From Ampullaceana balthica (Eukaryota; Mollusca; Gastropoda; Lymnaeidae), in the NCBI GenBank assembly GCA_944989445.1, contig CALYLW010000979.1:452796-516795 (forward strand): a stretch of 64,000 bases of DNA, read 5' to 3'. Position 1 is the stretch's first letter. Every line of letters starts with the position of its first letter. The notes under the pieces are model-generated. The model had not been told where the DNA came from. It worked only from the letters and a program-made list of their open reading frames with translations, and did not search any database. The position numbers and the translations under genes were made by a program. Shown one piece after another: positions 1 through 64,000 of this stretch.

Positions 1-958
1 TTAGACGTTGATTTAATGCATATCACAGTCTGACTAGAACAGAAACCCTCTTCCCTACCCCAACCTACACAATCTGTTTACACTGACACCACTCATCTAT
101 CTCTGTGTACGACTTAAGCACTAAGCCAGGTTAAAGAGTGCACACAAGCAAATTGCATGAGACGTCGCCTATCGAACCATCTGCATGTAATCCATCCCTG
201 ATCGTTTAAATACCGGGAACAAAACCTGCCGATGGCAGCGGCCAGCGGCAGACACGCGTGAGCCTCCCCCAAGACTAAAGTTACTTGACTAACCAAGGAT
301 TCCGGTAAGGCTCTTAATCTTCATACAAATCTCCTTAAGTGCTAGCCCAGCCAAGTCCACGGTACGCAGACTTTTTTTTTAACGCTATTTTAATATTTTT
401 AATCACCAACCCCCATTTTTTTACACCAGAGATTTGATGATTCAAAATTTATATTAGGGATAGGGGTGTAATAAAAACTAAACGTGCACCTGTTTTATGT
501 TTTGAGAATCTCATTTAGCGCGAGAATTTCGTCCCAGTTATTGGCAAGTACCGTTTTGCCATACCGATTAGTTACCAAGAGATTCCTGTAGTGTAGCTTG
601 ACCAGTTTCCCGAGAGAAATATAGATGTTGTTATTACATGTATTTCCATGTTTTATGAAGGAGTTTGGTTGGTTTCAACTGATTTTCATGGGGTAAAAAA
701 TACCATTATCAATATATATATATTTTTTTTAATTCCCAAAATCTCAATCGGATTTAAATAAAATTTTCTGAAGGTATCATAACAAAACACTCAAGCAGAA
801 AACTGGCAATTTTTTCTTGGATTGAACAAAGACTTAATGATTATAGAGACATGTCGTCTATGACTTTCAAGTTGTTTTCCATGACCAGTTGGGTCAGTTC
901 ACTCATTGATCCGATGGTCAAACACAGAGTCAGAAATCCCGATTCAAACTAAAACACT
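1..958. other. Non-coding stretch, no feature recognised
   Basis: No open frame, splice-bounded exon or repeat unit could be supported. Runs of A/T with scattered stop codons in all frames fit intron or intergenic DNA. A short TA run lies near 710-725. Confidence 0.6.
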
Positions 959-1250
959 GAAATCTGAAACCACAGACGTCTAAAACAAAAGACGTCTATA
1001 ACCACACATATCTCCAACTACCGATACCTGAAACAATGACATCTGAAACCACAGACATCTGAAACCACAGACATCTGAAACCACAGACACCTGAAACCAC
1101 AGACATCTGAAAAACAGACATCTGAAACCACATACATCTGAAACCACATACATCTGAAACCACAGACATCTGAAACCAGACATCTGAAACCACAGACATC
1201 TGAAACCACAGATATCTGAAACCACAGACATCTGAAACCACAGACATTCA
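959..1250. repeat. 16-bp minisatellite
   Basis: About 16 degenerate copies of a 16-bp unit (CCACAGACATCTGAAA). The best copies lie at 1040-1240, with some units losing one or two bases. Because 16 is not a multiple of 3, three overlapping minus-strand frames stay open across it. They are not genes. Confidence 0.9.
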
Positions 1251-2185
1251 CCTAAAACGACAGACTCCGATCCCAAAAAAAGACTTGACGTCATAATAAC
1301 TCGTTACCTCGTCCCAGAACTTGGTTTTCCAGGAAATATACACTTACATTTATTGTACTGCGGCACTTCCTAAGACAACTACAGCATAAATATCCCCTCT
1401 CCCATACAACTTACGTCCACCACAATTGTACAGAGGTCGAAACGGAAATAACTCCACTCCTCCAAATAAGTAATTTCTCACTACAGATGATGTGGGAATT
1501 AATCAAAACACGGATTGGTTTCCTCGGTCAAGTTAAGCACACAAATCAAACGCATCGGAATATCCACTACGGTATGATAACCACAACAAGGAAACAGACC
1601 ACAATAGCCAGCGGAACACAATAGCCTGAAGACACAATAGCCTGAATACCACAAAAGCCAGGGGAACACAAGGGCTCGTGTACATCGCGAGCTGCCCGTC
1701 AACTGAAGCCGGCCTCAAGTAGGTGAGTAAATATCGGTCTATCATTCAACCATGCCCTAGGTGTGAGTATTCCCGCTGTTTTTTTGCGTAGTCCAAAACG
1801 TATGGCCAGTAAGAAAGAGGAGTCGGGGAGAGGGAGGGTGGTGGTGTGCGGCGCTCACCTCCCGCCTCACCCTCCCCTCCGTGCACCTCCTCCACGTGGA
1901 CTGGGTGCTCAGGTGTAATACGGAGTCTCCACGCTTATCAATGTTTTAAGATAGGACTTCACTTCACTTGCTTTTCAAACACATCTCGAGCCGTTTAGTG
2001 AACGTGGGCGGGGGAAGAGAGGGGGCGCAGAGTGGAGGGGGAACATATGGAAGAACTACAAGTTACATCAAATATTATGTCTATTATTTGATCCGCTTTT
2101 TTTCTAGGGCAAAGGGGTGGGCTATGATGCTTAGAATTTAATAATATTCCTGATAGATGTTTTTTTTTGACGATAGGTCTATAGC
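1251..2185. other. Non-coding stretch with a GC-rich island at 1800-1930
   Basis: Positions 1555-1660 hold a few degenerate copies of a CACAATAGCC motif. Positions 1800-1930 are much more GC-rich than the surroundings. On the plus strand the island is bounded by a pyrimidine tract plus AG at about 1784 and a CAG/GTGTAA at about 1911. On the minus strand a GAG/GTGAGC donor-like site lies near 1856. Either strand could therefore hold an exon, and no protein family is recognised. The remainder shows nothing. Confidence 0.3.
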
Positions 2186-2520
2186 AGAGAGTGTGTACAC
2201 AGATAGATGCGAGGAAGTGAGTATGTACACAGATAGATCCATGAGAGGGAATATGTACACATATCAATGGAAGGGAATGTGTAGTGTATATAGAAGAATG
2301 GAAGGGTATTTGTCAATTTGTACACTGATAGATCCATAAAGTGGAACATGTACGAAAGTCAGATAGATCCATGGAATGGAATATGTACGCAGCTATATCA
2401 ATGGAATGGAATGTGTACACAGATAGGCTAGGTTGATTGAAGAGAATGTGTACACAGATAAACACATGGAAGGGAATATGTTCAAAGATAGATCAATGGC
2501 AGAGAATAAGTACACAGATA
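2186..2520. repeat. Degenerate ~30-bp minisatellite
   Basis: Repeated motif GTGTACACAGATAGATCAAT followed by GGAAGGGAAT-like sequence, roughly ten diverged copies with indels. The ORF at 2157-2339 is produced by this repeat and is not a gene. Confidence 0.8.
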
Positions 2521-2764
2521 TATTTAAACAATATAATTTGCAATTGTCACGCAAGTAGTGTCTGTCAGTCCTGACGCTACTAATTTTAGAAAGCAGTGAA
2601 AACGAAATTACTGCACCAATGCATCAAAAGGTGTGCAAATTAAAGATGCGCTGTAAAAAAATATTATATGAAGTCATTGTTTTCGCTCATATTTTAATTT
2701 TGGAAAAGGGAACAATTACAATGTAAAAAGAGGATTTGATGATGGTTAATTATAACATCAAAAA

Positions 2765-2985
2765 ACAAAGGGGGCGCCATAGGCGCCCTACAACCCCTTA
2801 TTATAAAATACTTTGGGTACATTTCAGAAAGTTTAATATTTCGTATTTATAAAACAAGGACAAGTTAGTTGGGCTTTTGAAAAAGGTCGGCGCCGTAGGC
2901 GCTCTAAAAAAAGTGCATTTTTAAAATAAAATAAATAGATTTCAGCTGAAAACTTCCGTCATTTTTGACGGGTACACGCTAGTAT
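2765..2985 (-). repeat. R2 interspersed repeat copy (GGCGCC family)
   Basis: This is the reverse complement of the copy at 31130-31585. It carries two blocks of the GGCGCC-xxx-GGCGCC type and ends in the palindrome CCGTCAAAAATGACGG next to a TA microsatellite. No coding capacity is seen. It belongs to the family seen again at 7675, 26220, 31130, 39222, 43828 and 44842. Confidence 0.8.
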
Positions 2986-3223
2986 ATATATATATATATT
3001 GCAAAGAATAAATACACAGAACTAGTTCAGAGAACATGCACATGGATAGATCTGTAGATGGAAATCTGTAGACGGATGTGTCTGTGAAAGGGAATAATGA
3101 TTGGGAACATGACAGGTAACTGAACACATACAAATTATGATGGTATTGGTCTTTGACAGGTTATAGTCATACGTCAGATTGACTGGCCGATGGTTCGAGA
3201 CGGGGCACATGTCTAACACACAC

Positions 3224-3400
3224 CATTGTTAGATTTAAGGTGCGCGGCCACGCACACATCTGACCGACGCCGCGCAGCAGTTTAGAATGACCGCGGAGAA
3301 AATTTTGTAAAATATTGCACACAAAAATGGATGTGGTCCAACTTTGCACACAAGTTTTTGTTCTTTGCCCACGGACCAACGAACCTTAGAGGGAACACTG
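3224..3400 (+). mobile_element. hAT-type MITE, family D
   Basis: A 177-bp element whose end reads CTTAGAGGGAACACTG and whose start is a diverged inverted copy (CATTGTTAGATTTAAGG). It is flanked by the exact 8-bp repeat ACACACAC (3216-3223 and 3401-3408). That duplication is low-complexity, so it is weaker proof than at 51756. The body contains a GC-rich block (GACGCCGCGCAGCAG) shared with the copies at 14670, 41094 and 51756. Non-coding. Confidence 0.75.
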
Positions 3401-3408
3401 ACACACAC

Positions 3409-5642
3409 CTCTCCCGGAACTACTGCATGTGAGCCCTAAGCCGTGGGATTGGTGAAGTGGTCAGCGATGCACGGTGATGTCCGATCTTTGTAGCATCGTA
3501 TGGAACAACTGACTAGCTAATTATTCTCCTAACTTACATCAACCGATCCCGCCGGGCACGGCATTGAGATGGCAATGGAGATTCAGAGCATAATTTTTTT
3601 TATTTCAAAGTGTAATGGCTTGAGATAAACCGAATGATAAGAGGTGAGTTGAACAAACTCACAGCCAATGAACATCAACCGTGAACACAAATAACATTTA
3701 CGGCCGCAGGAGATAGGGCTACGGGAAGACGGGTTTCTCCTTTGAGAAGTACAGAGATATATGTGTGAGTGTGCGTGAGGAGGAAATGGTATGACCAGCT
3801 GTGGCTACAGTTATCACTTGATCTGGTTCCTACATTGACCTTGCGGACTTAACATAAACGACATCGGTTAAAGCCATGATAAATTTCTATTTTTAGATGA
3901 TGGTAGGTATGACGTGTTGCCAGACGAATGTTACAACGGTTGAGTTGTCTCGGTGTGTGTGTGTGTGGGGGGGGGTGACGTCACCGGAGACGGACTCCAT
4001 GGTTTGAAGGGAGAACCAAGAAACAACACATGGGCGGAAAGACAACTCCACCAGATACCGATAATCGGTTTGCCGCGGCACTGGCGCTGCCGTAACGTTT
4101 AGCTCCGTTTGCCGCGACAGAGCTGATCGCACGTATCTGCTACATTCCCTTTAAGCTCCTTCTACTGAGAGACACTTTCATATACGATTATATATTATTA
4201 TCATATTGATTGCCATTAAGGGATTTAATTTCAGTTCAATGAATGTGTAACGGCCGCTATAGGGTTAGTCATTTCTAAAACCGGAAAACGTCATAGCTCA
4301 ATGAGTAATGTTCTATTTTTAGATTAAATTTTAGCGGAACAATGTTTTACAGCATAAATAAAGTCGAATCACTATTTTCTCAAAATTGTTAGCATAGTAA
4401 AATTACGAAACTGTTTTTCCTTTTTCAAGTCCTGTAGCTGTCTTAAGTTAACGAAGAATTAAAAAATAGCTGATAAGATACTTCCTTCTCAATATACCTA
4501 CATTTACATATTGACTCGTATCTTTAATTAAATTTTTATGAAATTCCTCCATAAAAAAGACCCCTATAATTTTATTAATTGATTGTCGCCATATTATGAT
4601 GAGGCCTATAGACTTTCTAGACAATAACGAGTTGTATGGCATCCGTTGAATAATTATGATTGGTGAACACGCTTATTTTGTAGGGAAAACATAAATAGAA
4701 AACTCCACAAATTTAAAGACACATCTCTGAACATTAATAAATTGTGCAGTTCCATAATTGATAGATAAAGTACACTCATGAATTTTCCACGACAATTTAA
4801 GAAAGAATTGGTACATAAAGTACCTGTAAAAAATGTTAATCGCTATCAGTAGTAATAAAAGTGTGGAAAAGTCGTAATAGTTTCCAGTTGATGTTTTTTC
4901 TTCTTCATTTTTCTTAAATAGTTTCTTTATTGCAATAATCTTAAGTTGTGTAAAAAAAAATAAGTTAATTAAAAAAGTGTGTTTTTTTAAAATAAAAATA
5001 TTAAAAAAATTAAATTTTTAAAGCCAAGAAACTATTAGCCAGAAAAGTTTGTGTTGCGATCCATTTGCTATAACTTCAAGTGTGTACTGTCATGAGATTA
5101 ATATATCAGCAGTAACAAATGAACCATATTTAAAATGACATATTTTCCATAGGACTAATCCAAAGGACGACTGTTTAGTTCAAATTATCAATAGACAGAA
5201 TTTGCACCACGGAATGAAACAGACAGACTGCTCAACCCATTCATAAACACCGTCAGAAATGGCACATGGCCAGGGAAAAGAGTTTTGGCATGACCCCCAA
5301 AGTTTTAGTTGACGTAAACACAGTGATGCGAAGATTATAGTCGTGCTTAGAGCATCACCTTGACCGTATCAACCTTTCACTCGAAGTCATTTTCTTAAGC
5401 GACGACAAACAGAAATGACAGTTTAAGAGAAATATGGTATTAGCCAAGATGACTTTCTACTTAAGATGTATATTTAAGATGAATTTATTAGATGATCTTC
5501 AAATAGACATTGGATTTTGAATTTCTTGAAATATGTCTATAAACAATATTTAAATACCAACAACCGTTCACGGAAAGTTGATTGTGACGCGATGTGTGAA
5601 CGCACGATCAACTAAAACGCAAGGGTATGAGCAGGGGAAATT
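3409..5642. other. Non-coding stretch
   Basis: A GT/G run lies at 3952-3976. Positions 3970-4140 are moderately GC-rich and carry a 79-codon minus-strand open frame with no recognised domain. Positions 4300-5600 are AT-rich with no repeat unit, exon or RNA gene that could be supported. Confidence 0.5.
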
Positions 5643-5644
5643 TT

Positions 5645-6049
5645 AACAACCCCGTAAAAACAAAGTTTTTTACTATAAATTATAAATCCCTTTTATATGA
5701 GACATAACTAAAAGTATTCATTGTGTTCAATATAATACGCACCGCGTGACAGAGTAGCATAAACATTTACAGATCGGCAAAATATCTTAAAAGTATGTTC
5801 AATATAATATGCACCGCGTGACAGACTAGAACAAACATTTACATGCTACATAGAGATAATCTAAAATTAAGCAATTTCATTTCTGTACATTCGATCGATG
5901 TGAAATTTTTATAGACTGCATTGTTATGTGACATAAGTCTATGTGCAAAATTTCAGCTAGATAGGATCACGGGAAGTGGGTTACTGTTTACTTTTTTTTC
6001 CGCGGGACCACCATAGACAAGACGGTGAAGTTAATTTAAGGGATTTAAA
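5645..6049 (+). repeat. R1 interspersed repeat copy
   Basis: Starts near CCCCGTAAAAACAAAG and ends GTTAATTTAAGGGATTT. Two internal near-copies of a block GTTCAATATAATACGCACCG lie at about 5727 and 5800. Non-coding. The same family occurs at 17204, 19381, 27143, 27386 and 32752, so this is a high-copy element here. The TCGATCG-containing block and a CAGACA-type stretch before the end recur in several copies. Class not determined. Confidence 0.8.
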
Positions 6050-7205
6050 AGTGTCACTGAACAGACATGGGAATAATAAAATCTTATGAATAGCAAATAG
6101 GTAACCTGGGTGATAAAAAGAATTCATCGAATTCTGTCAGCAATTTCACACCCAAAGGCCCGGAGGTAAAACCCGAAGATGTGGGGTAAGGGGGTGCCTG
6201 ATTTAATTAGAAAACCAAGCATTTATAGGTCTTTATTGCCCATACCCACGATCGAGAGATTGGCCACGCCGGTTCATGGAATAAATACTGAGGGCGTTTG
6301 TATTTGTTTGTAGGTGCCAATAGACCAGCGCCTCTTTCGCCCCCTCCCATCTCTGGTATTCTCCACTCCAAATGGCAACCATTTCACCAGAGACCCAACG
6401 TTGCAGCGTGTCAAACGATGACGTCATGTATTGCCCCTCAGAGATGGGGCAATGTTTATCAATACCGCTCAGGCCGGCCTACTAAGACGGACTCAAGTAC
6501 AATCAAGAGGCCAGCACCAGGTACAACTCGCGGGCTGCGGGTGAACATGTTGCAATCTGCTCACACCGAGCTCCTGGCTATTTGATACGTTTCTCAGGAA
6601 GCGCAAGTCAAAGCCAAGCGCAAGAGATTGCGCGAAAAATTGGCCGAGAAATGAGGGAAGATAGGTGTACCTCCCCCGACCCCCTTCCCTCCGTTTCCTC
6701 CCCAACCTCTAGCCAGCAGATCTGAAACGACTTATCAAACGTAGTGTACACACTGATTGATGAAAATAAATCAGCTTCCACGCGCGTTCTCCTACAGTGA
6801 ACAAATCCTGGGGTTCAGTTGAAACCAATAGGAACTGCTATACCCAAAAAATCCCGGGATTTAGTTGACAAGCGAAGTAGTGTTGAGTTCCATGGAGCAT
6901 CTATCAGAACGTGCACCATATAATTATAACACAGTCTCCAAATTCGTTGTCTCTGATGTGAGTCTCAAGAAAGCAAGGCTAAAAGTATTGAAAATTACAA
7001 GCCGTGAGTTTGACATTATTAGACTAACGAGTCATGAAATCTGCAAGCTGGCGCTGACTGTAACATTTTGATGATGGGGAACAAGACAAAACAACCGTGA
7101 CCCGTCAAAACGGCCCCAGACATATTGTTTTTAAAAAATTTGACTTTTTTCTTCTTTGTATTTTAAGATTTTGTTAACTTTTTCACTCTTAAAAAAGTGG
7201 TAAAA
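6050..7205. other. Mostly non-coding; possible plus-strand exon ends
   Basis: At 6599 a pyrimidine-containing acceptor (TTTCTCAG) is followed by an open frame reading EAQVKAKRKRLREKLAEK and a stop at 6653-6655. This would fit the charged C-terminus of a protein on the plus strand. A second acceptor-like site (TTTGTTTGTAG) near 6313 opens a 35-codon frame ending in a stop. Neither is linked to a recognised gene. Positions 6350-6720 are GC-richer than their surroundings. Confidence 0.25.
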
Positions 7206-7467
7206 TTGTAAAATTATTTCTTGTGATGTTATTATATCATTTCTTGTCAACAAACAACCGTGACTTGGTACCATATCGAGTAAAGGCTATTAAATTCTTT
7301 CTTGTGATGTTATTATATCATTTCTTGTCAACAAACAACCGTGACTTGGTACCATATCGAGTAAAGGCTATTAAATTCTTTCTTGTGATGTTATTATATC
7401 ATTTCTTGTCAACAAACAACCGTGACTTGGTACCATATCGAGTAAAGGGTATTAAATTCTTTCTTGT
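7206..7467. repeat. 81-bp minisatellite, three copies
   Basis: Three nearly identical 81-bp units, each beginning TTCTTTCTTGTGATGTTATT, plus a partial copy. The length is a multiple of three, so a 91-codon plus-strand frame stays open through all copies. That frame has no start context or homology and is treated as a by-product. Confidence 0.95.
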
Positions 7468-7674
7468 GAATTCAATATTTTTGTTTCTTGTGAACTAAAC
7501 CTGACACTGAATCAGTGAGTAAAAATACTAATATAATAGTTGATTGTATTTTATTTACTTTTAGTCCATCTATTAGTACAGGGCCGTTATGTCGGAGCCC
7601 ATTTGTCGGGCCCTTTTAGTCGGTGAAATCAAAAGAACAGGGTGATGCGCCAAACAATTAATGAAATACCAGTG

Positions 7675-7970
7675 TATTACCCGTCTAAAATGACGGAAGT
7701 TTTCAAAATGAATACATTTCAGCTGAAATCTATTAATTTTGAAAAAAAATACAAATCAGAATAATAAATAATGTAATACAGAACTTTTAATTATTTTATT
7801 TATTTTTGATTCATTTATTATCATATTGAACAATTGTATGCGGAACGTTCGAAAAGTGTTATTTTTGGTGAAGTAATTTGGTGCGATGCTTTCTAAAATT
7901 AGTAGCGTCACGGACAGACAGACATGACAGACGTGACAGAGTTTGCAAATTATGTATATTGATTGGCCGA
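7675..7970 (+). repeat. R2 interspersed repeat copy, internally deleted
   Basis: Carries the CCGTC-aaa-TGACGGAAGTTTT head and the TTTCTAAAATTAGTAGCGTC-ACGGACAGACA tail block seen in other R2 copies, but lacks the GGCGCC blocks between them. Confidence 0.7.
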
Positions 7971-8815
7971 TGAAGGACCGCATCTTCCAACAGTTGCTAC
8001 ATTTGACTGGACTGGGTAATTCGATGAACTGAATTTTCTTTCCGTTTGATAAATGGTGGAATACTGGAAAACATTGGTCCTCAGAAATAGAAAAGCCAAC
8101 ATCCCGTGTATGAATGAATGAATCGAAGACGACTCTATCAGTATTAGCCTATAGAAACGGCCTCATGAAAATTGACAAAAAGGTATTGATTATTCGAATC
8201 CAACATCAAGGGAGGAGATTATCAGATATTGGAGATGTAGGACTTAACGTTTTAAACACGAATGACTCATGTGTCACTGCTTCGGGCAAGTTGGGGTCAT
8301 AGGTTGCAGCTTTGTTGTCTTGTCCAACCAAAGCAAGTCAATACCCACCCGGGTCATCGGGGGCAACTGACCAGATGGACTCGGGTAAGGTGGCCTCAAG
8401 ATGTTCAGGATGTGAGTGACCTTTAGAAAACGGCTGGTGCCTGATACCAGACCTGATGGCCCGGGCTTGGCGGTAGAAAGGTAACGTTATCACACGATAC
8501 CGTAGACTGGGATAGGTTAGCTTTTGTCTATATCACACGACAGACTGGTGGATCCTGGCTATTATCTGTATCAAAACATCGCTATTGTCTATATCACGTG
8601 ACAGACTGGTACAACTTGGCTCTTGTCTATACTCTATACCACTCTATGTCTTACGATAAACGTATACAGCCTATCATATTGTCTCGTTACAATACAGACC
8701 GGAACAGCACGGTCTACATTACACCACTGCGTTGGCCAAACAAAACTATTCACAAAGAATATCAGTCACGTGAAAAAAGGGTTGGACGGCTATTTAGATT
8801 TTCTTCAAACTTTTT
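7971..8815. other. Non-coding stretch
   Basis: Positions 8500-8640 contain three loose repeats of a TGTCTATATCAC-GACAGACTGG motif. No exon or RNA gene is supported elsewhere. Confidence 0.5.
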
Positions 8816-8820
8816 ACCGA

Positions 8821-9378
8821 AATAGGACACAACTACCTTGACATCAACGTCAACCTTTCACCCTCCAAGCCTGGCCACCACTAACAACAATGTCAAACAG
8901 GTTCCCAACAATAATTAGGACACCACTACCTTGACATCAACGTCAACCTTTCACCCTCCAAGGCTGGCCACCACTAACAACAATTTCAAACAGGTTCCCA
9001 ACAATAAATAGGACACCACTACCTTGACATTAACGTCCACCTTTCACCCTCCAAGGCTGGCCACCACTAACAACTATGTCAAACAGGTTCCCAACAATAA
9101 ATAGGACACCACTACCTTGACATTAACGTCAACCTTTCACCCTCCAAGGCTGGCCACCACTAACAACTATGTCAAACAGGTTCCCAACAATAAATAGGAC
9201 ACCACTACCTTGACATTAACGTCAACCTTTCACCCTCCAAGGCTGGCCACCACTAACAACAATGTCAAACAGGTTCCCAACAATAAATAGGACACCACTA
9301 CCTTGACATCAACGTCAACCTTTCACCCTCCAAGGCTGGCCACCACTAACAACAATTTCAAAAAGGTTCCCAACACCA
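8821..9378. repeat. 93-bp minisatellite, six copies
   Basis: Unit of 93 bp beginning AATAGGACACCACTACCTTG, with conserved blocks at 8825, 8918, 9011 and 9104 and so on at exactly 93-bp spacing. Copies differ by a few substitutions. Confidence 0.95.
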
Positions 9379-10074
9379 AGGCAATGAAAATGCCATGAGT
9401 TTTCTAATTCCTCAAATGCACATATGTAAATAAACATGCGGATTCTATGCTCTCGTTTTATTTTTGTTTGATCTAACCCGTTTTGATGTATTGCCTTAAA
9501 ACCCCGTGTCTTCAATTTCCTCCGGTGAATAATAATAATAATAATAACACTTCATCATTTCTGAATCGTCTTGAAAACCTCTTCCTTCTCATGCTCATCT
9601 CACAACCTTGAACTTGAAGGTTCCCTTTATTTATCCAGGACAGCCTACTGAACTGTCAGCGTTTGTCTTGCTTTCAAATAAAAACTTTTTAAAAGTTTCA
9701 CTGCACGAGAGCGGCTTATGGTGACCTATATCCACGTGTTTTTTTCTTTCTTTTTTTTTCATTTCATTTTATATATTTATTTTTCTATGGGAGAAGGGTG
9801 AAATTTAGGGAAGATGAGCCTTAGACAAAGAAATGTTATTAAAAGCAGACATCATTAATTCTGTATTACGCCTTGTTTAATGGGGTCCTGTAGATGCAAG
9901 GGTACAAACAGAAAAGGGGGAGGGGGTGTAAAGCGGTGGAGGGGTCCTTAGGTCATAGAGGCAAGCAATGGACTAAGGGTAGGAGATAAACTGGAGGAAG
10001 GACAACGAATCCGAAAAAACGCGGACTTATCGGCTGAGTCCTACGACAACGAAGCCACCGACAGACAGACCATT
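9379..10074. other. Non-coding stretch
   Basis: A short AAT microsatellite lies at about 9528-9547 and a T-rich tract at 9740-9770. No exon is supported. Confidence 0.5.
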
Positions 10075-10495
10075 CACAGGAAATGGGAGTCACTGAGTGT
10101 CTCTACAACTCTAGTGATATCAGAGACTTAACATCGACGTTACACAGGAAATGGGAGTCACTGAGTGTCTCTACAACTCTAGTGATATCAAAGACTTACC
10201 ATCGACGTTACACAGGAAATGGGAGTCACTGAGTGTCTCTACAACTCTAGTGATATCAAAGACTTAACATCGACGTTACACAGGAAATGGGAGTCACTGA
10301 GTGTCTCTACAACTCTAGTGATATCAAAGACTTAACATCGACGTTACACAGGAAATGGGAGTCACTGAGTGTCTCTACAACTCTAGTGATATCAAAGACT
10401 TACCATCGACGTTACACAGGAAATGGGAGTCACTGAGTGTCTCTACAACTCTAGTGATATCAAAGACTTACCATCGACGTTACACAGGAAACGTT
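10075..10495. repeat. 68-bp minisatellite, six copies
   Basis: Exact 68-bp period; unit begins CACAGGAAATGGGAGTCACT. Copies differ mainly at an AACATCG/ACCATCG position, and the last copy is cut short at about 10495. Confidence 0.95.
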
Positions 10496-10804
10496 CACGG
10501 TTATGAGTAAACAATGTAAATTGCCAACGACGACAAGGGAATCTAAGAATATTAGAAATGTGAGGCCCTAGAGTTCAGTACCTTCAGTAATCAAAGGCTT
10601 AGGCAGAAATGTGTAAGAAGTGGTGGAAGGGAGGGGGTGCTTTTAATTTATTAAAATTTAAAAGCTATCAATTTTGTCCCGAATAATTTTAATGACTATG
10701 CACCATTCGTGTAAACTTTAAGCCAACCAATATATCATAGAAACCATTCAAACTATGTTTGTATGTACGTACTAGGAGACTGTACCATTCTATAAATAGC
10801 CCCA

Positions 10805-11350
10805 ACATTGACCTAAACCATCTTCCAAATAACAATGATCGACCTGAACCATCTTCCAAATAACAATGATCGACCTGAACCATCTTCCAAATAACCATGA
10901 TCGACCTCAACCATCTTCCAAATAACCATGACTGACCTCAACCATCTTCCAAATAACCATGACTAACTTCAACCATCTGCCAAATAACCATGACTGATCT
11001 CAACCATCTTCCAAATAGCCATTACTGACCTCAACCATCTTCCTAATAACCATAACTGATCTCAACCATCTTCCAAATAACCATGACTAACTTCAACCAT
11101 CTTCCAAATAACCATGACTGATCTCAACCATCTTCCAAATAGCCATTACTGACCTCAACCATCTTCCTAATAGCCATAACTGACCTCAACCATCTTCCAA
11201 ATAACCATGACTGACCTCAACCATCTTCCAAATAACCATGACTGACCTCAACCATCTTCCAAATAACCATGACTGACATCAACCATCTTCCAAATAACCA
11301 TGAGTGACATCAACCATCTTCCAAATAACCATGACTGACCTCAACCGTTC
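10805..11350. repeat. 31-bp minisatellite
   Basis: About 17 copies of a 31-bp unit (CCATGACTGACCTCAACCAT followed by CTTCCAAATAA). Variants (GACC/GATC/AACT, CCAAAT/CCTAAT) recur in blocks, which indicates local amplification. A short inverted copy of the same unit lies at 16885-16968. Confidence 0.95.
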
Positions 11351-11359
11351 TCAACATAA

Positions 11360-13205
11360 CTCATGACCTCAACGATCCTCCACATAAAACGAAATACGGG
11401 CAACTGAAACTACGAGCTGGTAAAATCCACCTCCAATAACAGATGAAGCACTGGGTCACCAGAGCCACCACGGTGTTTGGTATTTGAGTATCATCCTCCA
11501 CCAGCAGATCACTGGGAGATACGGGCAGTCGGCTCCGGGGCTTTTGTTGCGGGTTTATGTATCGTTAGGGGGGGGGATTCCACAGTGTGTGTGTGTGTGA
11601 TTTAGTGTGTTGGAAGAATGTTGGAGGTTAAAGTTTCGGACGAAATATTTCAGCTAGACACCAAAAAAGCCGCCAGTATGTCCCAAAATGAAATGGCATG
11701 CTGAACAGCATCGGCCTCTCTGGCAGTCCGCTGTCCTGCGATGGCGAGGTGAATGAACAAGACGTTAAAACAGAGCCAAGAAGTACAACTGGTGTCGGGA
11801 ACAACGGCAAAATCACCCGAGCCAGAGCACACCCCATGTAATGGCTTGGACCTGGGATTGAGTCGTACTCATTTATCTACCATTTCTACCAGCACCACCC
11901 CAGGAGCGCATCTCACAGTAGCACTGTTGGAGAAATGGAAACCTCGGGGAGTACTTGTGTAAATAACTGGGTAAGCAACAGTCTACTTAGGTACACAAGC
12001 AGACAGAACATCTATAAACCTAAGACCAACAAACAGGACACCAAGAATAGGCCAGCGTTGGGGGAGGGATCTGGACGAGAAGCCAGTGCACGCCTGCAGA
12101 CGATGAGAGCCAAGCTCTCGGTCGTGTTTACTGTTTACCTTACAGACCAGAGGAACTTGTCCGGTCCTGATTGGAACCGGAAATCGTATTGTATGAAAGT
12201 TCGTAAAAGTTATCCATTATGTATATATGCACAGTATATTTAAAGCCTCAGAATGTATCAACTACGGATAGAAAGCTTGAACAACTATAGGCTATAAGAA
12301 AGCTTCAACTGCTGGTCGCTGGTGCTGGTACATGTGAACATTTAAAGAATATGAGTATGAGCTAGATTGGATGAACTGTAGCAACTTTCAGTCAATGCAC
12401 GTTTTAGCATGGCTCGTGTGACCTTGTGTGATAGATTTAACTTTGTCAAATAGGGGCACTCGATTTGACACGAGGGAACTGTGTGATGGGAGGCAAACCT
12501 TGAGGACGAGAAGTGAGGCATGCAGGATGCCTCGGTGTCAGATGAAAGAGAGACTGGCATGCCACACCGGCCTAACCAAACAACAAAGCCAAACACTTGA
12601 AAGCGTAGTCGCGTGTGGTCTCACTCGGAACTTCAGACAAGTACTCACCCAACTTACACTGGAACGTGTGTGAAAAGAGTAAAGAAAGGGGAGTAATGAG
12701 AGGTAAGGGGAGGCCACACCCGAACTTTCTTTACATGTCCATCGTTGTTGGTCGATGAAAATACAAGTAGTTTATATTTTAAAATGTCAGAGTTCAATTG
12801 TCTTGGTCATGTGGGCTCGGAAATCTCTATTTTATCAATTGATTTTCTTTACCATACATTTTAATAGATACAAGAAAAAATATTTTTCTTGTTTCTGGTG
12901 TCATCCTTAAATTGATAACAATTCGTCTGTTTAGAGCGTGAATGTTTGAAGTGACACAATTTCCGACATTGTCTCATGATATTTCCTAACCAGCTTTAAT
13001 CATAACTGATGTGTGTAACTTGGTCTCATCTCAAAATCCCCGCTCAAAACGATGAACCTTTTAAAGCAAGGCGCTTAGTTACAAGAAATAAAACAACGAC
13101 ATTAACTCCTCAATATCTCAAAACTTTGGTTATTGTCACTAGAAACATTCTTGCTTCTGTCTGAAAACGTCGGAGTCGTCCAATGTCAGCCCGACTCCTT
13201 CATCC
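11360..13205. other. Non-coding or unassigned stretch
   Basis: Positions 11640-11960 have a higher GC content and several partly open frames on both strands: a 69-codon minus frame and, on plus, a 47-codon frame from 11700 containing VNEQDVKTEPRS. None has clear exon borders or a recognised family. Positions 12000-12680 hold a few 80-100 codon frames without homology. A poly-G run and a GT repeat lie at 11570-11600. Confidence 0.35.
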
Positions 13206-13217
13206 GGGCTGGACAAA

Positions 13218-13598
13218 CAAAAACCCTGAACCACCGTGAATGAACTGAACCATTTAATTTAATCAGGTGTGTATCTTTCTTACTGAATGTGAACCAAAAC
13301 CTGAACCACCGTGAATGAACTGAACCATTTAATTTAATCAGGTGTGTATCTTTCTTACTGAATGTGAACCAAAACCTGAACCATCGTGAATGAACTGAAC
13401 CATTTAATTTAATCAGGTGTGTATCTTTCTTACTGAATGTGAACCAAAACCTGATCCACCGTGAATGAACTGAACCATTTAATTTAATCAGGTGTGTATC
13501 TTTCTTACTGAATGTGAACCAAAACCTGAACCATCGTGAATGAACTGAACCATTTAATTTAATCAGGTGTGTATCTTTCTTACTGAATGTGAACCAAC
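13218..13598. repeat. 75-bp minisatellite, five copies
   Basis: Five 75-bp units starting AAAACCTGAACCACCGTGAA, with starts at about 13221, 13296, 13371, 13446 and 13521. Because 75 is 25 codons, a 145-codon minus-strand frame repeats the same 25 residues. I see no splice sites or homology and regard it as spurious. Confidence 0.95.
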
Positions 13599-13808
13599 AG
13601 CATTGACCTTGAGTTCCATTCAAATATTCCCAGAGTTAACACCATGTCATCTGCCATGAACAACTCTAATAGCATCCAATAAAAGAACATACTTCTTTTT
13701 AAGACCTATTTCTTTTGACAAGCATCAGCCATCAAACTTGTTATTCTGCCAAGAGCCAGGTAATGTGATTCTAAATGTCAACTAAAATAACCTACTTATT
13801 GTTTTTAG

Positions 13809-13864
13809 GCCCAGGCCTGGCCCCAGCCATCACAACGCCCACCAGCCCATCACCCCTGGCACAG
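13809..13864 (+). CDS. Candidate internal exon of an unrecognised gene
   Basis: A 56-nt GC-rich segment in AT-rich DNA. It is bounded by a textbook acceptor (TTATTGTTTTTAG) and a strong donor (CAG/GTACGT). The third frame is fully open and reads PGLAPAITTPTSPSPLAQ, a proline/serine/threonine-rich low-complexity peptide of the kind found in linkers of regulatory proteins. The exon would enter with two bases left over from the preceding codon and end at a codon boundary. The strand is opposite to the liprin-beta exons, so it would belong to a nested or neighbouring gene. No family is recognised and no partner exon was found. Confidence 0.4.
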
Positions 13865-14669
13865 GTACGTGAACTGTTTTATCATTGTTTATGACGCGTC
13901 CAGGGTTCACCACGTTACTCATAAGGGCAATGACTCACGCCCAAGATTCCCACCAGCGGATGTGGTGGCTTCCCCTGCATAGGGTATGAGTATGAGTAGA
14001 CGCGCTTGGTACTTCCATGGCCAAGATGTCACGGTTGAGTCACCCGTCACCCGACAATGTGACGGATCATTATGTCAACTGTTGACATACCAGAGAATAC
14101 GGGCGTAGGTAGACGTGGTGGTCCCCGCTTTCGGATAGCGGGGATGGGGCAGGGGAGAAGACAGCTCAGGTCAACTCCGTGTGTTTAATGTAACCTCGCA
14201 GGTTTTCGATGTGAGGATGTGACGTCGTAAACTCTAGCTACACCACGCGCGAGCTCTCAACGCGCATCTAACGCACACCCGTTTCTATCGTCACCTCCTC
14301 GTGGGTCAAAACCTTCCTCTCCGCAACGTCTCCTTGACCTCAAGGGACCTCATTCAACGTCATTCTATAGGGAAACAATCAGCCAACCCCCGATTGAGTC
14401 CTTCTACTCGGTGCATTCTTTCATCTCCGTCTACTACTACTGTAGGGAAATGAAAGGAGTTGAATGTTCCGGTCACAACTTTATAACTTTGCTGTTGGCC
14501 AAAAAATAAGCCAACCAAAAAATAAGCCAACCAATAAGTGACGCCCGTGGGAGAACCGCCCCCTGCCGGCCTCCAACGCTTTTGTTTTAAACATGCCGAG
14601 TATTTCAGCGAAATAAAATGTCTTCGTGTATTTCCCTGGGACATCAACAAAACACATGTGCCTCACTAG
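13865..14669. other. Non-coding stretch
   Basis: Unique, moderately GC-rich sequence. The minus-strand frame at 14360-14650 has no recognised domain. No exon borders are convincing. Confidence 0.45.
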
Positions 14670-15067
14670 CGATGTTCCCTTTAAGCTGCGTGGCTGCGCG
14701 GCCGTACAGATATCCGACCGACGCCGAGCAGCAGAATAGAATTACCGCGCAGCAAATTTTGAAAAGGATATTATAATATCTTTGTTTTTGGGGGTGTACA
14801 ACTGTTCAACTTTGCACATAAGTATTTTTATTTTGAACGCGGGTCAATGAACCTTAGAGCAGTGCTTCTCAACTTTTTAGTATGGCGGACTGGCAGGAAT
14901 TTTTTCCATTGCACCAGGGACCAGTGCACTATTTTCCCTGCACTGACAATTGTTTTCTGTCCTTTTTTGACAATTTCTGCGGACCGGCAGCGGATGGCCC
15001 ACGGACCGGCACCGCTACGCGGACCACCACTTTGAGAAGCACTGCCTTAGAGTTAGAGGAACATTGC
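14670..15067 (-). mobile_element. hAT-type MITE, family D, interrupted by family A
   Basis: Starts CGATGTTCCCTTTAAGC and ends TTAGAGGAACATTG. It contains the same GC-rich block (GACGCCGAGCAGCAG) as the copies at 3224, 41094 and 51756. It is interrupted at 14852 by a family A MITE. Its own target duplication is not clean (CTCACTAG against CTCAACAT). Non-coding. Confidence 0.75.
14860..15044 (+). mobile_element. hAT MITE, family A (185 bp) with 8-bp target duplication
   Basis: Terminal inverted repeats CAGTGCTTCTCAA and TTGAGAAGCACTG. It is flanked by an exact 8-bp duplication CCTTAGAG at 14852-14859 and 15045-15052, the hallmark of hAT transposition. It sits inside the family D MITE, so it is younger than that element. 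A near-identical copy with its own duplication lies at 61990-62175. Open frames across it are chance. Confidence 0.92.
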
Positions 15068-15900
15068 TCAACATAACTTTTATTGAAACACCGACACACG
15101 TGTCCTACGACTACTGTTTTTGTAAGCAATGCCACTTGCGTCTCACGACCACCAAACCCCAGTTATCTCTACAGAAGCCCACCTTGTTAATTTCCCATAC
15201 CAAAGCAATGACCCGGTCCATCTTCTGACCTGGGGTCATGGGAGGCGTGTCATTTAACAGGTGCGCCTGTCTGGGCGGCGACACACTGGGTGCATTTACC
15301 AACACCGTCAACGGCAAAATGGGGAAACTTGTGGAGCGTAAACCACGAGCCAAAGCTCTGGAGCCCTAACCTAGAGCTGTCCGCAGTCCAATTTGATGAT
15401 AGTGCATCCCATTACGAGATGATGTGCAGGTGAACTCGGACCACGCAAGGTTAAATAAAGTTGAAACACGCCGCTGGTACAACCGAACGAGAAGATCGAT
15501 GTTTTATAAAGATCGGTGGCCGAAAATCTCATTCAGTCTCCTGATGAGGGGTTAAAAGCTTGAGCCATTCAAATGCCCATAACTCATTAGACATGGGTTT
15601 TCTCTTATGGTCCCAGGAGAAACAGCAGGACGATATGGCGTCATTCAGCTGGCCGCATAACAGCACACACAGGTATAGTATAGGACAGGGGTGACCAGAC
15701 ATGTACATGTAGTAACTGAGAGTCACAATACGAACACATTTTGAGAGCCGCATTGAAGCACTATGGGTCACGCCCCTACCCAAAAAGAATTCCTTATGTG
15801 ATTAAAAAAATATTTTGTATTCTACTTTTATTATTTAAAGTTCTCAATTGCTTTATCGTACGCCTTTTTTGAAGAAATATATATTACAGTTATACAACTA
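15068..15900. other. Non-coding stretch
   Basis: Unique sequence. Minus-strand frames of 80-84 codons (15111-15353, 15529-15783) show no recognised domain or paired splice sites. Confidence 0.45.
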
Positions 15901-15921
15901 CAGTATAGGACATAGGGTAGG

Positions 15922-16412
15922 GGTGGGTATAGTGTGTAGCTGGGGGAGGTATGTGTGTAGGGGAGAAGGGTGTGTGTGTAGGGGGAGGAGGGTGTGTGTG
16001 TAGGGGGAGGGGGATGTGTGTAGGAGAAGGAGGGTGTGTGTGTAGGAGGAGGAGGGTGTGTGTGTAGGGGGAGGAGGTTGTGTGTGTAGGAGGAGGGTGT
16101 ATGTGTAGGAGGAGGAGGGTGTGTGTGTAGGGGGGAGGAGGGTGTGTGTAGGGGGGAGGAGGGTGTGTGTAGGAGGAGGAGGGTGTGTGTGTGTGTGTAG
16201 GGGTGTGGAGGGTGTGTGTGTAGGGGGAGATGGGTGTGTGTGTAGGAGGAAGAGGGTGTGTGTGTAGGGGGAGGAGGGTGTGTGTAGGAGGAGGAGGGTG
16301 TGTGTGTGTGTAGGGGTGTGTGTAGGAGGAGGAGGGTGTGTGTGTGTGTAGGGGTGTATGTGTAGGAGGAGGAGGGTGTGTGTGTAGGAGGAGGAGGGTG
16401 TGTGTAGGGGGA
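15922..16412. repeat. GT/G-rich tandem array, strand-asymmetric
   Basis: About 490 bp built of GGTGTGTGTGTAGGGGGAGG-like units of variable length (roughly 16-26 bp). The plus strand has many GGGG runs and almost no C; the minus strand is pyrimidine/CA-rich. Two overlapping minus-strand frames of 220 and 222 codons (Thr-His-Pro-Ser-rich) arise only from the lack of stops in this composition. Confidence 0.95.
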
Positions 16413-16880
16413 GGAATGCAGTCCAGCGATAAGCATCGTGAGTTGTGTAAGTAAATAAAACATGGGCAAAACTGATAAACATTTTGTCGCCATGAAATAA
16501 AAAGCTAATTAATTTATTGGGCTTGCCGTGTAGCATTATGAAAATATTTAAACCATCCTCCATCAACCCGGAAGTGATTTACACGGTGCCGAGTTCAATA
16601 AGTACACATCTACATTACACACACCCAGCATTACATTTCTTTTAACTGGCAAACTTTCGGGATAGAAACTGTCACCGTGGGAGAAATAATATTACTGGGG
16701 CCATATTAATTGAGGTGGAAAATGATATTAAGGGAAGTAACCAAAATAACAAAACGGCCGACGGAGCTAAGTCAGCCCCAGAGTTGTCCTGCTCTACGTA
16801 AGAAATTCATGTGTTGAGATTTTCATAAATTGAAACTCTGTTACTATTTCTAAAAGAAGTCAATAAAATTGAGTGGTCAT
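16413..16880. other. Non-coding stretch
   Basis: AT-rich, with no repeat or exon recognised. Confidence 0.5.
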
Positions 16881-16968
16881 TGTTATTTAGAAGATGGTTG
16901 AGGTCAGTCATGGTTATTTGGAAGATGGTTGAGGTCAGTCATGGTTATTTTGAAGATGATTGAGGCCC
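16881..16968 (-). repeat. Inverted short copy of the 31-bp minisatellite
   Basis: Just over two and a half units of the reverse complement of the array at 10805-11350 (GAAGATGGTTGAGGTCAGTC-ATGGTTATTT). It is followed by GGCCCCAATGTT, which also matches the sequence (AGCCCCAACATTG) at the left edge of that array. It therefore includes the array border as well as units. Confidence 0.85.
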
Positions 16969-17203
16969 CAATGTTTGGTAAAATTGATTGAAGCTGTGAT
17001 CATCCAGTCAGGATGATCGAAAACCTGAAAGTTTGCGGTCTTGAAGTTAATCAGATTTAACTATTAGAGGAATGCAATGAAACAGAGTGTTTTTATTTAG
17101 TAGATGGACTTAATATAAAGCTGTGCACCAGCAGCCTCTCACATTCTTATTCTCCACACAACTTCTGTCTATTGACACATTTTGTCGTTGTTTCCCTGTT
17201 TTT

Positions 17204-17685
17204 AAATCCTTTATATTAACTCGTGGTGTCTGCACCCTTGATTGCTTGTCGCCAAAACTTTTGATCAATTTTTAACCCACTTGTTCGTAAGCTAGCGAGC
17301 TGAAATTTTGCAGGCAGTTTCGTACCGATAATAAAAACAATGTATCAAAATTTCAGATCGATCGCATGTACCGTAATTAAATTATTGATTTTTTAGATTA
17401 TTTTATTTATTCCTATGTATCATGCTATTTTTTGAGATAGAGCGTCGCGGTGCGTATTATATTGAACAACCTTTCTGTCGCGCAATAAGGTGCGTATTTT
17501 ATTGACAACTCTTTTTATAAACATATTCCTGATCGGTGCGCATTATATTAAACATGTTTTACGACACAACTGCAATTTTGTATTTCTGGATGGTCTGGCG
17601 CTATGTATTATAATGAACATTCTTTTAGTTATGTCTCGTACATAAAGGATTTATAGTGAAAAACTTGTTTTTTTACGGGTTTTTT
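17204..17685 (-). repeat. R1 interspersed repeat copy, long form
   Basis: Runs from AAATCCTTTATATTAACTCG to AAACTTGTTTTTTTACGGGT. It has three spaced blocks of the type GGTGCGTATTATATTGAACA (17450-17545), like the copy at 32752-33245. Non-coding. Confidence 0.85.
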
Positions 17686-17689
17686 TATT

Positions 17690-18300
17690 TCTCATTCTTT
17701 AGTGTTTAATTTCTCCATCTGATTTACTCAGACACTGAACAAGTTGACATTATTCTGACATTTTAAAATAAAAAATAATCGTAATTTCTCACTTTAAAAT
17801 AATTATGATATGAGAGCATTATCATGAGAACAATTTGAGGCAAGAAGAAAAAAAATTAAGATATAATTATCAAAAATGACTTGAAGATGTGCTATGACAA
17901 TATCATCTGCGTTAATGAGATCAATATTTTGGATGTCATTTATAGACAGATTTTCCATACAACATTGGGTAAAAAGAAAAAAGAAAATTAATATAAATAA
18001 ATTTAGCACAGGCAACAACTGATATAAATATGCATAACAATATATAAATATTTCTTTATACGAGAAGGAAGTAGATTATCTGTGGCATGTAGAATCTTTG
18101 AGAAATATTGTTTGTGGAAGGATTTATGACTCATCTAGTGTGTTCTGAAAACTTAGTCTTCTTATCATCATAACAAGTAGTTTTAGTACTATACTTTGAT
18201 CTTATAATTATGTGTGTTACAATTTTTATGTAAAGCGCTGTGAGCCCAGTTGCTTGCTGGGGTACTGCGTGTTTTAAATCATCAATTTATTATTTATTAT
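17690..18300. other. AT-rich non-coding stretch
   Basis: A 71-codon minus frame at 17803-18018 is AT-driven. Nothing else is supported. Confidence 0.5.
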
Positions 18301-18306
18301 AATTTA

Positions 18307-18490
18307 GGGGCGCGATGGTCTAAGTGGTAGCGCACTGGACTATCGATCCGAGGCAGATCCCGAGTCGCGGGTTCGAGCCCAGGTACTGGCAAAGCCCCTG
18401 GGGCATTGTGCTGGCCGCACATTCCCCTGCTCGTTAGTGGTGGCTAAAAACTTGTGAACGCTACATCACTTGCCCCATAGTCCGTAATCT
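18307..18490 (+). mobile_element. tRNA-derived SINE
   Basis: Begins GGGGCGCGATGGTCTAAGTG. It has a pol III A-box-like segment (TGGTCTAAGTGGTAGCGC) and a perfect B-box-like segment (GGGTTCGAGCCC, about 18378-18389). It continues about 100 bp past any tRNA 3' end into a body ending GAACGCTACATCACTTGCCC. That body resembles the SINE at 38630 (GAACGATGCATCACTTCCC). The long tail and lack of a foldable 3' acceptor half make this a SINE rather than a tRNA gene. Confidence 0.75.
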
Positions 18491-19080
18491 TAAATAGACC
18501 TTTAAAAACTATTTTCTTTATTTTCCCATCAAAAAATTCTCTAAGTTTTGCTGAATTGAAATTTGTATTAATTATTCAAATTTTAATGAAAAATATGTTT
18601 AAAAAAGAAAAGAACATGTATGTCCTATTTGATGTTGACTTATTAGAATAACGAATTTGTAAAAGATTAAATTAACTGTAAGGGGTTAGAGGTTGAATTT
18701 CATAGAATGTGTAGAAAGTGATGACAAAAATGAGTCTTGACTTTAAAATTATAAAAGCCCATAAATGATTATGTTATTTCTACATTTAATCAAATAGTTA
18801 CTTTTTAGTTCACATTTTTAAACTGGGGGTGGCACTCTTAATCACCAAACAAACTTATACTCAAATCACATTTAAGTTTGCTGGCCGAAAATGTTAAAAA
18901 TTACATAACATTTTTTTTTAGGGCTGTTATCGATTAATTTAAATTTAATCCTTAACTTTTGAAACATTATTGATTAATTAATCGATAATTTTTATTAAAG
19001 CCAAAATTAGAAATTTATGACGTCATCAAACTGAACATTTCTCACGGACATTGAAAATTAAGAATATTTTGAACTAAATG

Positions 19081-19296
19081 TTATGACAATGTGTTGATAC
19101 TTGATCGGATGTTTGTGCTGAAGGTGTATGTCAGCGATGTATTTGATCCTTTAAAAGAGAATTGTTTATGGCAGTGAACACAGTAAACTTTTTCACCATT
19201 TTCGACTTTGCTATCCCCAGTTAGCTGAAAAACAAAATTTTTGCTCAACTTTCTAGTTATATGTTTAAATTTAACTGCGCTGATGGTGTCAGCCAT
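19081..19296 (-). pseudogene. BED-type zinc finger, N-terminus of hAT transposase
   Basis: A 71-codon frame beginning MADTISAVKFKHITRKLSKN. At residues 38-57 it has YCVHCHKQFSFKGSNTSLTY, the C-x2-C half of a BED finger, the DNA-binding domain at the start of many hAT transposases. The expected paired histidines follow in another frame (one base appears missing near 19120), so this frame ends early without them. The related copy at 30080 keeps the His-rich part but is broken elsewhere. The catalytic domain is absent and the element is non-autonomous. Confidence 0.75.
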
Positions 19297-19380
19297 TTTT
19301 TAGTTGACGTCTGCCGGTCCACATAAAGTAATAAAATAAATTATAATATTACGAGGGAGAAGTTTGTACGTAAATAAAAC

Positions 19381-19930
19381 AAACCCGTAAAAACAAAGTT
19401 TTTGACTATAAATCCCTTATATATGAGACATAACTAACAGTTTTGATTATTTTCAAACGCTACAAACATTTACTGACTGAATCTGTCTTAACTCAACATT
19501 GCTTCATAACCCTGGGCGAAGGGGGGGGGGAGGAGGGGAAAAGTCTGGTCTTCGATAGCTTGACCGAGCTCAGCGTGACACGTTAAATGTAAACAAAAGC
19601 ATGCCGGTGCTTAGATGGGTCGCCTCAACGCGTCAACTCAAACTTTCACGTGGACAAAAAACAATAACAAACAGTGAGTTTGAATTACATACGTTATATA
19701 AGGATAAACTAAAAATGCATTAATTTAATTACGGTACGTTCGATCGATCTGAAATTTTGATACGATGCATTGTTAGGTTAGACGGGTCCATGTGCTAAAT
19801 TTCAGCTCAATCAGATCACGGGAAGTGGGTCATTTTCGACTTTTGTTTTTTTGCCCGCCCAAGACAGAGAGAGATGATGACAGACAGACAGAGAGAGAGA
19901 GACGGCCGCGAAGTTAATATAAGGGATTTA
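19381..19930 (+). repeat. R1 interspersed repeat inside the BED-hAT element
   Basis: From AAACCCGTAAAAACAAAG to GTTAATATAAGGGATTTA. Comparison with the uninterrupted sister copy near 30000-30020 places the insertion in an AT-rich site. A GACAGA/GAGA microsatellite lies near the end (19867-19905). Non-coding. Confidence 0.85.
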
Positions 19931-20107
19931 AAAAATATATAAATTATTATTAATTAATTATTTATTAATAAAAAAATAATTAAATTTTTTAAATATTATA
20001 AATATTTTCTTTAATTTTAATCGAATTTTTATCGATTAAAATAATTTTATTCGATACAAAATTTTAACGATTAATCAAGAAATTAATCGTTAATTTCCGC
20101 AGCCTTA

Positions 20108-22635
20108 ATTTTTTTTTAAATATTGAAACTTATTAACTGATTTTTTAAAAAGTCTTAATAGTAAAAATTATTGGCAAATCCATGTTTGCTTATATGCCCA
20201 TTCGACAGAGCTGATAATATGTTCACTTATTCATTCATCACAACCAAATTATCTCCACAAATAAGAAACATTGGTTTACAGTCAAAATAAGTAAAAAGAT
20301 TCAGAATCCCAACGGATTTGAAGGCTCCATTTTTAGAATCACATTTTTCTTCACCATTTTAAAAGCTAGCTTTGACATTATCAAGTTCACCGTAACAGGT
20401 AAAAAAATTTAATTTCCAGGCACTAACCTACTTAATTACTATGTGTTAATCCAAAAAGAGCAACTGATCATTACTGGGCTACAGTAATGATTAACACCCA
20501 CTCCCTACGCAAGTTTATTTTTGCTTAATCTAATTGAAGTCAGAATGCTCTCAGGTACCCTATCATTTGGTAACGCTCCTAATAAGGGATTCAGAGTCGC
20601 AATTTTTATGGCAGGGCCATTTAAAATATTACCTACGATTTTCTTTCTGCCTAGATATAATTTTACAAAGGGTCAAGACATTTAGGGCCAGATGAATGTG
20701 TGCGGAAGGCCAGATGGGGCCTGCAGGCCTTGTGTTTGATACATGCATTCTAAACTTTATCGTTCTTGTAATTCAAAATAAAAAATAATTCATACGTTGT
20801 TACTTATAAAGGGGCTGAAGAGAAGACTATACAATCTGCTGAGAACTAACTAGCCTAGGCAAGAGGCAGAGCTCAAATTTAATAAGCCCGGGTCTAGGTT
20901 TATTTGTCAAGTAAGATTAAGTAAAGTAAGTTAAATTACTTAGCTGTGCAAATTAATATGATCTAATCTTACTCTAATGGGACAAAAAAGTTAATTAATT
21001 AATTTAGTTAATTAAGTTAGGTCTTGCTCTTAGTCCTTAGCCAAGTCAGCTACTAGAAATAGAAATAGTAGTAGTTGTAATAGGAGTACAGCAGTGATAC
21101 AAAAAGGCTTAGTACTTAATTTAGTGACTTAGTGATAGTGCCCCCTACCAAGGACGGGACAAAAGTTTTGATGCCAAATTCCAATAATAACAAAATAATA
21201 AACATTGGCATTGATTTTAAATTTAAATGCATAACCCATCCCTCCATTTAAAATAATATAAGTCATAATTATAATAAGTGTCAAAATGAGGAGTAAGGTT
21301 AGTTATTACTAATAATATTAGTAGTAGTAGTAGTCTTAGTAGCAAATTAGTCAAGTCGGTAATCCCTTATTTCAGCGCATTTTATTTAATTTATATTTCA
21401 ACTCAAGTCATCAAAAAAATATTTTTTCAAACTTACTTCATTAATTATTATTATGAAATCTATTTTAAAATTAAAACATAATTTTTTTGTTGAAATAAAA
21501 TTACAATTTTAAGATTTGTACGAAATAAAAATTTGTATATTTCACTATCTTCATTGTTGTTGTTGGAAGTCTGCTTTTAAAAACCTTTTTCATTTCTAAA
21601 TTAAAAACCCCCTTAAACTCAACAAAACACACGGAAAACTAATTGTAAAGCATTAAATAATTTTTTTTATTTCTGATTTAAGTGTTTAAATTAGTAAAAG
21701 TAAGTTATTTTATTTATTTTGTTCTAAACATTTTTAATCCGCTGAAATAAAAAGTAGGGATTACCAATTTCAATTAGTCTTAGATAAGTTTTTAAAAGTT
21801 ATGGTCCTAAGTATGGCATGGACCAGTATTCTAAATTTAAGTTCAGTACAGTAAAACGAAGTATTTTAAATTTAACTTAGGACTTAAGAAAAAATATATA
21901 AATTAAATAAATGTTGTAAAGTAAATTGGAAGGACGGCCTGGGCGGCGAGGGAAAAAGAAGAGAGGAGCTTTGACTTATTACTTATTATAAATTATACTA
22001 TTACGAATACAAAGAACAAAGGAGATTATCAAGAAGTCTTTAAAAGATTGCGATATATTCGTATTTAACATAACTAATTAAGACGAAAGTAGAGTTGTCA
22101 ATTAAGTTAGCAGGGCTACATTCTACATCATATTCATTTTCGAGTTTAAAATTTCATTCGACTATTTTGCACTCGTTAGTTTTCGGTCTCTTTTGTACTT
22201 TTTTTGGTGTCAGTGTTGTTTTAAACTTCAAATGAGGGTGGATTTAACACTTAGATTGAAATGGTTAAGTATATTGTGAGGCTTATGGATGAAAACACCA
22301 ATAAAAAATCTAACTAATAACATGAAATAAAAATGTATTGTTACTTACCGTAACTTTTTAACACTAACAGGTAAATATTAAAAAAAATGCGAAATTAAGT
22401 TTTCGATGAATTTCTCCTCGACTTCCTGTCACTACTATTTTTTAAGGTGAAGGCCACATTTTTTTTTATTAAAGGGAATTTATTCCAGTAATTATTTATG
22501 TAAAATTATGAATGGTAGCCTCCCTTTTTTAACCATGATTTTAAAAAAAATTGGGAAGTAAAAAAATATTTTAAAAATTAACACTGGTATAAATAAGTAT
22601 AAGACATACATTTGAAAAGAAAGGCGGATGAAATA
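20108..22635. other. AT-rich non-coding stretch
   Basis: About 2.5 kb of strongly AT-rich sequence with many TTAATT and TAGTAG runs. At 20690-20740, GGCCAGATGGGGCCTGCAGG resembles a decayed transposon end. The 92-codon minus frame at 22492-22770 has a hydrophobic stretch but no homology. No exon is supported. Confidence 0.5.
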
Positions 22636-22639
22636 AAGA

Positions 22640-23062
22640 ATATCTAATATATAAAGATGAACGTTTGTTTGTTTGTTACCCATAGACTTCCACACCGTTG
22701 GACCTAGGGTAGCTGAAATTTTGCATGGAAGAAATGGACACTTGGAAATTAGTGCCCTATAGCATTTCAATATCCGCTACCAAGTTGTTACATAAAATAC
22801 AAAGTTTGATCAAGATCCACCAATTTACGCAATAGCTAAGGCTTAAACTAATTTTTATATAGCTCATATAAGAAAAAATTCTCATTATGGGCCCCCGGCG
22901 CCCCATAAGTGTTAAATTTTGAAGAAAAAAAGTTGCCTATTTCCATCCCGGGTGCGTACTCAAAAGTCTCCAAACGTTTCATGGCGATCGGATGAATGGT
23001 TTAGTCAGCTATAAAAGACATGCATACATACATACATACTTTGATTTATATATATATATAGA
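22640..23062 (+). repeat. Interspersed repeat (ends CATACATACATACAT)
   Basis: Begins GATGAACGTTTGTTTGTTTG and ends with a CATA microsatellite followed by a TA run. The middle holds blocks (TATATAGCTCATATAAGAAA then GGGCCCCCGG, and GTTTCATGGCGATCGGATGA) that recur, diverged, in the tandem units at 29660-30960. Non-coding; class unknown. Confidence 0.6.
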
Positions 23063-23204
23063 TGTACGAAACTAAATTTCCTCTTTACAAAAATATTAAA
23101 ACACAACAAATGACAAATGTGTTATTTTTAAGAATCTTTTTTTAAATTTTAAATTTGACGAGAATCTCATCTGGCTTTATTATAGTCATTATAGAGCGCT
23201 TTTG

Positions 23205-23420
23205 TTAACTTATTTTAATTAAGCACTACACGCACTTAGATTATTTGTGGGGCCCATCTACCAAAGAAATTGTAGATAAAATAGAACACGATCAATATTC
23301 AAAGCTCTAATAAAATGCAAAACAAGACACAAACCAAGATAAAGCGTAGGATGCATAGATATTTGTGTTTAAAAATTGAGGAAGTCTGTAATGTATAAGA
23401 TAAGATAAGGTCAATAAGGT
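23205..23420 (+). mobile_element. LINE 3' fragment, internally deleted
   Basis: At about 23247 a short decayed piece of reverse-transcriptase sequence (GGGGCCCATCTACCAAAGAA, matching the WDPSTKEN region of the copy at 28474). It jumps to the 3' end (ACACAAACCAAGATAAAGCG) and a GATAA-type tail at 23397-23412. Most of the intervening coding sequence is missing. Confidence 0.75.
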
Positions 23421-23769
23421 AAGATAACATAATGATGCCGAATTAGAGTGCCACTGAGAATACATGCTACGGCCAAAGCCCCAAATCAGTCAAAGTGGGA
23501 ACTGGCTAATATCACCTCACATTTACCGGCTAAAGCCCGATTTTTTTATTAATTTTTTTTTAAAATTCGGAACGTGGCCAGTTGCAAAACGGCATGGGGC
23601 GATCGGCCAAAGTCGGAATAAGAAGGTCACGAGCAGATTTTAAGTGTTTGTATGACGTTATGATTATGACAGTAGGCCTACATTGATTGAATGTTAGTGA
23701 AATTAAATTACACAATTAGTCAAATTAGTTTGTTATGGTAAATTATCAAACTCTTTGCAAGATGAACTA

Positions 23770-25242
23770 TTATAACATTTTGAATTATACAACAGCTTGT
23801 TATTTTCACATTTCTGTTGAGCACTTGGTGGTGTGTCGAGTGTAGCCTTGGTGTGTCGAGTGTAGCCTTGGTGTGTCGAGTGTAGCCTTGGTGTGTCGAG
23901 TGTAGCCTTGGTGTGTCGAGTGTAGCCTTGGTGTGTCGAGTGTAGCCTTGGTGTGTCGAGTGTAGCCTTGGTGTGTCGAGTGTAGCCTTGGTGTGTCGAG
24001 TGTAGTCTTGGTGTGTCTAGTGTAGCCTTGGTGGGTCAAGTGTAGCCTTGGTGTGTCAAGTGTAGCCTTGGTGTGTCGAGTGTAGCCTTGGTGTGTCGAG
24101 TGTAGCCTTGGTGTGCCGAGTGTAGCCTTGGTGTGTCGAGTGTAGCCTTGGTGTGTCGAGTGTAGCCTTGGTGTGTCGAGTGTAGCCTTGGTGTGTCGAG
24201 TGTAGCCTTGGTGTGCCGAGTGTAGCCTTGGTGTGTCGAGTGTAGCCTTGATGTGTCGAGTGTAGCCTTGGTGTGTCGAGTGTAGCCTTGGTGTGTCGAG
24301 TGTAGCCTTGGTGTGTCGAGTGTAGCCTTGGTGTGCCGAGTGTAGCCTTGGTGTGCCGAGTGCAGCCTTGGTGTGCCGAGTGTAGCCTTGGTGTGTCGAG
24401 TGTAGCCTTGGTGTGTCGAGTGTAGCCTTGGTGTGTCGAGTGTAGCCTTGGTGTGTCGAGTGTAGCCTTGGTGTGTCGAGTGTAGCCTTGGTGTGTCGAG
24501 TGTAGCCTTGGTGTGCCGAGTGTAGCCTTGGTGTGCCGAGTGCAGCCTTGGTGTGCCGAGTGTAGCCTTGGTGTGTCGAGTGTAGCCTTGGTGTGTCGAG
24601 TGCAGCCTTGGTGTGCCGAGTGTAGCCTTGGTGTGTCGAGTGTAGCCTTGGTGTGTCGAGTGTAGCCTTGGTGTGTCGAGTGTAGCCTTGGTGTGTCGAG
24701 TGTAGCCTTGGTGTGTCGAGTGTAGCCTTGGCGTGTCGAGTGTAGCCTTGGTGTGTCGAGTGTAGCCTTGGTGTGTCGAGTGTAGCCTTGGTGTGTCGAG
24801 TGTAGCCTTGGTGTGTCGAGTGTAGCCTTGGTGTGTCGAGTGTAGCCTTGGCCGCCAGTCAGTGAGTGTGAAGATGCTACGGTTCCTTGTGATTTTTCTT
24901 CCTTGCCTCCGGATTCAATTGTAGGCACAATTTTCTTGTTTAGAATGGAACACTCACTTCTAGAATACAGTTGTTTGAGAACACCATATTCTGTTCCTAG
25001 CATTATAGAAAGCTCTCTCGACGTTTTGACAACTGCAGGGCGCTTTGCAGATCACTGCGACATCTGTCAACATCTGGTACACGGATGTGTACATTATCTC
25101 CAACTTTCGCGGGTGGGAATTCAGCATCTGAAATCTTTAGCATCTTGTCACATTGAGTTTGTAAACTAACTTGAGCTGCTGACCTCATGTTCCCGATTTC
25201 TTTTTTATTATGACATAGTATGCGAGTCATTGTCTGTCCCAC
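23770..25242 (-). pseudogene. KRBA2-like integrase-family transposon ORF interrupted by a minisatellite
   Basis: Reading the minus strand from 25242, a frame contains FPPAKVGDNVHIRVPDVDR at 25116-25060. This motif is characteristic of KRBA2-like proteins, which derive from transposon integrases. After a frame change near 25003 it continues LGTEYGVLKQLYSRSE and SLTGGQGYTRH, the typical C-terminal region before a Cys-rich tail. The frame then enters the 20-bp array and leaves it at 23830 as GYTRHTTKCSTEM. After another slip comes a CENNKLLYNS-like stretch, matching the Cys-rich tail. The upstream integrase catalytic domain is not visible. Family assignment is from remembered motif patterns. Confidence 0.6.
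23831..24850. repeat. 20-bp minisatellite, 51 units in perfect register
   Basis: Unit GTGTGTCGAGTGTAGCCTTG repeated exactly 51 times with no insertion or deletion and few substitutions (GTGTGC, TGCAGC, GTGTCTAG, GTGGGTCAAG). Blocks 24301-24480 and 24481-24660 are near-identical nine-unit (180-bp) repeats. In the minus sense the unit CAAGGCTACACTCGACACAC encodes GYTRHTKATLDTPRLHSTHQ over three units. All frames are open, which explains the 315-codon frame. Lies inside the KRBA2-like ORF. Confidence 0.98.
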
Positions 25243-26215
25243 CGTACCCTACGTCTCATTCATTACTTATTCCACAAAATGCGTTGACATCGTTGCCACA
25301 GGATCAACAAGAATGGGCTGACGTCACACTTTCCCCCAACACTACACAGAAGCTGTTCGTATTGCTGTTGGCAGGTAACCGGTTTGGACCGCTCAATGAC
25401 TCCGTCACCACGGCAAAATTTTCGTTAGCCGAGGAAGTCGCCGCATTCAACGTATACTCCATTTATTGTAGGACGTTCGGGCGTTCTCAAGATCTTCGTC
25501 TGAAACCAAGAAACCGACGACCTCCCTGGAGAGATTAGAGATTTTTAGTCCTACCTCTGCCTCTGGACAGATTAGAGATGTTTAGTCCTACCTCTGCCTC
25601 TGGACAGATTAGGGATGTTTAGTCCTACCGCTGGACAGATTAGAGGTGTTTAGTCCTACTTTGTGTGTGTGTGTGTATGCTAAATATGGTCTCCGCCTAT
25701 TCGACAGTCTTGCATCAGCACATTGAATGTTCGATAGGGATTTCCCCGTACTTAGGGAAGTGGCTGCCAGAGTAGCAATTTCCAGCACATCTGGCAATGG
25801 CCACACGCCTCGACACAAAGTGAGAAATGGCCGGCCCATTCACGAACTGGCCGAACTTAGGGTTTGGGGCGTAAATTTGCACATTTATTGAAAAAGTTTT
25901 TTTAAAAATAAAGTACGCTTCTGTCAACCAGTTTAATGTTTCTAGATTGCCCGCTGTTTCAAGTTTATTTTAAGTACTGAAAGTATATATATTTATATAT
26001 ATATTTACCCGCAAATATCGCTGACTGCCTCACGCCTAACGCTAAGGGACATAACTATGCTTTTTTTTTAAATTGAAAATATAGACTTAAAAATCATAAT
26101 CATTTTGGTTTCCAGATTAACATTAACCAAACAACGCACGAACCTATGACTTAAGCATTTGTGTTGTAAACAGTGCTGACTGACTCAAAGATATATTTTT
26201 TGGTGCCGTAATTTG
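25243..26215. other. Non-coding stretch with small tandem repeat
   Basis: Positions 25543-25665 hold about four copies of a GATTAGAGATGTTTAGTCCT-type unit of 30-41 bp, and a GT run lies at 25663-25678. The plus frame at 25230-25538 (102 codons) has no recognised domain. It lies upstream of the KRBA2-like frame on the opposite strand and may be its shadow. TA-rich microsatellite near 25985-26005. Confidence 0.45.
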
Positions 26216-26219
26216 GTGC

Positions 26220-26470
26220 GCTGCTTTCTAAAAGTAGTTAAAAATCGTGTGGTGATTAGCACTGTAAAAATATTATATAAATACTTTGTGTACATTTCAG
26301 GAGTATTTCGTATTTATCATACAAAGGAAGGATAAGTTTCTTTGGGCCTTTGACAAAACCCTCTTATAAAATACTTTGTGTACATTTCAGGAAGTTTAAT
26401 ATTACGTATTTATCATACAAGGACAAGTTAGTTGGGCTTTTGAAAAAGGTGGGCGCCGCAGCACAACCTA
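26220..26470 (-). repeat. R2 interspersed repeat, partial and internally duplicated
   Basis: Two copies of the block ATACTTTGTGTACATTTCAG lie at about 26280 and 26371, followed by TTAGTTGGGCTTTTGAAAAA and one GGCGCC-related motif (GGGCGCCGC). Boundaries are eroded. Confidence 0.65.
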
Positions 26471-26860
26471 GTAATAATAATAAAGCTAATATAATATTTA
26501 ACAAATGTTCATGAGTTTGTTGAAATTGAAAGTTTCATCTTTATATACCATTGTATAGTGATATAAATGTCATATAGAATTGGACTGCGATAAAGCTTTT
26601 AAAAATAAAATACAAGATGCACAAAAGAATTGTTTGATCAAAACAATGTAAATTTAATTTTAATACTTGTGTATGTTATTTGTACTGACGAAGGCATTAG
26701 CCGAAATGGTAACTTTAGTCTTAGTCAATTAATTAAGCTTTAATTTATTGTTTACGTCACACAATTGGTTTGTGTAGCCAGTATGTTATTTAATTTATTG
26801 TTTTGATCACACAATTATTTTGTGCTTCTTTTATGTTGTTGTGTAGTGATAAAACTTTAC

Positions 26861-26974
26861 CTGTTGTAAAACGTCATTAGCTTCCATCATCCTCTGTCTG
26901 TAGTCATCTATGCACATCTCCATGTCCCTGATCTTGTCAGACTGGGCCTCAACTTGGTCAGAGAGAACGGACAC
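26861..26974 (-). CDS. PPFIBP: Liprin-beta coiled-coil exon
   Basis: A 114-nt exon read from 26974 down to 26861, flanked by acceptor TATTGCAG and donor CAG/GTAAAG. Both borders are at codon boundaries. It encodes 38 residues starting VSVLSDQVEAQSDKIRDMEM and ending MEANDVLQQ. This matches the liprin-beta (PPFIBP1/2) N-terminal coiled coil, where VSVL(T/S)DQVEAQGEKIRDLE to EEMLQQ lies within an exon with the same borders. Liprin-beta is a cytoplasmic scaffold that binds liprin-alpha and LAR-type receptor phosphatases at adhesion sites and synapses. Conserved heptads support a coiled coil. The preceding exon is at 29272-29346; the next downstream exon was not found. The gene symbol denotes the family. 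Confidence 0.85.
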
Positions 26975-27142
26975 CTGCAATATATTGAGATAGCAATGCA
27001 GTTAGTCGTAGGACAGAAACATAGAGCACAACAAGATAATCAGACAGTAAGACACTCAGAAGCCTATAATATAATATATAGAGATAGTCAGGCAATTACT
27101 CGTTCACAATAAGTCGAGGTGCGCCACAGGAACTGATATTTG

Positions 27143-27384
27143 TAAATCCCTTATATTAACTTCTATGTAGCCGTCTGCTATTGTTGACATGCACGTGTCA
27201 CTGGAGTTCACTCCAGGCATTGATGACCACATCACGTTTTTTACAGCAAGGGGAGTTCATTCAGTTTCAGTCTGTAAATGTTTGTCGCGCGATGCATATT
27301 ATATTGCACATAATCAATAATTTTTAGTTATGTCTCATATATAAGGGATTTATAGTCAAAAACTTTGTTTTTACGAGTTGTTTA
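27143..27384 (-). repeat. R1 interspersed repeat, shortened copy
   Basis: From AAATCCCTTATATTAACTTC to AAAACTTTGTTTTTACGAG. It lacks the TCGATCG block present in the adjacent copy. It abuts the next R1 copy head to tail. Lies in the intron between the two liprin-beta exons. Confidence 0.85.
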
Positions 27385-27385
27385 A

Positions 27386-27820
27386 TAAAATCCCTTACAT
27401 TAACTTCCCCGTCTTGTCTGTCGTGGGCACGCTGTCGAGCGGAAAAACAAAAGTAAAAAATGACCCACTTCCCGTGATGCTATAGAGCTGAAAGTTTGCA
27501 TATAGACTCGTGTCACCTAACAATGCATAGTTTCAAAATTTCAGATCGATCGAATGTACCGTAATTAAATTAATGCATTTTTAGTTTATCTCTATGTATT
27601 TCTATATAGCCGTCTGCTATTGTAAACATCCACAATCCACCAGAGAACACAGCAGTGAACAATGACGACAACACGTTTTTTTACAGCAAGGGAGTTCAGT
27701 CAGTTTCAGTCTGTAAATGTTTGTCGCGCGGTGCATATTATGTTGAAAATAATAAATAATTTTACTTATGTCTCATATATAAGGGATTTATAGTCAAAAA
27801 CTTTGTTTTTACGGGTTGCT
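27386..27820 (-). repeat. R1 interspersed repeat copy
   Basis: From AAAATCCCTTACATTAACTT to ACTTTGTTTTTACGGGTT. It includes the CAGATCGATCGAATGTACCG block. It shares the internal GCCGTCTGCTATTGT block with the shorter copy immediately before it, so the pair may be one tandem duplication with a deletion. Intronic to the liprin-beta gene. Confidence 0.85.
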
Positions 27821-27831
27821 TAATTTATATA

Positions 27832-28260
27832 ACTAGCTGAACCGTCGCGCGTCGCAATGATCTCAGAAGAAATGAAATTCAAAGAAACCCATGAATGGTA
27901 TTTTGAAGGGAAAAAACTATGCTAGAAACTTTCAAGGGAGTGTACTTTTCAACTTTCCAACCTTTTATGAGAGTCGTATAATTAAAATAGTATTTGTATT
28001 GCTTATATAAGAAATAACTCGATATTAAGGCCCGGTCAGTGTAAGATGTAAAGTTCACAACCCCCTTAGTTTTCAATCTAAGCGTTTAAGGAAAAATATT
28101 TCGGGCCGTGGCCCCGAACGAATCAACATTAGGAGTTCAATGACCTCTAGTTTTTTTTTATATGAGCCATCAAGTTATATGTATCAATGTTGGTCAAGGT
28201 CCATACATTTACACAGGAGCCAATGTCTAAAATGTTTTTTTTAAAATATAACTCACATAA
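27832..28260. repeat. Probable interspersed repeat (CTAGCTGAACCGTCGCGCG)
   Basis: Starts with CTAGCTGAACCGTCGCGCG, a start seen in many invertebrate dispersed repeats, and continues as AT-rich non-coding sequence with GCTTATATAAGAAA and CTCACATAAGGAAA blocks like those of the units at 29660-30960. The class is not determined. Confidence 0.45.
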
Positions 28261-28267
28261 GGAAAAA

Positions 28268-28960
28268 TGAGTGGCAATTAAACTAAAGATGCAAAATACT
28301 TAGGAGTCATAATAAATGAGAAATTATCATGGAATCCCCATGTCAATGAAGTTATTAAAAATCAAACAAAACCTTAGGCTTTATAAAAAGAAACCTTTAC
28401 AAATGTAATAAAGATATAAAACTAAAATGCTATCTCACTTTGGTGAGACCTGTACTAGAATATGCATCTTCTGTATGGGACCCATCCACCAAAGAAAACA
28501 TTGATAAACTAGAACAAATCCAAAAAAGAGCTGCCAGATTCATTACTGGAGAATATTCAAAACTGACTAGAATAACACCATTAGTTAAATCATTAAACCT
28601 TGAAACACTAGAGGATAGAAGAACCAAGAGTAAAGTAGTAATCATACATACAGCAATTAACTCTAATTTAGAAATACAACACAAAGATAACTTAATACAA
28701 CCCTCAGATAGACATAAGGATAAAAAACACCTTTCTTATTCCGTATGCAAGAACAGACTCATACAAATTTTCGTTCTTCACGTCCGGAATTCGGGCGTGG
28801 AATGGATGCCTGAAGAAACCAGGAAAGCCAACACTTTATCAACATTTAAAACTCTAATAAGAATGCAGGACTAAACACAAACCATAGATAAGCGTAGGAC
28901 GCAATAATCTTCTGTATAGAAGGAGCGTCTGAAACAGATAAGATAAGATACGATTTTATT
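28268..28960 (+). pseudogene. LINE reverse transcriptase C-terminus and 3' tail
   Basis: Encodes AKYLGVIINEKLSWNPHVNE (about 28290-28349). After one frameshift comes KTLGFIKRNLYKCNKDIK, and then, through the open frame at 28440-28874, LVRPVLEYASSVWDPSTKEN and IQKRAARFITGEY. These are standard motifs of the thumb and C-terminal end of non-LTR reverse transcriptases (CR1/Jockey-like clades). After the stop the 3' UTR reads GCGTAGGACGCAATAATCTT and ends in a CAGATAAGATAAGATA tail at 28936-28951. The element is 5'-truncated. It lies in the liprin-beta intron, antisense to the gene. Confidence 0.85.
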
Positions 28961-29271
28961 GCTAGTGTCCTTCGCGGAAGTTTATTCGACAACTTCCCAA
29001 AATTTCAGATCTGATGAATGAAGTAAATATAGTTATTCAATAAAATGAACAAAAAAAACTTTTTTAAAAAGATGAGGCCCAGCTGCAGTGAGGAATATAG
29101 AATCTCGCAAGAAAAAGCGGAAAATAATTTTTTAGTCACAAACTAAGTAGTCACACAGGGGGGCTCAGAACTCTAAGTTTTATTGATATTTATTGTGATC
29201 GATTGTGTGATTTAATGTGAGATATAAAATTTGATCAACTAACACAAAAGTGGTAATCTAACTCCTCTCAC

Positions 29272-29346
29272 CTGAAGACATAAACTCTGTCTTTCATCCT
29301 CCAATCGCCGGAGTCGCTCATCATTGTGTCCAGTTCGAACATTTAC
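29272..29346 (-). CDS. PPFIBP: Liprin-beta exon preceding the coiled-coil exon
   Basis: A 75-nt exon read from 29346 to 29272, with acceptor CTATTTCAG and donor CAG/GTGAGA. Both ends are at codon boundaries. It encodes 25 residues, including GHNDERLRRLEDERQSLCLQ at its C-terminal end. In liprin-beta proteins the segment YQERLARLE-DKESLVLQ directly precedes VSVL, and joining this exon to 26861-26974 gives exactly that order in frame. The start of the exon (VNVRT) is less conserved. The 2.3-kb intron between the two holds two R1 repeats, another repeat and a LINE fragment. Upstream exons are not certain. Confidence 0.82.
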
Positions 29347-29552
29347 CTGAAATAGTTGTAAATACAACGAAATGTTAGTGTGATGCCAATTTTGCATGGC
29401 TTGGTCTTACCTCATTGGTTAGTACTGAGGACACGTAAAGGCGCACATCACATCAAGTACGCGTTGTGCAAGCTAATAAATATATTACATTCCCAGATTT
29501 AAAGAATTTTTTTTGGAGGGGGGGGGTGTAAATTAACATCTTTATATTATAT

Positions 29553-31105
29553 ACTAGGGGCAAGTACCCGGCTTTCCCGGGTTTAAAATAAGGTTTTCTG
29601 TAGAAGCGTACACAACTGTTTATTTGCATCTTATCGAGCTGATAATTTAATGTTTTTTTCGTATGTTATCATTGCGGGAGAGTACTCAACAATTTCCCAA
29701 AGTTTCATGCTCCTATGTACACGGGAAATAATTGGATATTTAATGAGGAGTCTGATTTATATAGCTCACTTTAGGAAAAAAAACTACATTTGGGCCCAAG
29801 GCCTCCTAGTGAGCGATAACTTTTAGGGCTGCGGAAATTAACGATTAATTCCTCGATTAATCGTTAAATTTTTTTATCGATTAAAATTATTTTAATCGAT
29901 AAAAATTCGATTAAAATTAAAGAAAATATTTATAATATATTTTAAAAAATGTATTAATAAATAATTAATTATTAATAATTAATAAAAATTTATATATTTA
30001 TTTATGTACAAACTTCTCCCGCGTAATATTATAATTTATTTTATTACCTCATGTGGACCGGCAGACATCAACTAAAAAATGGCTGACAGCATCAGCGCAG
30101 TTAAATTTAAACATATAACTAGAAATTTGAGCAAAAAGTTTGTTAACTGCGGATGGCAAAGTCGAAGATGGTGAAAAAGTTTACTGTGTTCACTGCTATA
30201 AACAATTCTCTTTTAAAGGATCAAATGCATCGCTGACGTACCACCATCAGCACAAACATCCTATCAAGTATCAACACATTGTCATAAAATTTAGTTCAAA
30301 ATATTCCCAGTGAGTGATTATTTTAATATTATTTCGCCAGTTACCATTTTGGGAGGTACATAACAACTTCTTAAAGTTTCATGCTTCTATCTACACAGGA
30401 AATTGGAGATTTAATAATGAGCCTGATTTATATAGCTCATTTAAGAAAAAAACTACGTTTGGGCCCCCGCCCCCCCCCAACATATAGTGATAATTATATA
30501 TTTTTTCGACTGTTACCATTGCGGGAGGGTACTTAACAACTTTCCAAAGTTTCATGCTTCTACCTACATGGGAAGATGAGGAATTAGTGTTGATTCAGTT
30601 TTATATAGCCCATATAAGGAAAAAAACGGTTTTGGGGCCCCCGGCCACCCATGAGTGGAAATTTTTAAATTCTTTTTCACCAATCATCGTCATAATAGTG
30701 TATTCAGCAAGTTCCCAAAGTTTCATGCTTCTACCTTCACGGGAAGTTGGAGAATTAGTGTTAAGTCAGTTTTAAATAAAATAAAAAAACTACATTTGGG
30801 CCCCGCCCCCAGTAAGTGATAAATTATATCATTTTTTTACCTGTTACCATCGCCGAATGATACTTAACAACCACCGAAAGTTTCATGCTTTTACATACAC
30901 GGGAAATTGGATAATTTGTATTTTTTATATAGCTCATGTAAGGAAGAAACTACATTTTGGGCCCCCCGACCACAAGTATCTTATATATATTCAACAAACC
31001 TTTCCCATGTAATATTGTGTACGTGTACCAAATTTCACGTTATTTGGTTGTCTGGATCTTGATTTATTAGAAAACAGACTGACAACAAATGCGTCTTATA
31101 TGTAT
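29553..31105 (+). repeat. Interspersed repeat with five internal ~160-175 bp tandem units
   Basis: Starts ACTAGGGGCAAGTACCCGGC. The block AGTTTCATGC recurs at 29701, 30375, 30549, 30719 and 30879. Each is followed by a TACACGGGAA-like motif, TATATAGCTCA(C/T) and a GGGCCCC block. The gap between the first two units is explained by a hAT relic (29823-30306). Positions 31010-31100 form the end, with a GACTGACAACAAATGCG motif. Non-coding; class unknown. Confidence 0.7.
29823..30306 (+). mobile_element. BED-finger hAT relic, 3'-truncated
   Basis: Begins TAGGGCTGCGGAAATTAACG, the inverted match to the right end of the element at 18919-20107. It runs through the same AT palindromes to a start codon at 30080 (MADSISAVKFKHITRNLSKK). 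The frame breaks after about 22 codons, but the CxxC half (YCVHCYKQFSFKGSNASLTY) and the His-rich half (HHQHKHPIKYQH) are present in another frame. The sequence stops at about 30306, where host repeat units resume, so the right end is lost. Confidence 0.75.
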
Positions 31106-31129
31106 AGAGAATATTATATATAATATATA

Positions 31130-31585
31130 CTAGCATATCACCCGTCAAAAATGACGGAAGTTTTCAGCTGAAATCTATTTATTTTGAAAAAATGCAATTT
31201 TTTAGGGTGCCTACGGCGCCGACCTTTTTCAAAAGCCCAACTTACTTGTCCTTGTTTTATAAATATGAAATATTAAACTTTCTGAAATGTACACAAATTA
31301 TTTTATAATAGGGGTTGTAGGGCGCCTACGGCGCCCCCTTTGTTTTTTATTTTATAATTAAACATCATCAAATCCTCTTTTTACATTGATCCCTTTTCCA
31401 AAATTAAAATATGAGCTAAAACAATGACGTCATATTATATTTTTTTACAGCGCATCTTTAATTTGCACACCTTTTGATGCATTGTTGCAGTAATTTGGTG
31501 CTCTGCTTTCTAAAATTAGTAGCATCACGGACAGACACTACAGACGTGACAGAGATTGCAAATTATGTATATTGATGATATTTAT
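31130..31585 (+). repeat. R2 interspersed repeat, the most complete copy
   Basis: Order: palindromic head CCCGTCAAAAATGACGG, CAGCTGAAAT block, GTGCCTACGGCGCC, AAAAGCCCAACTTACTTGTC, GAAATGTACACAAA, GGCGCCTACGGCGCC, CCAAAATTAAAATATGAGCT with TGACGTCAT, CTAAAATTAGTAGC, and ACGGACAGACA near the end. Non-coding. Confidence 0.85.
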
Positions 31586-32751
31586 TCATTATTTATATAT
31601 AGATATTTATTTCAAAATTTATTTACTTTAATTTTTTTTTATATAGTCCTCAGTTATCTCCCAGATCCCTGTGGACGAGGCCAGACCTTGTAACTGTAAC
31701 TGTTTATAACCGCAGAGTTAGAAATCATATTTTAGCCAGAATTTTAGCATGTCTTTTATCAGTAACTTAGCAGGAGATAGGAGTGTAAGCAGTGGCGGAT
31801 TTAGGTTTGCCTGCGTGGGGGGGGGGCAGGAGAATTTTTGGGGGGCGCCGAAAAAAATTTTTTTATTCATTCATTTAGTACAAATATTTCTAGGTGCTGA
31901 AATTGAAATAAAATTCATTTGTTTGAATTGCTCGTTCTGCAATGAAGATTAGAAATTTGATATGAGATTCACTCTTATACTTATTGCTATATTTTATGTT
32001 GCAAAAAACATTTCTGCTCACTTGAGATTTACTTTATAAGTTTTCATCTTAAGAGACTGCTGCAGTCTCAAATATGAAATCTAAAGTGTGTTGTTTATGT
32101 TACACACATTTTCAGAGTTGCTCTGTGGCAACTTGCTAGACAAAAAGAAACATCCAGTCTTAATTGGTTACTCAGTTGAATTTATGAAAATGGTAGTTAA
32201 TTTGGGAGCTGTTATTTGTGACAAAATCCAAATTTTTTATAATCCTTTGTGTTCACTTTCAATTGGTGAATATCCTAGCAGACTTTAACGTAGAAAACTC
32301 AGCATAATAAGTTAATAGCCCAAAGACTATAATTTTATTATGTTTTGATAATGAGGTAGAGTTTGATTAAATTTTGTATAGGCCTCCAATAGTTTGTTGT
32401 ACTATCTGCAAGATGACCCATCAGTTTGTTCAGCTTGCCATAAATAGCATTGTCAGTAACTCAAACAAATAACTAAGTGTTAAATTAAAAATGCTGCGTT
32501 GATCATTCAAAGTAAATTATTTAATATTCTTTTTGTTTACATCAAACCATTGCAATGAATCTCTTCAATATACAAACAATTGCTTTATATTCAGGTCATA
32601 AAAGAAAACAAAATATAATTTAATTTAAAAAAATGTTTTAAATAATTAATAAAATCATTTATCATATACATATTATATGCATATATCATATGTAGGATAA
32701 AAAGATGACAGTATATTATGAACTTAGTTGCAAAGAGAACAACTTATTTTT

Positions 32752-33245
32752 AAATCCTTTATATAAACTCGTGGTGTCTGTTTGTTTGAGCCCTTGTTTG
32801 CTTGTTTGCATGTGGCCAAAACTTTGGATCGATGTTTTATCCAATACCTCGTAAGCAAGCGAGCTGAAATTTTGCATTCAATTTTGTGCCATTGATAAAA
32901 ACGATGTATCAAAATTTCAGATCGATCGCATGTACTGTAATTAAATTATTGAATTTTTAGATTATTTTATTTATCGCTATGTATCATGTTATTTTTTGAG
33001 ATAGTGTCGCGGTGCGTATTATATTGAACAACCTTTCTGTCGCGCCATAAGGTGCGTACTTTTTTGACAACTCTTTTTATAAACATATTCCTGATCGGTG
33101 CGCATTATATTAAACATGTTTTACGACACATACCAACCATTTTGTATTTTTAGATGGTCTTGCGCTGCGTATTATAATAAACATTATTTTAGTTATTTCT
33201 CGTACATAAAGGATTTATAGTCAAAAACTGGGTTTTTTACGTTTA
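32752..33245 (-). repeat. R1 interspersed repeat inside the 3.4-kb hAT
   Basis: Close match to the copy at 17204-17685, with the same three GGTGCGTATTATATTGAACA-type blocks. Non-coding. Confidence 0.88.
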
Positions 33246-33583
33246 TTTTTTATTACTAATAAAATTTTAAGAGCTACTGTTTTTAGTTCATGTAATAGTT
33301 TTCTATCTGAAAGAATGAAATGATAATTTTAGCTGACAAAATAGTTCAGTTTAAGACCAGGAAATCTGATGCTACAAATAATGAAAAACAAGGAGACTTG
33401 GGTTGAGCGGATTGGTCAGGATTAGTAACACACACCCAAAGAGTGCCAATAATATTATAATTATAAATAAACTAAACAATTTACTTCAGAATTAAAAAAA
33501 GATAATTTATCACTGGAAGTTTGAGCATCAAGCTTTGGGAAAATCAATGAACTTTACACAAACAACGGTTATAAGTTCCTTAA

Positions 33584-33692
33584 ATAAACATTTAAAACTC
33601 TAATAAGACACAAACCATGGATAAGCATAGGACGCAAAATTCTTCTGTATAGAAGGAGCGTCTGTAACAGATAAGATAAGATAGAGCCCTGA
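33584..33692 (+). mobile_element. LINE 3' end, severely 5'-truncated
   Basis: Holds only the last ~100 bp of the LINE at 28268 (CATTTAAAACTCTAATAAGA through GGACGCAAAATTCTTC) with a CAGATAAGATAAGATA tail. Inserted within the hAT element. Confidence 0.85.
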
Positions 33693-33779
33693 GCCCTGTA
33701 TAAATTGCTTTCTACGTGATCTCATTGAAGCAAAACGATTTATTTTTGATTCAAAGTCAATGTTCTCAGCTAAATTACG

Positions 33780-33886
33780 TTCTTATCTTATCCTATCTTA
33801 TCTGTTTCAGACGCTCCTTCTATTATACAGAAGATAATTGCGTCCTACGCTTATCTATGGTTTGTGTTTAGTCCTGCATTCTTTAA
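33780..33886 (-). mobile_element. LINE 3' end, opposite orientation
   Basis: Begins with the reverse-complement tail (CTTATCTTATCCTATCTTAT) and continues ACGCTCCTTCT to TTTAGTCCTGCATTCTT. This is the mirror image of the fragment 90 bp to the left, so the two tails face each other. Confidence 0.85.
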
Positions 33887-34098
33887 CATCTAGTTTGGAA
33901 CAATTTTCGTTAATAAATGATTAGACATCTACATTCAAAATTTCAGAAGCTTCATGGCTTCTCATTTCAATAAACTTATTTATTCCAACATGGATCAATT
34001 GTTTTGCAAAGGCGTTGCAAGTAGTTTGAAAAGACGAAGATAACTTTTGTACAAATACCATCAGAAAAACAAAAGAATATTTTTATTAAAACAAATAG

Positions 34099-34551
34099 TC
34101 ACATAGCTTCTGCTCTGACACTTCCTTTACATTCTGTTGATTTCCCTGAATCAAGTGTGGCTAGAATAGCAGACAATGATCCAACAACTGAATGAACTGC
34201 ATGCTTACGACTTGCACATCTTGTATCAGAAAGTCGTTTCAGAGTATCTACTGTTGATTCATATTGTGATTGCTGGTGTTCTTTAAGAGTATGTAGACGT
34301 GGTAAACTAGACGTAAGGAATGCATACAACCTTAAAGCTGTGCCGAAAACCAACTGTACATCAGTGTTTACAGACATTGCTTCGATAGTAACCAAATTCA
34401 AAACATGGGCACAACAATTGGGTGAAAGTTTCTTTATTTGTGTTTGAAGGCCACTCTTAATTCCAGAGTATGCCTGGCCTCGACAGAGTGTGAAATCAAC
34501 GTTTCGCTTTTGTAGTTCCGTTAAAATCTTCTCAGCAATCGCGGAAGCTTT
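34099..34551 (-). pseudogene. hAT transposase fragment (DUF4371/ZMYM1-like type)
   Basis: An open minus-strand stretch of about 150 codons with ELQKRNVDFTLCRGQAYSG, CCAHVLNLVTIEAM and TLKRLSDTRCASRKHAV. These match the order of motifs in hAT transposases of the type annotated as zinc finger MYM-type protein 1-like: CRGQ, C-x-AH-x-LNL, and the SDTRW-x-SR motif near the catalytic core. The tryptophan of SDTRW is replaced by cysteine, and the segment between GQ and SGLQ is shortened compared with the family. The N-terminal and dimerisation regions are missing or decayed. The parent element is 31790-35203. A pseudogene. Confidence 0.78.
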
Positions 34552-34599
34552 TTTTTTAATTAATTTTTTTTAACATTATTTTTTAAGTCCCATAACCGG

Positions 34600-34802
34600 T
34601 GGTCGTAGAGGGTCCATTAGAACTTACTAGGGGCGGGGCTTGGTAGACCTTGGTGAGCGAACCCTCTCCCTTCCAGGTCAGTGTAGGACTTTCTTAGCGT
34701 TAATCATTACATTTTTATTGTGGCTTTAACGTGTGCTAGATCCCACGCCCCTCAGCTTGTGAGGCGAGCGCACTATTGACTTCACAATCCAGCCACTGTT
34801 TA
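34600..34802 (-). mobile_element. Probable tRNA-derived SINE inside the hAT element
   Basis: On the minus strand the sequence reads GTGGCTGGATTGTGAAGTCA, AGTGCGCTCGCCTCACAAGC and GGGCGTGGGATCTAGC. This looks like an eroded tRNA-like head (A box, anticodon region, decayed B box). The tail is T/A-rich at 34553-34595. The B box is imperfect. Confidence 0.45.
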
Positions 34803-35211
34803 CCAAAGTATAAAAGCCTATAAATTATCAATCTTTCCACAACATATCCTGATTTTTTAAAAAATAACGTAAAGAAACTGACATCTGATCAATTCTAGAT
34901 ATATTAATAGTTGAATCAATAATTAAAGCAAATAAGTTTGCAGACTAAACTTCCTTATCAATTGTCGCCTATAATTCAGATGCGAGATTTAAACCAGATA
35001 TTACAGTTTCGTCATTTGAAATACGATATTTAGCAAGCAGTTTGGTTTTGATTAGAAGTTTCGTGTTTAGCAGTTTTTTTTCCTGCTCTAGTGACACCTT
35101 TTTAGTGTTCATCGAGGGCGTCTTTAGGGGGCGCCATTTTAGACCCAACAGGGGCGCGGGGGGGCAAGCCGCCCCCCCTGCCCTATAGCTGAATCCGCCA
35201 CTGAGTGTAAG

Positions 35212-35905
35212 CTCTAAATAGGATAACACCCGGACATTGATTTATTAGGCCGCGATTTCCCAACACCCGTTACACGTAATGGCACGTCTTACAAATAATA
35301 ACAAATATTCGCTGCCATCGGATTTTTTTTAATGAAAAAAAAATAAATAACAGAAAATTAGCCCTTTCACAAAATGACACAAGGTTAGCGTATTCATAGA
35401 TGTAATGCAAATCAATTGGGATTAAAAGAATGTATTAAATATGTAATCCACCAAGGGAAGGGACATGTGTAGAATTAGCAGCCTCTGCCAAGTTTCAGAC
35501 TGTTAGAGCACTGGGAACTTATCTGTGTAAAGGTTACATATTTCTTTAGGTAGACGGCTACATTTCAAGTATGGGAGTTGTCCCCCCACCTCCATGTGTG
35601 TTATAAATAAGGGCTTACGTCACCGATCTATGTATGACGTTGGCAGTTGCTTGAAACCCGCTGAAACATCCCATTGTTATCATGATAAGTAATTTTAAGT
35701 TAAGGCAATATAAATTTCAATATATTTGAATTGAATATAGTATTTTTAAAAATAAAATATAATAATATACAGAGTTTCGAAGGTTTTTAAAAAATCAAAT
35801 TGTCAACATATAAATATGAGCCATTTAGTTAAAAACATATTAGCAAGTAAATTTAAAAGTATTAAATTTAAGTATTTTAAAACGTAAATAATAATAATTT
35901 AATAC
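35212..35905. other. Non-coding stretch
   Basis: Unique AT-rich sequence with no supported feature. Confidence 0.5.
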
Positions 35906-36028
35906 CTCACAGGGATCAGTGTCGTAAATCGGGGTTAAGGTTGCTTGTTCTGTGTCAAGGTCAACTCGTATATCGTATTTAACAGCCAATGTCAAAGAAC
36001 CTCGCCATGTTCTACCCCCTGTAGCCAT
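35906..36028 (-). CDS. Candidate first coding exon, unrecognised N-terminus
   Basis: Read from 36028, an ATG opens 41 codons beginning MATGGRTWRGSLTLAVKYDI and ending TPIYDTDPCE, then a donor-like GAG/GTATTA. The composition is balanced and protein-like, unlike the AT-driven frames nearby. It would end at a codon boundary, the phase needed to join the next minus-strand exon at 29346 (VNVRTGHNDERL). It could therefore be an alternative first exon of the liprin-beta gene; this is inference. The donor is weak and I recognise no homologue. A 53-bp repeat upstream duplicates the start region and creates extra upstream ATGs. Confidence 0.4.
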
Positions 36029-36145
36029 AAATATCGCTTGTAATTATTGTTCTTTCAATGTCCTATGTCCAATGTAGACATAAATATCGCTTGTAATTAT
36101 TGTTCTTTCAATGTCCTATGTCCAATGTAGCCATAAATATATCTC
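36018..36145. repeat. 53-bp tandem repeat, 2.4 copies
   Basis: The block ATAAATATCG recurs at 36027 and 36080, and a decayed third copy starts at 36133. On the minus strand each copy carries an ATG. The second copy's ATG opens only a nine-codon frame. Confidence 0.85.
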
Positions 36146-36444
36146 GTAACGATTCTTTTATTTTCCTATGTAACAACAATGTATACATTTTGCCTATGGC
36201 GTAATAAAGTTTTTAGCTCTATATACCACAGCTGTGACAAGAAATTCTGTGACACGTCAAGTCTTACTTCCAACACTCTAGCAACAAATGTAATTGACTA
36301 CCACATCGCCGAATCTGGTCATCGGACGCCGTCCTAATGTAAAGGATATTTCCATGAGGCTATCACAATACTTCAAAGGCACACACGTCACAGTTAAAGG
36401 TATATGTTGAAATCTTATTCATAAATAACGAGGTGATAAAATTA

Positions 36445-36745
36445 TAGTTAACTCCGCCGTAGCCGACCCAAGCCCGGGTGAGAGAGGAGGGTTTTGCGAA
36501 GGGCTAGCAACCCCTCCGTGTAATGAAAAAACTTATCTACAAAAACACACAAAATATTACAAAAGGAAGCTCGGACCTTGGAAAAGATGGGTCTCATTGC
36601 AGAGAACTAATGAAGCTGGGTGGCCAAATCCAAATGGAAACCACCCGGCCGACAACCATCCTCTCCACTAGGACCACCACCAGTTTAGGAACATGGAACG
36701 TATGTTGTTTGTGTCGCACCACGGAGAAATCCAGGACTAAAAACA
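36445..36745 (+). pseudogene. LINE 5' fragment with start of endonuclease domain
   Basis: The open frame at 36523-36753 ends in TRTTTSLGTWNVCCLCRTTE. GTWNVRT-(L/M)-Y marks the first strand of the endonuclease domain of RTE/CFDP2-like non-LTR retrotransposons. The preceding leader (GACCCAAGCCCGGGTGAGAG) resembles the leader of such elements. Coding sequence stops within 20 codons of this motif, at the edge of the 29-bp array. It is a truncated 5' piece, which is unusual since LINE copies are normally 5'-truncated. Confidence 0.5.
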
Positions 36746-38481
36746 AAGACTGATAACTCCATTTCATTAAAACAAAGACTGATAACTCCATTTCATTAAA
36801 ACAAAGACTGATAACTCCATTTTATTAAAACAAAGACTGATAACTCCATTTCATTAGAACAAAGACTGATAACTCCATTTCATTAAAACAAAGACTGATA
36901 ACTCCATTTTATTAAAACAAAGACTGATAACTCCATTTCATTAAAACAAAGACTGATAACTCCATTTCATTAGAACAAAGACTGATAACTCCATTTCATT
37001 AGAACAAAGACTGATAACTCCATTTCATTAGAACAAAGACTGATAACTCCATTTCATTAGAACAAAGACTGATAACTCCATTTCATTAGAACAAAGACTG
37101 ATAACTCCATTTTATTAGAACAAAGACTGATAACTCCATTTTATTAGAACAAAGACTGATAACTCCATTTCATTAGAACAAAGACTGATAACTCCATTTT
37201 ATTAGAACAAAGACTGATAACTCCATTTCATTAGAACAAAGACTGATAACTCCATTTCATTAGAACAAAGACTGATAACTCCATTTCATTAGAACAAAGA
37301 CTGATAACTCCATTTCATTAGAACAAAGACTGATAACTCCATTTCATTAGAACAAAGACTGATAACTCCATTTCATTAGAACAAAGACTGATAACTCCAT
37401 TTCATTAAAACAAAGACTGATAACTCCATTTTATTAAAACAAAGACTGATAACTCCATTTTATTAAAACAAAGACTGATAACTCCATTTCATTAAAACAA
37501 AGACTGATAACTCCATTTTATAAAAACAAAGACTGATAACTCCATTTCATTAAAACAAAGACTGATAACTCCATTTCATTAAAACAAAGACTGATAACTC
37601 CATTTCATTAAAACAAAGACTGATAACTCCATTTCATTAGAACAAAGACTGATAACTCCATTTCATTAGAACAAAGACTGATAACTCCATTTCATTAAAA
37701 CAAAGACTGATAACTCCATTTTATTAAAACAAAGACTGATAACTCCATTTTATTAAAACAAAGACTGATAACTCCATTTCATTAAAACAAAGACTGATAA
37801 CTCCATTTCATTAAAACAAAGACTGATAACTCCATTTCATTAAAACAAAGACTGATAACTCCATTTCATTAAAACAAAGACTGATAACTCCATTTCATTA
37901 AAACAAAGACTGATAACTCCATTTCATTAGAACAAAGACTGATAACTCCATTTCATTAGAACAAAGACTGATAACTCCATTTCATTAGAACAAAGACTGA
38001 TAACTCCATTTCATTAAAACAAAGACTGATAACTCCATTTTATTAAAACAAAGACTGATAACTCCATTTCATTAAAACAAAGACTGATAACTCCATTTCA
38101 TTAAAACAAAGACTGATAACTCCATTTCATTAAAACAAAGACTGATAACTCCATTTCATTAGAACAAAGACTGATAACTCCATTTCATTAAAACAAAGAC
38201 TGATAACTCCATTTCATTAAAACAAAGACTGATAACTCCATTTCATTAAAACAAAGACTGATAACTCCATTTCATTAAAACAAAGACTGATAACTCCATT
38301 TCATTAGAACAAAGACTGATAACTCCATTTCATTAAAACAAAGACTGATAACTCCATTTCATTAAAACAAAGACTGATAACTCCATTTCATTAAAACAAA
38401 GACTGATAACTCCATTTCATTAAAACAAAGACTGATAACTCCATTTCATTAGAACAAAGACTGAACTCCATTTCATTAAAA
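36742..38481. repeat. 29-bp minisatellite, about 60 units
   Basis: Unit ACAAAGACTGATAACTCCAT followed by TTCATTAAA. Two main variable sites (TTCATT/TTTATT and TAAAAC/TAGAAC) form runs and patterns along the array. The last unit has a 3-bp deletion at 38463. Period and register are otherwise constant. Non-coding. Confidence 0.98.
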
Positions 38482-38629
38482 CTTTGAACACCCCTAAACT
38501 TTCCTTAGGACAACGGTTATCTCACCATGTAATACATTTCTCATAAAAGTACAGACTTCTGAAACTTGTGCCATAATTCCACTGAAAAGTGGGAATTTCA
38601 AGGAAACCACCATCGTACTTTGTTCACAT

Positions 38630-38852
38630 GGGGTACGATGGTCGAGTGGCATGCACGGGTTCGAATCAATGTGACGGCCTAGGGCTTCCCTAAGTCCATC
38701 CAGCTCCGAATAGGTACCCAGCACTAGTTATAAGGGAAATAAAGGCGGCTGGGTAATGCGTGGAACCATTATAGCCGTGACCTGTGAACGATGCATCACT
38801 TCCCAACAGACCGGCATGGTCTGTGGACGCATTAATCCTTCTGTATAGAAGC
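38630..38852 (+). mobile_element. tRNA-derived SINE with LINE-like 3' end
   Basis: Head GGGTACGATGGTCGAGTGGC with B box GGGTTCGAATC (38657-38667). The body includes GAACGATGCATCACTTCCC. The 3' end GGACGCATTAATCCTTCTGT-ATAGAAG matches the LINE tail at 28885-28925. Head and tail order fit a SINE mobilised by that LINE. Confidence 0.8.
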
Positions 38853-38914
38853 TTTGAAGCCAACAGAACAGGGCAGAGATAACTTTATATCCAAGATATG
38901 ACATTGGATGCAAA

Positions 38915-39210
38915 ATATTACTTTATATACAAGAGTTGAATGTAAATGGAAGAGATGAAGTTATATTCGCGACATGACATTTTATACAAGAGACTAATGT
39001 ATATGCAAGATAAGACATCATATACAAGAGATATATTATTATTATTATTATATGTATATACAAAAATGACTTTATTTGCAAGATATAGGGTTATATGCAA
39101 GAGATGATTGTATTTGCAAGAGCTGACTTTATATGCAAGACATGAGACATGATTTTATGTGCAAGAAATGACGTTATATGCAAGTTAGGCCTTCAGATTA
39201 CTTTATATTG
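38915..39210. repeat. Degenerate ~28-bp tandem repeat
   Basis: Roughly ten diverged copies of a TTATATGCAAGAGATGACTT-like unit. An ATT microsatellite interrupts at 39035-39052. Confidence 0.7.
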
Positions 39211-39221
39211 AAGACTAGGTT

Positions 39222-39978
39222 GCACTGGGGCGCCGTGGCGCCTATTGCGCCCACTTTTTTAGGGCGCCTACGGTGACCGCTTTTTTCAAAAGCCCAACTA
39301 ACTTATAATTATTTGATAAATAATTATTAAACTTCCTGAAATGTACACAAAGTATTTTATAATTATAAATCCTCAAATCCTCTTTTTACATCGCTCTCTT
39401 TTCCAAAATTAAAATATAAGCTAAAATTATGACGTCATATACTTTTTTTTTAGAATCTTTTAGAATTTTGCAAACCTCCTAATGCGCGCCTTGTAGAAAT
39501 ACTTAAATATAAGCTCAAAAAATGACGTCACAGTGCTACGGATTCTTCCTTCCAACCTGTGACTTGGGCTATTATATTGTTTACTAGAATTTTATCACCC
39601 GTCAAAAATGACGGAAGTTTTCAAAATAAATACACATCAGATTAAAAAATAACTTAATACAGAACTTTCATTTATTTTATTTATTTTTATTTGATTCATT
39701 TATTATCATATTGAACAATTTTATGCGGAACGTTCGAAATGTGTTATTTTTGGTGCAGTAATATGGTGCGCTGCTTTCTAAAATTAGTTACATTACAACC
39801 ATACATACATACAGATGACGGGAATTATGTATATTGATTATTTTGCACACCTTTTTGCGCGCCTTCCGATGCACACCTTGTATTAAAATACAAGCTCAAA
39901 AAAATGACGTCATAGCGTTACACATAGGCTACATCCAATGAGTGAGTGAGTGACTTGGGTTATTATATTATTTATAAT
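39222..39978 (+). repeat. R2 interspersed repeats, two adjacent copies
   Basis: The first copy (39222-39590) has GGCGCCGTGGCGCC, AAAAGCCCAACTAACTTA and TGACGTCA blocks. It ends GTGACTTGGGCTATTATATT. The second (39595-39978) starts with the CCCGTCAAAAATGACGG head and ends GAGTGACTTGGGTTATTATA. The second lacks the GGCGCC blocks. Confidence 0.8.
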
Positions 39979-40356
39979 ACTTTTTAATGCTAGACCCCTA
40001 AAATAAATATATACGATATTAAGTGATATTTAAAGAATTCGTTTTATTCGTTGCATGTATAGTGATATTATTTTTTAAATTTTAAATGAGAACAAATTCT
40101 AAATATTGAATTGAGGATTTGTTTTGCAAATTTTACCGGGGTTTTTTTTCAGCCCTTTTAAAGTAATTTGAGCTGATCCTGAAACATTCTGTGCTTCCAA
40201 TGAAGGAGAGCCGCAGCAGTGGAACTAAGGTTTCCCCGCATACTGGAAGAAACTTAGCTTTCTAAGTCAGTGCGAAATGTTTTCTGGGTGAAATGATAGA
40301 CTAAACGATGTAGTGATTTCTACTTAGTTGTCCTTGTTATTTTGCCTCCTATATAT

Positions 40357-40448
<92 letters not shown>

Positions 40449-41093
40449 ATATGTTCTACTTGACATTTGATATGGCGCAAACTACATTTTAGTTTATTGC
40501 ACAAGTAACAAATTTTATCAAAACAGTATTTCCTTGCCCATAATTTCACCAGTTTTAGGAAACGTGTTAACCTTAACTTGATAGGGCAATCAGCTGTTAC
40601 AATCCGAGCTAGAAGGCTGGATAACATGTCCAATGGAGATTTGGTATTAGTAGCTTTCAAAGTGAACGACCAGATGTTACCGGTCTTGACTTAAAGTTAC
40701 AGGCCGTGACATTCTCTGTCACCAGCCACCAGCTAAAGTTTAACAAGAGCAGAAAAGTGTAAGCTAAAAGTCTGTACATGGAATATCTCCCGGGATGGAA
40801 CACATGTCCCTAAATGGGATTATCTCATGGGGATGGGAATATGTATTGGGTTGGGAATATCTATCGGGTTGGGAATATTCTCCAATCTGATTGAGCGATT
40901 CCACGCACTGATGAATTCAGATCTATTGATATCATTGGGTTTATAGATCAGCGATGGCTTTAGTTTAAAATTTAAAAAAAAAGAATAGAAATCTCATGCG
41001 GAAATAAGAGCGATATATTTTTAAAAACCAATATTTTTTTATATTTTGAACTGATGAATGAACATAAGATTAAAAGACAAGATGACATGTGAC
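39979..41093. other. Non-coding stretch with a TA microsatellite
   Basis: TA dinucleotide repeats fill about 40350-40447. Their Ile-Tyr open frame at 40349-40660 is spurious. Positions 40785-40880 have a few loose GGGAATAT-containing repeats. No exon is supported. Confidence 0.6.
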
Positions 41094-41249
41094 CAATGTT
41101 CCCTCTAAGCTTCATTGTTCCTTGTTCAAAGTTACACACCAACCATTTTTTGTGCATTAATCTACAAAATTTACTGCGCGGTAATTCTAAACTGCTCCGC
41201 GGAATCGATCAGATATCTGCGCGACCACGCAGATTCAATGGGAACATTG
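41094..41249 (-). mobile_element. hAT-type MITE, family D
   Basis: A 156-bp element from CAATGTTCCCTCTAAGC to GGGAACATTG. Flanks are CATGTGAC (41086-41093) and CAAGTGAC (41250-41257), a 7/8 match. Inverted orientation relative to 3224 and 51756. Non-coding. Confidence 0.85.
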
Positions 41250-41381
41250 CAAGTGACCAGTGTTTAGATCCACAATTTAAATATAAAAGACATTTAAATA
41301 ACAAATCATTGTTTATTTTGTATTTAAAAAATAGAAAACGTTATTTTAAATGACGCTAAAGGCTTGGGATTGAACCAGAGA

Positions 41382-41445
41382 CAGCGAAAGGGAGACACAT
41401 AGAGAGACAGAGAGAGAGACAGACAGAGACGGAGAGAGAGAGAAC
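41382..41445. repeat. GA/GACA microsatellite
   Basis: Imperfect run of AGAGAGACAGAGAG units. Confidence 0.8.
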
Positions 41446-41651
41446 TATACGTCGCTCTAGATAATACTAAATGTCTCCAGGGCGGTGCACGAGAGAGAAC
41501 TATACTTCATTTCAAAATAAGAATCAGCTCTACTCCACTCAGAGGACCATCTCAAGACGTGATGAAATCTATCACTAGACATATTTAAAAACTAAATATA
41601 ACTTTCCCCACCCCCTTACTGTCTGGACTCTCTAATCACCAAGTCCTAAAA

Positions 41652-42050
41652 AGTCTCCATCTTTCATTCTTCGAAAGTCTTCAATTCTCACAGAGCTCAT
41701 ATTTAACAGTCTCCATCTTTCATTCTTCGAAAGTCTTCAATTCTCACAGAGCTCATATTTAACAGTCTCCATCTTTCATTCTTCGAAAGTCTTCAATTCT
41801 CACAGAGCTCATATTTAACAGTCTCCATCTTTCATTCTTCGAAAGTCTTCAATTCTCACAGAGCTCATATTTAACAGTCTCCATCTTTCATTCTTCGAAA
41901 GTCTTCAATTCTCACAGAGCTCATATTTAACAGTCTCCATCTTTCATTCTTCGAAAGTCTTCAATTCTCACAGAGCTCATATTTAACAGTCTCCATCTTT
42001 CATTCTTCGAAAGTCTTCAATTCTCACAGAGCTCATATTTAACAGTCTCC
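41652..42050. repeat. 56-bp minisatellite, seven copies
   Basis: Near-identical 56-bp units beginning AGTCTCCATCTTTCATTCTT, starting at 41652, 41708, 41764 and so on to 41988, and ending in a partial unit near 42050. Confidence 0.97.
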
Positions 42051-42500
42051 ATGACAACGTCAACAATCACTCTGAACATTGTGTTGCATGTGAAGTTAAG
42101 ATGTGGCGATTTGAGTATAACGGGTATAAGTCTCCTGTTTGTAAAGTTCACTAACAATGTCAATGAAATGTATAAAGACAAACCCAAAAAGGTGCTAAGG
42201 AAGGCCGGGGTCCTTGTATTTTTATCAGTTATTCCCCACGAACATATGACGTAACAAAAGGCCCCAGTCGATGCCCATTTAGACAAAGACAAAGCTGGCC
42301 AACCAATTTACACAATAGTTGTCATTGCTACTGTTAAATGGTCATCGTCAGTGTCTGCTTCTTTGTCAAACGAGGAGACATCCTTATCTCGCCAAGAGCA
42401 CTTAACTGTGTTGTCCTCTTGAATTTCATTAAAACTAGGCGTCTGAACTTTAGTCCAAAGATATTCACCAGGTGCTCGTCATTTAGTCCAGTGAAATAAT
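42051..42500. other. Unassigned stretch
   Basis: The open frames at 42017-42292 (minus, 91 codons) and 42051-42254 (plus, 67 codons) overlap each other. Neither has a recognised domain or a clear splice pair. Confidence 0.4.
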
Positions 42501-42795
42501 GTAGTTGTATGAATTTTGGTCCAATGATGTAAACTAGTAGTCTGAATGTTGGTCCAAGTATATAAACTAGTAGTCTGAATGTTGGTCCAAGTATATAAAC
42601 TAGTAGTCTGAATGTTGGTCCAAGTATATAAACTAGTAGTCTGAATGTTTGTCCAAGTATATAAAGTAGTAGTCTGAATGTTGGTCCAATTATATAAAGT
42701 AGTAGTCTGAATGTTGGTCCAAGTATATAAAGTAGTAGTCTGAATGTTGGTCCAATTATATAAAGTAGTAGTCTGAATGATGGTTTAATTATATA
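42500..42795. repeat. 33-bp minisatellite, about nine copies
   Basis: Unit AGTAGTCTGAATGTTGGTCC followed by AAGTATATAAACT. Right-hand units change to AATTATATAAAGT, so variants are grouped by position. Confidence 0.95.
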
Positions 42796-42926
42796 AACTG
42801 GTTTAAATTCGATGTTGGTAAATTTAATGAGTCAATGTGTGCAAGAAACCAACGAAAAACTCTAAACTCTAAACGTTCAAAACACCGAAGTAGAAGTTAA
42901 AGTGATCCTGCGGTTGTTGAATGTGG

Positions 42927-43610
42927 TCAGAAATCAAATTTATCTACAGTTGTTATTATGATTTGAGCATTTTTTTGGTTTCTCTTTGAATTCGTACAAT
43001 TGATAAAACATGTGAAAGCTCCCATGAAATAATTTTGTTTTACAAAGATCAAACTTTTCGTAAAAGCAGACAATTTTTCACTGAGAATAATTAAATGCGT
43101 CTGCCTTCCTTGCAGAGATGAATTAAAATTATTAATTTCTTTAAAAATATCAGCCAAGTAAGCTAGAACAGCAATCCATAAGCTATCGTTCAAATGACCA
43201 ATAAGATTTGATTTTTTTTCTTCCAAGAAACTCTCTTACAACATCGCGTAATTCAGTCTGTTAAACACCCCCCCCCCAATTGATAACCTTGCTTCTTGGC
43301 CTGTGCAACTCGTAAAGCTAACAAAAATGATACTCTTAAAGCCTTTTCATTGACTTTGTTTGCTTATAGCATGCAGGACATCTGACTATCAAGTGAATGT
43401 TCTAGTGAACAAAGTATTCTTATCGTTTCTCCGAGCAGACATTATGATTAGTTTTCAGATGTCTTTGGAGTTTTGCAGTTTTCATCGCTTTATTTGCAAG
43501 AATTTGCGAGCATATTAAACACAGAAGTCTGGGTTGATCGTTTAATTTTGCTATGACGCATAAATAACCAAAGCGCAAAAACTCTTCTTCATACAGTCAT
43601 ATGACAATTC
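42927..43610 (-). pseudogene. ZBED5/GTF2IRD2-like hAT transposase relic
   Basis: Reading from 43610 downward, a BED-type finger (CLICSQILANKAM ... LQRHLKTNH) is followed by frame breaks around 43230-43440. Next comes a 99-codon frame with LWIAVLAYLADIFKEINNFN and SLQGRQTHLIILSEKLSAF. These match the order in ZBED5 and GTF2IRD2-like domesticated or mobile hAT transposases: BED finger, then (W)xxKLAYLxDIFxxLNxLNxSLQG. At least two frameshifts or stops and no C-terminal dimerisation region are seen. The G/C homopolymer at 43265-43275 lies in the break. No terminal repeats were identified. Confidence 0.72.
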
Positions 43611-43827
43611 GTCTTTTTTTTTCCTCTCAGGAACTGCATTTTATTCACACACAGATTGTGAGGATGGGTATGAGGAATAATCATTGTTGTCATACTCCTT
43701 TTGTTCGGTTTTCTTCTTTAAGAAATTTATACTTGTGTTCAATCAATTTAATTAATTTATTACATTAATAATCATAATATTAATTTAAGGCTAATTTACT
43801 CTTCGTTTTCAAACAATTATTTTTGAA

Positions 43828-44695
43828 CTAGGTCACTGGGGCGCCGTGGCGCCTACGGTGTCCACTTTTTTCAAAAGCCAACTAACTTATCATTGTTTAA
43901 TAAATACTTAATATTAAACTTCCTGAAATGTACACAAAGTATTTTATAATAGGGGTTGTAGGGCGCCTACGGCGCTCACTGCAGCAGTAGGGCGCCTACA
44001 GCGTCCACCTTTTTTTTGGTCAAAAGCCCAAGTAACTTATCCTTCTTTGATAAATACGAAATATTAAACTTGTTGAAATGTACACAAAGTATTTTATAAT
44101 ACTCAAATCCTATTTTTACATCGTTCCCTTTTCCAAAATTAAAATATAAGCTAATACAATGAAGTAATATAATATTATTTTTACAGCACGTCTTTAATTT
44201 TAAATTTTTTTGCACACCTTTTTGAGCGCCTTCCGATGCACACCTTATATTAAAATATAAGCTTGTATTAAAATTAAAATACTAGGGGTTTTAGGGCGCC
44301 TACGGCGCCCACTTGCGCCCACTTTTTTTCGGGTAAAATGACAGAAGTTTTCAAAATAAATACATTTCAGCTGAAATCTAATTATTTGGAAAAAATACAC
44401 ACCAGAATAAAAAGTAATATATTACAGAACTTTTATTTATTTTATCTATTTTTATTTTATTCATTTATTTTCATATTGCACAATTTTATTTGGAACGTTC
44501 GAAAAGAGTTATTTTTGGTGCAGTAATTTGGTGCGCTGCTTTACTTTCTAAAATTAGTAGCGTCACGGACAGACAGACGTGACGTGACATACATTGCAAA
44601 TTATGTATGTTGATTAGCTCAAAAAATGACGTCATAGCGTTACACATACATGCAATGAGAGAGTGACTTGGGCTATTATATTATTTATGTTAATA
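43828..44695 (+). repeat. R2 interspersed repeats, compound
   Basis: Three or four GGCGCC-type blocks (43850, 43961, 43991, 44296), two ATGTACACAAAGTATTTTAT blocks, the AATGACAGAAGTTTTC head at 44337 and an end GAGAGTGACTTGGGCTATTA at 44657. At least two overlapping or partial copies are fused. Confidence 0.8.
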
Positions 44696-44841
44696 TAACA
44701 ACCATTACTATCGTATTCTAGAATCTATTGTGACGTCATGTGATTTCCGGTATAGCTAAAAGTAAACATAGACTCAAAACATATTGTTTCGGCGCTATGT
44801 TCTCGCCATCGAGGGATTTATATTAATCAATATATTCAATA

Positions 44842-45175
44842 CTAGGGGTTGTAGGGCGCCTGCGGCATCCACTTTTGTTTTTGGTCAAAAGGCCAAGTAA
44901 CTTATCCTTGTTTGATAATACGAAATATTAAACTTCCTGAAATGTACACAAAGTATTTTGTAATTATAAATCCTCAAATCCTCTTTTTACATCGCTCTCT
45001 TTTCCAAAATTAAATATAATATTTTTTTACGATGTCAATCTTTTAATTTATAATTATTTGGCACACCTCCTGATGCGCGCCTTGTATATATATTTAAATA
45101 TAAGTTCAAAAAATGACGTCATAGCGTTACGGAGACATAGTCTAACCAACCTGTGACTTGTGCTATTATATGGTT
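44842..45175 (+). repeat. R2 interspersed repeat copy
   Basis: ACTAGGGGTTGTAGGGCGCC start, then CTTCCTGAAATGTACACAAA, TGACGTCATAGCG and a CTGTGACTTGTGCTATTATA end. Single GGCGCC block decayed on one side. Confidence 0.8.
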
Positions 45176-45810
45176 TATGTGACACCATTTATATGTTTTC
45201 CTGTTCTTAATTTTTTTTAAATAGAAAATTCATGCTTTGCTCGCGGACCACCAGGAACATCTCCACACTTTGATAACCACTGCTATAAACAGTCAAAACC
45301 ATAGATGACCGATAAACTTCAGTATGGAAGCGGAGTGTGCAATATATAAGATAGGAAGATAAACAGGCAGATGGCAGCGTATATCTTTTTTTTTGAAACC
45401 TCGACTAGCAGTATAGCAACTTGGTATGTGATTGTAACAATTGTTGAGACTCAAAAGGTTTTGACTTTATTACAACACAACAATAGAAACTACATGGTCA
45501 CAACAAAAATAAAATGAAGCGTGTAACAGGGAGGGAGGTGGTTGGGGAAATGTCGGAGGTGATGAATATAAAAAGTCCAGGTAACTTCATTGTATGACTG
45601 GTGAGAGAATAGATCATAAGCGCCTGGGGAGGGCAGGGATGTGGGGCAAGCCTGGGAAACATCAGACAGCTGGAATAAACGGCCTTTGAATTAACATAGT
45701 GTAGACCTAGAACAAAGGGATATCATTTTTAGGCCTTAGGGGATTAGGCTTGGGGGAGGGGGTAGTGGGAGGTGAGATGAATGTGGACAGGTTTACACAT
45801 AACTGTTACC
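45176..45810. other. Non-coding stretch
   Basis: Positions 45230-45370 include GCGGACCACCAGGAACATCT and a decayed AACCATAGATGACCG-AAGATAGGAAGATA segment that may be a remote LINE or SINE tail. Nothing else is supported. Confidence 0.4.
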
Positions 45811-45815
45811 TCAGT

Positions 45816-45935
45816 CACAGGTAAAGAATAATAAATGTTATAACAGTCACAGGTAGAGCAATAATAAATGTTATAACAGTCACAGGTAGAGCAATAATAA
45901 ATGTTATAACAGTCACAGGTAGAGCATTAATAAAA
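45816..45935. repeat. 33-bp tandem repeat, 3.5 copies
   Basis: Unit TTATAACAGTCACAGGTAGA followed by GCAATAATAAATG. It passes into degenerate TTGAACTA/TTGTATAA repeats at 45945-46200. Confidence 0.85.
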
Positions 45936-46200
45936 GTACGTTATATTATGCTCTATAACAAGTTGAACTAGATATTATTTTGTATAAAAAGCTGAACTAT
46001 ATGTTGGGTTATCTAACAAACGTAATATATAATATAACAAACGTACATTATTATAATGTTCAACTTGTTTTAAAACAAAGCATAATGATTATATTGTGTT
46101 TTATAACAAGTTGAATTAATATACTGTTGTATTAAAAACTAGATTTAATGTTGTATTACAAATTGAACTAAATATAATGTTGTATAAATAGTTGAACTAA

Positions 46201-47080
46201 TTCGTTATGCGAGTCATCGTGTTGAACTCGTTATGCCCCCCCCCACCACCCCCAATGGTCTAGCTCGTCTATTGATAATTGTGTAGGCTGTAAGTGAGTC
46301 ACACAAAGGTGAAACAGCTGGATGTAGCGAGGCAGAGCCAGAGTGACCTAAATCGCATATTAACTTTGAGAAACTGCCATTAAGCACCTTGTACATGCAA
46401 GCTGGTCCGACGTGCACTCAGTAGACCAGACGTTCAATGAGGAGCAACAGTAGATGGAAAGTAACGGTATTTTTGGCCAGGCGACAAAAAGTTTTTCTGT
46501 TGTTTTTTTAAATTATTTTTTACTAGACGTGAATTAGATTGTAATTCGAAGGCAGCGGGCATTGACGTCATTCGGTATTATAATCTCAAACCCAACACAA
46601 TTATCAGCTTAATTTATTATTATTTCTTTTTATACTTAGAACCGCCATACCTGTATGAGACTGGACAAATGAGACAAGAGTTGACAAGACAACTCACGTT
46701 CATTAGCTTCGATGACCATTTCCTGACTCCAATATTCACGCACGATCATTGTAAACAAATAACAAAAACAAAGCACAATAGAAAATGAAATAACTCAATT
46801 ATTAGATACCATTGGATGCCCTATTACTCAGAAACAGAAGCTTACCAACAGCCTGAAGACACCTAAAATAAAACGGTGACGCACCCAGTAACCGCAAATC
46901 GATGCAAACTATGCTACATATTACAAACTTATTGGTGAGCTATTGAATGTGTTGAATCAAACTTTGTGATTTGACGAGTTTTAGACAGTAAACTGTTGCA
47001 ATGAAACGCACTGCTGTAAGACAACTAGACAACTAGTCAACTAGACAGTTTTAAGGGAGAAATACCAACAAATAAACGTT
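46201..47080. other. Non-coding stretch
   Basis: No exon or repeat could be supported apart from a C-run at 46237-46250 and a small CAACTAG repeat at 47021-47044. Confidence 0.5.
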
Positions 47081-47085
47081 AAGTA

Positions 47086-49072
47086 TGTTCTTAAGTCCTA
47101 AGCTCAACATTGTTAGTTTGTTGTATGTTGTTCTTAAGTCCTAAGCTCTGAATTGTTAATTTGTTGTATGTTGTTCTTAAGTCCTAAGCTCAACATTGTT
47201 AGTTTGTTGTATGTTGTTCTTATGTCCTAAGCTCAACATTGTTAGTTTGTTGTATGTTGTTCTTAAGTCCTAAGCTCTGCATTGTTAGTTTGTTGTATGT
47301 TGTTCTTAAGTTCTTAGCTCTGCATTGTTAGTTTGTTGTATGTTGTTCTTAAGTCCTCAGCTCTGCATTGTTAGTTTGTTGTAAGTTGTTCTTAAGTCCT
47401 CAGCTCTGCATTGTTAGTTTGTTGTATGTTGTTCTTAAGTCCTCAGCTCTGCATTTTTAGTTTGTTGTATGTTGTTCTTAAGTCCTCAGCTCTGCATTGT
47501 TAGTTTGTTGTATGTTGTTCTTAAGTCCTCAGCTCTGCATTGTTAGTTTGTTGTATGTTGTTCTTAAGTCCTCAGCTCTGCATTGTTAGTTTGTTGTATG
47601 TTGTTCTTAAGTCCTCAGCTCTGCATTGTTAGTTTGTTGTATGTTATTCTTAAGTCCTCAGCTCTGCATTGTTAGTTTGTTGTAAGTTGTTCTTAAGTCC
47701 TCAGCTCTGCATTGTTAGTTTGTTGTATGTTGTTCTTAAGTCCTCAGCTCTGCATTGTTAGTTTGTTGTATGTTGTTCTTAAGTCCTCAGCTCTGCATTG
47801 TTAGTTTGTTGTATGTTGTTCTTAAGTCCTCAGCTCTGCATTGTTAGTTTGTTGTATGTTGTTCTTAAGTCCTCAGCTCTGCATTGTTAGTTTGTTGTAT
47901 GTTGTTCTTAAGTCCTCAGCTCTGCATTGTTAGTTTGTTGTATGTTGTTCTTAAGTCCTCAGCTCTGCATTGTTAGTTTGTTGTATGTTGTTCTTAAGTC
48001 CTCAGCTCTGCATTGTTAGTTTGTTGTATGTTATTCTTAAGTCCTCAGCTCTGCATTGTTAGTTTGTTGTATGTTGTTCTTAAGTCCTCAGCTCTGCATT
48101 GTTAGTTTGTTGTATGTTGTTCTTAAGTTCTTAGCTCTGCATTGTTAGTTTGTTGTATGTTGTTCTTAAGTCCTCAGCTCTGCATTGTTAGTTTGTTGTA
48201 TGTTGTTCTTAAGTCCTCAGCTCTGCATTGTTAGTTTGTTGTATGTTGTTCTTAAGTTCTTAGCTCTGCATTGTTAGTTTGTTGTATGTTGTTCTTAAGT
48301 CCTCAGCTCTGCATTGTTAGTTTGTTGTAAGTTGTTCTTAAGTCCTCAGCTCTGCATTGTTAGTTTGTTGTATGTTGTTCTTAAGTCCTCAGCTCTGCAT
48401 TGTTAGTTTGTTGTATGTTGTTCTTAAGTCCTCAGCTCTGCATTGTTAGTTTGTTGTATGTTGTTCTTAAGTCCTCAGCTCTGCATTGTTAGTTTGTTGT
48501 ATGTTGTTCTTAAGTCCTCAGCTCTGCATTGTTAGTTTGTTGTATGTTGTTCTTAAGTCCTCAGCTCTGCATTGTTAGTTTGTTGTATGTTGTTCTTAAG
48601 TCCTCAGCTCTGCATTGTTAGTTTGTTGTATGTTGTTCTTAAGTCCTCAGCTCTGCATTGTTAGTTTGTTGTATGTTATTCTTAAGTCCTCAGCTCTGCA
48701 TTGTTAGTTTGTTGTATGTTGTTCTTAAGTCCTCAGCTCTGCATTGTTAGTTTGTTGTATGTTGTTCTTAAGTCCTTAGCTCTGCATTGTTAGTTTGTTG
48801 TATGTTGTTCTTAAGTCCTCAGCTCTGCATTGTTAGTTTGTTGTATGTTGTTCTTAAGTCCTCAGCTCTGCATTGTTAGTTTGTTGTATGTTGTTCTTAA
48901 GTTCTTAGCTCTGCATTGTTAGTTTGTTGTATGTTGTTCTTAAGTCCTCAGCTCTGCATTGTTAGTTTGTTGTATGTTGTTCTTAAGTCCTCAGCTCTGC
49001 ATTGTTAGTTTGTTGTATGTTGTTCTTAAGTCCTCAGCTCTGCATTGTTAGTTTGTTGTATGTTGTTTCTAA
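47086..49072. repeat. 43-bp minisatellite, about 46 units
   Basis: Unit TTGTTCTTAAGTCCTCAGCT followed by CTGCATTGTTAGTTTGTTGTATG. The first units (47086-47270) differ (CTAAGCTCAACATTG), and units with AAGTTCTTAGC recur at 47309, 48127, 48255 and 48901. Diverged single units continue to about 49190, showing array-edge decay. Non-coding. Confidence 0.98.
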
Positions 49073-49199
49073 GCCATATGCCTATATTTTTACTTTGCTG
49101 TATGTTGTTCTTAATTCCTAAGCTCAAAATTGTTAGTTTTCTGTAGGTGGTTTCTAGGCGCTATATTGTTATTTTACTCTACGTTGTTTCTAAGGTAAA

Positions 49200-49775
49200 C
49201 ATTTCTATATGCCAGTAGTGTGAAAAAATCAAGACAAACCGAAGGGTTTCATCGCTGCACCAATTCCTGTTAATATTGCACACCATGTATACGTGAGACA
49301 TCACTACAAATGCCAATATTTAACCTATAAAACTCTAATCGGCTCGTTTGGCCAGAGGAACGTGTATTATTACCAGGTTGGCCGGTTGAGCATGTATTAT
49401 TACCAATTTGGCAGTTTGGACGTGAAATAGTACAGAACATTTACCAATCACTTCAGAACTTAGTTTTAAAAAACGATAGTGAATGATCCAAAACACAAAA
49501 GCGAGCACCACACATGACGTCATCGCGCGAGATTACATGCTATCGCTGAGCTTGATTCAACATACACGGAGAAAAGGATGATCATTCAAAAAACAAGGGG
49601 ATGTAAGCAGGGGGGAAATCTCTCGTTCGAAGGGGGATCAGCGTGAGTTTTCGGTTCAAACATGGAACGGCTGGCGTGTGACCGTGAGTTCGTGGCCTGG
49701 TAACTTGCGTATGTAGTTTGGTATATGGTAAAACATAGACTTCATTTCTAACGTTATGTGCATCATAAGTGCATG
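49200..49775. other. Non-coding stretch
   Basis: Three loose repeats of a TTGGCC/CGTGTATTATTACCA motif at 49345-49420. Nothing else is supported. Confidence 0.5.
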
Positions 49776-49931
49776 CAGGACCAGCCTTAGGCCACTGCAA
49801 CCTATGCGGCCGCATAGATTTATTTTCTATTTTAAAATCTTAGTATTCACTTATTATCCTTATCCTTAACCAGACTAAGCCACTCTCAAGCCAAAACGTA
49901 CTCTACAATGCAGTTGCTAAGGCCGGCCCCG
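49776..49931 (+). mobile_element. Probable hAT-type MITE (CAGGACCAGCCTTAG ends)
   Basis: Left end CAGGACCAGCCTTAGGCC and right end GCTAAGGCCGGCCCCG are imperfect inverted repeats. Flanks AGTGCATG and TGTGTATG are a 6/8 match, so the duplication is decayed. 156 bp, non-coding. Confidence 0.6.
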
Positions 49932-50224
49932 TGTGTATGTAATATGTCTGATAGGGAATTAATGTGTTCATGTCAGTTTTTGCACGAGAAAACACTGCAT
50001 TTTTTAACGATCATCTAACAATCTAACCGTATAATAGTATAAGCAGAACAAACAAAACGTAACAGCGTTTTGATACTACAAGTTTACCAGTATACTCTGT
50101 GTAAAATTACATCTAGAATCTAGAGATGTACACTGTGTGCGACTGAATCTAGCAGGGGAACTGGCAGCGGCGAGGCTCTGCACTAAAATGAACATTATGA
50201 ATTAAGATATCCTCACCCTGTATA

Positions 50225-50404
50225 CAGAGGCGTATCAGGGGGGGGGCAAGGGGGACATATCCAAAGGCATCAGAGTACAGCGCGAAAAAATGTGTTTTGC
50301 AACGTCCCATTATAATAAGTAAACAAGGGGAATAAATTAATGTAAAAAAGGGGGCGGCAATCTTATAGTTTGTCCCCAGGCGCAAAATATCCTAGCTACG
50401 ACTC
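50225..50404 (+). mobile_element. Probable hAT-type MITE (CAGAGGCGTA ends)
   Basis: Left end CAGAGGCGTATCAGGGG and right end ATCCTAGCTACGACTCAG look like a decayed inverted pair. Flanks ACCCTGTA and ACCCTGCA match 7/8. G-rich runs near the left end. Non-coding. Confidence 0.5.
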
Positions 50405-51747
50405 AGACCCTGCAATATGTCCTTCTCCCGGGCTATGAGAGCTCAAGGGCCTGTTTACTACATATGGCAGCAAATGTCTTGATATGTTCTTTAGATGGTT
50501 ATCTTTAGTGATAAGTTCTTTAGATGGTTATCTTTAGTGATATGTCCTTTTAATGAATATCTTTAGTGATATTTTATTATCTTTAAATGTATATCTTGTT
50601 TATTTAGTTTATAATGTACAACATTCTCGAGGTTATGCTCTTTATCTCGTCATGTATAAGATGGAATCGAGGATGCTAGCCACTAGTCATTAAAGATTAT
50701 ATAAAGTGCTTATTTGAAGAGTTTAACCCTAAAGTATAACGCAAATCATGCACCCAGTTTAGCTTTTTAATATTTTTTTAAAATGTAGCTTAAATACATA
50801 AATCTTACAAAAGTACAATCTGACGCTAAAATGTAGAATATTTCCATTGCCATTATGCAGATGAATAAGAATACGCGAATCCTGTGACGATATTAAAGAG
50901 GTCTAGAAGTAAACATCTGCCAGATCCTAAATGTTTCCCGTTAGAGTTTGTGATGACTTTTTTGGATCTGTGAGAAATTGGCTACATTTTAAAGTTTTTG
51001 AAGTATGAAAGATTATATTTTTGCTTAGTTGTTATTGATTTTTCATCTACCATTTCAATAAGTTTATTGGACACAAAATAATAACAAAGACAGCAAAACT
51101 CTGGGCTTTAGGCCTTCACACATTCCAAAATCATCACCGAGCTGCATCGAACTGACAGAACATAAATATCCGAGACATCAGCTTTCTAGGCCCACAAGGA
51201 AAATCAATCGGTTGAGATTAAAACTTATTTAGGAACGTGCTCTTTAAGATGTTAGGAATTCATTTGAATTTATTAATTATTATTTTTTTGAAAAATATAA
51301 ATAATAAAATTAACTTTAAACAAAAATCCATGTCGTGAAATATTTACGAGATATTGAAGAGTTTTATAAGGTCTCCAGCTATTTATAGACCTCCTAAGTG
51401 ACAACACATTGGCTCGACTGAGCACGTGACTTAACAAAGACACATGTGTAAACCAGAGCAGCACGTAGGCGGGGTTTAATCTGCCGCCAAAACAAACAAT
51501 CGTCTGCTGATTCTGCGCTGATGATCAGACATGTGTGACGTATTTAATGAACAGACCAATCGTGTCCGGAGATCAAACAGACATGTGTATTCACATTATT
51601 TGATTCAAGTGATGAGCGGGTCTTATTAACAATATAACCAGCCGAGCTGAACAATCGTTCACATAGCTTTAGATTGTCTCAGCTGAAGTTTATAATACTG
51701 TAGTGGATGTTTGGTTTGCAGGTGATATGTAAGCGAAGTGTTAGAAC
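50405..51747. other. Non-coding stretch
   Basis: A three-copy TTCTTTAGATGGTTATCTTT repeat at 50488-50570. Otherwise unique AT-rich sequence. Confidence 0.5.
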
Positions 51748-51755
51748 CATGGTAG

Positions 51756-51913
51756 CAATGTTCCCTTTAAGCAGCGCGGCTGCGCAGATATTTGACTGAC
51801 GCCACGCAGGAGTTTAAAATCACCGCGCAGCAAATTTTGTAAAATATTGTACAAAAAATGGACGTGCAACTTTGCACACGGACCAACGAAGCTTAGACTT
51901 AGAGGGAACATTG
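51756..51913 (+). mobile_element. hAT-type MITE, family D, best preserved copy
   Basis: A 158-bp element from CAATGTTCCCTTTAAGC to CTTAGAGGGAACATTG, with the exact 8-bp duplication CATGGTAG at 51748-51755 and 51914-51921. It contains the GC-rich block GACGCCACGCAGGAG and the TTTGCACACGGACCAACGAA block shared by other copies. Non-coding. Confidence 0.93.
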
Positions 51914-52015
51914 CATGGTAGGCAAACGATTTCTCTCAATGGACACAATAACCTTTATCAACATTTTGACCATTCACGTCAGTCGATAGTTTAAAACCAA
52001 AATGTTCGTGTAATC

Positions 52016-52125
52016 AGGGGCACGGTGGTCGAGTGGCATGCGCAATCGGCTGGCGTACCGACATGGCATTGTCTGTGGACGCAATAATCTTTTTATAGAA
52101 GGAGAGTCTGTATAGATAAGACAGA
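52016..52125 (+). mobile_element. SINE, internally deleted
   Basis: Head GGGGCACGGTGGTCGAGTGG, then directly GGCATTGTCTGTGGACGCAA and TATAGAAGGAGAGTCTG with an AGATAAGAC tail. It lacks most of the body seen at 38630 but keeps the LINE-like 3' end. Confidence 0.78.
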
Positions 52126-53037
52126 CAATCGTCCGGAAATTAGTTTATATTTATGGGCCGAAATATTTTAAATTTTGACTTCCATTACATTTATGAGTGG
52201 TAGGTCGATTAATCGGTTAAAATTTTTTAAATATTAATATAGAAATTAGTATAATTAATATTACTAATATATTTATTTGAATATAATCTTTTTTAAATTT
52301 AGAATATATGCTTTTAACGTCCCTGATAGTAACATAAGGAAGTACAATAGTCACAAACCAAACCAAACCAAATCAAACCAAACCATACCATATCTCCTCC
52401 AAGAAAAGGAAATAAAAAATAACTTTTCCTATTGTAAATATTGTTACAACACTGAGGAGTGTTACTATAGGTAATAGTGTTACTATAGAGAAAAATGTTA
52501 CTATGTTAGCCATGACAAATAACAATAATGGAGCGAATTATCATAAGGAAGAGTGTTAAAAGTCGTATAATCAGTAGTTCACTTATTTAAAAAGTATCAT
52601 GCACATTTGGTATTTGTTAGGGCTTCAAAAGCCACAGTGAGGTTTAGTTATTCAAATAATTTCGATTTATTTAATTATTTGTTTTATGTTATTATTTATT
52701 TATTTATTAATTTTAGTTATGTTTTGAGGTTTTTGCTAGTTAGTCTCCTCACAAGGAGTATGCAAGGGAATTAAGCGAGGGAACTAATCGGTAAATAAAA
52801 AAAGTAGGGTATTTCCCCTTGAATATATAAAGTGTGGCCTCTTCCACGACACGTTTCTTGTGAGATCTATGATTTGCTCGTTGTTTGTCCTAGTGTTCAA
52901 ACAAGTCTTTGGGATATTATATGACAATTAAAAATACATTACTTTCTTTTTTTTTATTAAAAAGTTTAATGTTTTATAAAAGTCAATCTTAACCTGAAGA
53001 AATACCCGGACATTACAAGCTCTTATTATAAGTCTTT
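52126..53037. other. Non-coding stretch
   Basis: AT-rich. An AAACCAAACC run at 52355-52385. A segment at 52720-52960 with TATATAAAG could be a solo LTR, but no paired ends were found. Confidence 0.4.
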
Positions 53038-53530
53038 GGGGCCGTCCATAAATGACGTCACGCACCCAGGGGGGGGCACACTTTTGTGACGATGCGTGAC
53101 GACGGGGAGGGGGAGGGGTTTGAAGAAATGTGACGTCACATCAAAGGGTAACTTTAAATAAAACTTCCACTGAAATATTTGGTCGCTTACAATTTATTTC
53201 ATGACTTTTTTTCCCTTTTTAAAAAGAGATAATCAGTGCTTCTCAATGTGCCGGTCGGTAGGCCATCAGACGCTGGTTGGCATATGCTTTCAAGACACGA
53301 AAATTAAATCTAATTATAATCCTTAAGTTTGAGAATCCACAAGATAACATATGAAATTGTTACACTGCGTCGTTTGATGTTGACATCAAGTGTTTTTTTT
53401 AAAGTGGGGGTGGGGGGGTCAAAGATTTGTGACGTATTTTTAGGGGGGGTCTAAGTTTTTGTGACGACGCGTGACGAGGGGGGGGGTAAAAATCGGCAAA
53501 AATCGCGTGACGTCATTTATGGACGGCCCC
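53038..53530 (+). mobile_element. TIR element GTCCATAAATGACGTCACGC, deleted copy
   Basis: The 26-bp terminal inverted repeats are exact on inspection: GGGGCCGTCCATAAATGACG and its inverse CGTCATTTATGGACGGCCCC, both extended inward with TCACGC. The left ~350 bp matches, inverted, the right part of the element at 61071-62907; the right ~130 bp matches its left part. It is therefore a 493-bp internal-deletion derivative. No clear target duplication was seen, so the superfamily is left open. Confidence 0.85.
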
Positions 53531-54218
53531 TATAACAAACTACATTTATCCCGGATAGCATTAGAGAAAATTCTTTCTTTCTTGTTTCTAATTATACGAA
53601 AAAACGAGGGTGCTTAAGCTTATTTTTTTAAAATATAATTTTATTCTATTTTTACACTCATAGCACCACTTGAGAAACATTGCTTCTGCAAAATTACTAC
53701 CGCTTATATTTTACACCTATCACACTATTTAAGAAAGTAGATTAGACATTCATGAAGCAATGCTTTTTTTTTAAATTTTATTTTTAAATCTCATTTTATT
53801 TTATTTCATTTCTTTTTATTTGTGTTTGGTTGTTAAGGTTTTCCTCTCACGATTTCCTAAAGCGCTGTGAAGGTAAAAACGGTTTCCTGTGGAGGGATGA
53901 GCTAGTAATTTACCTGTGAAGGGTTCCTAATTTACCTGTAATCTTTGCCTTGTGTCCACATTGCGAGCAATTAAACTAAGGGAAGTGACTCATGTCGAGG
54001 TGAACTTTGCCCTGCGTTCTACACGCACGAATGATCTGAATAAAGTAAAAGTCGGAACATAACATTCTATCTTTCCAAATGATACGACGATCATTAGATC
54101 ATTAGAAATCCTCTGTGTTATGAACTCTGAAATTGATTTCAATCTCCGACAATGAGCTTTATGGTATTGACGGTACAACTCAATGAGTCTTTAGGAAACC
54201 TGGTGGAGTTTTTGTTTT

Positions 54219-54222
<4 letters not shown>

Positions 54223-54295
<73 letters not shown>
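54223..54295. repeat. TA microsatellite
   Basis: About 36 uninterrupted TA dinucleotides. Confidence 0.97.
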
Positions 54296-54384
54296 TTATA
54301 TATTCATTTTGTTTTATGTTATTCACAGAAGAGAACGTAAATACCCATTAGTTGTGAAATGAAGAGGGCTTGGAATTTGGAATT

Positions 54385-54560
54385 ATGGGCGTGGTCGGGA
54401 GTAGATAAATTAAATAAACTTTGTGGGTGGGTGTGGTCTGGCCCCGATTAATTAAAAAACCTAATGGATGTGGTGTGGTCTAGATTAATTAAATAAAACT
54501 TGTGGGCGTGGTCTGGCCAGGATTAATTTTAAAAATCTAGTGGGCGTGATCTAGCCTTCA
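54385..54560. repeat. Degenerate ~38-bp tandem repeat
   Basis: Five diverged copies of a TGTGGGCGTGGTCTGGCC then GATTAATTAAATAA unit at 54387, 54428, 54469, 54505 and 54542. Confidence 0.8.
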
Positions 54561-54631
54561 TTGATAAACTTTTCCTAGTAGGCATGTTTGAAACTATAGT
54601 TGAACAACCTGTTACTGATCTTATTGCTTAC

Positions 54632-54895
54632 CCTTGCGCCTGGTACCGTGCCCCAATGCTCCTGCTGACCGGCTACCCTTGCGCCGGGCACCGTGCCCCA
54701 GTGCTCCTGTTGGTTGGTTACCCTTGCGCCTGGCACCGTGCCCCAATGCTCCTGCTGGTTGCTTATCCTTGTCCTGGGCACCGTGCCCAAGTGCTCCTGC
54801 TGGTTGCTTACCCTTGCCCCGGGCACCGTGCCCCAGTGCTCCTGCTGGTAGTAGCCCCAATACTGGCCGTTCCGGTCATAGGGGCGAAAGCTCAT
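54632..54895 (-). CDS. Candidate first coding exon with a coding 45-bp repeat
   Basis: Read from 54895, ATG with A at -3 opens MSFRPYDRNGQYWGYY. Five 15-residue repeats follow, of the type QQEHWGTVPGARVSN (variants LGTVPRTRISN, ARVTN, ARVAG). The repeat end reads AAG/GGTAAGC, and GTAAGC is a strong donor, so splicing could occur at about 54632-54640. The segment is about 60% GC in an AT-rich neighbourhood, and the upstream 150 bp contains an inverted CCAAT (55024). A gene-start role is plausible. Because 45 is a multiple of three, plus-strand frames are open too, which weakens the case. No family is recognised; relation to liprin-beta is unknown. Confidence 0.35.
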
Positions 54896-55560
54896 TGTGG
54901 TGACATCCGCTGACCGTAGCTCAAAAATCCAACGACATTATCCATGAACTGTTCAATGTAAGACGAGTGACCATCCGCGTGTCATCATTTTATCGTTTGA
55001 ACTAGTCCACAAAGTTATGGTCCAATCAGTGATGTGGTATACAGTAGTATACACCGACGGCGTTGCTATATTTACTAGACATGTATAAGTCTATTTTTGA
55101 GACCCGTCTTGTGTAATCAACATCTGCGAGTGAGTGATTGAAGCATCAAACGAGAGCATCGCGATAGTAGAGGAGAAAAGGGTTTTAAATGTCAGGAAAT
55201 AGTTAACTTCTGCCGCCGCACGATATTCCGCGGGTTGAAATAATGTCAACATTCTTTGAAGTAAAGGTTAACATCATAACATGTCGTCTAGAGGTAGTCC
55301 AAGAAAAAGCTTTACTTTAAAGCTACACATGTCAAAATCGGCATAGGTTTGAGATAATCTATGCACAGATCTATTTAATCCGTATCTCTACCAGATAATC
55401 CAAACTTATTATATGAAAGAATAATCTAAGCATAAATATGTTCACATAAACATTCGTACCGTTATTTCTCTGTTCATAAACTAGCCATAACCAGCATTTC
55501 AATTACAATTATGACAGCAGACTGACGTAAACTTATAGGTCAACAAGAAAGAGGTGGCAC
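54896..55560. other. Unassigned stretch, possible promoter side of the candidate exon
   Basis: Unique sequence. CCAATCAG at 55023-55030 and moderately GC-rich DNA to 55260. No coding evidence. Confidence 0.3.
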
Positions 55561-55571
55561 CGGCTAAATAC

Positions 55572-56790
55572 AGTCTTCTAAAAGTGGTGACTCCAGCTTA
55601 AAAGAATCATCCAAAAAGTGGTGACATCAGCTAAACAGAATCATCCAAAAAGTGGTGACGCCAGTTAAACAGAATCATCAAAAAAGTGGTGACATCAGCT
55701 AAACAGAAGCATCCAAAAAGTGGTGACATCAGCTAAACAGAATCATCCAAAAAGTGGTGACATCAGCTAAACAGAATCATCCAAAAAGTGGTGACATCAG
55801 CTAAACAGAATCATCCAAAAAGTGGTGACGCCAGTTAAACAGAATCATCCAAAAAGTGGTGACATCAGCTAAACAGAATCATCCAAAAAGTGGTGACGCC
55901 AGTTAAACAGAATCATCAAAAAAGTGGTGACGCCAGCTAAACAGAATCATCCAAAAAGTGGTGACATCAGCTAAACAGAATCATCAAAAAAGTGGTGACG
56001 CCAGTTAAACAGAATCATCCAAAAAGTGGTGACATCAGCTAAACAGAATCATCCAAAAAGTGGTGACGCCAGTTAAACAGAATCATCAAAAAAGTGGTGA
56101 CGCCAGCTAAACAGAATCATCCAGAAAGTGGTGACGCCGGCTAAACAGAATAATCCAAAAAGTGGTGACGCCAGCTAAACAGAATCATCCAAAAAGTGGT
56201 GACGCAAGCTAAACAGAATCATCCAAAAAGTGGTGACGCCAGCTTAAAAGAATCATCCAAAAAATGGTGACGCCAGCTTAAAAGAATCATCCAAAAAGTG
56301 GTGACACCAGCTTAAAAGAATCATCCAAAAAGTTGTGACGCCAGCTAAACAGAATCATCCAAAAAGTGGTGACGCCAGCTTAAAAGAATCATCCAATATT
56401 GGTGACGCCAGCTTAAAAGAATCATCCAAAAAGTGGTGACGCCAGCTTAAAAGAATCATCCAAAAAGTGGTGACGCCAGCTTAAAAGAATCATCCAATAT
56501 TGGTGACGCCAGCTTAAAAGAATCATCCAAAAAGTGGTGACGCCATCTTAAAAGAATCATCCAAAAAGTGGTATCGCCAGCTTAAAAGAATCATCCAAAA
56601 AGTGGTGACACCAGCTTAAAAGAATCATCCAAAAAGTTGTGACGCCAGCTAAACAGAATCATCCAAAAAGTGGTGACGCCAGCTTAAAAGAATCATCCAA
56701 TATTGGTGACGCCAGCTTAAAAGAATCATCCAAAAAGTGGTGACGCAATCTTAAAAGAATCATCCAAAAAGTGGTGACGACAGCTTAACA
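55572..56790. repeat. 34-bp minisatellite, about 36 units
   Basis: Unit AAAAAGTGGTGACGCCAGCT followed by (A/T)AA(A/C)AGAATCATCC. The left half has mostly GACATCAGCTAAACAG and the right half GACGCCAGCTTAAAAG, so the array has two sub-families. Several units share a 5-bp shortening (CATCCAATATTGG). Confidence 0.97.
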
Positions 56791-56808
56791 TAATCGAGGC
56801 GAGCTCAC

Positions 56809-56844
56809 CTGTAACTTCGGCCTCCGCCCTTTTCCCTCTAAATT
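56809..56844 (-). CDS. Candidate 36-nt microexon
   Basis: Minus strand: a pyrimidine-rich acceptor (CATTTTTTGTCCTCATCATTTAG is shortened here to its end TCCTCATCATTTAG) and a strong donor CAG/GTGAGC enclose 12 codons, NLEGKGRRPKLQ. Both borders are at codon boundaries. An alternative acceptor 7 nt inside would give 29 nt. Same strand as liprin-beta, but no homology assigned. Confidence 0.3.
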
Positions 56845-56849
56845 CTAAA

Positions 56850-57775
56850 TGATGAGGACAAAAAATGAGCAACAGGTTAAAGTAATAATATCAAATATTT
56901 TCAATGGGATTAAATGTTCCTATGATAACTGGGGCACCAACTAGTCCCGTGACGGCTCTGTCCGGTCTTCGGCAACCTCAAGTGAGCAATTTTCTATCTT
57001 CTGCTTAACAGCGGGTGTTGATGCGATGAAAAGTTTGGAAGAAAAAAAAATTGAGTTTACAAAGAATAATATGGGAATCAAATTAAAACAATAAAAGGTG
57101 ACGTTACTACAAATGGCATACGGATGGAAAGTGAAAAATTACGTTTAGGACTTCAGACTACAGCGAATCATATGGTATTTATGGAAATAAAGTCTTTTAA
57201 AGGCTTTCTTTTTTCAATTAAAATTCTGTTAGAGTATTTTATTTAATTAAATTATTTTTTCTCTTTATTTTTTTTTATTGTCTTCTTTTTCTCTCTCTCT
57301 CTCTTTTTTTAAATGCCCGCTTCAACAGCGGCAGACAACCCCTCCTCACAAAATATAGTCCAGGAGACGTTAAGATGCCAACGATGAAAAATTAGGTCAG
57401 ACAGGTAAATTTACAACCTCGTTCAACTCACGGCCTTACCCTTCTTACCAACCACCCTGGAAGTTACCCCCATCCCCCCAGCCCCAATGGTCTCGACAGA
57501 CTAAACCCACGCGTCTATAAATGACACTTAACTTCACTCTGATGCCACGTCCCCAAACTCACCAATAAAGTGCTGTCAGTGGCGCAAGAAATAGTGTATG
57601 AGGCACGTTTAAACCCGGAGACAAATTTTACTTTACGGAGCTGCAGTTAAGTGATAGATCATAGGTCATTGACGTGGGGGGGGGGTGCGGTGGCACTAAA
57701 AATCATAAAGAGGTTCCGGGGGAAACATGCAGTACATACCCAGCATCCCAGAGTTTCGAAAGCCTCTCTTAATTA
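56850..57775. other. Non-coding stretch
   Basis: T/C-rich low-complexity at 57235-57310 and a G-run at 57675-57690. No exon is supported. Confidence 0.5.
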
Positions 57776-57777
57776 GC

Positions 57778-58970
57778 TGCACACCTAGCACCACACTCAC
57801 TGCTTCAGTGCACACCTAGCACCACACTCACTGCTTCAGTGCACACCTAGCACCACACTCAATGCTTCAGTGCACACCTAGCACCACACTCACTGCTTCA
57901 CTGCAAACCTAGCACCACACTCACTGCTTCAGTGCACACCTAGCACCACACTCACTGCTTCACTGCACACCTAGCACCACACACACAGCTTCACTGCACA
58001 CCTAGCACCACACTCACTGCTTCACTGCACACCTAGCACCACACTCACTGCTTCAGTGCACAACTAGCACCACACTCACTGCTTCACTGCACACCTAGCA
58101 CCACACTCACTGCTTCACTGCACACCTAGCACCACACTCACTGCTTCAGTGCACACCTAGCACCACACTCAATGCTTCACTGCACACCTAGCACCACACT
58201 CACTGCTTCAGTGCACACCTAGCACCACACTCAATGCTTCAGTGCACACCTAGCACCACACTCACTGCTTCACTGCAAACCTAGCACCACACTCACTGCT
58301 TCAGTGCACACCTAGCACCACACTCACTGCTTCACTGCACACCTAGCACCACACACACAGCTTCACTGCACACCTAGCACCACACTCACTGCTTCACTGC
58401 ACACCTAGCACCACACTCACTGCTTCAGTGCACAACTAGCACCACACTCACTGCTTCACTGCACACTTAACACCACACTCACTGCTTCACTGCACACCTA
58501 GCACCACACTCACTGCTTCAGTGCACACCTAGCACCACACTCACTGCTTCAGTGCACAACTAGCACCACAGTCACTGCTTCACTGCACATCTAACAGCAC
58601 ACTTCCTAATTCACTATATTTCTAGCACCACACTCACCGATTCGCTGCACATCTAACAGCACACTTCCTAATTCACTACATTTCTAGCACCACACTCACT
58701 GCTTCACTGCACATCTAGCATCGCACACACTATTTCTCTGCACATCTAGCACCAAACTCATTGCTTCACGTCACACCTAGCACCACACTCACTATTTCGC
58801 TGAAAATCTACCACCGCCCTCACTAATTAACTGCGCATCTATAACCACACTCATTAATTCACTGCACATCTAGCAGCACACTCACTTATTCACTGCACAT
58901 CTAGCAGCACACTCACTTATTCACAGCACATCTAGCACCACGCTCACTAATTCACTGCACATCTACACCA
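57778..58970. repeat. 31-bp minisatellite with higher-order duplication
   Basis: About 38 units of GCACACCTAGCACCACACTC then ACTGCTTCAGT. Marker variants (CTGCAAACC at 57901 and 58273; ACACACAGCT at 57981 and 58353) recur 372 bp apart, which is 12 units, showing a block duplication. Units right of 58560 are more diverged (TCTAACAGCACACTTCC and others). Confidence 0.97.
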
Positions 58971-58974
58971 AACT

Positions 58975-59475
58975 TAGACGATAATTCCAGCCATTTCTCA
59001 AGCACCCTATGTTCCTGGCTCAAATAGACTTGTCTTTCAATCTCCTGCTAGTCAACAAATGACGATATTGGACAAGGAACGGCTTTGTCTCTTGTGCAAT
59101 TGACCTCAGTCGTGCTGCTAGAAAAGTCTATCGTGGCGGTGTGAGCTGAAACCGCCAGTCAGACTGCTCATATCTCTATCCCCCCAGTGTTTACTGTTGT
59201 TTTGTGGTGGGCCACCTGTTATGAGATACAAGCCAAAGAGGAAACGCAACATTTTCTTTAAAATTACAAATAGCCACGTTTTTACAACAGTTCGAATTAC
59301 GAAAAACTGAGATACTAAATCAGCCATGGTGACGAAAAAGTAATAAATAATTTTTTAATTTTAAACAATAAAAATCCAAATTGTTGCAAAATCTTATATA
59401 AAAATTCACTAAGTCTCACCACTATCAGACAATAAACTTCATATAACCAGCAGACTTCAATGTCAGCAGATCTCA
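58975..59475. other. Non-coding stretch
   Basis: The 69-codon minus frame at 59118-59327 has no recognised domain. Confidence 0.5.
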
Positions 59476-59477
59476 GA

Positions 59478-60575
59478 TGTCAGTAGACCACATATGTCAG
59501 AAGACCTCCCTCATATGTCAGTAGACCTCATGTGTCAGTAAACCTCATATGTCGGTAGACCTCATATGTCAGCAGACCACATATGTCAGCAGACCTCCCT
59601 CATATATCAGTAGGCCTCATATGTCAGTAGACCTCATGTGTCAGTAAACCTTATATCTCAGTAGACCTCATATGTAAATAGGCCTCATATGTCAGTACAC
59701 ATGTTATGTCAGTAGACCTCATATATCAGTAGACATCATAGAACAGTAGACCACAATTCAGTAGACCTCATATGTCAGTAGACCTCATATGTCAGTAGGC
59801 CTCATATGTCAGTAGACCTCATAAGTCAGTAGGCCTCATATGTCAGTAGACCTCATATGTCAGTAGACCTCATATGTCAGTACACCTGTTATGTCAGTAG
59901 GCCTCATATGTCAGTAGGCCTCATATATCAGTAGGCCTCATATTTCAGTACACCTGTTATGTCAGTAGGCCTCATAAGTCATTAGACCACAAATCAGTAG
60001 GCCTCATATGTCAGTACACCTGTTATGTCAGTAGGCCTCATATGTCAGTAGACCACAATTCTGTAGACCTCATATGTCAGTAGACCTCATATGTCAGTAG
60101 ACCTCATATGTAAATAGGCCTCATATGTCAGTAGCCCACATATATCAGTAGGCCTCATGTCAGTACATCTGTTATGTCAGTAGGCCTCATATGGCATTAG
60201 ACCACATATCAGTAGGCCTCATATGTCAGTACACCTGTTATGTCAGTAGGCCTCATATATCAGTAGGCCTCATATATATGAGTAGGCCTCATATGTCAGT
60301 AGACCACATATATATGAGTAGGCCTCATATGTCAGTAGACCACATATATCAGTAGGTCTCATATGTCAGTAGACCTCATATGTCAGTAGACCTCATATAT
60401 CAGTAGACCTCATATGTCAGTAGACCTCATATGTCAGTAGACCTCATATGTCAGTAGGCCTCATATGTCAGTACACCTGTTATGTCAGTAGGCCTCATAT
60501 GTCAGTAGACCACATATATCAGTAGGCCTCATATGTCAGTACACTTGTTATGTCAGTAGGCCTCATATGTCAGTA
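59478..60575. repeat. 17-bp minisatellite
   Basis: More than 60 copies of CCTCATATGTCAGTAGA with many variants (GGCCTCATATGTCAGTA, CACCTGTTATGTCAGTA, ACCACATATATCAGTA). Higher-order blocks of mixed variants recur several times. Confidence 0.95.
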
Positions 60576-61070
60576 GGGAAAGAAATCGTGCAATAATAAT
60601 GAGGCTCTGTTTCAACAACTCAAAATGAGTTAATACAGACAATCTTGTTCATGAAGGAGACAGTGTGGTTACCAAGGCAGATTTCCTGGAATTAGAAACA
60701 TAAACCAAAACTCCAAAACAAGTGATGATGAACCTGAGTTAACGTGACAAACGCTTAGCTTAAAGAAATAGCTTAATTATAAATGGATGGGATATAAATG
60801 GGTAAGATATAAATGGCTGATTTAAATGGTTTTGATATTCTCCCCTTTCGCCAATGGAATGTAGTTGCTGAAGAGGAAAAAACCTGTCTTTGAACGCTAC
60901 CTTAATTACAGTTGAAAGCCGTGCGGAACATTCTCTGGCCTGTTACTATATTTAAAATGTCCCAAAAGAATGCTTAGAAAAACAAAATTTCGTAATTTTT
61001 TGTAAAACATTTTCATTTATATTAAAATTTAGTTATACAAGTTTACCATAATGGACTTGCGAACACTTAC
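60576..61070. other. Non-coding stretch
   Basis: Three TATAAATGG repeats at 60780-60820. Nothing else is supported. Confidence 0.5.
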
Positions 61071-61719
61071 GTCCATAAATGACGTCACGCGATTTTTTGC
61101 CGATTTTTTGACCCCCTCCCCCCCCTCGTCACGCGACGTCACAAAAACTTAGACCCCCCCCCTATAAAAATACGTCACAAATCTTTGACCCCCCCCCAAA
61201 ACAACTTTATTTTCTATTTGAAAATAAGTATGTTTCAAATCACTTTTATTGTCATTTAAGTATTTATTATTTATTTAGTGAAGATCTACATTGTAATATC
61301 GTAACCCGCGTGAAGCATTTTTAAAAAAAACGTTTAACCGGCCTTCAGAAAACGAACTGTGTTAACATCCTTAGCTTATATTTTATTTTAATGCATACAA
61401 ATTAAACATTGACTATTAATCATCACGGTTAACGTCTTTGTTTAGAAAAATAATTATTTAAAAATAACATTTTAAAAATGTATTTTTAAAAAATCCCTCA
61501 ATTGACTGACGTAAGAAAGAGGTCGGCGAACAGAGGTAAATAACCTGAACTGGGGTCAAAAAGGGAATTCTTGGGGGTAATGCAGACTCATTTGGGACAT
61601 ATAACATCCACTACAATCCGCTAGATATATTAAAATACGTCATGTGTACGTGTACGCTTGGAACATATGCCCATTATTAAACCGGTTCCTTCCAGAAAAT
61701 GCATTTTTTTAAAATTTGA

Positions 61720-61989
61720 CAACTATGTAGATTTCTTACCTACATACTATATGAAGACACCCAAATCTACCCTACTTTCTTTTATATTGACACGAGTGAC
61801 AATAATCTTAATCCACATGACTTGTCTTTATCACGTATCATTTCTGTGATATTTAAAATTAATGCCTTAAAAACTGAGCTAAGAAACTTTGGCTCCTCTC
61901 GATTGCGATGTAAAGAATGTGATGCATTCAATAAAGTTAATGAATACTTGACTAATTTTAAATGGGCCCATTTACCATTATATCTAGAA
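61720..61989 (+). CDS. Unrecognised open frame inside the long TIR element, interrupted
   Basis: A 90-codon frame with no stop, starting just after a stop at 61717. It reads FLTYILYEDTQIYPTFFYID, SLSRIISVIFKINALKTELR and ends FKWAHLPLYLE, exactly where a family A hAT MITE with its target duplication is inserted. Residues around 65-75 include a CKEC pair. The composition is protein-like rather than AT-driven. After the MITE the frame meets a stop within a few codons. It could be a transposase remnant, a captured host exon or chance. No domain is recognised. Confidence 0.3.
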
Positions 61990-62175
61990 CAGTGCTTCTC
62001 AAACTTTTTAGTATTGCGTACCAGCAAGAATCTTTTACATTGCACCAGGGACCGGTGCACTATTTTCCCTGCACTGAAAATTTTTTCTGTCCTTTTTTTG
62101 AGAACATCTGCGGACCGGCAGCGGATGGCCCACGGACCGGCACAGGTCCGCGGACCACCACTTTGAGAAGCACTG
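61990..62175 (+). mobile_element. hAT MITE, family A (186 bp) with 8-bp target duplication
   Basis: CAGTGCTTCTCAAACTTTTT at the left and CCACTTTGAGAAGCACTG at the right. Exact 8-bp duplication ATCTAGAA at 61982-61989 and 62176-62183. Nearly identical to the copy at 14860-15044. Inserted into the long TIR element, so younger than it. Confidence 0.93.
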
Positions 62176-62907
62176 ATCTAGAATACTAGAATGGCCAGGG
62201 GCGTTTGACAAAAAAACCAATCGAACAATTATATCAAACTTAAAACGTTTTTAATTCTATCAAATAGATCCCCTCCCCCCCCCCTTTAAAGAAAAAGGAT
62301 ATTTCGTGTAGTTTTGACGTAAAATATCTACACATAATCCTATTCAAATCATTTTTAGACACTTGTCATGCTTGTTAAACTCACCAGTTTTCGGGGGGGG
62401 GGCTAAAGACGTTCCCCAAATCCCCGAGTCATGTGAGCAGGACCTAGAGTCGGTAACGCATACATAAACTTGTATATTTGGGGGTAACGGGCAAAAATGT
62501 TTTACGACTCCATCCATCAGAGAACCAAACGGAGCGGCGGTTACATCACAAATGCTTTGATGTCAACCTCAAACGACGCAGTGTAACAATGTCATATGTT
62601 ATCTTGTGGATTCTCAAAATTAAGGATTATAATTAGATTTAATTTTCGTGTCTTGATAGCATACGCCAACCAGCGTCTGATGCCCTACCGACCGGCACAT
62701 TGAGAAGCACTGATTTTTAAAAAAAAGTCATTAAATAAATTGTAAGCGACCAAATATTTCAGTGGAAGTTTTATTTTAAGTTACCCTTTTGATGTGACGT
62801 CACATTTCTTAAACCCCCCTCCCTCCCCCTCGTCACGCATCGTCACAAAAGTGTGACCCCCCTTCCCCCCCCCCTCTTAGGTGCGTGACGTCATTTATGG
62901 ACGATCC

Positions 62908-63145
62908 CTTACGACAGATTATACGTGAGCTGTTTAGGTCGTAAGCTAGGGCCTAACTTTATAGAATTATTTATTTTTGAAACCACCCAGCGTAAGTCGT
63001 AAACAGTCGTAAACAGTCGTAAACAGTCAGTTCATTGTCCCAAGTTTGATGTCCCAGATGACCCGTGATTTGTCTGCCAACAATTAACGAAATTGACAAT
63101 TCAAAGAAAATATCAAAACAGCTCTTTACCTTATATTGAACTTTG
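62908..63145. other. Non-coding stretch
   Basis: A small GTCGTAAACA triplication at 62996-63028. Nothing else. Confidence 0.5.
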
Positions 63146-63147
63146 TG

Positions 63148-63380
63148 ACTATAATAGACTATATCACCCTTATGAATTTGTGACTATATCACCCTTATGA
63201 ATTTGTGACTATATCACCCTTATGAATTTGTGACTATATCACCCTTATGAATTTGTGACTATATCACCCTTATGAATTTGTGACTATATCACCCTTATGA
63301 ATTTGTGACTATATCACCCTTATGAATTTGTGACTATATCACCCTTATGAATTTGTGACTATATCACCCTTATGAATTTG
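63148..63380. repeat. 25-bp minisatellite, nine to ten copies
   Basis: Unit GACTATATCACCCTTATGAA followed by TTTGT, perfectly regular at 25 bp after the first diverged copy. Confidence 0.97.
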
Positions 63381-64000
63381 CAGACAATAACAAGAGAATG
63401 TTTTATGTTTGTAGAAGCCGCATGCTTCAAGACATGTGAATGCTGTCTGAAGACCCACACATAGTCTCAATGGCTTAAAAAGGGCAGACGGCAATGTGAA
63501 AAGAATGCCAACCTGTAGGACTGCACAGACAGTATATAGACAGACCGGAAGGCAGACGGCAAACAGGCCAACCAAGAAAGAGATGGGCGGATGCGCTTGA
63601 GAAAAAATGTACAGGTACTTGGGGTCTGGAAATAAAGGCAATAGACCACGGAGGAAAGTGACGTAACAGGCCGAGGCCTTGAATGAGCTGTAGCGCAAAA
63701 GAACATGATGATGAAAGGGGATGATGGTTTAGCTGGGAAATGTGTGATTTTTTCAAAACTTTTTCAAGAAGATTAAGTTTTTAAAGGTAGAGTTACACAG
63801 CAAAGAAGTGACGCCAACTGTTAATACTAAACAAAACCAAATATGTTATCCATTATCCCCGGCTAATACTGGGTAATGCCCTCTATTATGCTCAATAATC
63901 AAGTGCGTGGTCTTAGGTGCGTCTTTTAAAAAATTTTTTAAGAGAACAGATACAGCTATATATCATTGCTATATAGATACAGCCAGCCATGAATCTTTAG
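63381..64000. other. Unassigned stretch at window end
   Basis: A 117-codon minus frame (63345-63698) has two hydrophobic stretches, but it starts in unique sequence and ends in the 25-bp repeat, and overlaps two other open frames. No splice pair or homology, so not called as a gene. Confidence 0.4.

Follow-up and report, generated by a model that had tools for sequence, protein, structure and literature searches.

Tandem arrays derived from transposable elements have been described from LTRs, SINEs, the coding regions of LINEs and the transposase region of CACTA elements (PMC6947457, PMC9659126). For the human genome, one survey reports at least 7,276 minisatellites and satellites (23%) to be transposon-derived; 300 of these 7,276 carry flanking direct repeats of 5–20 bp, and two established mechanisms account for 6% of the transposon-derived cases (PMC3389668). 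In Chenopodium, the CficCl-61-40 satellite is reported to originate from the Tnp2 transposase region of a CACTA-like element, Jozin (PMC9659126). As to how such arrays begin, the Haber–Louis model of minisatellite birth, as cited in PMC6947457, involves a short direct repeat flanking the stretch that is duplicated. The gene class concerned here is that of KRBA2 and SCAND3, two mammalian genes of integrase origin that are assigned to the integrase core family rve (PMC3257199). A minisatellite inside a KRBA2/SCAND3-type gene was found in none of the literature matches listed, all from open-licence papers, which is weak evidence of absence.

The array analyzed here lies on the minus strand at positions 23831–24850 of a 64,000-base window (the whole stretch of DNA that was analyzed). 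It consists of 51 full copies of the 20-mer CAAGGCTACACTCGACACAC (minus sense) without a single indel, as an earlier note on this DNA had claimed; Tandem Repeats Finder agrees with our copy count, delimiting the array at 23829–24851 with 51.2 copies, 97% matches and 0% indels. Thirty-five of the 51 copies are identical to the consensus, and the 1020 bp contain 19 substitutions. Minisatellite units measure roughly 10–100 bp, with limits that differ between authors, and 51 head-to-tail copies of a 20-bp unit fall within that range. Chance origin is not a concern for the array itself, which has no visible function. Within the 64,000 bases, neither the 20-mer nor its first 14 bases have a second site at up to two mismatches.

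The array is embedded in the remnant of a gene, recognizable from about 23754 to 25663 on the minus strand and marked by stops and by the use of more than one frame. The earlier note had placed the whole feature at 23770–25242, an interval that does contain the array but is shorter than the remnant. Protein searches yielded three relatives (one among 7 candidates, one among 218 and two among 20, the query being counted in the last), two of which, P0003 and P0005, extend to the array site. P0003 is a predicted protein of 603 residues that bears a SCAND3-type zinc finger at residues 411–456 (53.1 bits against a cut-off of 27); the same type of zinc finger scores 65.8 bits on P0004, against the same cut-off. 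The integrase core (rve) is weak on both proteins (20.5 bits on P0003 and 22 bits on P0004, below the cut-off of 32.6) and was not found in the remnant, which begins at P0003 residue 332. Two remnant peptides matched no Pfam family, the SCAND3-type zinc finger included, and a PDB search with these peptides returned two rows only (E 0.29 and 0.88), both taken as chance. The KRBA2 label is presumptive: it goes back to the earlier reading and has no database hit behind it. We call the locus the remnant of a SCAND3/KRBA2-type integrase gene and not a member of that class. The likeness to the class lies in the relative P0003, whose SCAND3-type zinc finger passes the curated cut-off, and the difference in the window, where all that is present is a broken remnant. 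Viral contigs searched with P0003, P0005, a degenerate GGQGYTRCNC pattern and the 20-mer gave no match, and a search of bacterial and archaeal contigs with P0004 gave 98 pattern-matching stretches, none of which encodes a relative.

Read along the minus strand, the remnant comprises EAEVGLKISNLSREVVGFLVSDEDLEN (25483–25563, equivalent to P0003 332–358), which overlaps the final copy of a second array described below, and then a part with stops at 25241–25477, equivalent to P0003 from residue 358, i.e. the zinc-finger part as called on P0003. It continues in another frame as ILCHNKKEI...KVGDNVHIRVPDVDR (25030–25239; P0003 up to residue 505, P0004 315–384) and adjoins the array as LGTEYGVLKQLYSRSE...SLTGG (24851–25000; P0003 about 520–564). 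QGYTR (P0003 565–569) forms the start of the first copy (24850–24836), and KCENNKLLYNSKCYNSSSCK (23754–23813; P0003 582–600) lies beyond the array. Residues 358–564 of P0003 match from 25477 down to the array edge, with another frame fitting better up to residue 505, and the 63 residues nearest the array are 75% identical to P0003. P0005, taken over its whole length, matches the remnant in two stretches only.

With the array masked, the P0003 matches are collinear on both sides, scoring 95.5 and 35.4 bits to the left of it and 30.8 bits to the right, which indicates that the array interrupts one gene. On the right, P0003 582–600 matches at 23813–23757 with 63% identity (E 4.2e-4 in 5 kb). When the tails of P0003 and P0005 alone were compared with the masked window, the best place for both was the far side of the array (30.8 and 30.4 bits), their next-best places scoring 22.7 and 23.1 bits. 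Shuffling the P0003 tail 100 times gave scores with a median of 21.6 bits that did not exceed 28.5 bits. The far-side match is short (19 residues) and slightly above the best shuffle (30.8 versus 28.5 bits); its position, order and strand are all as expected. Between the second array and position 27500, neither P0003 nor P0004 revealed any more of the gene at E ≤1. A cut-and-paste DNA transposon would have terminal inverted repeats and a target-site duplication; of the 20 inverted-repeat pairs in 22500–27000, none could be tied to the ends of the remnant. Three further rows were set aside as chance: a plus-strand match of P0003 508–547 (E 0.64), a match of P0003 485–497 at 25628–25590 (E 0.84) and a P0005 row at 45812–45880 (E 0.88).

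P0003 is uninterrupted at the array site, where its sequence is SLTGGQGYTRCNCTTKCATNRCKC and its end reads SLTGGQGYTR-CNC-TTKC...KILCNSKCHRSSSC. In the window, the array separates the stretch through QGYTR from KLLYNSKCYNSSSC, giving the order SLTGG, array starting QGYTRH, TTKCST. The codons of the first copy, CAA GGC TAC ACT CGA, encode QGYTR of P0003 (five of five residues), in place and in frame; since these are the ancestral codons, the array would have arisen from the gene instead of being inserted ready-made. Thus 15 of the 20 bases of the unit agree with the P0003 peptide, and the unit comes from its own host element, as in a transposon-derived tandem repeat. The last five bases (CACAC) sit where P0003 has CNC; they match neither P0003 nor the more distant P0005, which has QGFFR-CDCSKGNKQC at this site. 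The first QGYTR codon and the first TTKC codon are 1018 bases apart, which is out of frame; with a single copy they would be 18 bases apart, which is in frame, and there is a one-in-three chance that GGQGYTR and TTKC would agree in frame at one copy but not at 51. The proposal in the earlier note that the array was born inside a transposon reading frame is therefore supported: the relative P0003 is unbroken here, its sequence can be followed to either side of the array, and the first copy encodes its QGYTR at the right place and in the right frame. Its further proposal of a single ancestral 20-mer accounts for about three quarters of the unit and, with one copy, restores the frame, but leaves CACAC unmatched.

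On these comparisons, the array is very probably an ordinary minisatellite that grew out of coding sequence belonging to a dead SCAND3/KRBA2-type integrase gene. The homology evidence would fit equally well if the birth in the gene had taken place in an ancestral element that then carried the array along, in which case other copies would have it too, because this evidence gives the place in the gene and not the locus. There is no counter-evidence: the unit is confined to one site in the window, but so is the element. We consider a birth in an ancestral copy unlikely.

A block of seven copy types, ABCBAAA, occurs twice inside the array (copies 14–20 and 23–29), and an equally long repeated block was seen in 3 of 5000 label shuffles. 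Moreover, copies 1–5 and the final eight copies are all consensus, an arrangement equalled or surpassed in 63 of 20000 random placements. The repeated block and the consensus ends are compatible with growth by multi-unit exchange. The scattered variants that give the array this internal structure also argue against the number 51 being an artefact of assembly, the real array being longer or shorter; uniform kilobase arrays are indeed difficult to assemble, but we hold such an error to be improbable, and it would alter the copy number and not the origin.

For a minisatellite grown from the gene, growth may have begun with one duplication and proceeded later by the exchange of several units at once. 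The motif CCAAG, present past the array (23824–23828, minus strand), recurs from the base before the first copy (24851–24847), and such a direct repeat at both ends would hint at slippage as the first step. The Haber–Louis model would require an ancestor with a direct repeat of about 5–10 bp on either side of the stretch to be duplicated, and CCAAG may be a short repeat of this kind. Its spacing, however, is 23 against a 20-bp unit; in addition, the motif was picked post hoc, and 12 of 3270 overlapping background positions also match. Given that the established mechanisms cover 6% of the human transposon-derived repeats in the survey cited above (PMC3389668), slippage is not to be assumed here. 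We give the mechanism of the first duplication step about even odds.

Insertion into the gene of an array formed elsewhere is very improbable: the array is mostly uniform, as a recent arrival would be, but the unit itself begins with the QGYTR codons of the gene. The reading frames bear on a different possibility, namely that a working protein contains the array as a translated repeat domain. The earlier note had described a frame that enters the array as GGQGYTRH and leaves it as TTKCSTEM, and had considered all frames open. Both peptides are present, but the frame exiting as TTKCSTEM / GYTRHTTKCSTEM differs from the entering one, which carries a TGA in copy 40 and a TAG in copy 42 and, when translated past these stops, exits as HHQVLNR. 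The openness of all frames likewise applies to the consensus unit alone, and there to the minus strand: in the real array, the second minus frame has a TGA in copy 41, making three minus-frame stops in total, the third minus frame is open across all 51 copies, and the plus frames contain 17, 16 and 17 stops. A translated domain is extremely improbable, for although three units add up to 60 bp and a minus frame stays open throughout, the surrounding gene has stops and frameshifts, the gene-derived entering frame is stopped in two copies, and P0003 and P0005 are without any such repeat.

The remnant contains a second array, at 25526–25659 on the minus strand, whose unit encodes VGLNxSNLSR and whose four unit starts are 31, 37 and 37 bases apart (period 37 and 3.8 copies according to Tandem Repeats Finder). 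A CA run lies upstream of it. Its outermost upstream copy reads KVGLNTSNLS, compared with KVGLSTSNLP in P0003 (eight of ten residues), and its final copy continues into SREVVGFLVSDEDLEN, which matches P0003. By these matches, the second array derives from a different part of this dead gene, and its outer copies are continuous with the gene, like the first copy of the main array, which counts in favour of the same kind of birth for the main array.

Several other features were noted in the window. A 31-bp unit forms an array of 17.4 copies at 10809–11346 and an inverted array of 2.9 copies at 16876–16965, about 5.5 kb away, and a 45-bp array of 5 copies (54624–54849) lies within 54533–54937, where both strands are open. 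Interspersed repeat pairs, 84–86% identical over about 400–570 bp, are found at 2441–2998/31115–31659, 17199–17695/32747–33260 and 53009–53389/62557–62940. On the minus strand, a 38-residue open stretch at 26861–26974, with splice-like AG and GT at its ends, matched nothing in Pfam or the PDB; we take it to resemble a liprin-beta coiled-coil exon. A 156-residue open stretch at 34099–34569, also on the minus strand, gave two weak Pfam rows, both below cut-off, and presumably resembles a piece of a hAT-type transposase.

Tandem arrays that grew out of transposon coding sequence have been published before; the main array is a further example of them and not a new type of element. The human transposon-derived minisatellites likewise started inside transposable elements, in a different host (PMC3389668). 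CficCl-61-40 is similar in being a tandem array that came out of the transposase-coding part of a DNA transposon; it differs in its superfamily and host and in being termed a satellite, whereas the array described here still sits within the gene remnant (PMC9659126). To these, the present locus contributes an ancestral sequence that can still be read and a second array birth in the same gene. Few minisatellites keep a record of the prior sequence; in this case, the original part of the unit can be told from a protein relative.

Tandem arrays are common in the window: 19 arrays, picked by hand from 63 Tandem Repeats Finder rows, cover 12,691 of its 64,000 bases, so that the presence of one array is unsurprising. 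The genome is presumably that of an animal, perhaps a mollusc. Two arrays within a remnant of about 1.9 kb, together with 19 covering about one fifth of the window, raise the tentative possibility, which we think less probable than its contrary, that this genome starts arrays unusually often and from almost any sequence. If that is true, dead transposon genes would be readable fossils of the sequence from which each array started.
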